A DNA stretch of 64,000 nt, taken from NCBI RefSeq assembly GCF_025725725.1, contig NZ_CP107020.1, positions 2,108,001 to 2,172,000 on the forward strand, given 5' to 3'. The translations under genes and the position numbers were made by a program. How positions within the stretch are numbered: the stretch's first letter is position 1; each line of letters starts with the position of its first letter. The notes under the pieces are model-generated. The model was not told where the DNA came from and ran no database searches. It saw only the letters and a program-made list of their open reading frames with translations. Shown piece by piece: positions 1 to 64,000 of this stretch. This DNA is from Brachybacterium huguangmaarense. GTDB taxonomy: Bacteria > Actinomycetota > Actinomycetes > Actinomycetales > Dermabacteraceae.

Positions 1-489
1 CTGCGGGAGGCGGGCGTCGGAGGCGTCGCCGACGTGCGCAGGCTGCCAGGGTCGAGGGCGCAGCCGCAGTTCGACGAGGAGGCTCTGGCCTCGGCGCTCG
101 AGCGCGAGGGGATCGCGTACCGGTGGTTCCGCGGTCTCACCGGGCGGCGCCCCGTGAGCACGGAGGTGCCGTTCGAGCGCAACGAGTGGTGGCAGAACCG
201 CAGCTTCCACAACTACGCCGACCATGCGCTGTCGGCGGAGTTCGCCGATGCCCTCGACGACCTGCGCGCGTGGTCGCTCCCGCATCCCGTGGCGATCATG
301 TGCTCGGAGGCGGTGTGGTGGCGATGCCACCGCAGGATCATCGCCGACCACCTGCTCGCACGCGGCGAGACCGTCCGCCACCTCCTCGGGCCCGGCCGGG
401 TGGAGGACGCCCGACTGAGCGCCGGTGCGGTGACGGAGGTCGGCGGAGTGGTCGTGTATCCGGGGGAGCCGGGCGTGCCGGGGGAGTGA
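1..489 (+). CDS. DUF488 family protein, 5' end missing
   Basis: The frame is open from the first base of the window to the TGA at 487-489, so the true start lies outside; a GTG at 34 is only an internal candidate. About 162 codons are visible. The motifs DVRRLPGSR (near residue 11), GIAYRWFRGLTGRRP and CSEAVWWRCHR (about residues 100-111) are those of the DUF488 family, whose conserved Asp, Cys and Cys-His positions suggest a binding or catalytic pocket, but no reaction is established. The next gene on this strand is more than 700 bases away, so no operon partner is visible downstream. Confidence 0.8.
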   Translation: MREAGVGGVADVRRLPGSRAQPQFDEEALASALEREGIAYRWFRGLTGRRPVSTEVPFERNEWWQNRSFHNYADHALSAEFADALDDLRAWSLPHPVAIMCSEAVWWRCHRRIIADHLLARGETVRHLLGPGRVEDARLSAGAVTEVGGVVVYPGEPGVPGE

Positions 490-1252
490 CGGGTGGTGGC
501 GAGGAGCCGTGCGCGTGAGCGTGCTCGGCCGCCGGGCCGCGGTCGCAGGCGAGGCTGGGGGCGCTGCGCGATGGGTGGCGCCGGTGTGATCGCGCTCGGG
601 CCGGGGTGTCGGAGTTGGCGCCAGGTTGGCGTCATCGAGATCGCCTTTTCGGGTGGAATTCTCGGCGAATTCCGCCCGAAAAGGCGATCTCGATGCATCT
701 GGGGCGCAGGGTTCCGCCGGATACAGCGATCTCGACGCGCTGGGTGAGCGAGTCCTGCGGCGGAGTGTCGATGATCCCCGTCCGACTCCGTGTCTTCTCC
801 ACGCTCACGCTCGGACGGCGACCTGAGTTTCGGGGCTTGGGTCGCACTGGCCGTTCTCACGCGAAGCGCGGACGCTGGTCGCTCCGTGATGGAGCGCTTG
901 TCCTCCTGAGGGTGACGCCTCCTGGTCGCCCAGGATGCTTCCTCCGGTGGGCGATGTGTCGCCTACGTCGAGGGGTACGCCCCCTGTCGCAGGGGTCATC
1001 CGTTCGTGGGGTCGTCCGTTGCGGCGCAGAAGCTGACCCTCTCGAGGAATCGGTCCGCTACGGAATCTGCTCGGGTCTCTGGGGCAGCCCCTCTGCCTCA
1101 GGACCTGGTCGCATGGAATATCTCAGCAGTCACACCGTTCGTCTCTTCGCGTCCTCCTCGCCGTTTCCTCCCCATGCAGAGTTGTCCACATTCTCGAAAT
1201 GGGGTCCGGACGGCGGTCTCGTTTGTCAGACCCCTTCGGAAGAATAGGGGGC
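490..1252. other. intergenic region without a convincing gene
   Basis: 763 bases between the DUF488 gene and the HNH gene. Open frames here are short, overlap each other on both strands and show no domain or good ribosome binding site. The only structure seen is the large inverted repeat at 633-695 and its diverged third copy at 712-738, described separately. Confidence 0.6.
633..738. repeat. 28-bp inverted repeat plus a diverged third copy
   Basis: Arms 633-660 and 668-695 are reverse complements over 28 bases with one mismatch, separated by 7 bases (661-667). A third, direct copy of the right arm lies at 712-738 (22 of 27 bases equal to 670-696). It lies about 145 bases past the DUF488 stop and lacks a T run after the stem, so it looks more like a REP/BIME-type or decayed mobile repeat than an ordinary terminator, though it could end transcription. 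Confidence 0.75.
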
Positions 1253-3319
1253 ATGACGACAAGACCGGGACGTTCGAGGGCCGAGGGTCCGGGGCGCGAT
1301 GACCGCGCCCGGGCACGGGGTGTGGATGGTCCTGCGCTGTCGCGGTCGGGAGGGGGTGACCTTCCGTTGGGTGGCAAAGGCGCGGGGTCGATGCCCGCCA
1401 AGGGAACGGCATCGACGCGCGGTGACGGGTCGTTGCCCTCGGGAACCCGCGTGCCTTCGGTTGCTGCCGCGACTGACGGCGACTGCACGGTCCCAGCTGG
1501 TGATGCCCTAACTCAGGTCCTCGCTCAGGCGGAGGCTCTCAGCCGTGACGGGGCGGCGCGTGAGGTCGTGGCGTCGATCCTCGCGGGGGTGCTGGCAGCG
1601 GTGGAGGCCCCGGTGGCGATGCGTGATGGATTGGTCGACACCGAGCCCGGCTCTGCAGCCGAGGCCCTCGGTGTGGTGGGGGTGATCGATCAGCTTCGCT
1701 CCACCCTCGCGGCCCTGGATGCGACGTGGCAGGTCATGGCCGCGACCCGGATCGCCGACGCCGACGCCATACGTGGCGTCCCGACGGCGGAGCAGGGACG
1801 CGCCGCCGCGCAGGAGCTGAGCCTGGCACGCCGAGTCTCGCCATCGGCGTCGTCGATGTCCCTGGCCGCGTCACAGCGTCTGGTCACCCAGCTCCCCAGC
1901 ACGTTCAGCCTGCTCGCCTCGGGGCGGGTCACCGAGCAGCAGGCCCGGGCGATCGCGGTCGCGCTCGATGACGTTGACCCTGATGTCGCCGAGTCCATCG
2001 ATGAGGCCCTGACCGCCGACCCTGCACGCCTGAACGGTGTGGGGACACGGCGTCTGGGTGCCGAAGTCCGTGCTCTACGGGATGCGAAGGACCCGGATGA
2101 TGCCCGGCACCGTGCCGCACGGGCAGCCCGCGGGCGGTGTGTGCGGACGCGCCTGCTGGATGACCACATGGTCGCCGTGACCGCCACGGTGCGAGCCGTG
2201 GATGCCAGCGCGGTGATGAAAGCCCTTCGCCTTGAGGCCGAGGCACGCCGTGCCCAGGGCTCGATCGACGGGGTCCGGGCGCTCGAGGCTGACGCCCTGG
2301 TCGACGCGATCACCGGCGGTGATCGGGCATGGGACCCGTTTGTCTCGGGCGAGTCGCTGCCTGATGCTCAGTTCGAAGGCGTCCCGCTGCCCGGTGGAGC
2401 GACCCTGCCCGACACAGACGGGTTCGGCGTGATGCTGGATGAGACGTGCGATCTGGATATCCCGGCCGCGGACCAGGGATGCGAGCCCGACACTTCAGAC
2501 GGCAGCCGCCGGTCCACAGATCGCTACCGTCACCGTCGCATCACCATCGGCGTGGTCATCACCGACCGTGCACTCTTGGCCCCGGACGGGGGCGGAGAGC
2601 TCGCCCATTTGGAGGGCTACGGTCCCATCCCCGCCCACATCATCACCGACACTCTTCGTGGGAGCCCGCCGGGGTACAAGAACAACCCGGGGTGGGACGA
2701 GCACCCCGACGCCACCACCAGCGCCGTCATGAGACGGCTCTACACACACCCCAGAACGGGTGAGCTGGTGGCCATGGACTCCCGCGCCCGGGCATTCCCC
2801 GCGCCGCTGGAACAGATGATCCGGTGGCGGGAGTCGACGTGCGCCAGCCCGTGGTGCAACGCCACCGTCCGCCACATCGACCACATCACCCCACACGCTG
2901 AAGGCGGAGCCACGTCCTACAAGAACGCGCAGGGACTCTGCGTCCGCTGCAATCTGCTCAAGGACCACGCGGGCTGGATCGTCACCCCCACCCGCGATAG
3001 TGGCGGCACACCCGCCGTCACGTGGACGAGCCCTGGCGGCGCGACCACCACCTGCCACCTCACACCCCTCGGACCCGTTGGGCCCCGCGAGAACACCGAC
3101 GACCCCTCAGATGTCGAGGCCAGGAGCCCTGAAACCTACGCGACCAGCACCACGGGTGGCGCCGCCGACCGTCCACCAGACTCCACCGCCACGGGCCCTG
3201 TAGCTCGCACCAACGACGACCCTGACACCAAGGACCACTCGGCCGGCCCCTCCACTCCGGACACCGACACCGACACCGAAATCCCCGGCACCGAGTCCAT
3301 TCCGCTCCCCGACCCGTAG
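1253..3319 (+). CDS. DUF222 / HNH endonuclease domain protein (13E12 repeat type)
   Basis: 688 residues. A low-complexity N-terminus is followed by a long helical DUF222 region (roughly residues 80-400) and an HNH nuclease fold near residues 525-575: ASPWC, then HIDHITP, GGATSYKN, and QGLCVRCN with a following Lys. The two CxxC-like pairs and the HIDH core are the metal and catalytic elements of HNH enzymes. This family is present in many copies in actinobacteria, and its target and role are unknown. I chose ATG 1253, preceded by a G-rich but poorly spaced ribosome site; an upstream in-frame start at 1199 and a later ATG at 1391 are possible. The C-terminal 100 residues are Thr/Asp/Pro-rich and probably disordered. 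It ends with a TAG stop. Confidence 0.85.
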   Translation: MTTRPGRSRAEGPGRDDRARARGVDGPALSRSGGGDLPLGGKGAGSMPAKGTASTRGDGSLPSGTRVPSVAAATDGDCTVPAGDALTQVLAQAEALSRDGAAREVVASILAGVLAAVEAPVAMRDGLVDTEPGSAAEALGVVGVIDQLRSTLAALDATWQVMAATRIADADAIRGVPTAEQGRAAAQELSLARRVSPSASSMSLAASQRLVTQLPSTFSLLASGRVTEQQARAIAVALDDVDPDVAESIDEALTADPARLNGVGTRRLGAEVRALRDAKDPDDARHRAARAARGRCVRTRLLDDHMVAVTATVRAVDASAVMKALRLEAEARRAQGSIDGVRALEADALVDAITGGDRAWDPFVSGESLPDAQFEGVPLPGGATLPDTDGFGVMLDETCDLDIPAADQGCEPDTSDGSRRSTDRYRHRRITIGVVITDRALLAPDGGGELAHLEGYGPIPAHIITDTLRGSPPGYKNNPGWDEHPDATTSAVMRRLYTHPRTGELVAMDSRARAFPAPLEQMIRWRESTCASPWCNATVRHIDHITPHAEGGATSYKNAQGLCVRCNLLKDHAGWIVTPTRDSGGTPAVTWTSPGGATTTCHLTPLGPVGPRENTDDPSDVEARSPETYATSTTGGAADRPPDSTATGPVARTNDDPDTKDHSAGPSTPDTDTDTEIPGTESIPLPDP

Positions 3320-3474
3320 GGTCTGCGCGCTCCGGCGCAGCGGCTCCCGCCGCGTTCACGGGCGCCAGTCTCTCCCGACGACGCCTCCCCACCGGAGCCG
3401 CGATGACCTGCCGACGAACCCCGGACGAACGCCTCCACCAGTGCCCCCCGCCCGCTCGAACTCGAGCGTCAGCC

Positions 3475-3495
3475 CTCACGCCATCACGGCGTGAG
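3475..3495 (-). terminator. hairpin over the stop codon of the mycothiol enzyme gene
   Basis: 8-bp perfect stem (3475-3482 / 3488-3495) with a 5-base loop, covering the TGA (3484-3486) of the minus-strand gene. No T tract follows, so termination is a guess. Confidence 0.35.
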
Positions 3496-4155
3496 CGCAG
3501 CGGTGAGGACCCGCCGTGCGGCGTCGGCATCGCCCGAGATTCGTATCGCATCGATGTCCACTCGCCCCCACAGCAGCAGCGCGAGTCTCTCCGCGCTGCC
3601 ATCCAGCACCGCCGCCGGCCGCTCGCCCCGGCCGAGCGTCCACGTCCTGCCCGCATCGACCGCGACCAGGCGCAGCGTCTCCCTCGGAGCTGCAGCACGG
3701 CCGAGCCTCATTTGGCGCGGGTGCAGCACGGTCACGACCTCGTCGACGGTATCCGCCCACACCACCGGTGCGACCCCGTCCGCGTGGCCGAGCAGATAGT
3801 GCAGGTGCACGAGCGTCTCGTGCACCTGCCGTCGGTGCCAGAACGACACCGGCCCACGGCCGTCGAAGGTGCGCGCCACAGCATCCGGAGGCAAGGCGGC
3901 AAGGGTCTCCCGCAGCTCGTCGGCGCATGCGCGGTAGTGGTCGGCGAGGTCGGAAGGATGCGGATCCAGCGGTGCAGCCTCCTCATCCCGCGCCATCGCC
4001 GCCGCCCAGTGATGCACGCCTGCCAGGTGCTCGACCAGGTCACGCACGGACCAGTCGCCGCCATCGAGCACAGGGGCATCCGCGGGAACTGCGGTGATCC
4101 CGTCGTGGAACCGCTGCTGGAGGGAGGCGAGCAGCGGCAGGTAGTCGATCGACAC
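3484..4155 (-). CDS. mycothiol-dependent maleylpyruvate isomerase-family protein
   Basis: 223 residues from GTG 4155. It has the DinB/MDMPI four-helix N-terminal domain: a metal-site His in WSVRDLVEHLAG (His43) and the second-helix pair ETLVH (Glu113, His117). This Hx~70ExxxH arrangement is the zinc site of the family. The C-terminal part (residues 130-223) is the SCP2-like MDMPI C domain. Members use mycothiol, the actinobacterial thiol, in isomerase, S-transferase or detoxification reactions; the substrate here cannot be read. An extended frame reaches 4395, but it would overlap the divergent iron promoter, so the GTG at 4155 is preferred although its ribosome site is weak. Confidence 0.8.
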   Translation of the reverse strand: MSIDYLPLLASLQQRFHDGITAVPADAPVLDGGDWSVRDLVEHLAGVHHWAAAMARDEEAAPLDPHPSDLADHYRACADELRETLAALPPDAVARTFDGRGPVSFWHRRQVHETLVHLHYLLGHADGVAPVVWADTVDEVVTVLHPRQMRLGRAAAPRETLRLVAVDAGRTWTLGRGERPAAVLDGSAERLALLLWGRVDIDAIRISGDADAARRVLTAALTP

Positions 4156-4252
4156 GGCACGGAGACTACCGACCGCCCGGACCTCCTCACGCCGATGTCC
4201 GGCCGCCCCACGTCCGCCGCGCAGCACCGGGCCTCCGCCCCTCGGCACCGAA

Positions 4253-4283
4253 TTGCCGCCCACATTAGGTTCGCCTATCCTCA
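4253..4283 (+). promoter_or_regulatory. promoter with DtxR/IdeR-type iron box
   Basis: A -35 element TTGCCG (4253-4258) and a -10 element TATCCT (4276-4281) are 17 bases apart. Overlapping the -10, bases 4265-4283 match the consensus iron box TTAGGTTAGCCTAACCTAA at 16 of 19 positions. In actinobacteria iron-loaded DtxR/IdeR binds such sites and shuts off siderophore uptake genes. It lies 105 bases before the ABC ATPase start. Confidence 0.8.
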
Positions 4284-4387
4284 GTATCGGTCGCCCCGTC
4301 GGCCACGTGCGAGCCGGTCGACGAACCGGCCCGAGCCGCCCGGAGCGATCACCGCGCCTCCCACCTCTTTCCACCAGGGACCCCTCG

Positions 4388-5287
4388 ATGCACACGCCAC
4401 CTCACCACCGCGACGCGTCGCGCCCGGCCGCCCTCAGCGGAGAGCACCTCGTGCTGCGCTACGGCCGGTCGACCGTCGTCGACGGCGTCTCCATCGCGCT
4501 GGAGCCCGGCCGCGTCACGGCCCTCGTCGGCCCCAACGGAAGCGGAAAGTCCACCCTGCTGCGCTCCCTCGCCCGTCTGCACCGGATCGACGAGGGCCAC
4601 CTCCGTCTGGGCGCCCACGACGAAGACCCGGGCCGGTCGGCTTCAGCCCTGAGCGCGCGCGAGTTCGCCCGCGAGGTCACCCTCTTCTCGCAGTCCCGTG
4701 CCGCCCCGCAGGGCGTGACCGTCGCCGAGGCCGTCACGTTCGGACGCCACCCCTACCGGCGCGGCCTCGCAGGGCTGTCCGCCGACGACCGGCGAGCGAT
4801 CGACGACGCGATGGCCGTGACCGGCGTCGCCGCCATGGCGAACCGGCCGGCAGGCGAGCTCTCGGGCGGCGAGATGCAGCGCGTGTGGCTCGCCGCCTGC
4901 CTGGCCCAGGACACCGGCGTCGTCCTGCTCGACGAACCGACCAACCACCTCGACCTGCGCTACCAGATCGAGACCCTCGACCTCGTCCGCGACCTCGCCG
5001 ACCAGCGCGGAGCCGCCGTCGGCATCGTGCTGCACGACCTCGACCACGCCGCGCTCATCGCCGACACCCTCGTCCTGATGGGCTCCGGCCGGATCCACGC
5101 CGCCGGCGCCCCGCTCGACGTCCTCACCGCCCAGAACATCAGCGACGTCTACGAGATCCCCGTCGAGGTGAGCCTCGATGCGCACACGGGCCGGCTCCGC
5201 ATCGACCCCCAGGGCCGTCACACCGCCCGTCTGCCGGCCGCCGCCGTCCCCTCTCCCCACCACCCCACCAGGAAGGACCACCCATGA
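4388..5287 (+). CDS. iron-siderophore ABC transporter ATP-binding protein
   Basis: 299 residues, FecE/FepC-like. Walker A GPNGSGKST (48-56), Q-loop region FSQSRAAPQG, signature LSGGEMQR (158-165), Walker B VVLLDEPT (178-185), D-loop and H-loop His216 are all present, so it should be an active ATPase. It energises import through the fused permease encoded downstream. First gene of a three-gene operon: its stop overlaps the next start (ATGA at 5284-5287). An iron box lies in the promoter. A longer frame to 4253 would run through that promoter, so ATG 4388 is chosen. The C-terminal 40 residues (Pro/His-rich) extend beyond the usual domain. Confidence 0.9.
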   Translation: MHTPPHHRDASRPAALSGEHLVLRYGRSTVVDGVSIALEPGRVTALVGPNGSGKSTLLRSLARLHRIDEGHLRLGAHDEDPGRSASALSAREFAREVTLFSQSRAAPQGVTVAEAVTFGRHPYRRGLAGLSADDRRAIDDAMAVTGVAAMANRPAGELSGGEMQRVWLAACLAQDTGVVLLDEPTNHLDLRYQIETLDLVRDLADQRGAAVGIVLHDLDHAALIADTLVLMGSGRIHAAGAPLDVLTAQNISDVYEIPVEVSLDAHTGRLRIDPQGRHTARLPAAAVPSPHHPTRKDHP

Positions 5288-6342
5288 TCCGAGCCCGTCG
5301 TCTCACCGCGACCGCCGCAGCCCTCGTCGGCCTCGCCCTCTCCCTCGCCGCGTGCGGCACCACCGATGTCGAGGAAGCAGGCGGCGACACCGCCTCCCCG
5401 GCCTCCGAGAGCTGCGCGGACGACACCACGACGACCTCGACCGGACCGGTCTCGATGACCGACGGCGTCGGCCGCACCGTCGAGCTCGACAAGCCCGCCT
5501 CCCGCATCGCCGTGCTCGAGTGGCAGCAGGTCGAGGACGCCCTCACCCTGTGCGTCACCCCCGTCGCCGTCTCGGACGCCGAGGGCTACAGCACGTGGGT
5601 GAGCGCCGAGAAGCTCCCGGACGGCGTGACCGACATCGGCACCCGCGAGGAGCCCGACCTCGACGCCCTGTACGCGACCGACCCGGATCTGATCGTCGTC
5701 GAGGCCTACAGCGCCGACGACGAGATCATCGGCCAGCTCGAGGCGCGAGGCGTGCCGGTGCTCGCCACGCTCGGCGCCGACCCCGAGGACCCGATCGGGA
5801 ACATGAAGGGCGTGTTCGAGATGATCGGCGAGGCCACGGGACGCTCGGAGCGCGCCGACCAGGTGGTCCAGGAGTTCGACGACCACCTCGCCGAGGCGAA
5901 GCAGAAGGTCCAGGACGTCGATCTCACCACCACGGACTTCGTGTTCTTCGACGGGTGGCTCGAGGGCGGCAACCTCACCATCCGCCCGTACGGCCAGGGC
6001 GCCCTATTCACCGCGCTGGGCGAGGAGCTGGGCCTGACCGGCGCCTGGACGAAGGACGTCAACGACGCCTACGGCGACGGCGGGGTCGACCCCGCGTACG
6101 GCCTCGCGCAGACCGACGTCGAGGGCCTGACGGCCGTCGGCGACGCGAATCTGTTCTACGCGAACGACGCGGCCGCCGGCGGGTACGTCGAGGAGCTCGA
6201 GAAGAACTCGATCTGGACCTCGCTGCCCGCCGTCAAGGAGGGACGCGCCCACGCCTTCCCCGCCTCGGTGTGGGGTGCCGGCGGCCCGCGCTCGAACGAG
6301 CAGGCGATCGACGCGTACGTCGACATCCTGACCCAGGAGTGA
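5284..6342 (+). CDS. iron-siderophore ABC transporter substrate-binding lipoprotein
   Basis: 352 residues. A basic N-terminus and hydrophobic stretch end in the lipobox LAAC (Cys24), so the protein is exported and lipid-anchored outside the membrane. The mature part is a class III (FecB/FepB-like) binding fold: ELDKPASRIAVLEW, then DLDALYATDPDLIVVEAY, a long linking helix, and a second lobe ending in WGAGGPRSNEQAIDAYVDIL. Such proteins bind ferric siderophores; the specific ligand cannot be told. It overlaps the ATPase by four bases and the permease by four bases (GTGA), indicating translational coupling. A good AGGA ribosome site lies 9 bases before ATG 5284. Confidence 0.9.
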   Translation: MIRARRLTATAAALVGLALSLAACGTTDVEEAGGDTASPASESCADDTTTTSTGPVSMTDGVGRTVELDKPASRIAVLEWQQVEDALTLCVTPVAVSDAEGYSTWVSAEKLPDGVTDIGTREEPDLDALYATDPDLIVVEAYSADDEIIGQLEARGVPVLATLGADPEDPIGNMKGVFEMIGEATGRSERADQVVQEFDDHLAEAKQKVQDVDLTTTDFVFFDGWLEGGNLTIRPYGQGALFTALGEELGLTGAWTKDVNDAYGDGGVDPAYGLAQTDVEGLTAVGDANLFYANDAAAGGYVEELEKNSIWTSLPAVKEGRAHAFPASVWGAGGPRSNEQAIDAYVDILTQE

Positions 6343-8438
6343 GCCTCCGCGAGACGGTCGACGCCGCGCCCGCGCGTCCGAGCGCGGGCGCGCGCGGGAA
6401 CCTCACCGGAGCGGCGGTGCTCGTGGCCCTCGCCGCCGCCGTCGTCCTGGTGGGCCTATGGCACCTCACCCAGGGCACCTCCGGCGTGGGCCTCGTGGAC
6501 CTCGTGGGCGCGCTCGGCGGAGGCTCCGGCGAGGTCGGTGGCGTACCCGTGAGCGAGATCCTGACGGGCTCGCGACTGCCGCGCCTGTGCGCCGGCGTCG
6601 CCGTGGGGCTCGCACTCGGCGCGGCCGGCGCGCTGCTGCAGTCGGTCACCCGCAACACCCTCGCCTCCCCGGACACGCTCGCGGTCACGGCCGGCTCGTA
6701 CTTCTCGCTCACCCTGGTCGCCGCGTTCGAGCTCGCCGTCCCCTTCTGGGCCTCGGGTCTGGTCGCCTTCGTCGGCGGCCTGCTCGCGGCGGCCGTCGTG
6801 CTCGCGCTCGCGGGAGGCGGCGCCGCCACGGCGACGACCCGTCTGATCCTGGCCGGCTCGGCGCTCGCGATGGCGCTCGACGCGGCGACCGCGATGCTGC
6901 TGATCCTGTTCAAGAAGAACACGACGGGGCTGTTCGCCTGGGGGAGCGGGTCGCTCACCCAGCTCAACATCGACGCCTCCCTGCGCGCGATCCCCGTGAT
7001 CCTGGTGGTGCTGGTCGCGGCCCTGCTGCTGTCGCGGCGTCTGGACGTCCTGCGTCTGGGCGACGACACGGCGGCCTCGCTCGGCGTCCCCCTCCGCTCG
7101 ACGCGCCTGATCGCCGTGGTCTGCGCCGTGCTGCTGACGAGCACCGCCGTGACGGTGGCCGGCCCGATCGCGTTCGTCGGGCTCGGCGCTCCCGTGCTGG
7201 CCCGCCTGCTCGCCGTGCGTCTGCACCCGCTGAACCGCCACCGCTTCCTGGTGCCGGTCTCCGGCCTGCTCGGCGCGCTGGTCATCCTGCTCGCCGACGT
7301 GGTGCTGCGTGCGCTCCTCGGCGCCGAGGGGGCGGCCGCCATCCCGACCGGTGTGCCCACGGCGCTGCTCGGGGCCGTCGTCATGGTCGTGCTCGCGCTG
7401 CGGATGCGCGATGCGGGAACGGTGCGCCAGCCGCCCCAGGCGCGGATCGGGGTGCGATCGCGACGGTGGTTCCTCGGGGTCGTGATCACGGTGGCGGTGC
7501 TGCTCGTCGCGATGATCGTCGTCGGCGTGCTCGCCGGGAGCCTGTGGCTGCGGCTCGGGGACGTCGCGCTCTGGCTCCAGGGCGCCGCGCCCGACCTCGT
7601 GGCCCGCGCGCTCGACGACAGGTCCCCGCGGGTCGCGGCCGCCGTGCTCGCGGGCGCCGCGCTCGCGCTCGCGGGCTCCGTCGTCCAGAGCAGCGTGCGC
7701 AACCCGCTCGCCGAGCCCGGGATCCTGGGGATCACGGCCGGGGCGGGCCTGGGCGCCGTCATCGTCGTGACCACGGGCCTTCCCGGCGGACGTCTCACGC
7801 TGCTGACGATGGCGATCGCGATGGGTCTTCTCACCTTCGGTCTGATCGCCGTGCTGTCGTGGCGAGGTGGCTTCCTGCCGGACCGCTTCGTGCTGGTCGG
7901 GATCGGCTTCGGCTACGGGCTCAGCGCGCTCACGACCTTCCTGCTGCTGCGCGCGAACCCGTGGGACACGCCGCGGATCTTCACCTGGCTGTCCGGCACC
8001 ACGTACGGACGCACCCTGCCCGACGTGCTTCCCGTCGCCGTGGCGCTCGTGCTCGCGGTGCCGCTGCTGCTCGCGATGCGCCGCCATCTCGACCTGCTCG
8101 CGATCGACGAGGACACGCCGCGCATCCTCGGGGTGCGCGTCGAGCAGACCCGCCTGGCGGTGCTGTCGATCGCGGCCGTGCTCGCCGCCGTGAGCGTCGT
8201 CGCGATCGGCGTGGTCGGATTCGTCGGGCTCGTCGCCCCGCACCTCGCCCGCGCACTGGTGGGGGCGCGGCACAGCCGGATCATCCCGGTGGCGATGCTG
8301 CTCGGCGGTCTGCTGGTGTGCGCCGCGGATGCGCTGGGCCGCTCCCTCATCGCGCCCGCGCAGATCCCGGCCGGCCTCATGATCGCGATCATCGGCGCGC
8401 CGTACTTCGTGTGGCTGCTGCGGCGCTCACGCCCGTGA
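6339..8438 (+). CDS. double FecCD-type siderophore permease (FhuB-like fusion)
   Basis: 699 residues from GTG 6339. Two complete FecCD permease units are joined head to tail: the first at about residues 20-340, the second about 370-699. Each starts with the family pattern around RLPRLCAG / RSPRVAAA and GAAGALLQSVTRNTLASPD / GSVVQSSVRNPLAEPGILGI, contains VGxGAP/VGLVAPHLAR-type segments, and has about ten membrane helices. FhuB of Escherichia coli has the same architecture, so one polypeptide forms the whole channel with two copies of the ATPase. It overlaps the preceding lipoprotein by four bases and its 3' end overlaps the convergent hydrolase gene by 12 bases, leaving no room for a separate terminator. 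Confidence 0.9.
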   Translation: MSLRETVDAAPARPSAGARGNLTGAAVLVALAAAVVLVGLWHLTQGTSGVGLVDLVGALGGGSGEVGGVPVSEILTGSRLPRLCAGVAVGLALGAAGALLQSVTRNTLASPDTLAVTAGSYFSLTLVAAFELAVPFWASGLVAFVGGLLAAAVVLALAGGGAATATTRLILAGSALAMALDAATAMLLILFKKNTTGLFAWGSGSLTQLNIDASLRAIPVILVVLVAALLLSRRLDVLRLGDDTAASLGVPLRSTRLIAVVCAVLLTSTAVTVAGPIAFVGLGAPVLARLLAVRLHPLNRHRFLVPVSGLLGALVILLADVVLRALLGAEGAAAIPTGVPTALLGAVVMVVLALRMRDAGTVRQPPQARIGVRSRRWFLGVVITVAVLLVAMIVVGVLAGSLWLRLGDVALWLQGAAPDLVARALDDRSPRVAAAVLAGAALALAGSVVQSSVRNPLAEPGILGITAGAGLGAVIVVTTGLPGGRLTLLTMAIAMGLLTFGLIAVLSWRGGFLPDRFVLVGIGFGYGLSALTTFLLLRANPWDTPRIFTWLSGTTYGRTLPDVLPVAVALVLAVPLLLAMRRHLDLLAIDEDTPRILGVRVEQTRLAVLSIAAVLAAVSVVAIGVVGFVGLVAPHLARALVGARHSRIIPVAMLLGGLLVCAADALGRSLIAPAQIPAGLMIAIIGAPYFVWLLRRSRP

Positions 8439-9197
8439 GGCGGTGACCTCGTCCAGGAAGTCGCCGATCAGCACGGTGAGCAGGGCGGGACGCTCGGCGA
8501 CCAGCGCGTGCGTCGTGCCCGGCACGATGCACAGCTGGGCACCGGGGATCGACGAGGCGATCAGGAGGCTGTGATCGGGCCGGATCGTGTCGCGGTCCGC
8601 CGACATGATGAGCGTCGGGGCGCCGATGCGGGCGAGGTCCCCGGGCGCGATGTCCGGCTCGGTGGTCCACAGGCGCATGAGCTTGGCCAGCACGACGTCG
8701 GCATGGGCGGGGCCGTCGGGGGAGAAGCGGGCGTAGGCCTCGCGCTCGGCGTCGGGCTCGTCGGCGGCACCGGCCGGTGAGGGCAGCGGAGCCAGCACGG
8801 GGAGCCCGGCAGCGGAGTCGGTGAAGGCGGACGGGTCCAGGTTCGCGCTGATAGCCACGACGGAGCGGACTCGCTCGGGGTGATCCATCGCGAGCAGCAG
8901 GGCCAGGACGGCGCCGTCGCTGTAGCCGACGACGTGCACCGACTCCAGGTCGTGGGCGTCGAGATAGGCGACGGCCTCGATCAGGCTGCGGGCGTAGCCG
9001 TACTCGCCGTCGACGTCGGGTGAGCGGCCGTGGCCCGGGCGCTCGTACGCGAAGACCTCGTGGTCGCGGGCGAGGGCGTCGAACTGCGCCTGCAGGGACT
9101 CGAGCGAGCAGAAGCCTCCGTGCAGGAGCAGGACGGGCTCACCCGAGCCCGCGCTCTCGGAATGCATCCGGGCGCCGGCGATTTGCAGGGTGGTCAT
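8427..9197 (-). CDS. alpha/beta hydrolase
   Basis: 256 residues, full length for the fold. Oxyanion-hole motif LLLHGGF (24-30), nucleophile elbow GYSDGA (Ser93), acid Asp in MSADRDTI (about 208) and His in PGTTHALV (about 236) give a complete triad. It resembles 3-oxoadipate enol-lactonase or prolyl-aminopeptidase-like hydrolases; no specific substrate can be inferred. A GGGAAGCCTCC-like context (GGAGGC on the coding strand) precedes ATG 9197. It runs convergently into the siderophore operon and shares 12 bases with it. Confidence 0.8.
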   Translation of the reverse strand: MTTLQIAGARMHSESAGSGEPVLLLHGGFCSLESLQAQFDALARDHEVFAYERPGHGRSPDVDGEYGYARSLIEAVAYLDAHDLESVHVVGYSDGAVLALLLAMDHPERVRSVVAISANLDPSAFTDSAAGLPVLAPLPSPAGAADEPDAEREAYARFSPDGPAHADVVLAKLMRLWTTEPDIAPGDLARIGAPTLIMSADRDTIRPDHSLLIASSIPGAQLCIVPGTTHALVAERPALLTVLIGDFLDEVTASRA

Positions 9198-9291
9198 GCG
9201 GGGAAGCCTCCTTCGGCCGGCTCAGGGTCCTGGCTCATGGGGGACTGTAGCGCGGAGGGCGGCGACGATTCCCGACGCCGGTGCACACCCC

Positions 9292-9708
9292 CTATCGCGA
9301 CCATCGTTGCCACCAGCGCCGACGCGAACGGCGCTCGGCTCGACGCCGGACGCGGTCCAGATAGGCATCGTGGGCGGGGTCGAAGATCGACGCGGGCAGC
9401 GTCAACGGAGCGCGGGTCAGCTCGCGGCCCGTGAGGTCGTCCCGCAGCGCGCCCGGCACCTCACGCATGCCGCGGCCTGCCCCGGCGGCACGGCAGATCC
9501 GGCCGCCCTGCGCGGTGAGCCGCAGCGACCATCCCTCGTCCAGCTGTGCCAGCCCGGAGCCGACGAGCACGGATGCGGCGTTCTCCACCCGCTCCCGCTA
9601 GGGCACGTCGACCTGGAGCATGTCCCAGCCCGACAGCACGTGGCCCACCGCGACCGGACGCTTGTCGTTCAACAGGGCCATCAGGGTGCAGGCGTCGTCG
9701 AGGTCCAC
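9292..9708 (-). pseudogene. unknown small gene split by an in-frame TAG
   Basis: Reading from GTG 9708 the frame gives VDLDDACTLMALLN, then VLSGWDMLQVDVP, hits TAG at 9600-9598, and continues in the same frame with RERVENAASVL down to the stop at 9292. Both halves look like one conserved protein: a helical N-part and an Arg-rich C-terminal tail (WWQRWSR). Total about 138 codons. A GTG at 9588 behind a GGGAG site could restart translation, so the distal 98 codons may still be made. I do not recognise the family. The promoter side faces the GNAT remnant at 9769. Confidence 0.5.
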
Positions 9709-9768
9709 CGGGGAAGTATGCCCCGCGGCAGGAGTGTGTGGCGAGAGGGCCCGATCTACTGTGTGGGC

Positions 9769-9960
9769 GTGCGCTCCGATGCCCTGTCCGAGGTGTTCCC
9801 GCCGTTCGGCCTCATGCTCCACCTGGGGGAGCTGACGATGCGCCCGCTGTCGGTCGGCGGCTCCAGCAGGGCGTCGGTCGGGGCGACGCGGCGGTGTGCT
9901 CCGTCAGCAGTGGCCTTCGTCGACGGCGAATGGGACCAGCCGCGCGCCGTCGGCCCGTGA
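9769..9960 (+). pseudogene. remnant of a GNAT acetyltransferase N-terminus
   Basis: The first 25 codons from GTG 9769 (VRSDALSEVFPPFGLMLHLG, then ELTMRPL) have the pattern of the N-terminal strand of actinobacterial GNAT acetyltransferases (FGLxL...GxLxLRPL). After that the sequence becomes Ser/Arg-rich and unrelated, and no acetyl-CoA motif follows before TGA 9958-9960. Most likely a truncated, decayed gene; it could also be an unrelated short protein. Confidence 0.4.
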
Positions 9961-10081
9961 CCTGGAGTTCTCCGCTGTCGGTCTCTCCGTGCAGCTCCGG
10001 CGCGGTGCCCGGTGCCGCCGGCATCCGGAAGGGGGATCGCTGCTCCGAGCCGTGGCGCCGCAAGCCGTTACGCTGACCGCC

Positions 10082-10471
10082 ATGGAGGCTCCGCGCCGAG
10101 TCGGCGCCGCGCGTGATGCCGGGTCGCTCGAGGGGGCGTCGCCGGCGCTCGCGGTGGCATTGATCATCCGATTCCTGGTCGAGCTCGCGCTGCTCGCCGG
10201 GGCCGGCATCGTCGCAGCACACGCGGCCGACGGTGCCTGGCGCTGGGTCGCCGTGGGGGCGTCGGTCATCGTGGTCGCGGTCCTGTGGGGGCTCTTCCTC
10301 TCGCCCAAGGCGGCGATCCCGGTCCCCGCCGTCGTGGCCCTCGCGATGGAGGCGGTGCTGTTTCTCGGAGTCGGCGCCGCGCTGTTTCTGCTCGGGTGGG
10401 GTGCTCCTGCTGTGCTCGGCGTCGTGATCTGGGCCGTCGATCGTGCTGCCGTCGCCGTGCTCCGGCGTTGA
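10082..10471 (+). CDS. DUF2568 (YrdB-like) small membrane protein
   Basis: 129 residues with four predicted membrane helices: residues about 21-45, 51-70, 83-103 and 105-125. The segment LWGLFLSPKAAIPVPAVV is the hallmark of the DUF2568/YrdB family (WGxFxxPKAxxPxP). Function is unknown. ATG 10082 follows GTTACGCTGACCGCC with no strong ribosome site. It stands alone, with a short minus-strand gene after it. Confidence 0.75.
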   Translation: MEAPRRVGAARDAGSLEGASPALAVALIIRFLVELALLAGAGIVAAHAADGAWRWVAVGASVIVVAVLWGLFLSPKAAIPVPAVVALAMEAVLFLGVGAALFLLGWGAPAVLGVVIWAVDRAAVAVLRR

Positions 10472-10527
10472 CGTGGCTGCCGACGTGCGCCGCGATCGGC
10501 GTGGGGTCCGACCGCGGGCGCCCTGAC

Positions 10528-10689
10528 CTAGTTCCCGGCCTCGTCCAGGCGCCTCAGCACGGTCAGGTACTGGGCGGAGTCGTCCCGATGTTCCGCCTCG
10601 GCGCCCGGGGCGGGCGTCGGCGAGCCACCGACGGGCGCCCCGCCGTCATCTGCGGGGGTGTGGGGCCCGTGGTCCTCGTGGGTGTTCAT
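10528..10689 (-). CDS. short hypothetical protein (53 aa)
   Basis: ATG 10689 is preceded by GAGGACC at a good distance. The 53-residue product is His/Asp-rich at the start (MNTHEDHGPH), has a Gly/Pro/Ala-rich middle, and ends in a short amphipathic helix SAQYLTVLRRLDEAGN with a TAG stop. No domain is recognised. Codon use fits the chromosome. It may be a real small protein or a chance frame. Confidence 0.4.
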   Translation of the reverse strand: MNTHEDHGPHTPADDGGAPVGGSPTPAPGAEAEHRDDSAQYLTVLRRLDEAGN

Positions 10690-11103
10690 CCGTGGTCCTC
10701 TCAGAGGAAGTGGTCAGAGCAGGTGTACGACGTAAGCCTGACACGTGGGGCCGACACACGGGCGCCGATCCGGGTACGGGATCCACGGTGAGGGCGCGAC
10801 GACGTCATTCCTGCTGGACCACGGACTCGCGCACGCGGACCGCACTGGCATCTGCACTGGTGCCTGGATCGGATGGAGCCGGGGGAGCCGATGGACGTGG
10901 GCTCGGCCCGCGTCGTTCGTGGCACGTCTGAAGGGGAGAGGGCCGAGCGTGGTCCGATGCAGGACGCGGCTTGGGTCGTGGGCCGCGGACTCCTCGGCGG
11001 GATCTCTGCACGAAACAGACCGGCCCCAGCATCTCGATGCTGGGGCCGGTCTTCGGGGTGCCTGAGTAGTACGTTCGGCAACTCCGCCCCCAAGACAAAA
11101 ACC
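10690..11103. other. intergenic stretch at the left edge of the island
   Basis: 414 bases without a supported gene. Frames on both strands are Arg-rich and look like shadows. Contains the strong hairpin at 11018-11051, and the change from chromosomal to island-like sequence probably lies here. Confidence 0.5.
11018..11051. terminator. strong symmetric hairpin, possible bidirectional terminator
   Basis: Perfect 15-bp stem (11018-11032 / 11037-11051) with a CTCG loop. On the minus strand it is followed by TGTTTCG, on the plus strand by TTCGGGG, so neither side has a full T tract. It may end transcription entering or leaving the island. Confidence 0.5.
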
Positions 11104-11517
11104 CTGGTCAACCGCCTAGAGCGTGGGGTCTACGAGGTCTCTCGACGTCCCCAGGATACCGCTCCGAAGGATGATCGTGGCCCTGTTGCGAGCACTGTCG
11201 AGACGGCTCAAACTTTTCTGACCGACTCCGAGGTGGACGCCCTCGTCGGCGACTACGTGGCCGGGATGAGCGTCAAGGCGCTCGCTGAGAGGTACGGCAT
11301 TCACCGCGCCACCGTGTTCTCCCATCTGCGTCGCCGCAACGTGCCGAGCCGCCGACCAAGGCTGGGGATCGACGAGAAGGCCGAGGCCGTGCGGCTCACC
11401 CGAGCGGGCGTCTCGATGCGGGCCATCGGTCGCCGGATGGGCGTGGACCGTAAGGCCGTGCGGGCTGCACTGGTCGAGGCTGGACTCATCGTGGACGAGG
11501 CGAGCGATGACTCGTAG
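11104..11517 (+). CDS. double helix-turn-helix protein, 5' end unresolved
   Basis: The open frame reads VNRLERGVYEV, an acidic linker, then FLTDSEVDALVGDYVAGMSVKALAERYGIHRATVFSHLRRR split over two parts, and a second HTH SMRAIGRRMGVDRKAVRAAL before ending IVDEASDDS. Two tandem HTHs of this kind occur at the end of serine recombinases or as stand-alone partners beside them. I see no ATG or GTG with a ribosome site in a sensible place; the frame continues upstream through the hairpin at 11018-11051, which is unlikely to be coding. So this is either a 5'-truncated gene or one using a rare start such as CTG 11104. Stops with TAG at 11515. Confidence 0.5.
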   Translation: MVNRLERGVYEVSRRPQDTAPKDDRGPVASTVETAQTFLTDSEVDALVGDYVAGMSVKALAERYGIHRATVFSHLRRRNVPSRRPRLGIDEKAEAVRLTRAGVSMRAIGRRMGVDRKAVRAALVEAGLIVDEASDDS

Positions 11518-11548
11518 CTGCGGTTCCGACTTGCTGATCCGTCGGTAG

Positions 11549-11584
11549 CTCTCGGCGCACCTCGTCGGTAACGAGCGCCGAGAG
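11549..11584 (+). promoter_or_regulatory. hairpin covering the ribosome binding site of the next gene
   Basis: Outer stem 11549-11557 / 11576-11584 (9 bp, perfect) with an inner CTCGT/ACGAG stem. The distal arm holds the GAGAGG of the Shine-Dalgarno (11581-11585) of the frame starting at 11591, so the fold would hide it. Confidence 0.5.
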
Positions 11585-11590
11585 GAACCG

Positions 11591-11884
11591 ATGATGACCA
11601 GCTTGAGTGAGGTCGCGAATGACGAGCACACCGCGAGGATGGTGCTGTCCATGCTCATCGAACCCAATGACCCGGTGACAGGACGCATCTTGTCCAGGCT
11701 CGGAGCAGTCGAGACGCATTGGCTCGCTGAGCGCGACGACGCGGTGGTGGGGCTGAGCCCTGTGGACGCGCAGGTCTGGAAAGCGGATCAGGCTCCGTTC
11801 GTCAGGCGAATCACTTGCGAAACGCCTACGTGGGGTCCAGTCTGGTACCAGAACGACGCAGCTCTACCGGAAAGATCCCCCTGA
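11591..11884 (+). pseudogene. DprA-like N-terminal fragment
   Basis: 97 codons from ATG 11591 (or 11594) behind GAGAGGAACCG. The first 65 residues, TARMVLSMLIEPNDPVTG through RLGAVETHWLAE and VDAQVWK, resemble the helical N-terminal domain of DNA-processing protein DprA. The Rossmann-like DNA-binding core that should follow is absent; the last 25 residues look unrelated. I read this as the stump of a dprA-like gene cut when the chaperone operon arrived. The assignment rests on pattern memory only. Confidence 0.4.
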
Positions 11885-11995
11885 AGCAGCCTGCTTCCTG
11901 AATCTGGGCACTCAGCCCTGCGCCTGCGCCGATCCTGGCGCGCTCTTTGACGACCCCTGAAACGTGTCTCACGCTACAAGAAAGGAACAATCATC

Positions 11996-13861
<1,866 letters not shown>

Positions 13862-13879
13862 CACGGAGGGAGGATCGCG

Positions 13880-14431
13880 ATGGTCGAGGGGCAGAACGAG
13901 GAGCAGAACGAGGACACGCGGGCCGTGGACCTGCTGAACGACGACCTCACCGACGTGTCCCCGGAGGAGATCCGCGCCGCGCAAGCAGCGGTCGCCTCCC
14001 AGTTGGAGACGGCCGAGGACCGGTGGCGCCGGGCGGCGGCGGACTACGACAACCTCCGCAAACGAACGGCGCGCGAGATCCAGACCGTCCGCGAGCAGGA
14101 GCGGCGGCACACCGCCAAGGCCTTCTTGCCTGTCGTCGACGGGCTGGACCGGGCGCTCAGCTCCGGGATGGACCTTGACGAGGGCGTTCTGGGTGGCATG
14201 AAGGCCGTCCGGGCGCAGGCCGCTGATGCGTTGCGCGCACTCGGGTACCCCGAGATTGTCACCGACGGTGCGGAGTTCGACCCGCAGCTGCACGAGGCGG
14301 TCTCGGTCGTCGAGGATGCCAGCGTCCCGCCGCGCAGCATCCTCGCCGTCACTCGCTCCGGGTTCGGAACGCCTGAGCGGATGCTGCGACCGGTTGCGGT
14401 CGTGGTCACCCGCAGGCCGGAGGAGGAGTAG
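13880..14431 (+). CDS. grpE: nucleotide exchange factor GrpE
   Basis: 183 residues. Acidic N-terminus, then a long dimerising helix (about 45-90: RWRRAAADYDNLRKR), a short helical bundle, and a C-terminal beta domain ending MLRPVAVVVTRR. The segments FLPVVDGLDRAL and GVxxMKxVxxQ-like GVLGGMKAVRAQ are family hallmarks. GrpE drives ADP release from DnaK. It starts 18 bases after dnaK with a GGAGGGAGGATCGCG ribosome site and lies 3 bases before the J-protein gene, so the genes are co-transcribed. TAG stop. Confidence 0.93.
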   Translation: MVEGQNEEQNEDTRAVDLLNDDLTDVSPEEIRAAQAAVASQLETAEDRWRRAAADYDNLRKRTAREIQTVREQERRHTAKAFLPVVDGLDRALSSGMDLDEGVLGGMKAVRAQAADALRALGYPEIVTDGAEFDPQLHEAVSVVEDASVPPRSILAVTRSGFGTPERMLRPVAVVVTRRPEEE

Positions 14432-14434
14432 GAG

Positions 14435-15307
14435 ATGGCGGAGGATCTCTACAGCGTGCTGGGGGTCTCCCGGTCGGCGGATCAGAAGGAGATCCGCCGC
14501 GCCTACCGGGAGAAGGCCCGCAAGTTCCACCCGGACGTCAACAAGGCCCCGGGGGCGGAGGAGACCTTCAAACGGATCAGTGAAGCCCACGATGTGCTGT
14601 CGGACCCGGAAACCCGCTCACAGTACGACCGGTTCGGTGAGAACTTCCGGCAGTACGCCGCCGCGGACGCGGCTCGCTCCTCCGAGCAGCCGCGCCGCAG
14701 CGGCGGCACCCGATACACGTGGAGCGGGGGCGGCGCGCAGAGCGTGAGCTGGGAGGACCTCTTCGGGGGCGGCTTCGGTGGTTTCGGTCGCGGCGCCGAC
14801 CAGACCGCGGAGCTGGAGATCACCGTCGAGGAGGCCTACCGGGGCGGGCGGCGCACGGTGCAGGTCGCGTCCCCGTACGGCGGCGCGCAGGAGTACACCA
14901 TCGACATCCCAGCGGGCGCTGTCGACGGGCAGCGGCTGCGGATCGCGGGCGCCGACGGACAGGACGGGGACCTGCTGGTCACGCTGCGCGTGAAGGACAG
15001 TAAGCGGTACCGGCTCAGCGGCGCGGACATCGAAACGGACCTCCCCATCTCACCGTGGGAGGCGGCGCTGGGCGCGGATGTCAGCATGCCCACCCCCGGC
15101 GGCCCGGTCACCGTGCACGTTCCGCCCGGCTCGTCCACTGACAGGCGGCTCCGCCTGCGCGGGCAGGGGATGCCGCGCAGGGGACAGCCGGGAGACCTGT
15201 ATGCGCGGGTGAAGGTCGTCGTTCCCCGCACTCTCAGCAAGAAGGAGAGGGAGCTGTTCGAACAGCTCCGCGACGAATCGTCGTTTGATGCCAGGAGAGG
15301 ATCATGA
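14435..15307 (+). CDS. J-domain co-chaperone, CbpA type (no zinc finger)
   Basis: 290 residues. J domain at 1-70 with the HPD triad in KFHPDVNK; a Gly/Ser/Phe-rich linker (about 75-125, [10 protein letters not shown]); then directly the two C-terminal beta domains ([40 protein letters not shown]). The CxxCxGxG zinc repeats of classical DnaJ are absent, so it is CbpA-like. It delivers clients to the neighbouring DnaK and stimulates ATP hydrolysis. It overlaps the cbpM-like gene by four bases (ATGA at 15304). Confidence 0.92.
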
Positions 15308-15615
15308 CCTCACATCACCTGCCCGTCCGTGTCGCCCGGGCCGACCTGGCCGCGACCGCCCTGGCCGCAGGTATCCACCCGGATACGCTGCGGAAGTTCG
15401 TCGAGCTGGGGCTGGTCACCGCCCACGTCGACACCAGCGGCCGGCTGTGGTTCGCCCGTACCGTCCCCGCCCGCGTGCACACCATCGTGCGTCTGCACTC
15501 CGATCTTGCCGTGAACTACGCCGGCGTCGCACTCGTGCTCGACCTGCTCGCCCGCATCGAGCAGCTCGAGCAGCACCGGACCATCCGACTCGAAGGAGAC
15601 ACCCCATGGACATGA
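15304..15615 (+). CDS. CbpM-like chaperone modulator (MerR-like HTH)
   Basis: 103 residues. N-terminal MerR-like helix-turn-helix (about 10-45: [21 protein letters not shown]) and a C-terminal helical part [26 protein letters not shown], that matches the CbpM pattern (RLxxDLxxNxxGxxLVLDLL). CbpM binds the J domain of CbpA and blocks it, and being next to a CbpA-type gene supports that reading. HspR, the repressor found at this place in other actinobacterial dnaK operons, is related in fold, so a DNA-binding role cannot be excluded. It overlaps cbpA by 4 bases and clpB by 10. Confidence 0.8.
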
Positions 15616-18233
15616 ACTCACTCACTCAGAAGTCGCAGGAAGCGCTCACCTCGGCCCAGAGCATCGCGGTCCAGGCCGGTCAGATCGAAACGGACGAGGA
15701 GCATCTCCTGCTCGCACTGCTGCAGCAGGAGGAGGGGCTGGTTCCCCGACTGCTGCAGACAGCGGGTGCTGACGTGGAAGCGGTACGCGCCGACGTCGAA
15801 GCGGAGATCGCCCGCAAGCCCAGCGTCTCCGGGTCCTCCCCGCAGACCGGTCAGGTGTACGTGAGCCGCAGCCTCACCTCCACCCTGGAACGGGCGGAGC
15901 GGGAGGCAAAGCGGCTGAAAGACTCCTACATCTCCGTGGAGCATCTCGTTCTGGCCCTCGTCGACGACTCCTCCAACCGTCCCGCGTCCCGCGTGCTGCG
16001 CGGGCACGGTGTCACCCGGGAGAGCTTCCTCAGCGCGCTCACCAAGATCCGCGGCAACCAGCATGTCAACTCCGCCACCCCCGAGCAGACGTACGAGGCG
16101 TTGGAGAAGTACGGCCGTGACCTGGTCGCTGACGCCCGGTTGGGCAAGCTTGACCCGGTCATCGGGCGTGATGCGGAGATCCGCCGGGTCATCCAGATCC
16201 TCTCCCGCAAGACCAAGAACAACCCCGTCCTCATCGGCGAGCCCGGTGTCGGAAAGACCGCCATCGTGGAAGGCCTTGCCCAGCGGATCTTGCGTGAGGA
16301 CGTGCCCGAGGGCCTTCGTGACAAGACCGTGTTCTCGCTGGACCTGTCTGCCCTGGTCGCCGGCGCGAAGTACCGGGGCGAGTTCGAGGAGCGAATGAAG
16401 GCAGTCCTGGCGGAGGTGAAGGCAGGGGAGGGACGCATCCTGCTGTTCATCGACGAGTTGCACACCCTGGTGGGGGCGGGAGCCACCGAAGGGGCGATGG
16501 ACGCCGGCAACATGCTCAAGCCGATGCTCGCCCGCGGGGAGCTGCACCTCATCGGTGCCACCACCCTCGATGAGTACCGCAAGCACATCGAGAAGGACGC
16601 TGCCCTGGAACGCCGGTTCCAGACGGTGATGGTCGAGGAGCCTGACGTGGAGGACGCGATCTCCATCCTCCGCGGCCTGCGCGAACGACTGGAGATCTTC
16701 CACGGTGTCCGCATCCAGGACAGCGCACTGGTCGCGGCCGCCGTGCTGTCCCACCGGTACATCTCCGACCGGTTCCTGCCCGACAAGGCCATCGACCTCA
16801 TCGACGAAGCCTGCGCGCGATTGCGAACCGAGATCGACTCAATGCCCGCTGAGCTCGACGAGCTGACCCGGCGGGTGACCCGCCTGGAGATCGAGGAAGC
16901 GGCGCTGTCGAAGGAAACGGACACTGCCAGCAAGAAACGGCTGAAGGAGCTGCGCCGGGAACTGACCGACCTGAAGGCGGAGGCGGACTCCAAGCGCGCC
17001 CAGTGGGAGGCGGAGCGTCAAGCGATCCGCAAGGTCCAGGAGCTGCGCGGTGAGCTGGAGCGGCTGCGGCGGGAGGCGGAGGAAGCTGAGCGCTCCTACG
17101 ACCTCAACCGTGCCGCTGAACTGCGGTACGGGGCTATCGCTGACGCGGAACGACGCCTGCACGCCGAGGAGGAGCGTCTGGCCACCAAACAAGGCCGGCA
17201 GAGGCTGCTGCGGGAGGTGGTCACCGAGGACGAGATCGCCGAGATCGTCGCAGCGTGGACGGGTATCCCCGTGGCCCGGCTGCAGGAAGGTGAACGCAAC
17301 AAGATCCTCACCCTGGACGCCACCCTCAAGGAGCGGGTGGTCGGTCAGGATGAGGCCATCACGCTCGTCAGCGACGCGATTATCCGTGCCCGCTCCGGCA
17401 TCCGCGACCCGCGCCGACCCATCGGCTCGTTCATCTTCCTCGGCCCCACCGGAGTGGGAAAGACCGAACTGGCCAAAGCGCTCGCGCAAGCACTGTTCGA
17501 CAGCGAGTCGGCAATGGTCCGGCTGGACATGAGCGAATACCAGGAACGTCACACCGTCAGCCGGCTCGTCGGTGCACCTCCCGGGTATGTCGGGTACGAC
17601 GAGGGAGGGCAGCTGACCGAGGCGGTGCGCCGCCACCCGTACAGCGTGGTCCTTTTCGACGAGATCGAGAAAGCGCACCCGGACGTTTTCAACACGCTGC
17701 TGCAGGTCCTCGACGACGGCCGCATCACCGACAGCCAGGGACGCACCGTCGACTTCCGCAACACCATCGTCATCATGACCTCCAACATCGGTGCCCATCA
17801 CCTGTTGGGCTCCGATGGCGGCGCGATCCCCGACGACGTGCGAAACAAGGTGCTCGGTGAGTTGCGCGCCCACTTCCGTCCCGAGTTCCTCAACCGGGTG
17901 GACGACATCGTGGTGTTCTCGCCGCTGGGTCGTGAACAGATCCAGGACATTGTGGAGCTGCAGTTCACCGAGCTGCGCTCCCGGCTGGCCGAGCGTCAGA
18001 TCCGCATCGAGCTGACGCCCGCGGCACGCCAGCTCATCGCTGACCGCGGCTACGACCCCGTGTACGGTGCGCGTCCGCTGCGACGCTACATCAGCCATGA
18101 GATCGAGACCCGACTGGGTCGTGCGCTGCTGAGCGGGGAGGTGATGGACGGGTCGACGGTCACGCTGGACGTGCAGGACGGCGACCTCGTCTTCAACATC
18201 GCAGCGCCCGTCGAAGAGGAGGACACGGCGTGA
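15606..18233 (+). CDS. clpB: ATP-dependent disaggregase ClpB (Hsp100)
   Basis: 875 residues, normal length. Two N-terminal Clp repeats (1-150), first AAA+ domain with GEPGVGKT (about 211) and FIDELH, a coiled-coil middle domain (about 410-530, rich in Glu/Lys/Arg), and second AAA+ domain with GPTGVGKT (about 612) and [14 protein letters not shown]. The pore loop motif KYRGEFEER is present. ClpB threads aggregated proteins and passes them to DnaK. It starts at ATG 15606 inside the end of the cbpM-like gene and its TGA overlaps the thioredoxin GTG, so the whole block is one translationally linked operon. Confidence 0.96.
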
Positions 18234-18682
18234 GCGCGATTGTGACCTGCCCCAACTGCGGGAAGAAGAACCGTGTCCCCGCCGCCGCGTCGGGGTACCC
18301 GCGCTGCGGCGTCTGCAAGAGCGCCGTGCCGTGGATCGTCGATGCGGGTGATGCGGACTTCGCCGAGGTGGTCGAGAAGGCCCCGCAAGTGGTGCTCGTG
18401 GACTTGTGGGCGACCTGGTGCGGACCGTGCCGGATGGTCAGCCCTGCCCTCGAGAAGGTCGCCACGGAACGTGCCGGCAAGCTCAAGCTGGTGAAAGTGG
18501 ACGTGGACGCCGCGCCGGAGACGGCCCGCAAGTTCTCCGTCTAGGCGGTGCCGACTCTGCTCATCCTCAACCAAGGGAACGTGCTCTCCCGCCAATCCGG
18601 AGCCGCCCCGCCGGACGTGCTGCTGCGCTGGGTGGACGAGGCGCTGCAGAAGAAGGCTGACTCGGCCGGTGCTGCTCGATGA
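18230..18682 (+). pseudogene. zinc-ribbon thioredoxin interrupted by an amber codon
   Basis: From GTG 18230: an N-terminal zinc ribbon (CPNCGKKNR ... RCGVCK), then a thioredoxin fold with active site WATWCGPCRM. After KFSV the frame meets TAG at 18542-18544, then continues without a break as AVPTLLILNQGN, SRQSG and a final helix to TGA 18680-18682. In intact TrxC-like proteins a Gln usually stands where the TAG is (FSVQAVPT), a single CAG to TAG change. The stop removes the cis-Pro loop and last strands, so the 104-residue product should not fold as thioredoxin. The true end still overlaps the next start (ATGA), showing the longer frame is ancestral. Confidence 0.8.
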
Positions 18683-18939
18683 GATATGTCGACCCGCACG
18701 TCCCGCTCATCCGCCCGGTCCGTTCCCGGACACCCGGGTCATGTGAGGACTGCGTGGCGGCCGGCACGCCCTGGCTGCACCTGCGGATGTGCCGCACCTG
18801 CGGGAAGGTCGGGTGCTGCGACTCCTCCCCGATGCGGCACGCCCGCACGCATGCGCTCACGGCGGGGCACCCCATCGTGCGGTCGCTGGAGCTGGGGGAG
18901 AACTGGAGCTGGTGCTACGTGGACGAAGCGTACCTATGA
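18679..18939 (+). CDS. UBP-type zinc finger protein
   Basis: 86 residues. Cys and His are spaced as in the zf-UBP domain: SCEDCVAAG, LRMCRTCGKVGCCDSS, RHARTHALTAGHP. Eukaryotic versions bind the ubiquitin tail; the small actinobacterial ones have no known ligand but recur beside a cNMP-domain thioredoxin-reductase-like gene, as here. It overlaps the thioredoxin frame and the reductase frame by four bases each (ATGA both times). All ligand residues appear intact, so this one is probably functional. Confidence 0.85.
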   Translation: MRYVDPHVPLIRPVRSRTPGSCEDCVAAGTPWLHLRMCRTCGKVGCCDSSPMRHARTHALTAGHPIVRSLELGENWSWCYVDEAYL

Positions 18940-20198
18940 GTGACACGCCCGCCGCCAACCGCCGCCAGGTCGCTCAGGCCGAGACGCCTGACACCATCGG
19001 CGCCTTCCCACGGCTCAGCGACGAGCAGATCGCGGTGCTGCTCGTACGAGGGCAGCGCCGCACACTCACCGACGGGGAGGTTCTCATCCAGCCCGGCGAG
19101 CACCCGTCCTCCCTCTATGTCGTCCTGGAAGGGCACCTGCTGACGGCGGACACCGAGCTTGCGGCGGATCCGCGTCACTCCGATGAGTCGTTGGCGGTCG
19201 AGGTGCACGGCCGCGGCCGGTTCGTGGGGGATGTCGGGCTGCTGGAAGGACAACCGTCTTTCGTGTTCGTCTCCGCCATCGGCGCCGCCGAGGTGGTGGA
19301 GGTGCCCGTCGATGAGCTGGAGGCCATCGTCACCTCGGATCTGCTGTTGGGTGAGATCATCCTGCGGGCCTACCTCATCCGCCGCTCCCTGGCCATCGGG
19401 GCGGGAGCGGGCCTGCGGATCGTCGGCTCCTGCTTCTCCCCGCGGACCCGGGATCTGCTGGACTTCATCGCACGAAACCGGCTGCCCCACCGGCTGGTGG
19501 ACCTGGATGAGGACGAGAAAGCGGAGCGGCTGGTCCGCCAGCTCGGCGCCACCGTCGCCGACTTCCCGCTGGTGATCCTCGGCGGCTCGCGCACCGTCCT
19601 GGGTGCCACCCCGGCACGGCTTGCCGAAGAGTTGGGGATGCGCCCGCCCGCCCCACCGGCCACCTGCGATGTGGTGGTCGTCGGCGCTGGGCCGGCTGGT
19701 CTTGCCGCGGCGGTGTACGCAGCCTCCGATGGGTTGTCGGTCTACCTGTGCGACGCGGTCGCCACCGGCGGGCAGGCGGGAACGTCAGCGAAGATCGAAA
19801 ACTATCTGGGGTTTCCCGCCGGAATCTCCGGCACTGAGCTCGCCGACCGCAGCCTCCTGCAAGTGCGCAAGTTCGGTGCCACGTTGGACATCCCGACCAC
19901 GGTCCAGGAGGTCGTGGAAGATGAGGACCGCTTCCGGGTGATCTTCGAAGATGGCAGTGAGGTCACCTCAGATGTGGTGGTCCTTGCCACCGGGGTGCGA
20001 TACCGCTCGCTTCCCGCCGCGGGGCTGGACCGGTTCCAGACCTCGAACTTGTTCTACGCGGCAACAGCGCAGGAAGCGCGGATGTGCGTAGACACACCTG
20101 TCGCTGTTGTCGGCGGCGGCAACTCCGCCGGACAGGCCGCACTATTTTTTGCCCGCACGTCCTCCCGTGTGCACCTTGTGGTGCGCGCCGCGGACTGA
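18936..20198 (+). pseudogene. cNMP-domain thioredoxin-reductase-like protein, cut by IS
   Basis: 420 codons remain. Residues about 20-150 form a Crp-like cyclic-nucleotide-binding beta barrel (GEVLIQPGEHPSSLYVVLEG). Residues 155-240 look thioredoxin/glutaredoxin-like (RIVGSCFSPRTRDLLDF). From 245 a TrxR-like FAD domain follows (VVVGAGPAGLAAAVYAA) and the start of the NADPH domain (VVGGGNSAGQAALFFA). There is no CxxC in the NADPH domain, where YAATAQEARMC stands instead, so disulfide chemistry would differ from true TrxR. The last sense codon is at 20193-20195 and the stop TGA is the terminal triplet of the IS at 20196. About 130 residues of the NADPH/FAD closing part are missing, so the enzyme is most likely dead. 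Confidence 0.85.
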
Positions 20199-20238
20199 AT
20201 CGCCCCGGGTCTGGTGGAGGCTCTGAATCCACGGGAGG

Positions 20239-20565
20239 ATGAGGAGCATGGCAGCACCGAGGAAGTACCCCGACGAGCTTCGGGAGAGAGCCACGAGGAT
20301 GGCAGTTCAGTCACGGCGCGATCCATCGACGAGGTCGGGAACGTTTCGCCGTGTGGGCGAGCAGCTCGGGATCAATCCTGAGACTCTGAGGAACTGGGTC
20401 GTGCAGGCCGAGGTTGACGAGGGGCACCGTCCCGGGACCACGACCAGCGAGTCCCAGCGCCTGGTCGAGCTGGAGAAGGAAGTGCGTGAGCTGCGCAGGG
20501 CGAACTCGATCCTGAGGTCAGCCTCGGCTTTTTTCGCGGCGGAGCTCGACCGCCCACAGCGTTGA
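20239..20565 (+). CDS. IS3-family transposase OrfA (IS A)
   Basis: About 105 residues; ATG 20248 (MAAPRKYPDEL) behind GGAGGATGAGGAGC is the likely start, with an upstream in-frame start at 20239. HTH of the HTH_Tnp_1 type (ERATRMAVQS ... GTFRRVGEQLGINPETLRNWV) is followed by a leucine-zipper helix (LVELEKEVRELRRANSIL). The end SASAFFAAELDRP overlaps orfB by four bases. The run TTTTTTC at 20529-20535 lies in position for a -1 ribosomal frameshift that would join OrfA to OrfB as the active transposase, as known for this family. Confidence 0.9.
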   Translation: MRSMAAPRKYPDELRERATRMAVQSRRDPSTRSGTFRRVGEQLGINPETLRNWVVQAEVDEGHRPGTTTSESQRLVELEKEVRELRRANSILRSASAFFAAELDRPQR

Positions 20566-21494
20566 TCGTGGAGTACATCGACCAGTACAGGCATGAGTTC
20601 GGCGTCGAGCCGATCTGTCGAACGCTGACCGCAGCGGGCACGCAGATCGCGCCGAGCACGTACTACGCGTTCAAGACCCGCCCACCCTCGAAGCGAGCAC
20701 TACGCGACGAGGAACTGCTGGTCGAGATCCACCGCGTCCATGCGGCGAACTTCGGCGTCTACGGGGCGAAGAAGGTCCACGCCCAGCTGCGCCGCGAGGG
20801 CGTCGTCATCGCGCGTTGCACGGTCGAGCGGCTCATGCGCGGCGCGGGGTTGCGAGGGGTCAGCCGGGCCAAGGGCCCGCGCACCACGATCTCCGGTCGT
20901 GGCCCGGATAATCGTCCTGACCTGGTCGAACGTGACTTCACCGCGACCGCTCCGAACCAGTTGTGGGTCGCGGACATCACCTACTGCCGCACCTTCGCCG
21001 GCTGGGTGTATGCCGCGTTCGTCATCGATGTGTTCTCCCGCCGCGTGGTCGGCTGGCAGCTGTCGAAGTCGCTGCGGACGGACCTCGCGTTGGACGCGCT
21101 CGAGATGGGCATCTGGACCCGCGATCACGCAGGCCAGGCCGTCTCCGGGCTCACGCACCACAGCGATAAGGGCGTTCAGTACGTCGCCATCCGCTACACC
21201 GAGCGTCTTGCTGAGGCCGGCGCGGCCGACTCGGTCGGCTCCACCGGCGACTCGTATGACAATGCCCTGGCCGAGGCCTTCAACTCGCTGTTCAAGGCTG
21301 AACTGGTCCGCAACCGCGGGCCCTGGAAGAACATCGACGACCTCGAGATCGCGACCGCGGAATACATCGACTGGTTCAATCACCGGCGACTTCACGGCGA
21401 GATCGGCATGATCCCGCCCGTCGAGCTCGAGGACACCTACCATCACAACCACCCCGCACCGGCACCCGCCGACGCGGCACTTGCGAGCCTCTAA
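20562..21494 (+). CDS. IS3-family transposase OrfB (IS A)
   Basis: 310 residues counted from TTG 20562, probably made mostly as an OrfAB frameshift product. HTH_21 region (YGAKKVHAQLRREGVVIARCTVERLM) precedes an rve integrase core with the DDE residues: Asp in WVADITYC, Asp in HHSDKGVQY, and Glu in NALAEAFNSLFKAEL with the conserved K after it. The C-terminus EYIDWFNHRRLHGEIG is typical. All catalytic residues are present, so the element may still be mobile. Confidence 0.92.
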   Translation: MIVEYIDQYRHEFGVEPICRTLTAAGTQIAPSTYYAFKTRPPSKRALRDEELLVEIHRVHAANFGVYGAKKVHAQLRREGVVIARCTVERLMRGAGLRGVSRAKGPRTTISGRGPDNRPDLVERDFTATAPNQLWVADITYCRTFAGWVYAAFVIDVFSRRVVGWQLSKSLRTDLALDALEMGIWTRDHAGQAVSGLTHHSDKGVQYVAIRYTERLAEAGAADSVGSTGDSYDNALAEAFNSLFKAELVRNRGPWKNIDDLEIATAEYIDWFNHRRLHGEIGMIPPVELEDTYHHNHPAPAPADAALASL

Positions 21495-21512
21495 CAAACC
21501 CGGGGCGATTCA

Positions 21513-21656
21513 GGCACGCCGACGTCCCTGCTTCCCGGCGAGATCCGCTCCTGAATCCGCCCCAGCGGTGAGTGTCGGGGGAGCGCAGAGGGCCACGGCC
21601 CTCAGCACTTACTCGGGCGTGGGCCAGCACCCGGTCCGGGCCCGGGCCTTTGGCGG
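21513..21656. other. short non-coding stretch right of IS A
   Basis: 144 bases. It does not encode the missing end of the reductase in any frame that I can recognise, so island sequence has been lost at the IS boundary. Confidence 0.5.
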
Positions 21657-22142
21657 TCAAGTCGTGGGACGGCTGGCGTCGAGCTTGGCCGTGGCCGCCT
21701 CGACGTACTCGGCCTCCACGAGGATCTCGTAGGAGGACGCCTCCAGGCCCTGGACGCTACTGAAGTCCCGGCGCCCGCCGGTGGCCGCGTGGCCCAGCAA
21801 CCCGAAGATCAGCCCCCACACCGCGCCCAGGAGCACCGCCCACAGGATTACCGACAGCCACCCCACGACCGTGAAAAGACCCAACAGCAAGCCAATGAGC
21901 AATCCCAGCCAGGCCCCGGAGGCGGCCCCGTACAGGGCGGCCTTGCCGTAGGTCATCCGCCCGGTGACCTGTTCAACCAGGCGCAGATCGGTGCCGACCA
22001 AGCGCACGTGCTCAACCGGGAACCCGGCGTCGGAGAGTCGATCGACAAGGCGCTGAGCCTGGTCATAGGAGGGCACTGTGCGCAGGACCTGGTAATGAGC
22101 CGAAGCAGTGGGTGGAAGAGGGGAGGGATGGGACATGCTCAT
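21657..22142 (-). CDS. GSP17M-like general stress membrane protein
   Basis: 161 residues. The N-terminal domain YQVLRTVPSYDQAQRLVDRL, AGFPVEHVRLVG, is the general-stress-protein 17M/YflT-like fold. A two-helix hydrophobic segment follows (about 68-125: GAASGAWLGLLIGLLLGLFTVVGWLSVILW), then a closing strand SSYEILVEAEYVEAA. Known members are induced by heat, salt or starvation in Gram-positives but have no defined activity. ATG 22142 (or ATG 22136) follows AAAGGAAACG. It lies on the opposite strand to the chaperone operon, so it has its own promoter. Confidence 0.8.
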   Translation of the reverse strand: MSMSHPSPLPPTASAHYQVLRTVPSYDQAQRLVDRLSDAGFPVEHVRLVGTDLRLVEQVTGRMTYGKAALYGAASGAWLGLLIGLLLGLFTVVGWLSVILWAVLLGAVWGLIFGLLGHAATGGRRDFSSVQGLEASSYEILVEAEYVEAATAKLDASRPTT

Positions 22143-22891
22143 CGTTTCCTTTCGTGGTGACGATCCGACCTTGCGCGCGGACCAGGCCCGCAGTCACAGA
22201 GTGTAGTTGGCCCCGGTCTCCAGCAGACAACAGAAAGACCCGAACGCATCAAGGTCCTTGCGCATCAGCTCGGCCACGGCCGTGGCTCCTCTCCGGGTCC
22301 TCAGCCCCGTCCCCGAGCCCGTCGGTCCGTGGTGAACCAGCGACGGGCCCGCTCTCAGGGCCTTACAGAATGTCGCGGACCTTACCAGGATAAGCATATT
22401 TATCTCTGCAGTCAACACCCGGCCCGTCTTCGGCGCCTCGTGCCACACATGCCTTCCCGCTCGGGTTGCGGCGGGCCATAATTCGCCTTTCACGTGCCCG
22501 GCTTGCCGTCTTCGGAGCTGGGCCTTGACACCCCTGCACCGGGTACCCCCGCATCAGTACCGCACCTGCCGCTGGGCAGTCGATGCATCACCTGTCCGAA
22601 CGGAATCGACCGGCCCACGCTGATCACTGCTCCCACACCGCCGAAGCACTTCAACCGATCCGTCACTGCAGCATCATCGAGAAGCCGTCCTCGACACCGG
22701 CAGGTCCCGGGCCCGCTGGCTGTGATGTCTTCGCGCTGGCGGCGTCGGCGGGGAGAGGATTTCGCAGTGAGCAGCACCGCTCTTTCCGGGATCGAGGCGA
22801 CCACCGAATCCGGCCCGCGGTGCTGCACGAAACCTTGGGGGCCCCATCGAGCCAGTGGCAGTCCGGCCCGTGGTTGCCTCACCATGGAGCG
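22143..22891. other. 749-bp region without a convincing gene
   Basis: Frames on both strands overlap and are Pro/Arg/Ser-rich with no domain. It should hold the divergent promoters of the stress protein and of the membrane protein. An AT-rich pocket around 22375-22410 (containing GCATATTTATCT) stands out from the G+C-rich surroundings and could be a promoter or an old junction. A perfect 14-bp palindrome lies at 22273-22286. Confidence 0.5.
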
Positions 22892-23962
22892 GTGACTGCT
22901 AATCCTGCCGAACCCCTTTCCGATGCCGAGCTGCTCATCGGCCTGGTGGTCTCACCATCCCTGAGTGCGGTGCTCGGCCCCGAGGTCACCACCTCGGTGC
23001 GCGAGATTTTGGTGCAGCGGTATCCGGGAGTGCGCTGGCAACTGAAGATGGCCGAAGACCGGCTGGTCGATCCACCCACCGAGACCTTGGACCTGCTGGA
23101 GGCGGCCCGAAACCGCGTGCTGGAGGAGAACTGGGATTTGGCCGTGGTGCTCACCGAGATCCCCCTGAAGACCGGCCGACGTCCGGTGCTCACCCAGCTC
23201 AGCCCCGTGCACGGGGTGGGACTGGTCTCCGTCCCAGCCCTGGGAGCCGTGCACGTGCGGCAGAAGGTGCAAGAGACCACCGTGCACGTGGTCGGGCAGC
23301 TCCTGGGCTACGACGCCGAAGACCTCAACGCCCAGCGGGATCTTGCTCGAAGAGCCCACCAGCTGTCCACCGATCTCGACGAACGCCCGGATGACAACGT
23401 CGTGCAGTTCACGGCCCGAGTGCTGAGCAGCAACGTGCGGTTGCTGCTGGGCATGATCCGCGCCAACCAGCCTTGGGCCTTCGTGGCCCGGCTCTCCCGG
23501 GCGCTGGTCGTGGCAACGGCCACCGGCATGCTGACATTGGTGGCCTCGGACCTATGGGTACTGGCCATGGCCTACGGGCCGGTGCGCCTGGTCCTGCTGG
23601 CGGTGATGGCGATCGGGGCGGTGAGTGCCACCCTGATCCTGGGAGCCGACTTGTGGGAGCGCCCACGGCGGCGAGCCCAACGTGAGCAGGTGATCCTGTT
23701 CAATTTGGCCACCACCGCGACCGTGGCCATCGGGGTTGTGGTGTTCTACCTCGTCTTATTCATCCTGTCCTGGGTCGGCGCGCTGCTGCTCATCGACGAG
23801 CAGGTACTGGCCGGTGTCGCCGGTCACCCAGTGAACGCTTTGGACTACGCGAAGATCAGCTGGCTCACCGCCAGCCTGGCCACCGTGGGCGGAGCACTAG
23901 GAGCTGGACTGGAGGACGAAGATGTGGTGCGCGCCGCTGCCTACACCCGGTCCAGCACCTGA
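22892..23962 (+). CDS. unknown membrane protein with soluble N-terminal domain
   Basis: 356 residues from GTG 22892, preceded by GGAGC. Residues 1-190 are soluble: a mixed alpha/beta part with SVREILVQRYPGVRWQLKMA, WDLAVVLTEIPL, and VHGVGLVSVPALGAVHV, then a charged helix. Residues about 195-356 hold four membrane helices (ALVVATATGMLTLVASDL; VRLVLLAVMAIGAVSATLIL; TVAIGVVVFYLVLFILSW; ISWLTASLATVGGALGAG). I do not recognise the family. Nothing in it shows a Walker, HExxH or other catalytic motif. Position beside chaperone and stress genes suggests a stress-linked role by association only. The frame extends upstream to 22583, but that part is low in coding character. Confidence 0.65.
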   Translation: MTANPAEPLSDAELLIGLVVSPSLSAVLGPEVTTSVREILVQRYPGVRWQLKMAEDRLVDPPTETLDLLEAARNRVLEENWDLAVVLTEIPLKTGRRPVLTQLSPVHGVGLVSVPALGAVHVRQKVQETTVHVVGQLLGYDAEDLNAQRDLARRAHQLSTDLDERPDDNVVQFTARVLSSNVRLLLGMIRANQPWAFVARLSRALVVATATGMLTLVASDLWVLAMAYGPVRLVLLAVMAIGAVSATLILGADLWERPRRRAQREQVILFNLATTATVAIGVVVFYLVLFILSWVGALLLIDEQVLAGVAGHPVNALDYAKISWLTASLATVGGALGAGLEDEDVVRAAAYTRSST

Positions 23963-24470
23963 CACAGCCCCAGCACAGAAGAAACTGAAACATCTACGCG
24001 TTGATGCCACGTCTATGCAGGTGTCATTGCCGGTCGCGATGACTTGGTAGGCTCAGCGCAGTGCGCTGCCTCGTACTCGGCGGGTGGGGCGTTGCCGAGG
24101 CGGGTGTGCGGGCGGGCGCTGTTGTACCTGTCGATCCAGGCCAGGGTGAAGCACTCGACGTCGTCGACGGATCGCGGCGGTCCGGGCTGAAACCGGGAAT
24201 GATCCCGGACCGCTTCGTTTGACGAACGCAGGAGGTGTCTAAAAGTGCGCTGTCCGCCGTGGGAAGCGACGATCTTCTCGCGACTGGTTACCGGCGCCTG
24301 GTCATTGCCAACATGCGGCAAAGCCTTGTGGTATCCGTGTAGGGCGATGACCACCTGCGCCTAGCCGTGGAGGATGAGTAAGAGGTTCCGCTATTAGGTC
24401 ATGGTCGTCGGGTCGGGCGGGTGGCCTAGCGGTGGGTGGTCCAGGCCTCGCGGAGGAGCCTGCGAGTGAT
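23963..24470. other. IS debris between the membrane protein and IS B
   Basis: 508 bases. Apart from the transposase tail at 24013-24174, no gene is seen; frames are short and several contain stops in all registers. Confidence 0.6.
24013..24174 (-). pseudogene. C-terminal remnant of another IS3-family OrfB
   Basis: The minus-strand frame reads RSVDDVECFTLAWIDRYNSA then RPHTRLGNAPPAEYEAAH, the typical C-terminus of IS3-family transposases (WIDxYNxxRPHxxLGxxxPxEYE). No catalytic core is left. It differs from both complete elements, so a third IS once sat here. Confidence 0.75.
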
Positions 24471-24497
24471 TGAAGCGCCCTGGGCTTTGTTCCGTGG

Positions 24498-25412
24498 TTA
24501 GACGGTCGCGGGCGCGGTCGTCGTGGGGTGAGTGTAGGACGCTTCGACTTCCGCGGGGGTGCGGTAGCCGAGCGCTTCGTGCAGACGCTCGGTGTTCCAC
24601 CAGTGGACCCAGCCCATGGTGGCGATCTCGACCGCCTGGGTGGACTCCCAGATCCGCTGGGAGTGGATCAGCTCGGCCTTGAACAGGCCGTTCACGGTCT
24701 CGGCCAGGGCGTTGTCGTAGGAGTCTCCGACGGAGCCGACTGAGGCGGTGACCCCGGCGGTGATCAGCGCATCGGAGTAGGCCAACGAAACATAGTGGGC
24801 CCCGCGGTCGCTGTGATGGATCAGTCCGCTCTGGCAGCGCACGGCACCACTGGTCAGCAGTGCGTGCTCCAGCGCCAGCAGGGGCAGGCCGTCGGTATGG
24901 AGGGTCGCAGCGACCGCCCATCCGACGATCTTGCGAGTGCATACGTCGGTGATGAACGCGACGTAGCAGAATCCGGCGAGGATCCGCACGTAGGTGATGT
25001 CAGCGACCCACAGGCGGTTCGGCTGCTCTGCAGTAAAGCACCGCTCGACCAGATCCGGGCGGGCATCGGGCACGTGAGTGGGGTATGTGGTGACCGGCTT
25101 CCGGCCACGCCGTACCCCCTGAAGGCCAGCTCCTCGCATGAGCCGGGCGACCTGGTCACGGCCCACATCCCAGCCAGCGCGCCGCATCGCGTGATGCATC
25201 TTCCGCACCCCGTAGACGCTGTAGTTCTCGGCATGGATGCGCCGGATCTCCGGCAGGAGAACCTCATCCCGCAGCGCCCTGGCCGAGGCTGGGCGCGTCT
25301 TGGCGGCCCGGTAGCCGCGGGAGGTGATGAACCCACACTCTGTCGCGCTGAGCGCGCGGCAGATGGCCTCGACCCCGAACTGATCACGGTGCTCATCGAT
25401 GAACCGGATCAT
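24498..25412 (-). CDS. IS3-family transposase OrfB (IS B)
   Basis: 304 residues from ATG 25412. HTH_21 part VYGVRKMHHAMRRAGWDVGRDQV; integrase core with Asp in LWVADITYV, Asp in IHHSDRGAHYV and Glu in NALAETVNGLFKAELI; C-terminus WVHWWNTERLHEALGYRTP. All three catalytic acidic residues are present. It overlaps orfA by four bases in the -1 frame. Confidence 0.92.
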   Translation of the reverse strand: MIRFIDEHRDQFGVEAICRALSATECGFITSRGYRAAKTRPASARALRDEVLLPEIRRIHAENYSVYGVRKMHHAMRRAGWDVGRDQVARLMRGAGLQGVRRGRKPVTTYPTHVPDARPDLVERCFTAEQPNRLWVADITYVRILAGFCYVAFITDVCTRKIVGWAVAATLHTDGLPLLALEHALLTSGAVRCQSGLIHHSDRGAHYVSLAYSDALITAGVTASVGSVGDSYDNALAETVNGLFKAELIHSQRIWESTQAVEIATMGWVHWWNTERLHEALGYRTPAEVEASYTHPTTTAPATV

Positions 25413-25723
25413 CTCGTCGTGGGGCGGTCGAGTTCCGCGGCGAAAAAAGCCGAGGCCGCTTTGAGGATCTCGTTGGCACGGCGGGATTCAGCCAGTTCAC
25501 GGCGCAAACGCCGGTTCTCCTCCTCGAGTGACTCGCCGCTGCCGGTGACTGGTTCGGTGGGGCCGTAGCGGTTGCACCAGATCCGCAGGGTCTCCAGGCC
25601 GACACCGAGTTGGGGTGCGATGGCCCGGATCGACTCTGCGCGCGGGCCTCCCTCGCGGGCCTGGCGCTCGTAGACCATCCGCACGGCGCGGTCACGCAGC
25701 TCGGGACTGAACTTCTTGGGCAT
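25409..25723 (-). CDS. IS3-family transposase OrfA (IS B)
   Basis: 104 residues from ATG 25723 behind AAGGAG. HTH: RDRAVRMVYERQ ... SIRAIAPQLGVGLETLRIWCNRYG; then a leucine-zipper helix SLEEENRRLRRELAESRRANEIL and the end SAFFAAELDRPTTR. The complement of A6 at 25443-25448 gives TTTTTTC, the expected -1 slip site before the overlap with orfB. Confidence 0.92.
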   Translation of the reverse strand: MPKKFSPELRDRAVRMVYERQAREGGPRAESIRAIAPQLGVGLETLRIWCNRYGPTEPVTGSGESLEEENRRLRRELAESRRANEILKAASAFFAAELDRPTTR

Positions 25724-25771
25724 ACTACGATTCTCCTTGCTGAGACTCGGAACAGAACCCAGGACGCTTCA

Positions 25772-26669
25772 CCCGTACTACAAGGGCAGCGTGCGCTACC
25801 AAGGCGTCACCTACGCCGGAGCACACGAGGCCATCGTCCCCAACGAAGTGTGGGACCAGGTTTAGACCGTGCTCGGCACACACCGCTCGGCCGCGGACGC
25901 AACGCAGGTGCACGAGCACTACTTGAAGGGGACGGTGTTCTGCGGGCAGTGCGGCTCGCGACTGATCGTGTGTAACGCGAAGAGCAGCCAAGGCACGATC
26001 TACCCGTACTTCGTGTGCGCGAGCCGGCACGGCGGCAGGGGCGACTGCACCCGACAGGCGATGCTGATCGAGCAGGTGGAACGACTCATCGAACGCTTCT
26101 ACGCCAAGGTGCAGATCGACCCAGAAACGATCGAGGCGGTCTCGGCGATGATTCACGCCCGGTTCGACGAAATGATGGCCGAAGGAGCCGCCGAACTCGC
26201 CGACCTCGCATCCCGGAGGGCACAGCTCGGAGGCGAGCAACAGAAGCTGCTCCAGGCTCACTACGCAGGGGCGATCCCGCTCGACCTGCTCAAGCGAGAG
26301 CAGGACCGGATCACCGCTTCATTGGAGACCATCGAGTACCGGATCACCGCGCACCACGGCCACTACGCCGACGCGAGAGAGAACCTCGAGGACTCACTGT
26401 CATTGCTGTCGAACGCCGCCGACATCTACGAACGCGCCGACGATCCGAATCGTCGCCTCCTCAACCAGGCGCTGTTCAAAACGATCTACATCGACGAGGA
26501 CAACGACGTGCGGGTCGGCTACCACAACCCGTACGACGGGCTGAGCATCCCCGGCCTCCATGCCGACGCCCTGAGCTGGGCCGCCAAGGCAAAGAAAATG
26601 GGCCAGACTGACCCCGCGACCAAGGGCGGACCCTTGGTCGCGAGTTCACACCTGACCCGTTTGGGGTGA
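25772..26669 (+). pseudogene. serine recombinase C-terminal part, IS-cut and amber-interrupted
   Basis: Directly after IS B the frame reads PYYKGSVRYQGVTYAGAHEA and VPNEVWDQV, the recombinase domain of large serine integrases, then TAG at 25863-25865, then TVLGTHRS in the same frame. Next come a zinc ribbon (CGQCGSRLIVCNAK, FVCASRHGGRGDCTR), a coiled coil (about codons 95-200) and the C-terminal domain. Intact relatives have Gln at the stop (WDQVQTVLGTH), again CAG to TAG. The catalytic N-terminal resolvase domain is absent. GTG 25869 could restart translation of 266 residues, but that product cannot recombine DNA. The stop TGA lies inside the 3' end of tRNA-His. Confidence 0.85.
26615..26642. 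repeat. 12-bp perfect inverted repeat at the end of the recombinase frame
   Basis: Arms 26615-26626 and 26631-26642 (CGCGACCAAGGG and its complement) with a CGGA loop, about 20 bases before the tRNA-His 3' end. It could be a terminator between the convergent recombinase and tRNA, or part of the island end. Confidence 0.6.
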
Positions 26670-26737
26670 TCGACGGGATTTGAACCCGCGACCGCCTGGA
26701 CCACAACCAGGAGCTCTACCAACTGAGCTACGACCAC
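26662..26737 (-). tRNA. tRNA-His (GTG)
   Basis: Cloverleaf read on the minus strand: acceptor GTGGTCG / CGATCAC with one G-U pair, D arm GCTC..GAGC, anticodon stem CCTGG / CCAGG with loop TTGTGGT (anticodon GTG), T arm GCGGG TTCAAAT CCCGT, discriminator C and an encoded CCA (26662-26664). The recombinase stop codon falls within its 3' end. Confidence 0.95.
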
Positions 26738-26910
26738 CATGTGCGGCGCAGGCCGCAACGAGTGACCAGCATACCGGCTGGACCGGGTGCTCCACGACGA
26801 GCACGGCGCGCGGGGGCTGTGAATCGTGTCGCACGGGCCGTCGTCATCGATAGGGTGATCCGACCGGCTGCTCGCTGCGGCCGCAGCGGAGACCACGCGG
26901 AGGTCAGCAC

Positions 26911-27084
26911 ATGGGTATGGGATCGGCAGAGGTCATCGGTGTCGTCGTCGGCCTGCTGGGCTGGCTGATAGGTCTGATCATCTTTCTGATGGTCCTGTAC
27001 CGCGTCGTGCGGGCAGCGGTACGCCGGGAGCTCGAGGACTTCCGTGCCTCCTCCACCCCCGGAGCGCCGACGCCCGAACCCTGA
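26911..27084 (+). CDS. small single-helix membrane protein (57 aa)
   Basis: ATG 26911 follows GGAGGTCAGCAC, a strong ribosome site. Residues about 8-33 form one membrane helix (VIGVVVGLLGWLIGLIIFLM), followed by a basic and acidic cytoplasmic stretch (RRELEDFRAS) and a Pro-rich end. The final 15 bases with the stop codon are tandemly duplicated (27071-27084 and 27086-27099), which does not change the protein. No family recognised. Confidence 0.6.
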   Translation: MGMGSAEVIGVVVGLLGWLIGLIIFLMVLYRVVRAAVRRELEDFRASSTPGAPTPEP

Positions 27085-27146
27085 ACGCCCGAACCCTGAC
27101 CACCTGCGCCCTTGCGGCGCTCCCGTCGGCGGACCAGGCTGGAGAC

Positions 27147-27485
27147 ATGATCGTCGCCTTCTCCCTCCAGCCCACCGGCACTCCGTCCGACCCGTCCGTC
27201 CAGCGCGACCTCGCGCCGGGATCCGACGCCGCGAGCGTGCACGACGCCGTCGCCGCCGCGGTCCGCGTCGTGCGCGAGTCCGGCCTCCCCAACCGCACGA
27301 GCAGCATGTTCACGGAGATCGAGGGGGAGTGGGACGAGGTGATGGACGTCGTCAAGCGCGCCACCGCCGCCGTCGCCCCCTACGGCACCCGGGTGTCCCT
27401 CGTGCTCAAGGCCGACATCCGCTCCGGCTACGAGGGCCAGCTGGACGCGAAGGTCGAGCGCCTCGAGACCGCCCTCGGCGACTGA
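27147..27485 (+). CDS. thiamine-binding protein (MTH1187/YqgV family)
   Basis: 112 residues. The ferredoxin-like fold of the family is seen in MIVAFSLQPTG, VHDAVAAAVRVVRESGLP, SSMFTEIEGEWDEVMDVVKRA, APYGTRVSLVLKADIRSG. Members bind thiamine or related pyrimidines, probably as carriers or sensors in the cytoplasm, and form tetramers. Stands alone; a large hairpin terminator follows. Confidence 0.8.
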   Translation: MIVAFSLQPTGTPSDPSVQRDLAPGSDAASVHDAVAAAVRVVRESGLPNRTSSMFTEIEGEWDEVMDVVKRATAAVAPYGTRVSLVLKADIRSGYEGQLDAKVERLETALGD

Positions 27486-27527
27486 CGTCCGGGCCAGCGC
27501 GTCGCACCACAACCCCCGTCCATACAG

Positions 27528-27573
27528 ACGACGCGGCCGACCGGGGAGTCCTCTCCCCAGTCGGCCGCGTCGT
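27528..27573. terminator. bidirectional terminator between convergent genes
   Basis: 14-bp stem (27528-27541 / 27560-27573) continued by an inner 6-bp stem GGGGAG/CTCCCC around a 4-base loop. It sits between the thiamine-binding gene (+) and the fused nuclease/epimerase gene (-). Confidence 0.8.
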
Positions 27574-27590
27574 TCCTGCGGCGCCTGACC

Positions 27591-29498
27591 TCAGCGCAGG
27601 TCGGCGTCGAGCTTCCCGTCGCGCAGCGCCGCTGCGAACGTGGGCGTCACGGGCAGGCGGGGCAGGAGCGTGGCCTGCAGGGCGTGGTAGATGTCGGGCT
27701 TGCCGGGCCACGTGTTGCCCTGCACGACGTTGTCGGCATCGAGCTCGTGGAACCACGAGCCCTGCTCTGCATCGAGCAGGTAGGTGGAGATGTACTCCCA
27801 CCAATGCTCGTAGCGTTCGGCCCAGATCCGCTCGCCGGTCACGCGGTACATCGTCGACGCGGCGCCGACGGCCTCCGCCGCAACCCAGTGCATGCGCTCG
27901 TGGGCGACGGGCTCGCCGTCCCAGTCCACCGTGTAGACGAAGCCGGGCTCGCCGTCGATGCCCCACGTCGCCGCGGCCTTGTCCAGGAGCGCGGTCGAGG
28001 CCTCGAGCATCCACTCCGGCGCGCTCCCGTCGAGGCCGATCAGCGCGGCACGGGCCTGCAGAGCCAGGCGCGCCCACTCGATCCAGTGCCCGACGGTCGC
28101 GCCGTAGGGCCGGAACGGGTGGTTGGGCTCGGACCGGTTGTACTCCAACAGCGGCGTCCACTCGACATCGAAATGCTCGGGCAGCGCCCAGTCGTTGCCG
28201 CGCGCGAACTCGTCGATCGCGCGGGTCAGGATCCCGACCGCGCGATCGAGCCACTTCCGCTCGCCCGTCACGTCGGCCGCCGCGAGCAGCGCCTCGACGG
28301 TGTGCATGTTGGCATTGATCCCGCGGTACTCCTCGAGCTCGGAGAAGTCGCGGTTGTACACGTCCACGCTCATGCCGGCCTTCTCGTCGAAGAACCTCTC
28401 GTCGAGCACGGCGAGCGCCTCGTCGAGCAGCGCCTGCGCCCCGGGACGCCCCGCGGCCGTCGCCGACGACGCGGCCAGCACCACGAAGGCGTGCGCGTAG
28501 GCCTGCTTGGAGTCGTCCACGGGCTTGCCGTCGGCCACCGCGGCGTACCAGCCGCCGTTGACCTCGTCGCGGAACACGCCGCGCAGCGACGCGATCCCGT
28601 GGTCGGCGAAGCGCCCGAAGTCGGGCCGGCCCATGAGGTGGCCGAGCGCGAAGCAGTGGGTCATGCGGCACGTGATCCACAGCTCCGACGGACGCGACAG
28701 ATCCGGCGCGCCGGTCTCGTCGAGCCACGCGAAGCCGCCGTCGTCGCGCACGGCCTCGGAGCCGAACACGAGCAGCTCGTCGGCCTCGCCCTCGAGCCAC
28801 GTGCGGTGGGCGGGCAGATCCAGCCACGGCACGGCAGGATGCGGCGCCGGGAGCGAGCCGGCCTGCACCGGCTCGCCGTCAGGGGTGATCTCGAAGCGGC
28901 GCGCGGCGGTGCGCACCTGCTCCGACGTGGGACCGGGTTCGGGGACCATGAGAACCTCTCGATAGAACTTGAGCTCCTGGATGGACTCGCGGATGTCCGC
29001 GAGAGCGCGGTGGCCGCCGTGCTTGGCGGGCGTGTTGTAGAAGACGCGGGGGAACCAGCGCTTGGCGAGCTCCTTGAGGCTCGACACGTCGATGGTGCGG
29101 TAGGACAGCCAGTCGGCGAACTCGGGCACCTCCTTGTCGAGGAACACGCGGTCGGTGCCGACGCTGTTGCCCGCGAGCGGCGCCTTGCCGGGCTCGGGGC
29201 AGTACTGGCGCACGTAGCCCAGGCACTCGGCCTGGGCGTCCTCGAGGCTCATGCCGCCGTCGAGCTCGTCGATGAGCCCCGAGTCGGTGTGCATGGCCCG
29301 GACGAAGTCGTTCATCTGCGCGAGGGCCTCGGCCGGCGGCTTGATGACGACGTCGACGCCGGGGCCGAGGATGGTCAGATCGCCGTCGGTGACGAGGACC
29401 GCGATCTCGACGAGCGCGTCGCGCTGCTTGTCGAGTCCGGTCATCTCGCAGTCCACCCAGATGATCCGGTCTGCCGTGCTGGAAGTCGTTGTGCTCAC
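27591..29498 (-). CDS. oligoribonuclease fused to an AGE-family epimerase/isomerase
   Basis: 635 residues in one uninterrupted frame from GTG 29498. Residues 1-190 are a complete DEDDh oligoribonuclease: Asp/Glu in WVDCEMTGLD, Asp in NSVGTDRVFLD, and His/Asp in HRALADIRESI, ending LKFYREVLMVPEPGP. From about 230 to 620 follows a complete AGE (alpha/alpha)6 barrel like sulfoquinovose or aldose-ketose isomerases: CRMTHCFALG, GGWYAAV, INANMHTVEALL (catalytic-type His), HWVAAEA and EHWWEYISTYLLD. The first part degrades 2-5 nt RNA and pGpG; the second would isomerise a sugar. The linker (about 190-230) shows no stop or frame change; a GTG near EQVRTAA might give a separate epimerase. Not a combination I know as a standard architecture. 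Confidence 0.88.
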   Translation of the reverse strand: MSTTTSSTADRIIWVDCEMTGLDKQRDALVEIAVLVTDGDLTILGPGVDVVIKPPAEALAQMNDFVRAMHTDSGLIDELDGGMSLEDAQAECLGYVRQYCPEPGKAPLAGNSVGTDRVFLDKEVPEFADWLSYRTIDVSSLKELAKRWFPRVFYNTPAKHGGHRALADIRESIQELKFYREVLMVPEPGPTSEQVRTAARRFEITPDGEPVQAGSLPAPHPAVPWLDLPAHRTWLEGEADELLVFGSEAVRDDGGFAWLDETGAPDLSRPSELWITCRMTHCFALGHLMGRPDFGRFADHGIASLRGVFRDEVNGGWYAAVADGKPVDDSKQAYAHAFVVLAASSATAAGRPGAQALLDEALAVLDERFFDEKAGMSVDVYNRDFSELEEYRGINANMHTVEALLAAADVTGERKWLDRAVGILTRAIDEFARGNDWALPEHFDVEWTPLLEYNRSEPNHPFRPYGATVGHWIEWARLALQARAALIGLDGSAPEWMLEASTALLDKAAATWGIDGEPGFVYTVDWDGEPVAHERMHWVAAEAVGAASTMYRVTGERIWAERYEHWWEYISTYLLDAEQGSWFHELDADNVVQGNTWPGKPDIYHALQATLLPRLPVTPTFAAALRDGKLDADLR

Positions 29499-29572
29499 TG
29501 CCTCAGCCTACGTGCCCAGGCCGCGCCGCCGAGTCGGATCGGCGAAGGCGTGGACGGCCGTGCGCACCGCTG

Positions 29573-29593
29573 TTAGTGTCACGGTGACACGGA
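29573..29593 (+). promoter_or_regulatory. palindromic operator, probable NrtR site
   Basis: GTGTCAC-G-GTGACAC at 29576-29590 is a perfect 7-bp dyad 23 bases before pncB, within a longer half-symmetric TTAGTGTCA ... TGACACGGA. The operon it precedes encodes an NrtR-type regulator, whose known sites are palindromes in NAD-salvage promoters. Assignment is by context. Confidence 0.65.
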
Positions 29594-29612
29594 CCCCGCC
29601 TGGGAGGCGCCC

Positions 29613-30890
29613 ATGACCACCGCGCTGCTGACCGACATGTACGAGCTGACGATGCTCGACGCGGCGATCGCCGACGGGACCGTCTCCCGCCGCGCGGTCT
29701 TCGAGACCTTCTCGCGCCGGCTGCCCGCCGGACGGCGCTTCGGCATGGTCGGCGGCACCGGCCGCCTCCTCGACCTGCTGCGCGACTTCCGCTTCGACGA
29801 GGCCGACCTGCGCTTCCTGCGCGACCACCGCATCGTCTCCGAGGCCACCGCGGCCCACCTCGCGGACTTCCGCTTCACCGGCACCATCACCGCCCTGCCC
29901 GAGGGCGAGGTGTACTGGCCCCACACGCCCGTGCTCACCGTGCACGGCACCTTCGGGGAGGCGCTCATCCTCGAGACCGTCGTGCTGTCGGTCCTCAACC
30001 ACGACTCGGCCGTCGCGAGCGCCGCGGCGCGCATGGTGATCGCCGCCCAGGGCCGTCCGCTCATCGAGATGGGGTCGCGGCGCGTGCACGAGCGGGCGGC
30101 GGTGGCCGCGGCCCGCGCGGCGTACGTCGCCGGCTTCGCGACCACGTCCAACCTCGAGGCCGGTCGCAGCTTCGGCGTGCCGGTCGCGGGCACCGCCGCC
30201 CACGCCTCGGTGCTCGCCCGGCCCAGCGAGCGCGAGGCCTTCGCGGCGCAGGTCGCCCAGTCCGGTCCCGACACCACGATCCTCGTGGACACCTACGACA
30301 TCGCCGAGGGCATCCGCACCGCGATCGACGTCGCCGGGACGGGCCTGCGAGCCATCCGCCTCGACTCGGGCGACCTGCTCGTCGAGTCGCGCAAGGCCCG
30401 CGACCTGCTCGACTCCCTCGGTGCCCCGGACACGAAGGTCTCGGTGACGAGCGACCTCGACGAGTACCTCATCGAGGAGCTGCAGGGCGCCCCCATCGAC
30501 ATCTACGGCGTGGGCACGCGCGTGGCCACCGGCTCCGGCGCCGCGACCGCCGGCATGGTCTACAAGCTCGTCGCGATCGAGGGCGCCGACGGCTCCATGC
30601 GATCGGTCGCCAAGAAGTCCACCTCCAAGACCTCCACCGGCGGCGACAAGACCGTGTCGCGCTTCGAGGACGGCCGTGAGGTGTGGACCCTCGACGGCAC
30701 CGTGCCCGACGGCGCGACCGGGGTGCACGAGACCCTCGTGGACCACGGCGACTTCCTCGCCCAGGACCGCGCGGGCACCGAGCGTGCCCGGCAGCGGGCC
30801 GCCGCGGCCATCGCGGCCCTCCCGCCGCGCGCCGCGAAGATCGCCCACGGCGAGGCCTTCCGCACGAGCGAGGAGTGGGAGCAGGCATGA
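29613..30890 (+). CDS. pncB: nicotinate phosphoribosyltransferase
   Basis: 425 residues. It makes nicotinate mononucleotide from nicotinate and PRPP in NAD salvage. Family marks: N-terminal LLTDMYELTMLDAAI, SGGLR-like segments, the phosphate-binding ETVVLSVLNHDSAVAS, RRVHERAAVAAARAAY, and the AIRLDSGDLLVES motif with its Asp and Gly. A GGGAGG ribosome site precedes ATG 29613. It is the first gene of pncB-pncA-nrtR, overlapping pncA by four bases (ATGA). A palindromic operator lies just upstream. Confidence 0.92.
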   Translation: MTTALLTDMYELTMLDAAIADGTVSRRAVFETFSRRLPAGRRFGMVGGTGRLLDLLRDFRFDEADLRFLRDHRIVSEATAAHLADFRFTGTITALPEGEVYWPHTPVLTVHGTFGEALILETVVLSVLNHDSAVASAAARMVIAAQGRPLIEMGSRRVHERAAVAAARAAYVAGFATTSNLEAGRSFGVPVAGTAAHASVLARPSEREAFAAQVAQSGPDTTILVDTYDIAEGIRTAIDVAGTGLRAIRLDSGDLLVESRKARDLLDSLGAPDTKVSVTSDLDEYLIEELQGAPIDIYGVGTRVATGSGAATAGMVYKLVAIEGADGSMRSVAKKSTSKTSTGGDKTVSRFEDGREVWTLDGTVPDGATGVHETLVDHGDFLAQDRAGTERARQRAAAAIAALPPRAAKIAHGEAFRTSEEWEQA

Positions 30891-31540
30891 GCACCACGAC
30901 CCCGACGCCGGCGGCCCCGCGGCTGCTCGTGATCGTCGACGTCCAGAACGACTTCTGCGAGGGCGGCGCCCTCGGCGTCGACGGCGGCTTCGCGGTGGCC
31001 GACAGCATCGCCGCGTACGCCCGGCGCGAGGCCGGCGCCTATGCGGCGCTCGCCGTCTCCCAGGACCATCACCGCGGCGACATCGACAACGGCGGCCACT
31101 TCTCCGCGACCCCGGACTTCGTCGACTCGTGGCCGCCGCACTGCGTCGCCGGCACGCCGGGGGAGGAGCTCGCTCCCGCCATCGGCGCCCTGCTCGAGGA
31201 GCTCGGCCCCCGCACCTCCTCCGCCGCCCCGCTCGTGCTGCGCGTGCGCAAGGGCTACGGCATGCCCGCCTACAGCGCCCTCGAGGGAGGCGTCGGCGAC
31301 GGCGACCGGGCACGCCCCTTCACGGACGTCGTGCGCGAGGGCGGCTTCGCGAGCGCCGACGTGGTCGGGCTCGCCCTGGGCTACTGCGTCGCGGCGACCG
31401 CACGCGACCTCGCCTCCCAGGGCCTGGCCGTGCGCATCCTGCGGGACCTCACCGCTCCGGTGCACGCCGACGGGGCCGACGCCCTGTGCGAGGAGCTCGC
31501 CGAGGCAGGCATCACGATCACGACCAGCGAGAAGGAGTGA
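30887..31540 (+). CDS. pncA: nicotinamidase / isochorismatase family
   Basis: 217 residues. It converts nicotinamide to nicotinate for the preceding enzyme. The cysteine-hydrolase triad is visible: Asp in LLVIVDVQNDFCEGGAL, Lys in RVRKGYGMPAYSA and Cys in VGLALGYCVAATA. The metal-site His residues in QDHHRGDIDNGGHF and the WPPHCV motif are those of bacterial nicotinamidases. The start overlaps the end of pncB; it ends two bases before the nrtR start codon. Confidence 0.92.
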   Translation: MSTTTPTPAAPRLLVIVDVQNDFCEGGALGVDGGFAVADSIAAYARREAGAYAALAVSQDHHRGDIDNGGHFSATPDFVDSWPPHCVAGTPGEELAPAIGALLEELGPRTSSAAPLVLRVRKGYGMPAYSALEGGVGDGDRARPFTDVVREGGFASADVVGLALGYCVAATARDLASQGLAVRILRDLTAPVHADGADALCEELAEAGITITTSEKE

Positions 31541-31542
31541 CC

Positions 31543-32319
31543 ATGGCAGGCAAGAGCGCGCCCGAGGGCTACGAGGCCTCGAGCTACCCGCCGTTCGCGG
31601 TGACCACCGACATCGTGATCATGACGATCCGCGACGGGGCCCTGCGGGTGCTGCTCGTCGAGCGCAAGAAGGATCCCTACGCCGGGTCGTGGGCCATCCC
31701 GGGCGGATTCGTCGAGATCGACGAGGACACCCATACCGCCGCGCTGCGCGAGCTCGCCGAGGAGACGGGCGTGGACGCCGAGGACTTCCACCTCGAGCAG
31801 CTCGCGACCTACTCCGCGCCCGACCGCGACCCGCGCATGCGCGTCGTCTCGGTCGCCCATCTCGCCTTCGCCCCGAACCTGCCCGACGCCACCGCCGGCT
31901 CCGACGCCGCCTCGACCCGCTGGTGGAGCGTCGACGACCTGCTGTCGGACCCCGACGCGCCGACCCTCGCGTTCGACCACGAGGAGATCCTGCGCGACGC
32001 CCTCGAGCGGGTGCGCGCCAAGCTCGAGTACACGACGCTCGCCGCGCGCTTCGTCGCCGAGCCGTTCACGATCGCGGAGCTGCGTGCCGTGTACGGCGCC
32101 GTGTGGGGCGTCATGCCCGAGCGCGCGAACTTCACCCGCAAGGTGCTCGCGACCGACGGCTTCGTCGTGCCCGACGGCGCGACCGGCGAGGCCTCGCGCT
32201 CGGGAGGGCCCCGGCCCACGCTGTACCGGCGCGGCGAGGCGACCGCTCTGCAGCCGGCGCTCCTGCGCCCCCGCAGCCGGGCCGAGGTCGAGCCGGAGCG
32301 CGACGCGCTCGACAACTGA
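31543..32319 (+). CDS. nrtR: NrtR-type Nudix-domain transcriptional regulator
   Basis: 258 residues from ATG 31543 with GAAGGAG at the right distance. Nudix domain at about 18-155 with an intact box GFVEIDEDTHTAALRELAEE plus TGV, then a winged-helix C-terminal domain (160-235: PFTIAELRAVYGAVWG, ANFTRKVLATDGFV). NrtR proteins sense ADP-ribose or related products and repress NAD biosynthesis genes. Position in the pnc operon and the palindrome before pncB suggest autoregulation. The intact Nudix box leaves open real ADP-ribose pyrophosphatase activity. Confidence 0.88.
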   Translation: MAGKSAPEGYEASSYPPFAVTTDIVIMTIRDGALRVLLVERKKDPYAGSWAIPGGFVEIDEDTHTAALRELAEETGVDAEDFHLEQLATYSAPDRDPRMRVVSVAHLAFAPNLPDATAGSDAASTRWWSVDDLLSDPDAPTLAFDHEEILRDALERVRAKLEYTTLAARFVAEPFTIAELRAVYGAVWGVMPERANFTRKVLATDGFVVPDGATGEASRSGGPRPTLYRRGEATALQPALLRPRSRAEVEPERDALDN

Positions 32320-32364
32320 GCCGCGAGCGCCGACACCAGAGAGCGCACCCGGCGGCCGGCGCGA

Positions 32365-32883
32365 TCAGGGAGCCGGGGGCTCCGGGCGAGTTGGCCGTCG
32401 GGCCTCCGACGCGGGCCGCACGGGCAGCGTCGCCGAGGCGAGCAGGCCGAGCTTCTCGGCATCGGCGCTGCCGGCGTCCGGGTGGTAGATCACGAGCATC
32501 ATGCCGTCGGTGTCCGTGATGAGGAGCTTCTCGCGGTGCAGCACGAGACGGCCCACCTGCGGATGCTCGAAGCGCATGAGCGCGCCGCGGCGGGGCATGA
32601 TGTCGTGCCGCGCCCACAGCTCCCGGAAGCGGGGGCTGGCCAGGGACAGCTCGCCGACCAGCTCGATGGCCCGCGGCGCGTCGATGTCGCTGCCCACGGA
32701 CTCGCGGAACCCGGCGACGAGCCCCTGGGTGGCGAGCTCCCAGTCGGGGAAGAGCGCCTGCTCGGCCGGGTTCAGGAAGAGATCGCGCAAGCGGTTCGCG
32801 CCCGCGGTCAAGCGCGGGGAGAGTGCGGCAACGGTAGCCCGTGGCGGCCTGGGGGTGACTGGTCCTGGCACTCCCAGGAGCAC
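32365..32883 (-). pseudogene. MmyB-type regulator ligand domain lacking its HTH
   Basis: 172 codons. Residues 30-155 are the MmyB-like ligand-binding domain: NRLRDLFLNPAEQALFPDW, LVGELSLASPRFRELWARHD, GALMRFEHPQVGRLVLHREKLL and DTDGMMLVIYHPDAGS. In normal members an XRE-type DNA-binding domain of about 100 residues precedes it; here the frame begins at 32883 and the SDR gene starts 36 bases beyond on the other strand, so there is no room. The remaining protein cannot bind DNA by itself. In this family the regulator is often divergent from an SDR or oxidoreductase gene, as here. Confidence 0.7.
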
Positions 32884-32918
32884 GGGGGAGCTGGCTGTCG
32901 TGCGCGCCCGCGCCGAGC

Positions 32919-33971
32919 ATGGGTGCCATGACTCAGCAGCGTGTTCTCGTCACCGGCGGCTCCGGCTTCATCGCGGGCCATCTCCTCCTCCAGCTCCTCG
33001 AGCGGGGCGTGCCCGTGCGGGCGACCGTGCGCTCCCTGCGACGCGAGCCGGTGGTGCGGGCGACCCTCGAGGACGCCGGCGCGACGAACCTCGACGCGCT
33101 CGAGCTCGTCGAGGCCGACCTCACCGACGACGCCGGGTGGGCGCAGGCCATGGAGGGTGTCGACACCGTCGCCCATGTCGCCTCGCCCGTCCTGCCCGGC
33201 CACGTCGAGGACGAGGCCGAGGTGATCGTCCCGGCGCGCGAGGGCACCCTCCGCGTGCTGCGGGCCGCGCGCGACGCCGGCGTGCGCCGCGTCGTGCTCA
33301 CCTCGGCGTTCCACGCCGTCGGCTGGGGGCATGCCCACGACGACCACGTCTTCACCGAGCACGATTGGACCGTGCTCGACGGTCCCGGCGTCGACGCCTA
33401 CGCGAAGGCCAAGACCCTCGCCGAGCGCGCCGCCTGGGAGTTCGTGGGATCCGAGGGCGGCGGGATGGAGCTCGTGACGATGCTCCCCGTCGCGGTGATG
33501 GGGCCGCTCATGGGCGCCGAGGCGTCCGGCGCCAACCGCATCGTGCAGAGGATGCTGCGCGGCGAGATGCCCGGCCTGCCCGACGTGCGCATCCCGGTCG
33601 TCGACGTGCGTGACGTGGCCCGCGCGCACGTGCTCGCGACCGAGACGCCCGAGGCGGCGGGCACGCGCTTCCTGCTCTCCGACGGACCGGCGCTGTCGAT
33701 GCGCGAGATCGCCGCCGTCATCCGCGCCCACCTGGGCGAGAGGGCCCGCCGGGTGCCGACACGCAGGATCCCGAGCGTCGCGGTGCGCCTCGGCGCGCTG
33801 TTCTCGCCCGAGCCGCGCTCGGTCGCGCCGGACCTCGGCTACTCCCGGCGCACCTCGAACGAGCAGGCCCGTCGGGTGCTGGGATGGGAGCCGCACGAGG
33901 CGCGAACCGCCGTGATCGCCGCCGCCGAGAGCCTCGTGGCGCGGGAGCGGGCGGAGGCGCCGGTCGGGTGA
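32919..33971 (+). CDS. NAD(P)-dependent SDR / dihydroflavonol-reductase-like enzyme
   Basis: 350 residues (ATG 32919, or ATG 32928 giving MTQQRVLV). Extended SDR: Rossmann motif VTGGSGFIAGH (about 10-20), Asp in LVEADLTDD, VAHVASPV, and the YxxxK-type pair in DAYAKAKTLAE. C-terminal part resembles DFR/3-beta-HSD-like sugar or carbonyl reductases. The serine of the catalytic triad is in VVLTSAF. The substrate is unknown. It is divergent from the damaged MmyB-type regulator and is followed by a strong terminator shared with the convergent glucosidase gene. Confidence 0.85.
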   Translation: MGAMTQQRVLVTGGSGFIAGHLLLQLLERGVPVRATVRSLRREPVVRATLEDAGATNLDALELVEADLTDDAGWAQAMEGVDTVAHVASPVLPGHVEDEAEVIVPAREGTLRVLRAARDAGVRRVVLTSAFHAVGWGHAHDDHVFTEHDWTVLDGPGVDAYAKAKTLAERAAWEFVGSEGGGMELVTMLPVAVMGPLMGAEASGANRIVQRMLRGEMPGLPDVRIPVVDVRDVARAHVLATETPEAAGTRFLLSDGPALSMREIAAVIRAHLGERARRVPTRRIPSVAVRLGALFSPEPRSVAPDLGYSRRTSNEQARRVLGWEPHEARTAVIAAAESLVARERAEAPVG

Positions 33972-33983
33972 GACGGGCCGCCG

Positions 33984-34023
33984 GGGCGGGGTCGCTCACG
34001 AGCACCCCGTGCCGACCCCGCCC
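33984..34023. terminator. terminator between SDR and glucosidase genes
   Basis: 11-bp G+C stem (33984-33994 / 34013-34023) with an inner CACG/CGTG stem in the 18-base loop, between convergent genes. Confidence 0.65.
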
Positions 34024-34034
34024 GCCCCATGGGC

Positions 34035-35735
34035 TCATGGGCGCTCGAGCGTCCAGACCGTCGTGTTCGGCGGGACCATGCGCTCCTCGTGCGCGAGCGG
34101 CGCGCTGCTCAGCAGAACCCGGCCCGGCGGGAGCTCGGCCGTCGCCTCGAAGGTGGTGAGGCAGTGCCACCCTCCCGCGCGTTCGATGTGCAGCACCTCG
34201 TCCCGTGCAGCTCGCCATCGCAGGTCCTCGCCCGCGCGCACATTCCGGCGTGTGGAGAGGGCGCGCCGGTACAGCGCGAGCGTCGAATCGTCATCGCCTT
34301 CCTGTGATTCGACGGAGGACGCGCCGAACCACGAGGGCTGCGGGAGGTGCGCCCCTCCGTCGCTGAAGCCGAAGGCAGGACCGGAGGCGGTCCAGGGCAG
34401 AGGCACCCGGCAGCCGTCGCGACCGGGGTCGGCTCCTCCTGTGCGCAGGTAGGTCGGATCCTGCCGCGCGTCCTCAGGCAGGTCGGGCACCTCGTGCAGG
34501 CCGAGCTCCTCGCCTTGATAGAGATAGGTCGAACCGGGCAGAGCGAGGAGCAGGAGGGTGGCGGCGCGAGCGCGGCGCACTCCGAGCTCACGGTCGAGGA
34601 CGGGCGATGCGCCGTGTGTGCGCAGCCACTCCTTGCCCTCCTGTGAGCACCCGGGCGTCCCCTGGGGCAGCCCGTAGCGGGTTGCGTGACGGACCACGTC
34701 GTGATTGGACAGGACCCACGTCGAGCTGCTGCCGGTCTCGGCGGCCTGCCGGAGATTGCGATCGATGACCTCTCGGAACTCGGGGGCGCTCCAGTTCGCG
34801 GTGAGGAGGTCGAAGTTGAACGCCTGCCCCAGCCCTGTCCGGCTCGCGTAGCGGGATCTGCGCTCCGGCTCGACCCATGCCTCGCCGACCGCGGTGAGAG
34901 GCGGGTCGTACTCGTCGAAGACGGTGCGCCATCGGGCGTAGATCTCGTGGACCTCGTCGCGGTCGATGAGCGGATGCACGCCCGGCGGCATCCGGGCCAT
35001 CTCCGCGTCGCTCGGCAGCGGGTCGCTCAGATCCTTGGCGAGCAGATGCGCGACATCGATGCGAAAGCCGGCGACCCCGCGATCGGCCCAGAAGCGCAAG
35101 GTGGACACGAAATCGTCGTGCACCTCCGGATTGTCCCAGTTCAGATCCGGCTGCTCCGCGGCATGACAGTGCAGGTACCACTGCCCGTCCGGGACGCGCT
35201 CCCACATCAGACCGCCGAAGCCCGATGCCCAGTCGGCCGGGGGCTCCGCGCCGTCGACGCCCTTCCCGTCGCGGAAGATGTACCGATCGCGAGCGGCCGA
35301 CCCCGGCGGTGACGCGAGCGCCTCCTGGAACCAGACGTGCCGGTTCGAACTGTGGTTGGGCACGATGTCGATGACCAGGCGGATGCCGTGCTCGCCCAGC
35401 GCCGCGACGAGGGCGTCCACGTCGTCGAGGGTGCCCAGGCGCGGATCGACGTTCCGATGGTCGTCGACGTCGTACCCGCCGTCGGCCAGCGCCGACGGGT
35501 AGAAGGGGCTCAGCCACACGGCGTCGACGCCGAGGTCGGCGAGGTAGGGCACGCGCGAGAGGATCCCGGGCAGATCGCCGATCCCGTCGCCGTCGGAATC
35601 GGCGAAGCTACGGGGGTAGATCTGGTAGACGACGGCATGGCGCCACCACTCGCGATCGGTGCCCGGCGAGGGGAAAGGCCCCTGGGCGGCGGGAGCAGGG
35701 GCGGCGTCCGGCTCATGTGAGGGGAGTTGATCCAC
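34035..35735 (-). CDS. GH13 alpha-glucosidase
   Basis: 566 residues from GTG 35735. Catalytic (beta/alpha)8 barrel of GH13 with VVYQIYPRSFADSDGDGIGDL, conserved region I DIVPNHSS, region II GFRIDVAHL (nucleophile Asp), region III VGEAWV (acid/base Glu) and region IV WVLSNHDVVRH (transition-state Asp). The calcium-like loop DSDGDG and the long segment between regions III and IV match oligo-1,6-glucosidase or alpha-glucosidase subfamilies. It hydrolyses alpha-glucosides such as maltose or isomaltose in the cytoplasm; no signal peptide. No transporter or LacI gene is next to it. Confidence 0.9.
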   Translation of the reverse strand: MDQLPSHEPDAAPAPAAQGPFPSPGTDREWWRHAVVYQIYPRSFADSDGDGIGDLPGILSRVPYLADLGVDAVWLSPFYPSALADGGYDVDDHRNVDPRLGTLDDVDALVAALGEHGIRLVIDIVPNHSSNRHVWFQEALASPPGSAARDRYIFRDGKGVDGAEPPADWASGFGGLMWERVPDGQWYLHCHAAEQPDLNWDNPEVHDDFVSTLRFWADRGVAGFRIDVAHLLAKDLSDPLPSDAEMARMPPGVHPLIDRDEVHEIYARWRTVFDEYDPPLTAVGEAWVEPERRSRYASRTGLGQAFNFDLLTANWSAPEFREVIDRNLRQAAETGSSSTWVLSNHDVVRHATRYGLPQGTPGCSQEGKEWLRTHGASPVLDRELGVRRARAATLLLLALPGSTYLYQGEELGLHEVPDLPEDARQDPTYLRTGGADPGRDGCRVPLPWTASGPAFGFSDGGAHLPQPSWFGASSVESQEGDDDSTLALYRRALSTRRNVRAGEDLRWRAARDEVLHIERAGGWHCLTTFEATAELPPGRVLLSSAPLAHEERMVPPNTTVWTLERP

Positions 35736-35875
35736 GACCGGGATCTTAGGTCTTCTCTGCGAGCCCCGCCGTGCGGACCAGGTGCCCGGCTGGGCGCTCA
35801 GGCAGGTCCTATGCTGACGCCAGTGTGCACGACGCGCCGATCGGCATCGTCTCGGTCGCGCCGAGGAGGCCGGCC

Positions 35876-36460
35876 ATGAGCAGGATCTACGTCGCCAACC
35901 ACGTGACGCTCGACGGCGTCATGCAGGGCCCGGGACGAGTCGACGAGGACACCCGCGGCGGCTTCACCCGCGGCGGATGGGCGGTGCCCCGCTCGACCGA
36001 GGAGGTGGGTGCGGCGCTGCAGGACCGGGTGAGGCGGGCCGGGGGCATGCGCCTCCTGCTCGGACACCGCAGCTACGCCGACATGCTCGGCCACTGGAAC
36101 GCCGCAGGCGGCCCCTTCAAGGACGGGCTCAACGGCGCGCAGAAGCACGTCGTGAGCCGATCGAGGACCACCGCGCTGCCGTGGCCGAACTCCACCCTCA
36201 TCAGCGGAGATGTTGCCGGACAGATCGCTGCCCTCAAGGCCTCCGGCGGCCCCGATCTGTGCATCATGGGCAGCGGCGAGCTCGTGCAGACCCTGCTGCG
36301 TCACCGCCTGCTGGACGAGGTCCTGCTGTTCGTCCACCCGATCGTGCTCGGATCGGGTCGGCGGCTCTTTCCCGACGGCGGGGTCCCGGTCGACCTCGAG
36401 CTGCTCACGGCGAGCGCAGCCGAGAACGGGGTGGTGGTCGCGCAGTACCGGGTGGGGTGA
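35876..36460 (+). CDS. dihydrofolate reductase family protein (RibD C-terminal-like)
   Basis: 194 residues. Fold marks: IYVANHVTLDGVMQGPG, LLLGHRSYADML, KHVVSRS, DLCIMGSGELVQTLLRHRLLDEVLLFVHPIVLGSGRRLFP. This family includes the RibD reductase domain and many NADPH-dependent reductases of unknown substrate. A GAGGAGG site lies 7 bases before ATG 35876. It stands alone, followed by a short minus-strand gene. Confidence 0.85.
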   Translation: MSRIYVANHVTLDGVMQGPGRVDEDTRGGFTRGGWAVPRSTEEVGAALQDRVRRAGGMRLLLGHRSYADMLGHWNAAGGPFKDGLNGAQKHVVSRSRTTALPWPNSTLISGDVAGQIAALKASGGPDLCIMGSGELVQTLLRHRLLDEVLLFVHPIVLGSGRRLFPDGGVPVDLELLTASAAENGVVVAQYRVG

Positions 36461-36471
36461 GGACTCGGGCC

Positions 36472-36741
36472 TCACAGGTACATCTGGTCGGCGTAGACCA
36501 GCCGGGACTGGCGCTCCGGAGCGGCCCCGGAGGCGTCGGGCGCCCCGTCGGCGGGGTCGCCGGGGAAGGACTCCCACTCCTCGACCAGCACTCGCCAGGA
36601 GGCGCCCGTCTCGGTGTCCCGCGGTGCCCGGACCGGGATGTCCCGGTCGGCGCGGAGCTCGGCCTCGCACGTGAAGACCGGCGCCGCGGGATCGAGGTAC
36701 CGCTGGGGCAGCGCTGTCGCCACAGCCGATGCACGACGCAT
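36472..36741 (-). CDS. hypothetical protein (89 aa)
   Basis: From ATG 36741 the product is MRRASAVATALPQRYLDPAA ... VFTCEAELRADRDIPV, WRVLVEEWESFPGD, ending RQSRLVYADQMYL. The Asp/Glu and Trp content and the clean ending suggest a real protein; no family recognised. The frame continues to 36882 but loses coding character. The ribosome site is weak. Confidence 0.45.
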   Translation of the reverse strand: MRRASAVATALPQRYLDPAAPVFTCEAELRADRDIPVRAPRDTETGASWRVLVEEWESFPGDPADGAPDASGAAPERQSRLVYADQMYL

Positions 36742-37059
36742 GCGTGCGTTCTGGTCGCCCGCGCATCGGGACCGATGTGGGGCGCGGTCATCGGGGCCTC
36801 GATGGGGCGAGCGTACGCGGGCACTCCCGGCGACAGGTATCCCGGATGTCTGGGGTGTCGGGCCGACGTCCTCTCCGACCACGTGATGTGCGCGGGCGAT
36901 CGCCTCCCGGTGTTCGGGAACGACCGGGAATCACGCATGCACGGCCGAGGGGCGCCAGGCACGCTAGGCTTCGGGCCGACGGAGTCTGTCCGTTGCGGCC
37001 CCTGCCTCTTCCGGACGGAACGAGAGCACGCCGGGGCCGGTGAGCACTGAGGAGCCGCC
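36742..37059. other. intergenic region before the lipoprotein gene
   Basis: 318 bases; no gene supported. A possible -10 hexamer TAGGCT at 36964-36969 lies 90 bases before the lipoprotein start, without a clear -35. Confidence 0.4.
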
Positions 37060-38907
37060 ATGACCCGTGGAGCCATCGGCAGCGAGGCGACCAGGAAGCT
37101 CGCCTCGGCACGGGTGGCCCTGGCGTTTCTGCTCGGGCTGGTCCTCGTGGCCTGCCATGGGCCAGCCCTGACGGCACCGGGCTCGCAGAGCTCGACGACG
37201 GGAAGTGCCTCGGCCACCTCGCCAGACGCTTCGTCGGATGCGACGGCGAGCGTGACCTCGAGTGGCTTCTCCCTCGATGTCGGCCCGGTGACCGTGTCCG
37301 CTCCCGGCGGCGTCGCGTCCGAGGGCGCGACGGTGCGAGTCCGCGAGATCAGCGCACCCTCCGAACTGGGCGAGGCCGACATCGAGGTCGTCGGAGGCGT
37401 CTATGACATCTCGCTCGACGATGGGTCGCAGCCGCAGGTTCCCGTCACGATCGAGTACACCGACGAGGTGGATCCTTCGGCGTCCCCGCTCGCCTTCCTC
37501 ACCAAGCCCTCCGGGGGAGAGGAGTGGGAGGGGATCCCGGTCGCCCATGAGGGGTCGGGCGCCTCTGTGGAGCTGGACCACTTCAGCACCTTCGGCTTCT
37601 TCCGCTCCGACTCCATCTGGTCGGGCCTGCTGATGAAGGGCTACGCGCTTACAGACCCGCCTGATTGCTACGGAAAGTCGGCGACCGTGCACGGAGTGGT
37701 GTATTCCGCCTCCACATCGTCCTCCTTCGTGTTCCCCTGCGTGGTGGAGGTGGACGGGGAGGCTCAGCTGCGGATCTACAACGGGAGCCCCTACGTCTGG
37801 CGCTACAACGCCGTCGACGGTATGGGACCGCTCAGCGTGCCACGCCTGGTACCTCCGACCATCGTCTCTGTCGACGATGTCAAGGCCGCGCTCTTCATCG
37901 GCCTGGTGACCGGCCCGAAGAAGACGGGGCTCGACAGCGCGCCCCTCACGCCCGGCTCATACCTTCCCGTGGAGCTTGCGCTGACCAGTGGAAGCGCGAC
38001 CATTCAGGGCTCGATGGATGCTGGACTCTCGACCTTTGTCATCGTGACGGGTGCACTGGCCGAAGTGGTGATAGGCAAGCTGGCGAAGAACGTGAGCGTC
38101 ACTGCCGAGAAGCTCTACGAGCACGGGCGATGCGTCGCGGACATCGTCGCTCAGAACCCAGCCGTCGACGCATACACCCTCGGCAAGACGATCGGTACGA
38201 TCCTCACCTCGTGCATCGTGCCCCTCGCGACATCTCTTGGCATGAGCGTGACCCAGACGGCCAGCGCGGCGATCGGAATCATCACGTCGCTCGGCCCTGC
38301 GGCGATGCAGCTGAGCATGGGAATCCCCGCCTCCCTCGAGAACGGAGGCTCCGCGTCGGTCGAGGTGACGGCACAGCCCCTCGCCGAGCAGGTGGAGCGG
38401 GCCGAGTTCACTCTCCCCTCGAATCCCGCCGTCCACTGCGTTCTCAGCCCGGGAGGCGCGCAGTGCACCACCCGACATGCCGTCTACAGCGATCCGGACG
38501 CATCGTGCGGCACGGGGTACCCGGACGGCCCTCCGGACGGGGAGCTCCAGAACAGCGCGGTGCTCGAGGAGAAGGTCTCCCTCGGCTGCGACTCGGATGG
38601 GCTCTCCGAGGCGAGCTCGCCCTCGGACCAGAGCTGGTGGGACGAGACCGACGGCTCCTCCACCTGGGTCCCCTACGTGACCGACCCACAAGTTCCCAAT
38701 GAGCTGGCGAACCTGCCCTCCGGCACAGCGTTGCGAGCTGGCGACTACCTCTGCACGAGCGACGGCGATCAGGTGGACTGCTCGAACGTGGCGACCGGAG
38801 CAGGATTCCGGATGGACGACGAGACCATCACGTTCCGCGGCGCGATGGAGGGCGTCTCGGAGAATCCCGCCGAGCCTGACTACAGCGATTGGGACTACAC
38901 GGACTGA
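37060..38907 (+). CDS. large secreted lipoprotein of unknown function
   Basis: 615 residues. Signal with lipobox LVAC (Cys32), a Ser/Thr/Ala-rich linker to about 70, then a beta-rich domain (about 70-190: SLDVGPVTVSAPGG, VTIEYTDEV, VELDHFSTFGFF) that looks like ZU5/immunoglobulin-type modules. A middle part (190-300) is followed by a mostly helical region (about 315-450, GALAEVVIGKLAKNVSVTAEKLY ... ASAAIGIITSLGPAAMQL) and a Cys-containing C-terminal part (CVLSPGGAQCTT, LGCDSD, DYLCTSDGDQVDCSN). The paired Cys suggest disulfides outside the cell. GAGGAGCCGCC before ATG 37060 is a good ribosome site. No homologous family recognised. Confidence 0.7.
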   Translation: MTRGAIGSEATRKLASARVALAFLLGLVLVACHGPALTAPGSQSSTTGSASATSPDASSDATASVTSSGFSLDVGPVTVSAPGGVASEGATVRVREISAPSELGEADIEVVGGVYDISLDDGSQPQVPVTIEYTDEVDPSASPLAFLTKPSGGEEWEGIPVAHEGSGASVELDHFSTFGFFRSDSIWSGLLMKGYALTDPPDCYGKSATVHGVVYSASTSSSFVFPCVVEVDGEAQLRIYNGSPYVWRYNAVDGMGPLSVPRLVPPTIVSVDDVKAALFIGLVTGPKKTGLDSAPLTPGSYLPVELALTSGSATIQGSMDAGLSTFVIVTGALAEVVIGKLAKNVSVTAEKLYEHGRCVADIVAQNPAVDAYTLGKTIGTILTSCIVPLATSLGMSVTQTASAAIGIITSLGPAAMQLSMGIPASLENGGSASVEVTAQPLAEQVERAEFTLPSNPAVHCVLSPGGAQCTTRHAVYSDPDASCGTGYPDGPPDGELQNSAVLEEKVSLGCDSDGLSEASSPSDQSWWDETDGSSTWVPYVTDPQVPNELANLPSGTALRAGDYLCTSDGDQVDCSNVATGAGFRMDDETITFRGAMEGVSENPAEPDYSDWDYTD

Positions 38908-38968
38908 GCGGAGGCCGGAGGGCTGACGGGGCGGACCGCTCGGCCGGAGGCGCGCTTCCCAGCGGTGC

Positions 38969-39367
38969 TCAGATCGTGGCGTCGGCGGCGTCATCGAACG
39001 CTGCACGTGCGCGTTCGATGGCGGGGAGGTGCTCATCCGCCCACGCCAGAAGGGTGTCCACAGGCGGGCGCAGCGTCTTGCCGAGCAGTGTGATCCGGTA
39101 CTCCACCGCGAGGGGACGCGTGCTGATGACCACGCGTTCGACGACGCCGTTGCGCTCGAGCCGGCGCAGCGTGGCGGTCAACGACTTCTGCGTGACCTGG
39201 GGGATCGCGCGGCGAAGGTCGTTGAACCGGCACGGTCGCTCGCACAGCTCGTTCAAGATGCTCAGCGTCCACTTGTCCAGGACCTGGTCGAGCAGCTCGC
39301 GATGAGGGGCGTCGATGCGCAGGGCGTCCACTGCTCCAGGGCTGGGGTTGTGGGCGGTATCGGGCAC
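38969..39367 (-). CDS. HxlR-family transcriptional regulator
   Basis: 132 residues. Winged helix with the family pattern: VLDKWTLSILNELCERPCRFNDLRRAIP split over strands, VTQKSLTATLRRLERNGVVERVV and VEYRITLLGKTLRPPVDTLLAWADEH. The usual redox-sensing N-terminal Cys of YodB/HypR types is absent; Cys residues sit in LCERPCRF instead. It is divergent from a RidA gene, 80 bases apart, with a partial palindrome between them. It probably controls that gene and itself. Confidence 0.88.
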   Translation of the reverse strand: MPDTAHNPSPGAVDALRIDAPHRELLDQVLDKWTLSILNELCERPCRFNDLRRAIPQVTQKSLTATLRRLERNGVVERVVISTRPLAVEYRITLLGKTLRPPVDTLLAWADEHLPAIERARAAFDDAADATI

Positions 39368-39399
39368 GAAACCAGGTCTCCTTGAAGTGTCCTGAGGGT

Positions 39400-39424
39400 A
39401 CTAGGTATCAATGGTATCTCTAGT
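39400..39424. promoter_or_regulatory. candidate HxlR operator between divergent genes
   Basis: Dyad ACTAG (39400-39404) and CTAGT (39420-39424) flank the repeated GGTATC/GGTATCT motif (39404-39419). The A+T content is high for this chromosome and it lies midway between the HxlR and RidA genes, so it likely combines promoter and operator. Confidence 0.45.
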
Positions 39425-39447
39425 TCTCGACAGAGAAGGAGAGGTTC

Positions 39448-39858
39448 ATGTCCGTCCACCGTTTCAGTCCCGCAGGTCTGCAGCCCGAGACGCCCTACGA
39501 GCATGTGGCGGTCGCCACGGGCCCTCGCCACATCCACATCAGCGGCCAGATCGCCCGTGACACCGGCGGCCGGCCGGTGGGAGGTGAGGCGCTCGGTACT
39601 CAAGTGGAGCAGGTCCTGCGCAACACCGCTCGTGCGCTCGCCGGAGCAGATGCGTCCTTCGCGGATGCCGTGCGGCTGACGTTCTTCGTCACCCAGTGGT
39701 CGCCCGACCAGATCGAGGAGTTCATGGCGGGAGTCGAGCGCGTCGCCGAGGAGGTGGGTCTGCCGATGCCGATGCCTCCCGCCTCGCTCATCGGGGTGGA
39801 CCACCTGTTCGAGCCCGATGTGCGCGTCGAGCTGGAGACCACCGCCGTCGCCGCGTGA
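39448..39858 (+). CDS. RidA family protein
   Basis: 136 residues. YjgF/RidA fold: FSPAGLQPETPYEHVAVATG, IHISGQIARDTGGRPVGG, TQVEQVLRNTARALAGADASF, AVRLTFFVTQW, ending PPASLIGVDHLFEPDVRVELE. The imine-hydrolysing Arg of true RidA would be in the VxPRxxV segment near the C-terminus; here the corresponding stretch is PPASLIGVD, so this may be a non-deaminase subgroup. It starts behind AAGGAGAGG and is divergent from the HxlR gene. Confidence 0.85.
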   Translation: MSVHRFSPAGLQPETPYEHVAVATGPRHIHISGQIARDTGGRPVGGEALGTQVEQVLRNTARALAGADASFADAVRLTFFVTQWSPDQIEEFMAGVERVAEEVGLPMPMPPASLIGVDHLFEPDVRVELETTAVAA

Positions 39859-39871
39859 CGCAGGCCCAAGG

Positions 39872-39897
39872 CCCGGTGGGCCGAGCGGTCCACCGGG
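39872..39897 (+). terminator. hairpin after the RidA gene
   Basis: 8-bp stem CCCGGTGG / CCACCGGG (39872-39879 / 39890-39897) 13 bases after the stop; no T run. Confidence 0.5.
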
Positions 39898-39971
39898 GCG
39901 GGCGTCGCCCGGCCGCGCCCTCGTCGGCGCGGCCTGTGGCGGCGCTCGCCATGGAGGCGCGCCCGGCCGGG

Positions 39972-40044
<73 letters not shown>

Positions 40045-40084
40045 GAGCATCCTGCCTGGTGTGCGGCGGGACGCGTCGGCGATT

Positions 40085-40945
40085 CTAGCGGTCGGTCATC
40101 GCCTGGCAGCGCGGGCAGACGTAGATCGAGCGGGTCTGCTGCTCGGGAGCGCGCGGGTCGCCGAGCTCCTCTCGCACGATCCGGGTGCGGCAGCGCCGAC
40201 AGGGCTCGCGGGCGCGGCCGTACACCCACAGGTCCGCGCGCGGTCCCATCATGCCGCCCGTCGTGACGCGCACGGAACGGTCGCGGTTGACCAGGAGGAG
40301 GCGATGCGCCAGATCGACGAGGCCGGGCAGGTCCGTGCAGGCCGAGACGGGTGCGGCGGGATGCAGGCGCCGCAGGAAGCAGACCTCGCTGCGGTAGATG
40401 TTGCCGATCCCCGCGAGGTTGCGCTGATCCAGGAGCGCCGCGCCGAGCGTCCGCTCGGGCGCGGCCGCCAGGCGTCGCACGGCCTCGTCGCGGTCGGTCT
40501 CGGACCAGTCCGGGCACAGCAGGTCCGGCCCCAGATGCCCCACCAGGGAGTCCTCCTCCGCGGTGCGGACGAGCTCGACGTCCTGCACCTCGAAGGCGAT
40601 CGCCCGTGCACGGCGCCCGTCCGGCCGCCGCGCCTCGAGCACGATGCGCGCCTGATGCGCGGGATCGCGCCAGCGCGGGGCGGCCGTGCCCTCGTCCCAC
40701 GTGTCGATCTGCCAGCGCCCCTCCATCTTGAGGTGGCTGTGGAGCGTCAGGGCCTCCCGCGCATCTGACGTGGACAGACGGATCAGCAGATGCTTGCCGC
40801 GCGGGCGGACCTCGGAGACCGTCCAGCCCACGAGGTCGCGCGTGGCCAGCCGCGGCACGCGCAGATCGGCCACGTCGAGCCGACCGCCCGCGAGCGCCGC
40901 GTCGAGGCGACGGCACTGCCGGTACACCGAATCGCCCTCGGGCAT
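40085..40945 (-). CDS. endonuclease VIII-like DNA glycosylase Nei2
   Basis: 286 residues. Begins MPEGDSV, with the catalytic Pro2 and Glu3 of the Fpg/Nei family; Lys in RPRGKHLLI; the helix-two-turn-helix LDQRNLAGIGNIYRSEVCF; and a C-terminal zinc finger CRRCRTRIV ... YVCPRCQAM. It excises oxidised pyrimidines and nicks the abasic site. ATG 40945 overlaps the stop of the helicase gene (TGATG), so the two are co-translated and form a DNA-repair pair. Stop is TAG. Confidence 0.92.
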   Translation of the reverse strand: MPEGDSVYRQCRRLDAALAGGRLDVADLRVPRLATRDLVGWTVSEVRPRGKHLLIRLSTSDAREALTLHSHLKMEGRWQIDTWDEGTAAPRWRDPAHQARIVLEARRPDGRRARAIAFEVQDVELVRTAEEDSLVGHLGPDLLCPDWSETDRDEAVRRLAAAPERTLGAALLDQRNLAGIGNIYRSEVCFLRRLHPAAPVSACTDLPGLVDLAHRLLLVNRDRSVRVTTGGMMGPRADLWVYGRAREPCRRCRTRIVREELGDPRAPEQQTRSIYVCPRCQAMTDR

Positions 40946-43900
40946 CAGCGACCTCCCGCCCGCGCGCGGATCGATCGCGGGGAGCGGTAGCAGCCGGCCT
41001 CGCCGAGCGCGTCGACGATGTGCGCGACCTCCCCGTCGCCGATCGATCGTCCGTCGATCCGTTCGATGGACAGCAGCTCGACCACGGCGTCCGTGGTCAC
41101 GGCCTCGACGAGGGTGCGCGCCACCGCCGGCGTCCGGTCGGCGTCGGCCCACCACAGCAGCGACTTGCCGCCCTTGTCGACGAACGCGGCGACGTGCCCG
41201 TCCCGCAGCACGACGAGGGCCCCGGCCCGACGCGCGGGCCGGACGGTCGTGCCCTCGAGCGGCTCGAGGGGCAGCGGCGGCCAGGGCAGGGCCGCGCCGT
41301 AGGGGTTCGCCGGGTCGGTCGCGGCGAGCACCGTGCTGCGCGACTCGACGATCCCCGTCTCCGACTCCCGCTGGCGGTCGCGCAGCAGATCCACGGCCTC
41401 GCTCGGCGCGAACTGGGAGGCGCCGAGACCGTCGACGAAGTACCCGCGACGGCACTGCCCGCCCTCCTCGAGGGCGGAGAGCACGCGGTAGACGGCCGCG
41501 AACGACCCCGGCACGTCCTCGACGCTCATCGCCCCTCGCGTGACCACGCCGTGCCGGTCCAGCAGCAGGGTCGCGACCGCGGCGGAGCGCGCAGCCGGCT
41601 CGACCGGGTCGACCCGCACCGCCGACCAACGCCCAGTCCCGGCGGGCCCCGCCGGCAGCTCGGCGACGGAGGTCGTCCCCGCGCGCATCATCGCGGCCGA
41701 GAGGCGGGCCGCTCCGCGCCGCGTGAGCGGGCGGGAGCGGCCCGTCGACCGCGAGGCGCGCTGCGGTGCGGGCCCGAGCGCATGGGCGCGCAGCGACTGG
41801 AAGGAGTCGTTGGTGAGGAGCGAGGAGAACGCGAGGTCCCACAGCGCCTCGGTCAGGCGCGGCGGGTCCACCGCCTCGCCCGCGTCGGCGAGGGCACGCA
41901 GGATCTCGCCGTGGCGCAGCGCGCCGGGGGATCGGCGCAGGAGCGCGAGCACGCGCCCGGCCACGGTGTCCTCCCCGACCGCCGCCGCAGCGTCCTCCAC
42001 GGCGGCCGCGTCGAGCCCGAGGGGCAGGGCGTCGGTCAGGTGCAGGCGCACCCAGCCATCGGCGGCGCCGAGGCGGCCGTGACCCGTCCAGGTGACGTCC
42101 CCCGCGGCGAAGAGGGCGTCCAACGTGCCGGGCGCGTAGTCCGGGAGCCGCGCGGGCAGCACCTGGCTCTCCCACGCCGACAGGGGCAGCCCGATGCCCG
42201 TGAGCTGGTCGATCACGGAGAGCACGCCGTCGCCGCCGCGCCAGGCGGCCCGGTCGCGCCCGTGCCCATCGTCGCGGCGCAAGGCGAGGTGCTGCCAGGT
42301 GCCCAGGAACCGGGCGTAGACGTCGTGGGCCACCGGCTCGATCTCCCGGCGCGAGGCCGCGAGGCTCGCCCGCCGGATGCGCCGCAGCACCTCGGTGTCC
42401 ACCCATTCGCCACCCTCGCGGCCGGGCGTGAACTCTCCGTGCGACAGCGCCCGGTCGGCGGTCAGCGCCTCGAGCGCCGCGCGGGCCACGCCGGGTGCGA
42501 GACCGAAGGCGCCCGTCGCCTCCTCGAGCGTGAAGGGACCCCGGGCCCGCGCCCACCGCGACAGCAGCTGCTCGACGGGCCGGGCGACGGGCTCGAGGTT
42601 CGCGCCGGCGAGGCCGGGCGGTAGGGCCACCCCGAGGGCGTCCCGGAGCAGCCCCGCGTCCTCGACCGCGGCCAGATGCCCGGTCCCGGCGATCCGCAGC
42701 TCGACGGCGCGGCGCTGATCGAGCAGCACGGTCGCGGCCGCCTCGATGTCGACCCCGTCCGCGGCCCGCTCGGCGCGCTCGGCGGCGGTCAGCGGACCCA
42801 GGCGGCGCAGCGCGTCGGCGAGGTCCTCCGGTCCTCGCAGGGCCCGCTCGGGGGTGAGCCCCGCCAGACGCTCGGCGACCTGGGCGATGACGTCGGCATC
42901 GAGCAGCTCGCGCAGGCTGACCGAGCCCAGCAGCTCCGCGAGCAGGGTCTGATCGAGCGCGAGGGCGGCGGTGCGCCGTTCGGCCAGCGGCGCGTCCGCG
43001 TCGTAGATGAACTGCGAGATGTACCCGAACAGCAGGGAGCGGGCGAAGGGCGAGGGCGCGGTGGTCTCGACCTCCCGCACCTGGACGCGACGGGCGGAGA
43101 CCTGGCGCATGAGATCGACGAGCGCGGGCAGGTCGTAGACGTCCTGGAGGCACTCGCGCGCCGCCTCGAGCATGATCGGGAACTGCGGATAGGGGCGGGC
43201 GACGTCGAGCAGGCTCGCGGAACGCTGGCGCTGCTGCCACAGCGGGGCACGCGAGCCCGGGTCGCGGCGGGGCAGCAGGAGGGCCCGCGCCGCGCACTCG
43301 CGGAAGCGCGAGGCGAACAGGGCGGAGGAGCCGACGAGCCGGCGCACCTCGTCGTCGATCTCCTCGGGGGAGAACACGAACAGCTCGGCCGAGGGCGGCT
43401 CCTCACCATGGGGGATGCGCAGCACGATCCCGTCGTCGGCCGCCATCACCTGACCGTCCAGCCCGTAGCGCTCCTCGACCCGCGCGCCGACCGCGAGCGC
43501 CCACGGACCGGTGATGCGCTGTCCGAGCGCGCAGTGCAGCACGACCCGCCAGTCGCCGAGCTCGTCGAGGAACCGCTCGATCACCAGATGGTCGGGGCCC
43601 GGCACGACGCCGAGCGCCTCCTCCTGCTCGCGCAGATAGGAGACGACCGCGCCCGCGGCGTTCTCGTCGAGCCCGAGGGCCGCGAGCTCACGGTGCGCGG
43701 ACTCCTGGTCGAGCTGGGCGACCTCGGCCTGGAACGCCGCGAGGGCGCGCCCCAGCACGGGCGGGCGGCCCACGCCGTCGCCGTGCCAGAACGGGATCCG
43801 CCCGGCCAGCCCGAAGGCGGGGGAGACCGTCACCCGGTCGTGCGTGATCTCCTCGATCCGCCAGCTCGAGGTCCCGAGCGTGATCACGTCGCCGCGCCGC

Positions 43901-45645
43901 GACTCGTAGACCATCTCCTCGTCGAGCTCTCCCACCCGACGGGCCTGGGTGTCCTCGTCGCCCGCCACGATGAAGACCGGGAACAGGCCCCGGTCGGGGA
44001 TCGTGCCGCCGCTCGTGACCGCGAGGCGCTGGGCCCCGGGACGCCCCACGAGGGTCCCCGCCTCGCGGTCGTGGACCAGGCGCGGGCGCAGCTCGCTGAA
44101 GGCGGTCGACGGGTAGCGGCCCGCGAGCAGGTCGATCGTCTGGTCGAAGGCGGACCGGGGGAGCGCCGCGTACGGCGCGGCCGAGCGCACCAGGTCGAAC
44201 CACTGCTCGACGTCGAGGTCGTCCATGGCCGCGGCCGACACGGTGTGCTGGGCCAGCACGTCCAGGGCGTTGCGGGGCACGGCGAGCGGCTCGATGCGCC
44301 CCGCGAGGGACTCGCGCACGGTCACGGCGGCTCGGACGACGTCCGCGGCGTGCAGCGGGTGGACCACGCCGCGGGAGACGGCGCCGACATCGTGCCCGGC
44401 GCGGCCGATCCGCTGCAGCGCGGAGGACACCGAGAAGGGGGACTCGACCTGGATCACCAGATCGACCGCCCCCATGTCGATCCCCAGCTCGAGCGAGGAG
44501 GTCGCGACCACGCAGCGCAGCCGCCCCGCCTTGAGCTCCTCCTCGATGCTCGCCCGGTGCTCCTTGGACATCGAGCCGTGGTGCGCGCGGGCGATCTCCT
44601 CCGCCTCCGGGTCCGCGCTCTCGGGCAGGTCGGGGTCGGTCGCGGCGAGACGGCGGGCATGCAGACGGTTGAGCTTGCCGGTGAGACGCTCGGCCTGGCG
44701 TCGGGAGTTGGTGAACACGATCGTCGAGCGGTGGGCGACCACCTCGGCGTACACGGCGCGCTCGACGTGGGGCCAGATGGTGCCCGACACGTCGTCCTCG
44801 TCGACCGCGTCGGGCGGCGGCTCGATCGTCGCGAGGTCGGCGACGGGCAGCGTCACGCGCACGTCCCACCGCTTGGCCGACGGCGGCCGCACGACGCCGA
44901 GGCCGCGCCCGCGCCCGCTGCCGGTGAGGAACGCGGCGACCTCCTCGACGGGCTCGACCGTGGCCGACAGCCCGATCCGCTGAGCGGACCGCTCGGTGAG
45001 CGCGTCGAGACGGGCGAGCGAGAGCGCCAGGTGCACGCCGCGCTTGGTGCCGGCGACCGCGTGGATCTCGTCGATGATCACCGTGTCGACGGTCGCGAGG
45101 GTCTCGCGCGCCGCCGAGGACAGCAGCAGGAACAGCGACTCGGGGGTCGTGATGAGGATGTCCGGCGGGTGGGTCGCGAGCCGGCGGCGCTCGGCGGGCG
45201 GCGTGTCGCCCGTGCGGACGCCGACGCTCACCGGGCGGTGGTCCAACCCGAGCCGCTCGGCGGCCCGGAGCGTGCCCACGAGCGGGGAGGTCAGGTTCCG
45301 CTCGACGTCGACGCCGAGGGCTTTGAGCGGGGACACGTAGAGCACCCGGGTGCCGCGCCGCTCCGGCTCGGCGGCAGGGCCCTGGGCGAACTGCAGGCGA
45401 TCGATCGCGCTCAGGAAGGCGGCGAGGGTCTTGCCGGACCCGGTGGGGGCGACGACGAGGGTGTCGTCCCCGGCCGCGACGGAGCGCCAGGCTCCGTCCT
45501 GGGCCGGGGTGGGCTCGCCGAACGCCTCGGCGAACCAGGTGGCCGTGGCGCGGGAGAACAGCTCCGCCGCAGGGCGCTCCGAGTGCGCGCCCGGCGACGA
45601 GGGCGCGGCTGCCCGCGCGGTCGAGGTCTCGTCGCGGCGGGGCAT
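40945..45645 (-). CDS. Lhr-type ATP-dependent helicase
   Basis: About 1566 residues from ATG 45645; an upstream GTG/ATG at 45813 in the same frame would add 56 residues of Pro/Ala-rich sequence. Superfamily 2 motifs: Q-motif PTPAQDGAW, Walker A APTGSGKT, DEIH box, SAT-like LSATV, then TSSLELGIDMG and QRIGRAGH of the second RecA domain. After about residue 500 come the Lhr winged helix and the long Lhr C-terminal domain. Lhr-core enzymes unwind RNA:DNA hybrids and act in repair, often with a nuclease or glycosylase partner; the overlapping Nei2 gene fits that. It is divergent from sodA. Confidence 0.92.
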   Translation of the reverse strand: MPRRDETSTARAAAPSSPGAHSERPAAELFSRATATWFAEAFGEPTPAQDGAWRSVAAGDDTLVVAPTGSGKTLAAFLSAIDRLQFAQGPAAEPERRGTRVLYVSPLKALGVDVERNLTSPLVGTLRAAERLGLDHRPVSVGVRTGDTPPAERRRLATHPPDILITTPESLFLLLSSAARETLATVDTVIIDEIHAVAGTKRGVHLALSLARLDALTERSAQRIGLSATVEPVEEVAAFLTGSGRGRGLGVVRPPSAKRWDVRVTLPVADLATIEPPPDAVDEDDVSGTIWPHVERAVYAEVVAHRSTIVFTNSRRQAERLTGKLNRLHARRLAATDPDLPESADPEAEEIARAHHGSMSKEHRASIEEELKAGRLRCVVATSSLELGIDMGAVDLVIQVESPFSVSSALQRIGRAGHDVGAVSRGVVHPLHAADVVRAAVTVRESLAGRIEPLAVPRNALDVLAQHTVSAAAMDDLDVEQWFDLVRSAAPYAALPRSAFDQTIDLLAGRYPSTAFSELRPRLVHDREAGTLVGRPGAQRLAVTSGGTIPDRGLFPVFIVAGDEDTQARRVGELDEEMVYESRRGDVITLGTSSWRIEEITHDRVTVSPAFGLAGRIPFWHGDGVGRPPVLGRALAAFQAEVAQLDQESAHRELAALGLDENAAGAVVSYLREQEEALGVVPGPDHLVIERFLDELGDWRVVLHCALGQRITGPWALAVGARVEERYGLDGQVMAADDGIVLRIPHGEEPPSAELFVFSPEEIDDEVRRLVGSSALFASRFRECAARALLLPRRDPGSRAPLWQQRQRSASLLDVARPYPQFPIMLEAARECLQDVYDLPALVDLMRQVSARRVQVREVETTAPSPFARSLLFGYISQFIYDADAPLAERRTAALALDQTLLAELLGSVSLRELLDADVIAQVAERLAGLTPERALRGPEDLADALRRLGPLTAAERAERAADGVDIEAAATVLLDQRRAVELRIAGTGHLAAVEDAGLLRDALGVALPPGLAGANLEPVARPVEQLLSRWARARGPFTLEEATGAFGLAPGVARAALEALTADRALSHGEFTPGREGGEWVDTEVLRRIRRASLAASRREIEPVAHDVYARFLGTWQHLALRRDDGHGRDRAAWRGGDGVLSVIDQLTGIGLPLSAWESQVLPARLPDYAPGTLDALFAAGDVTWTGHGRLGAADGWVRLHLTDALPLGLDAAAVEDAAAAVGEDTVAGRVLALLRRSPGALRHGEILRALADAGEAVDPPRLTEALWDLAFSSLLTNDSFQSLRAHALGPAPQRASRSTGRSRPLTRRGAARLSAAMMRAGTTSVAELPAGPAGTGRWSAVRVDPVEPAARSAAVATLLLDRHGVVTRGAMSVEDVPGSFAAVYRVLSALEEGGQCRRGYFVDGLGASQFAPSEAVDLLRDRQRESETGIVESRSTVLAATDPANPYGAALPWPPLPLEPLEGTTVRPARRAGALVVLRDGHVAAFVDKGGKSLLWWADADRTPAVARTLVEAVTTDAVVELLSIERIDGRSIGDGEVAHIVDALGEAGCYRSPRSIRARAGGR

Positions 45646-45896
45646 GAGGACATTGTGGGCGAGACCCCTGACGAACGGCGGCACGGTTCCTCCCTCGGCG
45701 TAGCCGAAGCCGCGGGGCAGCGGTGCGCTCGGGTCCGCCGCAGCTGGGTCCGGCGCGGTGACCAACGGCTCCGGGGTCGCCCGACGACCACCTGGACGGT
45801 CCCCCCGAGACATCCCCGGGTGATCGTGGCAGGATGGACAAGGCCCGGGGCCCGTCGATCCGGCCCTGGAAGAGTCAACAGAAAAGGATGGATGAC

Positions 45897-46535
45897 ATGG
45901 CGGGTAACACCGAGTACACGCTCCCCGATCTCCCCTACGACTACAGCGCTCTCGAGCCTGCGATCTCCGGCAAGATCATGGAGCTCCACCACGACAAGCA
46001 CCACGCGACGTACGTCAAGGGCGCCAACACCGCGCTCGAGAAGCTCGCCGCCGCCCGCGAGTCCGGGGACTTCGGCACCATCAACCAGCTGTCGAAGGAC
46101 CTCGCGTTCAACCTCGGCGGCCACGTGAACCACTCGATCTTCTGGACGAACCTCTCGCCCGAGGGCGGCGACAAGCCCGAGGGCGAGCTCGCCGCCGCGA
46201 TCGACGACCAGTTCGGCTCGTTCGACAAGTTCCGCGATCAGTTCTCCGCCGCCGCGCTGGGTATCCAGGGCTCCGGCTGGGCGATCCTCGCCTTCGACTC
46301 GATCGCCAAGAACCTCGTCATCGAGCAGTTCTACGACCAGCAGAACGGCATCCCGGTCGCGACCGTGCCGCTGTTCCAGCTGGACATGTGGGAGCACGCC
46401 TTCTACCTCGACTACCAGAACGTCAAGGCGGACTACGTCAAGGCGATCTGGAACATCGTGAACTGGAAGAACGTGGCGGAGCGCTTCGAGAACGCTCGCA
46501 CCAACACGCAGGGCCTGGTGACCCCGGGCGCCTGA
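45897..46535 (+). CDS. sodA: superoxide dismutase (Mn/Fe)
   Basis: 212 residues. Metal ligands are visible: His in [15 protein letters not shown], His in [10 protein letters not shown], Asp and His in [14 protein letters not shown]. The Gly-Gly-Asp and Gln/Gly context (GIQGSGWA) suits a manganese or cambialistic enzyme, but metal choice cannot be fixed by reading. ATG 45897 has AAAGGATGG at a good distance; ATG 45888 in the same frame is an alternative. The enzyme detoxifies superoxide in the cytoplasm. A G+C-rich hairpin follows the stop. Confidence 0.95.
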
Positions 46536-46847
46536 GCCCGTGTCGCCTCGGCGCGCGCGCCGCGCCTGAATCCTGCCGTCGACGGCCGGTCCCTCCACGG
46601 GGCCGGCCGTCGCGCATGTCCGGACCCGACGGGAGGCCGCGAGCCCCCGAACCCCGACCGGGACGACGACGGCCCTTTCCGCGCCGTCCCTCCCCACGTC
46701 GCACTCGTCCCCATCGCGCCGCGCGCCCTGTGCCGTCGCGCCGCGCGCCGCCAGGGTGGGTGCATCCGGTGCGGACCGGAGGCCCGGGTGGTCCGGGCGA
46801 GGCCGCGGCGCGCGAGGGCGCCGCGGCACGGACGAAAGGGAACGGCC
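46536..46847. other. intergenic region between sodA and the SSB gene
   Basis: 312 bases of very high G+C; besides the sodA hairpin at 46581-46611 nothing is recognised. It must contain the SSB promoter. Confidence 0.5.
46581..46611 (+). terminator. hairpin after sodA
   Basis: 9-bp stem GACGGCCGG / CCGGCCGTC (46581-46589 / 46603-46611), extended inward by CCC/GGG, 45 bases past the sodA stop. Confidence 0.6.
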
Positions 46848-47369
46848 ATGCGCGAACTGCGGACGACGGCGATGGGCAACGTCGCCAAGGACATCACGAT
46901 CCATGAGTACCCTGACGGCGGGGTGACGGCGATCATCCGGCTCGCTGTCACCTCCCGCTACTACGACCAGGGCTCCAAGGACTTCACCGACCGCAAGACG
47001 GAGTTCATCACCGTGTACGCGCGCCGTGCCCTCGCCCGCCACGTCGGGGCGTGCGTGCACAAGGGAGATCCGCTCATCGTGACGGGCCGGCTGTCGACGA
47101 ACGAGTGGGAGCGCGAGGACGGCAAGCCCGGGCACTCCCTCGTCATCAACGCCGAGGCGATCGGGCACGATCTCACCTTCGGCGCCTCGGAGTACACGCG
47201 CAGCCCGCGCCGCCGGGACGAGCCGGACATCGACGAGAACACCGGCGAGATCATCTCGACGACGACGGGCTCGCTCGTCGGGACGGCCGCCGGGGGCGAG
47301 GACGGGGGAGCGGGGCTGGTCGATCCGGAGCGCGATCCCGCCCTCGCGGACGCCGGCGCCCCCTTCTGA
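46848..47369 (+). CDS. single-stranded DNA-binding protein, accessory type
   Basis: 173 residues. OB fold of the SSB family: TTAMGNVAKDITIHEY, VTAIIRLAVTSRYYD, FITVYARRALARHVGACVHKGDPLIVTGRLS and WEREDGKPGHSLVINAEAIGHDL. The C-terminal tail is short and ends ADAGAPF, with the terminal Pro-Phe kept but few acidic residues, so binding to repair partners may differ from the housekeeping SSB. It starts behind GAAAGGGA. Probably the second SSB paralogue (SsbB-like) typical of actinobacteria. Confidence 0.88.
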   Translation: MRELRTTAMGNVAKDITIHEYPDGGVTAIIRLAVTSRYYDQGSKDFTDRKTEFITVYARRALARHVGACVHKGDPLIVTGRLSTNEWEREDGKPGHSLVINAEAIGHDLTFGASEYTRSPRRRDEPDIDENTGEIISTTTGSLVGTAAGGEDGGAGLVDPERDPALADAGAPF

Positions 47370-47385
47370 GCAGGCCGGGGCTCGG

Positions 47386-47946
47386 CTACCGGAGGGTGCT
47401 CTCGCCCTCGCCGAGGCTCTCGGCGAGGGCGTCGGCGAGGTCGGGCACCAGATGACTGCCGAGCGCGTAGTCACGGCGGCCGCGACCGCGCACGGCGCAC
47501 CAGGTGCCGGCGTCCCTGTCCGTCCGGGCGGCGACGACCGCGCGCACGGCGCCGTCGCCGAGCCGCTCACGGGCCTGCTCCGACGAGCCCTCGGTGACGC
47601 GGACGGCGTCCAGATCGCACGCCACGACACCGCCGACGGCGATGTCCGGCCACACGACCTCGGCGAGGGCGTGCAGCGGATCGTGCACGGCGGGCACGTC
47701 ATCGATCTCGATCGGCGTCAGGTGGTGCGGATCGGCCTCGGCCGCCTCCCGCGAGGCGTCGTCCAGGAGCGCACCGAAGGAGGGCTGGCTGCGGATCAGC
47801 GCCCCCGTGTCGACGAGGGCGAACCACCGCGGGGCGGCCAGCGGGGCATCGCCGACGTGGCGGGCGACCTCGAGGACCGCGGCGGCCAGGGCGGCGGTGG
47901 GGGCGTCGAGCGCGTCGCCCGGGGCGGAAGCTGAGTTCTCGGCCAT
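47386..47946 (-). CDS. PPA1309 family protein
   Basis: 186 residues. Pattern ALAAAVLEVARHVGDAP, PRWFALVDTGALIR, HLTPIEIDDVPAVHDPLHAL, VVWPDIAVGGVVACDLD and RDYALGSHLVPDLADAL is that of the PPA1309 family, found across actinobacteria and usually divergent from the UPF0182 membrane protein, as here. Function unknown. ATG 47946. Confidence 0.85.
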   Translation of the reverse strand: MAENSASAPGDALDAPTAALAAAVLEVARHVGDAPLAAPRWFALVDTGALIRSQPSFGALLDDASREAAEADPHHLTPIEIDDVPAVHDPLHALAEVVWPDIAVGGVVACDLDAVRVTEGSSEQARERLGDGAVRAVVAARTDRDAGTWCAVRGRGRRDYALGSHLVPDLADALAESLGEGESTLR

Positions 47947-48091
47947 GGGTGTGTCCTGTCACAATGGAGGAGCCGGCGCGGATGCGGCGGCATCACTGTA
48001 CCCGGACCGGTCGTGCCCGACGGGCACGCTCCTCGGGTCGGCGACGACGTCGGCCCAGGGTCCGGTCCGCCCCGGCAGCGCAAGGATCCCC

Positions 48092-51000
48092 GTGAGCTTC
48101 TCCATCCCCATCGGTGACGCACCTCAGCCCGCTCCGCGGCGCCCCGCGACGGGAGGGCGGCGTCGCCGTCTCTCTCCCGCGGTGATCACAGCGGTCGTGA
48201 TCGGCGCGCTGCTCGTGGTCCTGCTGCTCATGTCCGAGCTCGTGACCCGGTTCCTGTGGTTCGACCAGCTCGGCTACGACCGGGTGCTCATGACCTCCTG
48301 GATCGCGCAGGGCGTCCTCTTCCTCATCGGCGCGATCGCCTTCGCCATCCCGCTGTACGTGAGCCTGCGCATCGCCTACACGCGCCGGCCCGTCTACCCG
48401 CCGGTCACGCGCGAGCAGGAGGCGCTCGAGCAGTTCCGCAGCGCGGTGGACCCGCTGCGCCGCGGCGTCACGATCATCGCCCCCATCGTCGTCGGCCTCT
48501 TCGGCGGCCTCGCCGCCTCGCGGTCCTGGCAGGAGGCGCTGCTGTTCATGCATCCGCAGAGCTTCGGGACCGCCGACCCGATCTTCGGCAACGACGTCTC
48601 GTTCTACGTGTTCACGCTCCCGATGATCGACCTCGCGCTCGCCTTCGCGCGCTTCGTGTGCCTGGTCGCCCTGATCGGCGCGATCATCGGCCACTTCGTC
48701 TACGGCGGCGTCTCGTGGGACCAGTCCGAAGGGCTCGGCGTGACCCGCGCCGCCCGCCGCCACCTGGGCGTGCTCGCGGCGCTGTACGTGCTGCTGCTCG
48801 GCGTCTCCCACTGGTTCGAGCGCTACGGCCTGCTCACCGGGAGCCACTCGCGCTTCGACGGCGCCTCGTACACCGACGTGCACGCGATCCTGCCCGCCAA
48901 GACGATCCTGGCGATCGCGGCGGTCATCGTCGCGGCCCTGTTCGTGCTCTGGATCTTCCGCGGCGACTGGCGGATCCCCGCGATCGGGGCGGGCCTCATG
49001 ATCCTCGCGACCCTCGCGGTCGGCACCGCCTATCCGTGGCTCATCCAGCGCTTCCAGGTCACCCCGAACGAGCGCTCCCTCGAGCAGCAGTACATCCAGC
49101 ACAACATCGACGCCACCCGCACCGCCTACGGCCTCGACGACGTCAACGAGATCGGCTACGAGGCCGCGACCGACGCCACGCCGGGCGCGCTGCGCACGGA
49201 TGCGGACACGGCCGCGCAGATCCGTCTGCTCGACCCGTCGGTCGTCTCGCCGACCTTCGGCCAGCGCGAGGCGAACCGTCGCTACTGGGGCTTCGACGAC
49301 GTGCTGTCCGTCGACCGGTACAAGATCGACGGCGGCCTGCAGGACACCGTGATCGGCGTGCGCGAGCTGCGGCCCGACAAGCTCGACCTGTCGGAGCAGT
49401 CCTGGGTCAACCAGCACATCACCTACACCCACGGTTTCGGCGTCGCAGCGGCCTACGGCAACCATCGCAGCGCCGACGGCGAGCCCGACTTCCTCGAGTC
49501 CGGGGTGCCCGGCCAGGGAGCGCTCGGGAAGTTCGAGGAGCGTGTCTACTTCGGCAAGCACTCGCCGGACTACTCGATCGTCGGCGCGCCCAAGGGCTCC
49601 GACCCGCAGGAGTTCGACTATCAGGCGGGCACGGGCGACACGACCGCCGGCACCCAGATATCCAACACCTTCGCCGGTGACGGCGGCCCGTCGCTCAGCA
49701 ACTGGTTCGTGCGCCTGCTGTACGCGATCAAGTTCCGCGACCCCAACGTCGTGATCTCCTCGTACGTCAACAGCGACTCGCAGGTGCTGTACGACCGCAA
49801 CCCCGAGCAGCGTGTGCACGCGGTCGCGCCGTTCCTGTCGCTCGACTCGGGCATGTACCCCGCGGTGGTCGACGGCCGCCTGGTGTGGGTGGTCGACGGC
49901 TACACCACCACCACGCAGTACCCGTACTCCCAGAGCATCGGGCTGGACGACACGATCCGCGACTCCCAGACGGACCCCTCCGAGACCAGCTCGCTGCGCA
50001 GCTCCGAGGCCAACTATCTGCGCAACGGCGTCAAGGCCACGGTCGACGCCTACGACGGCTCGGTCACCCTGTACGCGTGGGACACCGACGACCCGATCCT
50101 GAAGGCGTGGCAGCAGGTGTTCCCCGGTGAGATGAAGAGCATCGACACCGTCAGCGGGGACCTCATGCAGCATCTGCGCTACCCCGAGGACCTGTTCAAG
50201 ACCCAGCGCACCGTGCTCGCGCGCTACCACGTGACGAGCGCCAACGAGTTCTACGGGCAGCAGGACTTCTGGCAGATCCCGCCGGATCCGACCAAGGGGG
50301 CGACGACCGCGGCGGACGGCACCACCCAGCAGCGCGAGGCGCAGCCCCCGCACTACCTGACGCTCCAGATGCCCGACGAGGACTCGCCGCGCTTCACGAT
50401 GTCCTCGAGCTATGTGCCGGCGGAGGGCCAGCAGGTGCTCTCGGGCTTCCTCGCGGTCGACTCCGAGACCGGCGACGCGGCGGGCAAGCCGGCGGACTCC
50501 TACGGCAAGCTCACGCTGCTGACGCTGCCCGCCTCCAACCCGGTCAACGGGCCCGGTCAGGTGCAGGCCACGTTCAACTCCGACCCGGCGGTCTCGCAGG
50601 CGCTGAACCTGCTGAAGTCCGGCAACTCGGAGGTCATCAACGGCAACCTGCTCACCCTGCCGATCGGCGGCGGCCTGCTGTACGTGCAGCCGGTCTACCT
50701 GCAGTCCTCGACGGCCGGCGGCGGCACCCAGTACCCGCTGCTGCAGATGGTCCTGGTCTCCTTCGGCGAGAAGATCGGCTTCGCGCCCACGCTCGACCAG
50801 GCCCTCGACGAGGTCTTCGGCGGAGACTCCGGCGCCAACGCCGGTGACGCCGGCGTGAGCGCCGAGGGACAGGCGGGCGCCAAGGACACGTCCACGGGCG
50901 AGACGACGACGGATGAGGACCAGGGCGCACCGTCGCAGGACGCCGGGGACGCCCAGACCCGCCTGGACCAGGCGCTGGCTGACATGCGGACCGCCGAGGA

Positions 51001-51151
51001 CGACGCCGCGGCGGCGATGCAGGCCGGGGACTGGACCAAGTACGGAGATGCCCAGACCCGCCTCGGCGACGCCCTGGACCGCGCCGTGGCCGCCAACCAG
51101 GAGCTCACCGGGAGCGGCGCCGGGCAGGCCAGCGACGGGGGAGGGAACTGA
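48092..51151 (+). CDS. UPF0182 family membrane protein
   Basis: 1019 residues from GTG 48092. Seven membrane helices within the first 320 residues (for example VITAVVIGALLVVLLLMSEL; ILAIAAVIVAALFVLWIF), then a large extracytoplasmic domain with the family segments NERSLEQQYIQHNI, ANRRYWGFDDVLSVDRYKID, FGVAAAYGNHR and YFGKHSPDYSIVG. The last 130 residues are acidic, repetitive and probably disordered, with a closing coiled coil. Role unknown; it is conserved in actinobacteria. A 15-bp hairpin follows. Confidence 0.92.
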   Translation: MSFSIPIGDAPQPAPRRPATGGRRRRLSPAVITAVVIGALLVVLLLMSELVTRFLWFDQLGYDRVLMTSWIAQGVLFLIGAIAFAIPLYVSLRIAYTRRPVYPPVTREQEALEQFRSAVDPLRRGVTIIAPIVVGLFGGLAASRSWQEALLFMHPQSFGTADPIFGNDVSFYVFTLPMIDLALAFARFVCLVALIGAIIGHFVYGGVSWDQSEGLGVTRAARRHLGVLAALYVLLLGVSHWFERYGLLTGSHSRFDGASYTDVHAILPAKTILAIAAVIVAALFVLWIFRGDWRIPAIGAGLMILATLAVGTAYPWLIQRFQVTPNERSLEQQYIQHNIDATRTAYGLDDVNEIGYEAATDATPGALRTDADTAAQIRLLDPSVVSPTFGQREANRRYWGFDDVLSVDRYKIDGGLQDTVIGVRELRPDKLDLSEQSWVNQHITYTHGFGVAAAYGNHRSADGEPDFLESGVPGQGALGKFEERVYFGKHSPDYSIVGAPKGSDPQEFDYQAGTGDTTAGTQISNTFAGDGGPSLSNWFVRLLYAIKFRDPNVVISSYVNSDSQVLYDRNPEQRVHAVAPFLSLDSGMYPAVVDGRLVWVVDGYTTTTQYPYSQSIGLDDTIRDSQTDPSETSSLRSSEANYLRNGVKATVDAYDGSVTLYAWDTDDPILKAWQQVFPGEMKSIDTVSGDLMQHLRYPEDLFKTQRTVLARYHVTSANEFYGQQDFWQIPPDPTKGATTAADGTTQQREAQPPHYLTLQMPDEDSPRFTMSSSYVPAEGQQVLSGFLAVDSETGDAAGKPADSYGKLTLLTLPASNPVNGPGQVQATFNSDPAVSQALNLLKSGNSEVINGNLLTLPIGGGLLYVQPVYLQSSTAGGGTQYPLLQMVLVSFGEKIGFAPTLDQALDEVFGGDSGANAGDAGVSAEGQAGAKDTSTGETTTDEDQGAPSQDAGDAQTRLDQALADMRTAEDDAAAAMQAGDWTKYGDAQTRLGDALDRAVAANQELTGSGAGQASDGGGN

Positions 51152-51229
51152 CGCCGCACACGGTGCGCGAGCGGTGCCGTGAGGTTCGCGGGCGCCGACG
51201 TCGCAGGTCAGACCGCGCGTAACGCAGTT

Positions 51230-51264
51230 CACGTCGCCCCCGATTGGACATCGGGGGCGACGTG
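51230..51264 (+). terminator. 15-bp perfect hairpin after the UPF0182 gene
   Basis: Arms 51230-51244 and 51250-51264 with a TGGAC loop, lying between the UPF0182 stop and tRNA-fMet. No T run, but stem strength suggests termination or processing. Confidence 0.6.
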
Positions 51265-51285
51265 GGCCTACTGTGGAGAAGTCGC

Positions 51286-51360
<75 letters not shown>

Positions 51361-51432
51361 GAGATGAAGGCCCTCGATCAGGAAACTGGTCGGGGGCCTT
51401 CGCCTATGCTCACCCGATGGCACAATTCCCGC

Positions 51433-52089
51433 ATGAGCGAGCACGCCCCCCGATCCCGCACCTTCCTGTTCATCGGCGACTCCGTCACCGCCGGTCGCCG
51501 TGAGGAGGACCCCGAGGACCTCGGCTTCGGCTACGTGCGCCTCATCGCCGAGCACGTCGCCGCGCACGAGCCCGCCTCCCGCGTCGTCAACCGCGGCCGC
51601 GGCGGCGACCGGGTGCGTGACCTCGCCGCGCGCTTCACGGCCGACTGCCTGGACCTCGACCCCGACGTCGTGACCATCGCCGTCGGTGTCAACGACACCT
51701 GGCGGCGCTTCGACCAGGACGACCCGACGGACGACGACGACTTCGAGGCCGACTACCGCTTCCTGCTCGACCAGCTCTCGGCCACCCGTCCCGCCGCCCC
51801 GGTGCTGCTCGTCGTACCCTTCGTGACCGACGTCGATGCCGAGCGGGCGGCCTTCCACGCGGACCTCGATCCCAAGGTCCATCGTCTGCGCTCCCTCGCG
51901 CACGAGTTCGGGGCGACGCTCGTCGACGCCGAGAAGACCATGCACGACGCCCTCGCGGACGGCCACACGCCGCAGACCCTGGCCCCCGACGGCATCCATC
52001 CCACGGTCGCCGGGCACCGCCTGATAGCCGACGCCTGGCTCGACGCGTTCCGCGACGAGGAGCACCACCAGCATCACCACCGGGAGTGA
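51433..52089 (+). CDS. SGNH/GDSL-type esterase
   Basis: 218 residues from ATG 51433. All four SGNH blocks are present: block I FIGDSVTAG (nucleophile Ser), block II NRGRGGD, block III VGVND (Asn), block V DGIHPT (Asp/His). Cytoplasmic, since no signal peptide is seen. It probably hydrolyses an acetyl or acyl ester. The C-terminus is His-rich (EEHHQHHHRE), which may bind metal. It is convergent with the calpain-like gene, 25 bases apart. Confidence 0.88.
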   Translation: MSEHAPRSRTFLFIGDSVTAGRREEDPEDLGFGYVRLIAEHVAAHEPASRVVNRGRGGDRVRDLAARFTADCLDLDPDVVTIAVGVNDTWRRFDQDDPTDDDDFEADYRFLLDQLSATRPAAPVLLVVPFVTDVDAERAAFHADLDPKVHRLRSLAHEFGATLVDAEKTMHDALADGHTPQTLAPDGIHPTVAGHRLIADAWLDAFRDEEHHQHHHRE

Positions 52090-52114
52090 CCCGTCCGGCC
52101 CCGCGAGCCGAGGC

Positions 52115-52879
52115 TCAGCGCCGCACGGTCGCGACGGTCCGGTCGAGCGAGAGAAACCCGCGGCGGAAGGTGCGCGCGTCCACGGTCAGCACGTCCTCGG
52201 GCCGCCACGGGTTCCTCAGACGCACGTGCCCCGTCACGGGATCCGCACCGACGACGGCCATCACGTGGTCCCGGGGGAGCGGGCCGTGCTCGGTGCGCAC
52301 GAGCGGGCTCGCGGGATGGGTCGAGGCGACGATCGCGTGCCCGGCCCGCAGCCACTCGTCGATCGACGACGCCGGGGGCAGGCGCAGGTGGGTGCGCACC
52401 GGGAGGCCCGTCAGCACGGCCAGTCCGGACCGGCCGAAGCCCCGGGCGAGAACGCGGTACGAGCCCGCCACGTGCAGCGCGGCCGCCTTCTCCACGATCC
52501 CCACCCACCCGGGCGCGGCACCGGCCTCGCGAGCGTAGGCCCACCGGCCCTGCGCCGTGACGGGCATCGTGCGGTCCACGAGCACCCGCACCGGGCGTCG
52601 GCGCTCGTACAGGGTCACGGCCCAGGTGTCTCCGGGGCCGGGAGCCAGCAGGTGCCGGCCCGCGGCGGGGTCGGCCTCGTGCACGGCCAGCAGCGCGGCC
52701 ACCACCCAGCAGTCACCGAGCACTCCTTGGCGCGGGCGGCGCGTGCGGTCCAGGGCCGAACGGTCCTCGCGCCACCCGGCCGCGCCGGGACCCAGCGCAG
52801 GGCTCTCGACGCCCTGTGACGCGCGAAGGCGCCGGCCCACGCCTCGCCTCGCGAGGACGTGGAGCCGGCGCCTCCACAT
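52115..52879 (-). CDS. calpain-like (C2) cysteine protease
   Basis: 254 residues from ATG 52879. The triad has calpain context: Cys in RQGVLGDCWVVAALLAV (about residue 60), His in PRDHVMAVVGADPVTG and Asn in VRLRNPWRPEDVLTVD. QGxLGDCW and the RNPW motif are diagnostic of clan CA family C2. No signal peptide or calcium EF-hands. The N-terminal 50 residues are Arg-rich and a large inverted repeat (52827-52836 / 52864-52873) lies there, so the real start may be later. It follows the PPi-PFK gene by 17 bases on the same strand. Substrate and role unknown. Confidence 0.78.
   Translation of the reverse strand: MWRRRLHVLARRGVGRRLRASQGVESPALGPGAAGWREDRSALDRTRRPRQGVLGDCWVVAALLAVHEADPAAGRHLLAPGPGDTWAVTLYERRRPVRVLVDRTMPVTAQGRWAYAREAGAAPGWVGIVEKAAALHVAGSYRVLARGFGRSGLAVLTGLPVRTHLRLPPASSIDEWLRAGHAIVASTHPASPLVRTEHGPLPRDHVMAVVGADPVTGHVRLRNPWRPEDVLTVDARTFRRGFLSLDRTVATVRR
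52827..52873 (-). terminator. inverted repeat after the PPi-PFK gene
   Basis: 10-bp arms AGGCGCCGGC / GCCGGCGCCT with a 27-base loop that contains another short stem. It is downstream of the PPi-PFK stop and overlaps the assumed start of the calpain-like gene. Confidence 0.45.
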
Positions 52880-52896
52880 GACGGGCCCTGCGGCGC

Positions 52897-54117
52897 TCAG
52901 TGCTGGGCGGCGGGCTCGATCTTCTGGCCCACGCGCTCCATGACCTTCTGGAACCACGGCTGGGAGATGTCGAAGGCCTTGTGGCCGGCGATCCGGTCGA
53001 ACTCCACGGCGCGCAGCACGTCGCCGCGCTCCTCGTCGTGCCCGATCACGCCGGTGCCGCCCTCGAGGGCGACCTGCACGGCCAGGTCCGTCATCGACTG
53101 GATGAGCCGCAGATCCGCCTGGTTGGCCTTGGCCGAGCGGGCGAAGTAGCCCGACTTCTGCACCATGACCTTCTCGGCGCCGAGCTTCTCGGCGAACTGC
53201 TTGGCGAACCACTGGCCGGGGTTGATGGTGTCGAGCTTGACGTGCCCGAACGGGTCCATCTCCGGCTCCTCGCCGCGGGACTGCATCTCGGCCACGATCT
53301 CCGGGATGCCGGCGCCCTCGGACAGGAAGATGTTGACGCAGTCATGGGTGTCCATGATCGACTTCAGGCGCTCGGCCTCGGCGTCGATGTCGAGCGCCAT
53401 CTCGGGCAGGAACACCGCGTGCACGTCCCACTTCTCGCCCGACAGCCCGATCTCGGGCAGCCACTCCTGGCGGTCGTGCCACTGCTGGTAGTACTCGGCG
53501 GCCTGCGCGGTGAGGTAGCCGCACGCACGACCCATGATCTCGTGCACGATCAGCATGCGCGGGTTCGAGCCGTGCTCGGCGATCACGTTCTGGGCGAAGA
53601 TCGAGGTCTGCTCGGCCGCGGTCATGGCGCCGAGCGACTGGCGGATCGGCACGATGTCGTTGTCGATCGTCTTGGGCAGGCCCACGACCTGCAGCTCGTA
53701 GCCGTTGTCGTGGAGGTACTGGGCGAGGTCGGCCGCGGTGGTGTTGGTGTCGTCGCCGCCGATCGTGTGGAGCACGTCGACGCCGTCCTCCTTGAGCTTG
53801 TCGGCTGCCACCTCGAGGGCGTCCTCGCCCTCCTGGATCAGGCCGCGCTTGACGAGGTCGGCCGTGTTGGTGAGCTTGACGCGCGAGTTGCCGATCGGCG
53901 AGCCGCCGAAGTCGTGCAGCAGATGCGCCTTCTCCCGGACCACGTCGTCGACGACGATCTTCTCGCCCGACAGCAGCCCCCAGTAGCCATGGCGGTAGGC
54001 GATGATCTCGACGTCCGGCACCAGCGCCGTGTAGCGCTCGACCAGGCCGCCCACGGCGGAGGACAGGCAGGGGGCGTAGCCACCGGCGGTGAGCAGAGCG
54101 ACGCGCTTGACGGTCAT
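52897..54117 (-). CDS. pyrophosphate-dependent 6-phosphofructokinase
   Basis: 406 residues. PFK fold: VALLTAGGYAPCLSSAV, HTIGGDDTNTTAADLA, GLPKTIDNDIVPI, MGRACGYLTAQAA, FLSEGAGIPEI. The GGDD (in place of GGDG of ATP enzymes) and the Lys in PKTIDND mark a PPi-using enzyme, which phosphorylates fructose 6-phosphate reversibly with pyrophosphate. It sets the glycolytic step without ATP. ATG 54117 follows AAAGGGCTGC. Its 3' side abuts the calpain-like gene. Confidence 0.9.
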   Translation of the reverse strand: MTVKRVALLTAGGYAPCLSSAVGGLVERYTALVPDVEIIAYRHGYWGLLSGEKIVVDDVVREKAHLLHDFGGSPIGNSRVKLTNTADLVKRGLIQEGEDALEVAADKLKEDGVDVLHTIGGDDTNTTAADLAQYLHDNGYELQVVGLPKTIDNDIVPIRQSLGAMTAAEQTSIFAQNVIAEHGSNPRMLIVHEIMGRACGYLTAQAAEYYQQWHDRQEWLPEIGLSGEKWDVHAVFLPEMALDIDAEAERLKSIMDTHDCVNIFLSEGAGIPEIVAEMQSRGEEPEMDPFGHVKLDTINPGQWFAKQFAEKLGAEKVMVQKSGYFARSAKANQADLRLIQSMTDLAVQVALEGGTGVIGHDEERGDVLRAVEFDRIAGHKAFDISQPWFQKVMERVGQKIEPAAQH

Positions 54118-54298
54118 GGAGTGCAGCCCTTTCGGATCGGTGCACGGGACGCGGCGCGCACGGGCGCGCCGATCCCGAGGGGAACGGCCCGAGTCTAGCG
54201 GCGGCGCCGGGGCGATGCCCGGGCGGTTCGTCCGCGACGGGGTGCTCGGCGCTCGCGGGCCTGGGCGCGGGGCTGCTCAGGGCCCGCGCAGGGGCTGC

Positions 54299-55093
54299 TC
54301 AGCGCTCGCGCGGGGCGAGCGCGGCGAGCGCCTCCTCGTGCAGGAGCGAGTTGGAGGCCATCGCGTTGCCGCCGAAGGGCCCGTTCTCGCCGTCGAGGGA
54401 GGTGAAACGCCCGCCGGCCTCGGTGACGATCGGCGCGAGGGCCACCATGTCGTGGAGGTTCAGCTCGGGCTCGGTGGCCATGTCGACCGCTCCCTCCGCG
54501 ACGAGCATGTACGACCAGAAGTCCCCGAAGGCGCGCGTGCGCCAGCAGCGCTGCATGAAGTTGAGCATCTGCGGCAGGCGGTCGGTCTCGGCCCAGGCGT
54601 GCAGCGAGGAATAGGACAGGAAGGCGTGGTCGAGCTCGGCCACGTCCGAGACGTGGATCTGCGTGGCCGAGGAGAGCCGCGACCCGGTCCAGGCGCCCGA
54701 GCCCTGGCCGGCCCACCAGCGGCGGGACAGGGCCGGTGCGGAGACGAGCCCGACGACCACCTCGCCGTCCTCGATGAGCCCGATCAGGGTGGCCCACACG
54801 GGCACGCCGCGCACGAAGTTCGCCGTCCCGTCGATGGGGTCGATCACCCACTGCCGCGGGGAGTGCCCCGTCGAGCCGAACTCCTCGCCGATCACCTGGT
54901 CGCGCGAGCGGGCGCGGGCGAGCTGCGCACGGACCAGCTGCTCGGCGGCGCGATCCGCGTCGGTCACCTCGGTCAGGTCGGGCTTGGTCTCGACGCGCAG
55001 GTCCTGCGCCTTGAAGCGCGACATGGTGAGCTGGTCGACCGCGTCGGCGAGGACGTGGGCCAGGCGGAGATCATCGGCATAGGCGCTGGACAT
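54299..55093 (-). CDS. hisN: histidinol-phosphatase HisN (inositol-monophosphatase family)
   Basis: 264 residues from ATG 55093 (ATG 55099 also possible). Metal and phosphate site motifs: GEEFGSTG, DPIDGTANFVRG, and AVDMATEPELNLHDMVALAPIVTEAGG. The start SAYADDLRLAHVLADAVD and KPDLTEVTDADRAAE is typical of actinobacterial HisN, the histidine pathway phosphatase. Inositol-1-phosphatase activity is an alternative. Downstream, 12-bp repeats (54269-54280, 54291-54302) duplicate the sequence at its stop codon. Confidence 0.88.
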   Translation of the reverse strand: MSSAYADDLRLAHVLADAVDQLTMSRFKAQDLRVETKPDLTEVTDADRAAEQLVRAQLARARSRDQVIGEEFGSTGHSPRQWVIDPIDGTANFVRGVPVWATLIGLIEDGEVVVGLVSAPALSRRWWAGQGSGAWTGSRLSSATQIHVSDVAELDHAFLSYSSLHAWAETDRLPQMLNFMQRCWRTRAFGDFWSYMLVAEGAVDMATEPELNLHDMVALAPIVTEAGGRFTSLDGENGPFGGNAMASNSLLHEEALAALAPRER

Positions 55094-55158
55094 GGGCATC
55101 ACTGTACGGGCCCGCGGGCGCCGGGGCGCACAGCGCCACAGCTCGCAGACGCCGCGCC

Positions 55159-56202
55159 TCACGCCTCCCAGGGATCGTTGCGGCGCAGGGCCTCGGCCAG
55201 GCGCCGGTAGGACGCCAGGCGCGAGGGGCCGGCCGTGCCCGCCCGGCCCTCGGCGACGGCCTCGTCGAGCGCGCAGTCCGGGGCGTCGGCCAGATGCGTG
55301 CAGCCGCGGGGGCACTCCTCGGCGAGCGGCGCGAGGTCCTCGAAGGCGTCCATCAGCTCGTCGGGGTCGACGTGGCCGAGGCCGAAGGAGCGCACGCCGG
55401 GCGTGTCGATCACCCAGCCGCTGCGGTCGGGCAGGCGCAGCGCGAGCGCCGAGCTCGACGTGTGGCGCCCGCGCCCGGTCACGTCGTTGACGGCTCCCGT
55501 GGCGCGGTCGGTGCCCGGCACGAGGGCGTTCAGGAGGGTGGACTTGCCCACCCCGCTGTGGCCGATGAGCACGCTGATGCGGCCTTCGAGCCGCGCCCTC
55601 AGCTCGTCGAGGCCGGCGATCGTGCCGTCGGGGTCGACGTGGGTGACGACGTGGTCGACGCCGAGCGGCGCGTAGTCGCGCAGGAACTCGTCAGGCTCGC
55701 GGAGGTCCGCCTTGGTCAGCGCCAGCAGGGTGTCGATGCCGGCCACGTACGCGGCCACGAGGCAGCGGTCGACCATGCCCGGTCGCGGCTCGGGGTCCGC
55801 GAGCGCGGTGACGATCACGACGAGGTCGACGTTGGCCACGAGGGGCCGCTCGGTCGAGTCGTCGTCGTCGGCGCTGCGGCGCAGGAAGGAGCTGCGTTCC
55901 TCGATGCGCACGATCCGGGCCAGGGTGTCCTTGGCGCCGCTCGTGTCCCCCGTCAGGGCCACGACGTCGCCCGGGACCACGGGGGAGCGCCCCAGCTCCC
56001 GGGCGCGCATCGCGGTGACCTCGCGCTCGTCGGCACCGCCCGCGTCGACGACGGTGCGCCAGCGTCCCCGGTCCACGGCGACGACCCGGGCGGGCACGGC
56101 GTCCTTGTGGGCGGGGCGCTCCTTCGTGCGGGGCCGCGAGCCGCGAGGGTTGGGGCGGATCCGCACGTCGGACTCGTCGAGGTCACGGCCGCGGCGGATC
56201 AC
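55159..56202 (-). CDS. rsgA: small ribosomal subunit GTPase RsgA
   Basis: 347 residues. N-terminal OB fold (36-110), then a circularly permuted GTPase: G4 ALTKADL, G1 GHSGVGKST, G3 IDTPGVRSF, followed by a zinc knuckle CPRGCTHLADAPDCAL. It matures the 30S subunit under GTP. GTG or ATG start near 56202. It lies 7 bases after aroA on the same strand, giving a DoxX-like gene, aroA, rsgA (and possibly hisN) transcription unit. Confidence 0.93.
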   Translation of the reverse strand: MIRRGRDLDESDVRIRPNPRGSRPRTKERPAHKDAVPARVVAVDRGRWRTVVDAGGADEREVTAMRARELGRSPVVPGDVVALTGDTSGAKDTLARIVRIEERSSFLRRSADDDDSTERPLVANVDLVVIVTALADPEPRPGMVDRCLVAAYVAGIDTLLALTKADLREPDEFLRDYAPLGVDHVVTHVDPDGTIAGLDELRARLEGRISVLIGHSGVGKSTLLNALVPGTDRATGAVNDVTGRGRHTSSSALALRLPDRSGWVIDTPGVRSFGLGHVDPDELMDAFEDLAPLAEECPRGCTHLADAPDCALDEAVAEGRAGTAGPSRLASYRRLAEALRRNDPWEA

Positions 56203-56209
56203 GGGCGCG

Positions 56210-57532
56210 TCACCACGTCAGGCCGGCCGGCGCATTCGTGTGGAGCATCGACAGCCACATCCCCACGAAGTCCGGGAGCGTCTTCTGCGTGGTCTGCACG
56301 TTGACGACGCGGACGTCCGGGACCCGCAGGCCGATGATCGCGCCCGCGGTCGCGAGGCGGTGGTCCTCGTAGGTCTCGAACACCGCCCCGTGCAGCGGCC
56401 TGGGATGGATCTCGAGGGATCCCGGGTGCTCGACGGTGCGTGCGCCGAGCCGTTCGAGCTCGACGGCGAGCGCGTGGACCCGGTCGGTCTCGTGGCCGCG
56501 CAGATGCGCGATGCCTCGCAGGTGGCTGGGGGAGTCGGCGAGGACCGCGAGGGCGGCGACGGTGGGGGTGAGCTCCCCGACCGCGGAGAGGTCGGCGTCG
56601 ATCCCGTGGATCGCACCGATGCCGGTCACGCACAGGTCCGCGTCCTCCCGCTCGACCTGGCCGCCCATGCGGGCCAGCAGCTCGCGGTAGGCGTCGCCCG
56701 GCTGGGTGGTGCGCTCGGGCCAGTCGGCGATCGCGATGGTGCCGCCCGCGACGAGGGCCGCGGCCAGGAAGGGACCGGCGTTGGAGAGGTCGGGCTCGAC
56801 GACCACCTCGCCGATCTCGACGGGTCCCGGGGTGACGCTCCACTCGTGGGCGCCCGTCTCCGTCACGTGATGGGACGCCCGGACGCCCGCCCGCTCCAGC
56901 ACGGCGAGCGTCATCTCGACGTGCGGCAGCGACGGGAGCGAGGAGCCCGTGTGGCGGACGACGAGCTCGGTGTCCGCGCGGGCGCCGGCCAGCAGCAGGT
57001 TCGAGACGAACTGGCTCGAGGCCGAGGCGTCGATCTCGATGACGCCGCCCGGCAGGTGCCCGCGGCCGTGCACCGTGAACGGCAGACGCTCGGGCGCACC
57101 GTGCTCGGTGACCTCGACGCCCAGGGCGCGCAGGGCGGCGATCACGGGGCCCATCGGGCGCACGAGCGCCGCGTCGTCGCCCGTGAAGCGGACGTCGCCG
57201 TCGTGCAGCGCGGCGATCAGCGGCACGAAGCGCATGACCGTCCCGGCGAGCCCGGTGTGGACCTCGACGGGCCCTGCCGGCGCGCTCTCGTCGATGCCCT
57301 CGACGTGCAGGGCCCCGGGCTCGGCGATGAAGCGGGCGCCGAGACGCTCGAGCGCGTCGCGCATGATGCGGGTGTCCCGCGAGTTGAGCGGCTCGCGCAG
57401 CGTCGTCGGCGACGACGCGAGCGCGGCCAGCAGCATCCATCGGGCTGTCAGCGACTTCGACCCCGGGACGCGCACGAGAGCGTCCACGGGGCCCGTCGCC
57501 ACCGGGGCGGTCCAGGTGACCTCGGCCGACAC
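56210..57532 (-). CDS. aroA: 3-phosphoshikimate 1-carboxyvinyltransferase (EPSP synthase)
   Basis: 440 residues from GTG 57532. Substrate-site motifs: [64 protein letters not shown], and [19 protein letters not shown]. The enzyme joins phosphoenolpyruvate to shikimate 3-phosphate in aromatic amino acid synthesis. The N-terminal LAGTVMRF replaces the usual N-A-G-T-A/S motif, where a Gly-to-other change affects glyphosate binding in other classes; I see no clear resistance call. It starts 4 bases after the stop of the DoxX-like gene. Confidence 0.93.
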
Positions 57533-57536
57533 CTCG

Positions 57537-58217
57537 TCAGCCGAGCTGGTCGTGGACGGACTTGGCGGCGTGGTCGAACGCCTTGGAGGCGCTCTTCTGC
57601 AGCTCGTCGGCCTTCTTGCCGGCCTGCTTCTGGAACTCGCCCGCCTTCTTGCCGGCCTGCTTCTGCAGCTTCTCGGCCTTCTTGCGCACATCGGACTTCT
57701 TGACCTTGCGGCCCAGCTTGTCGGCGGACTTCTCGAGCTCGCGCTGCTTCTTGGCGGCGCTCTTCTGGCCGCGCTCGACGAGGCGGTTGACCCGGTACCC
57801 CACGGAGGGGCTGCCGTCGGTGTCGGCGACCGCGAGCAGCACGCCGCCGAGCAGGCCGGCGTCGGTGAGGATCGACTGGATCTCCTGGATCCGCTCCTCG
57901 CCGCGCAGCTCCCAGACCTTCTTGCGGTTGGCGATGCCCACGGAGGTGGTGGCCAGCAGCAGGGCCGCCGACAGGCGGGGCGCGCGGTTGGTGGCGTACA
58001 TGATGCCGGCGCCCGCGGCGACGACGCCTGCGCCGCGCACGATCGCGCGCGCGTCGACGGCCTTGGGCACCGAGGTGTTGGCGAGCGCCTTGTCGACCTG
58101 CCCGAAGGCGGCGGGCGCGACGTCGATCTCACGCTCGGGGTGCAGAGCCGTGCGCACCCCCTCGAGGATGAAGGGGGCGGCGATCAGCGGGCGGGCGATG
58201 CGTCGGATCAGCGACAT
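57537..58217 (-). CDS. DoxX-like membrane protein with Lys-rich repeat tail
   Basis: 226 residues. Residues 1-140 are the DoxX-type membrane part ([75 protein letters not shown]). From about 150 a cytoplasmic tail has 11-residue repeats ([11 protein letters not shown] / [11 protein letters not shown] / ELQKSASKA), strongly basic and helical. At DNA level a 22-bp direct repeat recurs 33 bases apart (57611-57632, 57644-57665). Function unknown. Nearly overlaps aroA (4-base gap) and is transcribed away from the sigma gene. Confidence 0.85.
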
Positions 58218-58544
58218 GGTGTCCTCACGTTCATGGTCGGAAGGCGGGGTGACCCCGGACACGGCCAGGTTATCGCCTCCCTCCCGGAGCCGCGACGGCG
58301 TCCCGCCGCCGACGGCATCGGGAACACCGCAGAGGCATCGTGCGTTGCACCGGGCGGAGCCGAGGAGGCCGTGACCGACCGAGCGGTCGCCGTCGGCTCC
58401 ACGACGACGGACGACACCGGGAGCCGAGGAGGCAGGCACGTGACGGCAGTGCTCGAGACGCCCGTGGCCGCGCGCTCCGCACGCCGGCCGCGCTCGCACC
58501 CCTTCCCGGGGCGGCCCGAGCGCGGTGGCGTATCGTCGGGCCCG
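58218..58544. other. intergenic region before the sigma gene
   Basis: 327 bases. No supported gene; it holds the candidate sigma-R-type promoter and must contain the divergent DoxX promoter. An upstream in-frame extension of the sigma gene cannot be excluded, since SigR of Streptomyces has a longer form. Confidence 0.5.
58320..58346 (+). promoter_or_regulatory. candidate sigma-R/SigH-type promoter
   Basis: GGGAAC (58320-58325), 18 bases, then GTT within CGTTG (58344-58346). This fits the GGGAAY / GTT promoter of the disulfide-stress sigma factors SigR and SigH. It is about 200 bases before the sigma gene start, so it could give autoregulation. Confidence 0.5.
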
Positions 58545-59243
58545 ATGAGCACCACCGACCACTCCGCCGGTCCCGCGGCGCCCGACGACGCCGCGACGTC
58601 CGCCTCGGGCGAGCCCGCAGCGGACGACCTCGGGCGCGCCCCGGAGGCCCGGCCCGACGCCGCCGACTTCGACTTCGAGGCCGAGGCGCTCGCCCACCTC
58701 GACTCCCTCTACGGCGGCGCGCTGCGCATGACGCGCAACCCGCAGGATGCCGAGGACCTGGTCCAGGAGACCTTCCTCAAGGCGTTCCGCGCGCGCGACC
58801 GCTTCACGCCCGGCACCAACCTGCGCGCGTGGCTCTACCGGATCATGACGAACACGTACATCTCGTCGTACCGGTCCAAGCAGCGCCGGCCCCAGGAGTC
58901 CTGGAGCGAGGACGTCACCGACTACCAGCTCGCCGAGGCCGGCTCCCATTCGAGCGAGGGCCTGCGATCGGCCGAGGCCGAGGCGCTCGACCGTCTCCCG
59001 GACTCCGCCGTCAAGGAGGCGCTCGCCTCCCTGCGCGAGGACTACCGGATGGCGGTCTACCTCGCCGACGTCGAGGGCTTCGCGTACAAGGAGATCGCCG
59101 AGATCATGGAGACCCCGATCGGGACCGTGATGTCCCGGCTGCACCGCGGGCGGCGCCAGCTGCGCGAGCTGCTGGCCGACCACGCCCGCGAGATCGGGAT
59201 GGTGCGGGACGAGAGCCGGTCCCGTCGGGAGGAGACCGCATGA
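58545..59243 (+). CDS. ECF sigma factor, SigR/SigH type
   Basis: 232 residues. An acidic leader (1-45), sigma region 2 ([36 protein letters not shown]), and region 4 ([20 protein letters not shown] with [18 protein letters not shown]). Sequence style and the overlapping anti-sigma gene indicate the ECF12 disulfide-stress sigma factor, which directs thioredoxin, mycothiol and protease genes. The start overlaps nothing upstream; ATG 58545 has a weak ribosome site. Stop overlaps the anti-sigma start by four bases (ATGA). Confidence 0.92.
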
Positions 59244-59548
59244 ACGACCGTGAGCAGCGCCCGCGGGCCGCAGAGGACGAGGCCGCGGGCCTCTACGCGC
59301 TCGAGGAGGCGCTCGACGGCGAGCTGTCGCCCGAGCTCGCCGAGCGCCTGCAGCGTCACCTCGAGACGTGCCCCGAGTGCGCCGAGGAGGTCGAGCGGGT
59401 GCGCCGCATGAAGGCGCTCGTGCGCCGCTGCTGCGCGGCCGACGCCGCGCCGCCGGCTCTGCGTGAGCGCATCGCGATCGAGTACCGACGCGTGACCGTG
59501 ACCACCTACCGCACCCGGAGCCGCGAGGGCGGCGCCCCCGCCTCCTGA
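59240..59548 (+). CDS. zinc-binding anti-sigma factor, RsrA type
   Basis: 102 residues. ZAS motif HLETCPEC (His40, Cys44, Cys47) and a further CC at 64-65 give the redox switch: when oxidised, it releases the sigma factor. The extra N-terminal Cys near residue 11 of Streptomyces RsrA is absent, so the fine tuning could differ. Translationally coupled to the sigma gene. A bidirectional terminator follows. Confidence 0.9.
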
Positions 59549-59579
59549 GGCCCCGCCGCAGCGGTCACCGGACGACCAG

Positions 59580-59609
59580 AAAGGCCCCTCCCGTGCGGGA
59601 GGGGCCTTT
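59580..59609. terminator. bidirectional terminator
   Basis: 14-bp perfect stem (59580-59593 / 59596-59609) with AAA on one side and TTTCTT on the other, shared by the anti-sigma gene (+) and the bL37 gene (-). Confidence 0.9.
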
Positions 59610-59630
59610 CTTCGGCTCATGGGCCACGGC

Positions 59631-59705
59631 TCAGGCGTTGGGGCGCTTGCCGTGGTTGGCGCCGTTCTTGCGACGGGCCTTGCGCTTGCGACCGCGCTTG
59701 CTCAT
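59631..59705 (-). CDS. large-subunit ribosomal protein bL37
   Basis: 24 residues, MSKRGRKRKARRKNGANHGK then RPNA. This matches the tiny actinobacterial bL37 (formerly AURKAIP1/COX24-like), which sits in 23S rRNA domain V region of mycobacterial ribosomes. A strong ribosome site GGAAGGAGAG stands 6 bases before ATG 59705. Too short for usual gene finders. Confidence 0.92.
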   Translation of the reverse strand: MSKRGRKRKARRKNGANHGKRPNA

Positions 59706-59997
59706 GTCGGCTCTCCTTCCTTCGCCGCAGCGGACAACCCCGCTATTGTGCCACAGCCCCCGGGTCTCCCGGTCGCGGCGACGGGGCTCGGACACGTGCC
59801 GTGCCCCACGCCCGGGGCGTGCCCGGGCACGAAGGTCGTCGGTGCCGATGCGGCAGATGCCCGCTGGCGGACCGAGATCGGACGCCGACGGTCCGCCACC
59901 GGACTCATCGAGGCCGGTCGTGGGACCGGAGGGCCCGGGTGGGACAGGAGACACGGGTGGCACGGGCTGGACGGGCGCGCCCGGGCACTGGCGGTGC
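59706..59997. other. intergenic region before bL37
   Basis: 292 bases; no gene supported. On the minus strand, CACAAT in GTGGCACAATAGC (about 59742-59750) could be the bL37 -10 element. Confidence 0.4.
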
Positions 59998-60627
59998 TCA
60001 GTCCTCGACGCCGAGCCAGCGCCCGAAGCCGCCGTGCAGCACGAGCCAGGCCATGAGGCCGTAGCCCGTCTGGGCGGGATGCTGGGCGCCCGTGCGGGCG
60101 AGGTCGGTGACCCACTGGTCGTGGCCGTCGAGCGCGTCGACCGTGTCGACGTACGGGACGCGGCGCCGTGCGCACACGTCCTCGAAGGCGCCCGACAGCT
60201 CACGGATCGCGGCGGTGCGGCCGCGATCGCTGCTGGGCGGGGGACCGACCACGAAGGCGGCGATGCGCTGGCGCTCGAGGCCGTCGAGCACCTTGGCGAG
60301 GTTCAGGCGCGACCGGGCCAGCGAGATCCCGCTCGTCACGTCGCCCGAGCCGAGGCCGATCACGACGCGGTGGTCGAGCGCCCCGGTCGCCATCCCCTCG
60401 GAGTCGATGCGCGGCGCCACGTCCCGGTCCCAGCGCTCGGCGAGCGACGCGGAGGTGTCGCCCGGCAGGGCGACGGGGAACATCTCGATCCGCGCGTCGG
60501 GCCCCTGCACCCGGGCGACCGCCCGCCCGAACCAGCCCAGGGCGCGCGCGTCGCCGATGCCGGCGAGCAGCTCGTCGCCCAGGGCGATCAGGCGGATGCG
60601 GGGAAAGACGTGCATCGTCTCGGACAC
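59998..60627 (-). CDS. SGNH-hydrolase-like protein without the catalytic Ser
   Basis: 209 residues from GTG 60627, which has GAGGAGG five bases upstream. SGNH fold: block I reads LIALGDELLAG, with Glu at the nucleophile Ser place (GDS in active enzymes); block II ALPGDTS; block III GLGSGDV, lacking the block Asn; block V region TGAQHPAQTGY. The His of block V is kept. Probably not an active esterase, perhaps a binding protein. It is followed on the same strand by bL37 and preceded by the Kgd gene. Confidence 0.7.
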   Translation of the reverse strand: MSETMHVFPRIRLIALGDELLAGIGDARALGWFGRAVARVQGPDARIEMFPVALPGDTSASLAERWDRDVAPRIDSEGMATGALDHRVVIGLGSGDVTSGISLARSRLNLAKVLDGLERQRIAAFVVGPPPSSDRGRTAAIRELSGAFEDVCARRRVPYVDTVDALDGHDQWVTDLARTGAQHPAQTGYGLMAWLVLHGGFGRWLGVED

Positions 60628-60705
60628 GGGGCCTCCTCGGACTACGTGCTCGTGGGCAGGGGACGGGGCCGCCACTGTACCCAGCGGCGGCCTGCGTCCG
60701 GATGA

Positions 60706-63700
60706 TCAGTTCGCGAAGGCGCGTTCGACGATGTCGGCCTGCTCCGCCTTGTGGACGCGTGCGCTGCCCGCGGCCGGGGAGGCCGAGGCCGGACGCGCCA
60801 CGTGGCGGATCGGCCGTCCCACCTGCTCGGTGAAGTTGACGGCCATGAAGCCCCAGGCGCCCTGGTTGGACGGCTCCTCCTGCACCCAGCGCAGCTCGGC
60901 GTCGGGGTAGGCGGACAGGGCCTGGGTGAGCTCCTCGGCCGGGAGCGGGTAGAGCTGCTCGACGCGCACGAGAGCGGTGTCCTGGATGTCCTCCGACGCG
61001 CGATGCGCGGCGAGGTCCCAGTGCAGCTTGCCGCTCGTGAGCAGCACCTTGGTCACGGATGCCGGATCGGCCTGGGTGTCGGGGATCACGGCGCGGAAGC
61101 CGCCCGACGTGAACTCCTCGACCGGGCTGACCGCCGCCTTGTTGCGCAGCATCGACTTGGGTGTGAAGACGATCAGGGGGCGGCGCGGCTCCGACTTCGC
61201 CTGCCGGCGCAGCAGGTGGAAGTAGTTGGCCGGGCTCGACGGGTTGGCCACCCGCATGTTGTTCTCCGCGCACAGCTGCAGGAAGCGCTCGATGCGGGCC
61301 GACGAATGGTCGGGCCCCTGGCCGTCGTAGCCGTGGGGCAGGAGCAAGACGACCGCCGAGTTCTGGCCCCACTTCTGCTCGGAGGAGGAGATGAACTCGT
61401 CGATGATGGTCTGGGCGCCGTCGACGAAGTCGCCGAACTGGGCCTCCCACAGCACGAGCGAGTCGGGGCTCTCGACCGAGTAGCCGTACTCGAAGCCGAG
61501 CGCCGCGAACTCGCTCAGCGACGAGTCGTACACGTTGAAGCGGGCCTGGTCGTCCGAGAGGTGCAGGAGCGGGGTCCAGGTGTCCTGGTCCCGGTGGTCG
61601 ATCAGCACGCTGTGGCGCTGGGTGAACGTGCCGCGGCGCGAGTCCTGGCCGGCCAGGCGTACGCGCGTGCCCTCCATGAGCAGCGAGCCGAAGCCCAGCA
61701 GCTCCGCGAACGCCCAGTCGATGCCGCCCTCGTGCGCCATCTTCTGGCGCTTGCGGATGAGCGGCTCGAGCTTCGGGTGGACCGTGAAGGAGTCGGGCAT
61801 CGCGACGTGGGCGTCGCCGATGCGCTCGAGCACGCTCGCGTCGACGGCCGTGTCGACGGGCTCGGACGCGTGGTGCTTGCGCTGGGCCGCGGGCAGGTCG
61901 AGCCCGGCCACCGAGTTCTTCGACGACGAGCCGGACTCCGAGCGGGACGCCGAGAACGCCTCGTCGAGGTGGTGCTGGAAGTTGCGCACCACGTCCGCGG
62001 TCTCGTCCTCGGTGAGGTCGCCGCGCTCGATCAGGGCCTGCGTGAACAGCTTGCGCACGCTCGGCTTCTCCTCGATGAGGGAGTACATGAGCGGCTGCGT
62101 CATCGACGGGTCGTCGCCCTCGTTGTGGCCGCGGCGGCGGTAGCACACCATGTCGATGACGACGTCGCGACGGAACTTCTGGCGGTACTGGAAGGCGATC
62201 TCGGCGACCCGCACGCAGGCCTCGGCGTCGTCCCCGTTGACGTGGAAGATCGGCAGCTGGGTCGCCTTGGCGACGTCCGTCGAGTAGTACGACGAGCGCG
62301 ACGAGCTGGGCTCGGTCGTGAAGCCGATCTGGTTGTTGATGACCACGTGGACCGTGCCGCCCGTGCGGTAGCCGCGCAGCTCCGAGAGGTTGAGGGTCTC
62401 GGTGACGACGCCCTGGCCGGCCATCGCGGCGTCGCCGTGGATGAGGATCGGCAGCACCGGGAACTCGCTGCCGGCCCGGTTCAGGCGGTCCTGCTTGGCG
62501 CGCGTGATGCCCTCGAGCACGGGGTTGACCGCCTCGAGGTGTGAGGGGTTCGCGGCCAGGTACACCTTGGTGGTCACGCCGTCGCGCGAGGTGTACGTGC
62601 CCTCGGTGCCCAGGTGGTACTTGACGTCACCCGAGCCGAGGCTCGAGCTCGTGCCCTCGAACTCCTGGAAGATCTGGCCGTAGCTCTTGCCCGCGAGGTT
62701 GGACAGCACGCTCAGCCGGCCGCGGTGGGCCATGCCGATCGTGACCTCGTCGATGTCGTGGTGGGCCGCGTCGTGCAGGAGGGAGTCGAGCAGCGGGATG
62801 AGCGACTCGCCGCCCTCGAGCGAGAAACGCTTCTGGCCGACGAACTTGGTCTGCAGGAACGTCTCGAACGCCTCGGCGGCGTTGAGGCGGTCCATGATCC
62901 GGGTGAGGATCTCCTTGGACATGGGCGGGCGCGGCGTCTCGAACTGGTCCTGGAGCCACTGGCGCTCCTCGGGGTCCGTGATGTGCATGTACTCCACGCC
63001 GACGGTGCGGCAGTACGCGTCGCGCAGCACGCCCAGGATGTCGCGCAGCGTCATCGTGGAGGTGCCGCCCAGCCCGCGCGTGGGGAAGGTGCGGTCGAGG
63101 TCCCACAGGGTGAGGCCGTAGGTCTGGACGTCGAGATCCGGATGGGTGCGCTGACGGTAGCGCAGCGGATCGATGTCGGCCATCAGGTGCCCGCGCACGC
63201 GGAAGCTGTGGATCAGGTCCACGACGTGTGCGAACTTCTCCTCCGGCGAGTCGTGCAGGGGGTTGTCGGGCACCCAGCGCACGGGCTCGTAGGGGATGCG
63301 CAGCGACTCGAACACCCGGTCGTAGAACCCGTCCTGGCCCAGCAGCTTGTCGGCCACGATCTTGAGGAACTCGCCCGAGGCGGCGCCCTGGATGATCCGG
63401 TGGTCGTAGGTCGAGGTGAGCGTCATGACCTTGGAGATCGCGAGGTCCGCGAGGGTCTCGGCGCTCGCGCCCTGGAAGGGCGCCGGGTAGGTCATCGCGC
63501 CGACGCCGACGATCGTGCCCTGGCCCTTCATCAGGCGGGGGATCGAGTGCACGGTCCCGATGCCGCCGGGGTTGGTGAGCGAGACCGTGGTGCCGGTGAA
63601 GTCGTCCATCGTCAGCTTGTTGCCGCGGGCACGGCGCACGACGTCCTCGTAGGCCTTCCAGAAGCCGCGGAAGTCGAGGTGCTGGGCCCCCTTGATGCTC

Positions 63701-64000
63701 GGCACCACGAGGGAGCGCGAGCCGTCGGGGCGGGGCATGTCGATCGCGAGGCCGAAGTTGATGTCGGCCCGGCGCAGCATGACGGGCTTGCCCTTGTCGT
63801 CCACGTCGAAGCCGTTGTTCATGTCCGGCATCTCGGTGATCGCCTCGATCATCGCGTAGCCGATGAGGTGGGTGAAGGAGACCTTGCCCTGGCGGGCCCG
63901 CTTGAGCTGGTTGTTGATGACCGTGCGGTTGTCGAACAGGAGCTTGACGGGCACGTCGCGCACGCTCGTCGCGGTCGGCACGCTGAGCGACTCGTCCATG
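60706..64000 (-). CDS. kgd: multifunctional 2-oxoglutarate metabolism enzyme (Kgd type), 5' end missing
   Basis: About 1098 residues are visible; the frame is open through the right edge, so the start and roughly 130-190 residues are missing. The first 230 visible residues are the E2-like acyltransferase domain (VPTATSVRDVPVK, VGVGAMTYPAPFQ, STYDHRIIQGAASGEF with the DHR catalytic motif). The rest is the thiamine-diphosphate E1 part: EKFAHVVDLIHSFRVRGHL, TIGMAHRGRLSVL, GDAAMAGQGVV, CYRRRGHNEGDDPS, and MEGTRVRLAGQDSRRGTF. Actinobacterial Kgd acts as 2-oxoglutarate dehydrogenase E1 with dihydrolipoyl-succinyl transfer, carboligase and decarboxylase activities in the TCA cycle. TGA at 60706-60708. 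Confidence 0.95.
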   Translation of the reverse strand, partial: MDESLSVPTATSVRDVPVKLLFDNRTVINNQLKRARQGKVSFTHLIGYAMIEAITEMPDMNNGFDVDDKGKPVMLRRADINFGLAIDMPRPDGSRSLVVPSIKGAQHLDFRGFWKAYEDVVRRARGNKLTMDDFTGTTVSLTNPGGIGTVHSIPRLMKGQGTIVGVGAMTYPAPFQGASAETLADLAISKVMTLTSTYDHRIIQGAASGEFLKIVADKLLGQDGFYDRVFESLRIPYEPVRWVPDNPLHDSPEEKFAHVVDLIHSFRVRGHLMADIDPLRYRQRTHPDLDVQTYGLTLWDLDRTFPTRGLGGTSTMTLRDILGVLRDAYCRTVGVEYMHITDPEERQWLQDQFETPRPPMSKEILTRIMDRLNAAEAFETFLQTKFVGQKRFSLEGGESLIPLLDSLLHDAAHHDIDEVTIGMAHRGRLSVLSNLAGKSYGQIFQEFEGTSSSLGSGDVKYHLGTEGTYTSRDGVTTKVYLAANPSHLEAVNPVLEGITRAKQDRLNRAGSEFPVLPILIHGDAAMAGQGVVTETLNLSELRGYRTGGTVHVVINNQIGFTTEPSSSRSSYYSTDVAKATQLPIFHVNGDDAEACVRVAEIAFQYRQKFRRDVVIDMVCYRRRGHNEGDDPSMTQPLMYSLIEEKPSVRKLFTQALIERGDLTEDETADVVRNFQHHLDEAFSASRSESGSSSKNSVAGLDLPAAQRKHHASEPVDTAVDASVLERIGDAHVAMPDSFTVHPKLEPLIRKRQKMAHEGGIDWAFAELLGFGSLLMEGTRVRLAGQDSRRGTFTQRHSVLIDHRDQDTWTPLLHLSDDQARFNVYDSSLSEFAALGFEYGYSVESPDSLVLWEAQFGDFVDGAQTIIDEFISSSEQKWGQNSAVVLLLPHGYDGQGPDHSSARIERFLQLCAENNMRVANPSSPANYFHLLRRQAKSEPRRPLIVFTPKSMLRNKAAVSPVEEFTSGGFRAVIPDTQADPASVTKVLLTSGKLHWDLAAHRASEDIQDTALVRVEQLYPLPAEELTQALSAYPDAELRWVQEEPSNQGAWGFMAVNFTEQVGRPIRHVARPASASPAAGSARVHKAEQADIVERAFAN

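What the first reader, a model, noticed from the sequence alone, without database searches (positions are those of the whole stretch)
11060..26661. Mobile proteostasis and thiol-repair island in an actinobacterium
dnaK, grpE, cbpA, cbpM, clpB, thioredoxin, UBP zinc finger and a cNMP-domain reductase-like gene lie in one operon with overlapping stops and starts, followed by a GSP17M protein and an unknown membrane protein. Recombinase parts lie at both ends, against a tRNA-His gene. The set resembles in concept the transmissible stress-tolerance loci known in proteobacteria, but with actinobacterial parts and the UBP/reductase pair. I do not know an established description of this combination.
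Basis: partly seen in the sequence, partly recalled or inferred. Interest (0 to 1): 0.85.

Follow-up and report, generated by a model that had tools for sequence, protein, structure and literature searches.

The report
Mobile second chaperone operon, partly decayed
This stretch is a partly decayed copy of a travelling set of protein-repair genes that some actinobacteria carry on plasmids or chromosomes beside their normal set, and copies of it generally lack the DNA switch that controls the normal set.

Summary
11996-20198 is a tight operon: dnaK, grpE, cbpA, cbpM, clpB, thioredoxin, UBP zinc finger, cNMP-domain flavoenzyme. The thioredoxin has an in-frame TAG; an IS3 element truncates the flavoenzyme.

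It is an acquired second set. The genome has a core dnaK-grpE-dnaJ-hspR operon and clpB elsewhere. Two of 37 other same-genus genomes carry the block (97%), at other places. By DnaK, it is in 9 of 395 other Actinomycetota genomes and on 21 plasmid records, one of them typed conjugative. Cassette and core DnaKs form two fully supported groups.

New points. An HspR operator lies before 15 of 15 core dnaKs, but before 1 of 41 cassette dnaKs, and that one is 1.5 kb away. All 9 loci chosen by DnaK keep dnaK-grpE-cbpA-cbpM-clpB; the thiol arm varies. The flavoenzyme family lacks the thioredoxin-reductase CxxC and keeps one invariant Cys (48 of 48), so 'thiol repair' is doubtful. Thioredoxin is broken differently in all three species.

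Most likely an HspR-independent accessory disaggregation system; like the proteobacterial tLST in concept, not a member. Stress function is inferred.

The parts
11079..11517 (+). helix-turn-helix protein, left remnant of a recombinase-type element
   Evidence: 60% aa to L074:13759-14178, which lies with the same recombinase end near tRNA-His of G021
11867..20195 (+). stretch shared at about 97% with G032 and G013; outer limits of the shared cassette
   Evidence: blastn
11996..13861 (+). dnaK, second copy
   Evidence: PF00012 1.1e-250; TIGR02350 958.6 bits, cut-off 822.55; 54% to core DnaK
13880..14431 (+). grpE
   Evidence: PF01025 6.1e-31
14435..15307 (+). cbpA-type J protein
   Evidence: PF00226 and PF01556
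15304..15615 (+). cbpM-type protein in the hspR slot
   Evidence: PF13591 2.7e-14; under the cut-offs of both HspR and CbpM models
15606..18233 (+). clpB, second copy, 875 aa
   Evidence: TIGR03346 1344.6 bits, cut-off 1232.1; 55% to core ClpB
18230..18544 (+). thioredoxin, closed early by an in-frame TAG
   Evidence: PF00085 1.3e-19
18679..18939 (+). UBP-type zinc finger protein, 86 aa
   Evidence: PF02148 1.9e-12; 2IDA 1e-33
18936..20198 (+). cNMP-domain thioredoxin-reductase-like flavoenzyme, truncated
   Evidence: PF00027, PF07992; full length 570 aa in G032
20196..21513 (+). IS3-family element that cuts the flavoenzyme (orfA 20239-20565, orfB 20562-21494)
   Evidence: PF01527, PF00665; terminal inverted repeats read
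21657..22142 (-). GSP17M / YflT general stress protein
   Evidence: PF11181 9.6e-22; relatives just upstream of dnaK on several plasmids
22398..23960 (+). segment 97.7% identical to a Rhodococcus plasmid; holds the membrane protein 22892-23962
24498..25768 (-). second IS3-type element
   Evidence: PF00665, PF13276; orfA frame
25869..26669 (+). C-terminus of a large serine recombinase, N-terminus missing
   Evidence: PF13408 1.8e-9; 63% aa to L074:18315-19082
26662..26737 (-). tRNA-His(gtg), presumed target site
   Evidence: ARAGORN

Best explanation
The block is an acquired second proteostasis cassette: a DnaK-GrpE-CbpA-CbpM-ClpB team that would disaggregate and refold protein, made apart from the cell's core team. 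Shown here: it is an extra copy, sporadic, foreign by composition, at different places in three species, on plasmids in several families, and its DnaK is a lineage apart from core DnaK. Also shown by sequence: the HspR operator found before every core dnaK tested is missing near cassette dnaKs, so the cassette is probably outside the HspR/DnaK feedback loop. Inferred: under stress it adds disaggregation capacity that the core loop does not shut off; CbpM restrains CbpA; a PucR-type regulator beside many copies, or a promoter before the Hsp20/GSP17M lead genes, sets expression. The UBP plus flavoenzyme pair is a module also found without chaperones in other phyla; it was joined to the chaperone core and is easily lost. 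In the window the chaperone part is intact, the thioredoxin and flavoenzyme are broken. The likely vehicle was a serine-recombinase element at tRNA-His, now reduced to fragments.
For: Extra to a core dnaK operon and clpB. 2 of 37 same-genus genomes, other sites. GC 66.6% against 72.1%; GC3 of cassette against core 0.883/0.972 (dnaK) and 0.853/0.966 (clpB). 9 of 395 other Actinomycetota genomes with DnaK 71-82%, next best 64%. 21 plasmid records with DnaK 77-85%, next 64.8%; one typed conjugative. DnaK tree split 100/100. Operator: 15 of 15 core, 1 of 41 distinct cassette loci, that one at -1500. Order of the five chaperone genes kept in 9 of 9 loci chosen by DnaK. dN/dS 0.13-0.32 for dnaK and clpB. 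A DnaK, CbpA, GrpE and thioredoxin region of Rhodococcus opacus R7 rose 2.3-3.7 fold on o-xylene (PMC7434839, passages).
Against: No stress phenotype was measured. Inside the cassette clade families are partly kept together, so part of the spread may be vertical. No intact integrase, no direct repeat and no clean empty site were found. grpE (dN/dS 1.57 against G032) and UBP (1.0 against G032) do not show clear constraint in every pair. L085 has a 10-of-14 operator-like site at -188 (4 of 60 shuffles as good, 10 of 40). The identity of the R. opacus R7 region with this cassette was not checked by sequence.
Confidence: 0.65

Rival explanations
1. An old actinobacterial paralogue, inherited mainly vertically and often lost; plasmid copies are incidental.
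For: In the DnaK tree Streptomycetaceae rows, and Mycobacteriaceae with Rhodococcus rows, stay together, and the cassette clade is deep.
Against: 97% identical copies at three different places in 3 of 38 same-genus genomes; lower GC3 than core copies; 21 plasmid records; a 97.7% segment shared with Rhodococcus plasmids.
Confidence: 0.2
2. In this genome the island is a dead relic with no present function.
For: Thioredoxin stopped by TAG, flavoenzyme cut by IS3, recombinase in fragments, two insertion sequences.
Against: dnaK, grpE, cbpA, cbpM and clpB are open at full length, with dN/dS 0.13-0.32 for dnaK and clpB against both relatives.
Confidence: 0.15
3. The chaperone team serves its plasmid, for example by remodelling replication or partition proteins, and host stress tolerance is a by-product.
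For: Frequent plasmid location.
Against: Also in chromosomal-size contigs (for example L087, 8.7 Mb) and carried with Hsp20, GSP17M, DUF1931, universal stress and FtsH genes.
Confidence: 0.1
4. The UBP plus flavoenzyme pair is the functional centre and the chaperones only assist it.
For: The pair is found without chaperones in loci of Bacteroidota, Gemmatimonadota, Myxococcota, Acidobacteriota and Bradyrhizobium.
Against: The chaperone core persists where the pair is absent or looks degenerate (L031, L217, L218, L219, L227) and where the flavoenzyme is cut, as in the window.
Confidence: 0.08

Closest known systems
[quoted passage not shown]
   Same: A mobile block of extra proteostasis genes with a Clp disaggregase; plasmid or island location; related companions on some actinobacterial copies (Hsp20, FtsH, HtrA-like protease, PsiE)
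   Different: Carries canonical ClpB with its own DnaK, GrpE and CbpA, not ClpK/ClpG; no sHsp20, KefB, HdeD or PscA/PscB (YfdX) gene was found among the scanned island ORFs of the window
Core actinobacterial dnaK-grpE-dnaJ-hspR operon under HspR (PMC2687793, passages seen)
   Same: Same first four slots in the same order
   Different: No HspR operator near the cassette, CbpM-type protein in the hspR slot, clpB joined on; DnaK 54% identical to the own core
Low-molecular-weight thioredoxin reductase and AhpF
   Different: First Cys of the CxxC absent in 48 of 48; one other Cys invariant; N-terminal cNMP-type domain and a middle domain added
Bacterial UBP zinc finger of unknown function, PDB 2IDA
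   Same: E 1e-33 over nearly the whole protein
   Different: 2IDA is listed only as a hypothetical protein; its gene neighbours were not examined here
Stress region of Rhodococcus opacus R7 (PMC7434839, passages seen)
   Same: DnaK, CbpA, GrpE and thioredoxin region, up 2.3-3.7 fold on o-xylene; ClpB also up
   Different: Not described there, in the passages seen, as mobile or as a separate locus class; sequence identity with the cassette not checked

Membership tests
tLST / LHR | ClpK/ClpG-type disaggregase | tested here: not met
   ClpG model 784.4 and ClpK model 779.8 bits against cut-offs of 1900; ClpB model over its cut-off
tLST / LHR | sHsp20, KefB, HdeD, PscA/PscB companions | tested here: not met
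   Not among the ORFs of 10873-26669 given to Pfam; short ORFs were not all scanned. G032 has an Hsp20-like remnant upstream of dnaK
tLST / LHR | confers heat and chlorine resistance | not testable with these tools
   needs deletion strains
HspR-controlled dnaK operon | HspR (HAIR) operator before dnaK | tested here: not met
   window 8 of 14, 40 of 40 shuffles as good; core dnaKs 15 of 15 positive
HspR-controlled dnaK operon | hspR as fourth gene | tested here: not met
   HspR model 42.7 bits, cut-off 105; the own core operon has an HspR-like fourth gene
CbpM | NCBIfam CbpM model over its cut-off | tested here: inconclusive
   37.2 bits, cut-off 138; plasmid relatives are annotated CbpM
ClpB | TIGR03346 over its cut-off | tested here: met
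   1344.6 bits, cut-off 1232.1
Thioredoxin-disulfide reductase | redox-active CxxC | tested here: not met
   Ala/Gly/Ser/Trp/Thr in place of the first Cys in 48 of 48 rows, by the alignment to 4zn0
Thioredoxin-disulfide reductase | FAD/NADPH two-domain fold | tested here: met
CAP-type cyclic nucleotide receptor | phosphate-binding Arg of the cassette loop | tested here: inconclusive
   Pfam cNMP_binding 1e-10. Arg: none of 48 at column 113, not among the 46 residues tallied at column 112, 8 of 48 at column 111; the placing against CAP is from a recalled sequence
tRNA-targeted integrative element | intact integrase | tested here: not met
   only a serine-recombinase C-terminus
tRNA-targeted integrative element | direct repeat of the tRNA end at the far side | tested here: not met
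tRNA-targeted integrative element | related element at the same tRNA in relatives | tested here: met
   1 of 14 relatives fetched (G021, L074) has both end proteins there

The most novel reading that the evidence does not exclude
Actinomycetota share an unnamed class of mobile stress island whose complete DnaK-ClpB team has been cut loose from the HspR loop, and whose UBP finger plus single-cysteine flavoenzyme is a new, phylum-crossing sensor or repair pair: the finger recognises a tail or tag on damaged protein and the NADPH-driven flavoenzyme acts through its invariant Cys, under control of an unknown ligand of the cNMP-type domain.
Probability: 0.25. Interest if true: 0.85.

Novelty: new variant of a known kind. 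Interest (0 to 1): 0.6.

Why it matters
Mobile stress loci are described for Proteobacteria. A counterpart in Actinomycetota with a whole DnaK/ClpB team outside the HspR loop makes it directly testable whether a second, unrepressed chaperone set buys survival, and at what cost. The name 'thioredoxin-disulfide reductase' given to some of these flavoenzymes in public annotation looks wrong, and the UBP/flavoenzyme pair is a defined target for biochemistry.

Tried and rejected
Direct repeat of the tRNA-His end as att site: not found. Left flank of the window beside tRNA-His in relatives: in the 14 stretches and the loci the only matches left of the tRNA were insertion sequences, the two end proteins in L074 and a DUF488-like stretch in L074, so no clean empty site. 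Sigma-70 and terminator scans: 1 found against 0.6 expected and 3 against 4.9. A TTTGA-N3-CCCCTG-like motif before dnaK: only in the three same-genus copies among the upstream sequences tested. CIRCE operator: best matches 8-11 of 18, no control run. Phage origin of ClpB: the 8 listed of 167 phage records are 54.5-63.6% identical. Anti-phage families: none for UBP, membrane protein, GSP17M or flavoenzyme. Azospirillum plasmid DnaK as a member of the clade: 62%, rejected, though its plasmid has a similar mix of stress genes. A conserved Cys in the middle domain of the flavoenzyme: Cys in 6 of 48, rejected. The fold searches cover only residues 244-566 of the model; the cNMP and middle domains were not searched alone. 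Paper searches gave no description of this operon as a locus class; the library is open-access PMC only. No tool named the genus; by size, GC and family it may be Brachybacterium (a guess from memory).
Full report
What is there. The window is 2108001-2172000 of contig 1 of a 3.26 Mb genome. The operon 11996-20198 holds dnaK, grpE, cbpA, cbpM, clpB, thioredoxin, a UBP zinc finger and a cNMP-domain flavoenzyme; gene ends overlap or nearly touch. Two faults are plain: the thioredoxin frame is closed by a TAG at 18542-18544, and an IS3 element from about 20196 cuts the flavoenzyme. Downstream are a GSP17M protein on the minus strand, a 356-aa membrane protein, a second IS3-type element and the C-terminus of a large serine recombinase that ends in tRNA-His.

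It is a second set. The genome has a core dnaK-grpE-dnaJ-hspR operon, a core clpB and a clpC-like gene elsewhere. The window DnaK is 54% identical to the core one. Composition differs: island 66.6% GC, rest of the window 72.1%; GC3 of cassette against core is 0.883 against 0.972 for dnaK and 0.853 against 0.966 for clpB, which controls for gene family.

It is sporadic and moves. The whole 8105-bp query matches at 97% in 2 of 37 other same-genus genomes, G032 and G013; 0 of 9 other same-family and 0 of 71 same-order genomes have it at that length, and one of the latter (G074) has 75-77% pieces on a short contig. Some of the 37 are incomplete, and a DNA search misses divergent copies. Homology with the window runs from 11867 to 20195 and stops. 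G032 and G013 share 9.4 kb with each other in the stretches compared. G032's copy is about 770 kb from its tRNA-His; G013's is on another contig than its tRNA-His. Among 396 Actinomycetota genomes, 9 besides this one have a DnaK at 71-82%; the next best is 64%. Among plasmids, 21 records hold one at 77-85%; the next is 64.8%. Several of the 21 are closely related strains. One host plasmid is typed conjugative, four mobilizable, three non-mobilizable. At least 13 of the 21 also hold the flavoenzyme, going by the 40 of 438 rows listed.

The vehicle. In genome G021 the same recombinase end (63% aa) adjoins tRNA-His and the same helix-turn-helix protein (60% aa) lies about 4 kb further off, with other cargo between. 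This was 1 of 14 relatives fetched. So tRNA-His is a likely target of this recombinase family, but the window holds fragments only and no direct repeat. The part 22398-23960 is 97.7% identical to Rhodococcus plasmid DNA, while the chaperone genes are about 77% identical to theirs, so the island is a mosaic. Of 8 plasmid records with the membrane protein at 78% or more, 6 also carry a cassette dnaK.

Order across the phylum. For the 9 genomes chosen only by DnaK, the order dnaK-grpE-cbpA-cbpM-clpB holds in 9 of 9; trx is in 8, the flavoenzyme in 8, a UBP beside it in 7, all eight genes in one run in 6; a relative of the membrane protein within the 18-20 kb stretch in 5, a PucR-type regulator in 5, GSP17M in 4. 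Of the 80 loci found by the flavoenzyme, 17 have the dnaK hit, all titled as Actinomycetota; UBP was detected in 25, among them loci of Bacteroidota, Gemmatimonadota, Myxococcota, Acidobacteriota and Bradyrhizobium without chaperones. Of 16 genomes behind these loci, 15 have a cassette-type DnaK (73-85%) and 16 a core one (57-62%).

Phylogeny. In the DnaK tree of 56 rows (44 different), 41 cassette rows and 15 core rows are split with 100/100 support; the window groups with G013 and G032 (100/100), then with Diaminobutyricibacter (100/97). The core set came from 15 genomes, all Actinomycetota by source. Inside the cassette clade families are partly kept together, so old vertical descent and transfer both play a part.

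Regulation. The HspR operator (consensus in PMC2687793, passages seen) was scored in up to 1.5 kb before dnaK. All 15 core dnaKs have it (11-14 of 14 bases; 0 of 40 shuffles as good). Of 33 cassette loci, one (L031) has a 12-of-14 match at the far end of the stretch, -1500; the other 32 have at most 10, with 7 or more of 40 shuffles as good. With 350 bp only, L085 scored 10 of 14 with 4 of 60 shuffles as good. Nine more loci have none; one of them, L224, is the same locus as L095, so 41 distinct loci in all. Before the own core clpB the best site is 10 of 14 with 3 of 40 shuffles as good. The fourth-slot protein scores under the cut-offs of both HspR and CbpM. What does drive the cassette is open: a PucR-type gene lies near 10 of the 32 loci, but not in the window.

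Selection and decay. Between the window and its two relatives dN/dS is 0.16 and 0.16 for dnaK, 0.13 and 0.32 for clpB, 0.47 and 0.16 for cbpA, 0.49 and 0.28 for cbpM, 1.57 and 0.41 for grpE, 1.0 and 0.18 for UBP, 0.45 and 0.45 for the flavoenzyme part. The thioredoxin is broken in all three, by different changes. On two R. qingshengii plasmids thioredoxin- and flavoenzyme-like matches lie between clpB and DUF1931 without a listed gene, which fits remnants, though that gene table is incomplete; on a Nocardia and an Arthrobacter plasmid none was found beside clpB. So the chaperone core is the stable part.

Function. There is one lead from print: in Rhodococcus opacus R7 a region with DnaK, CbpA, GrpE and thioredoxin rose 2.3-3.7 fold on o-xylene (PMC7434839, passages seen). 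That it is this cassette is likely by gene names but was not checked. Stress tolerance remains inferred. Likeness to tLST (PMC8407380, passages seen) is in concept; its defining disaggregase is not met.

Noticed in passing
L107, L112, L114, L121, L122, L127, L128, L131, L136, L146, L153, L155, L163: UBP zinc finger gene beside the cNMP-domain flavoenzyme without the chaperone genes, in several phyla: the pair is a module of its own.
   Followed up: partly
L030:17181-18926 and other plasmid records: Public annotation calls some of these flavoenzymes thioredoxin-disulfide reductase although the CxxC is absent in the family.
   Followed up: yes
18230-18544 and its counterparts in G032 and G013: The thioredoxin is broken by different changes in all three same-genus copies, while dnaK and clpB stay open.
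   Followed up: partly
L074:13732-19085: In G021 the tRNA-His site holds another element with the same recombinase end and helix-turn-helix protein but other cargo.
   Followed up: partly
34-489: A stretch 73% identical to L074:15324-15762, inside the G021 element near tRNA-His; the region left of the island may also be mobile.
   Followed up: no
L219:14359-19020: TniQ, ATP-binding, HTH and TnsA-like genes (Tn7-like set by annotation) lie a few kb from the cassette on a Rhodococcus plasmid.
   Followed up: no
L195: Azospirillum brasilense plasmid with grpE, dnaK, clpB, Hsp20, HdeD, PsiE, DegQ and universal stress genes together; DnaK only 62% to the cassette.
   Followed up: no
11888-11995: A TTTGA-N3-CCCCTG-like motif occurs once before dnaK here and in G013 and twice in G032, and not in the other cassette upstream sequences tested.
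   Followed up: no
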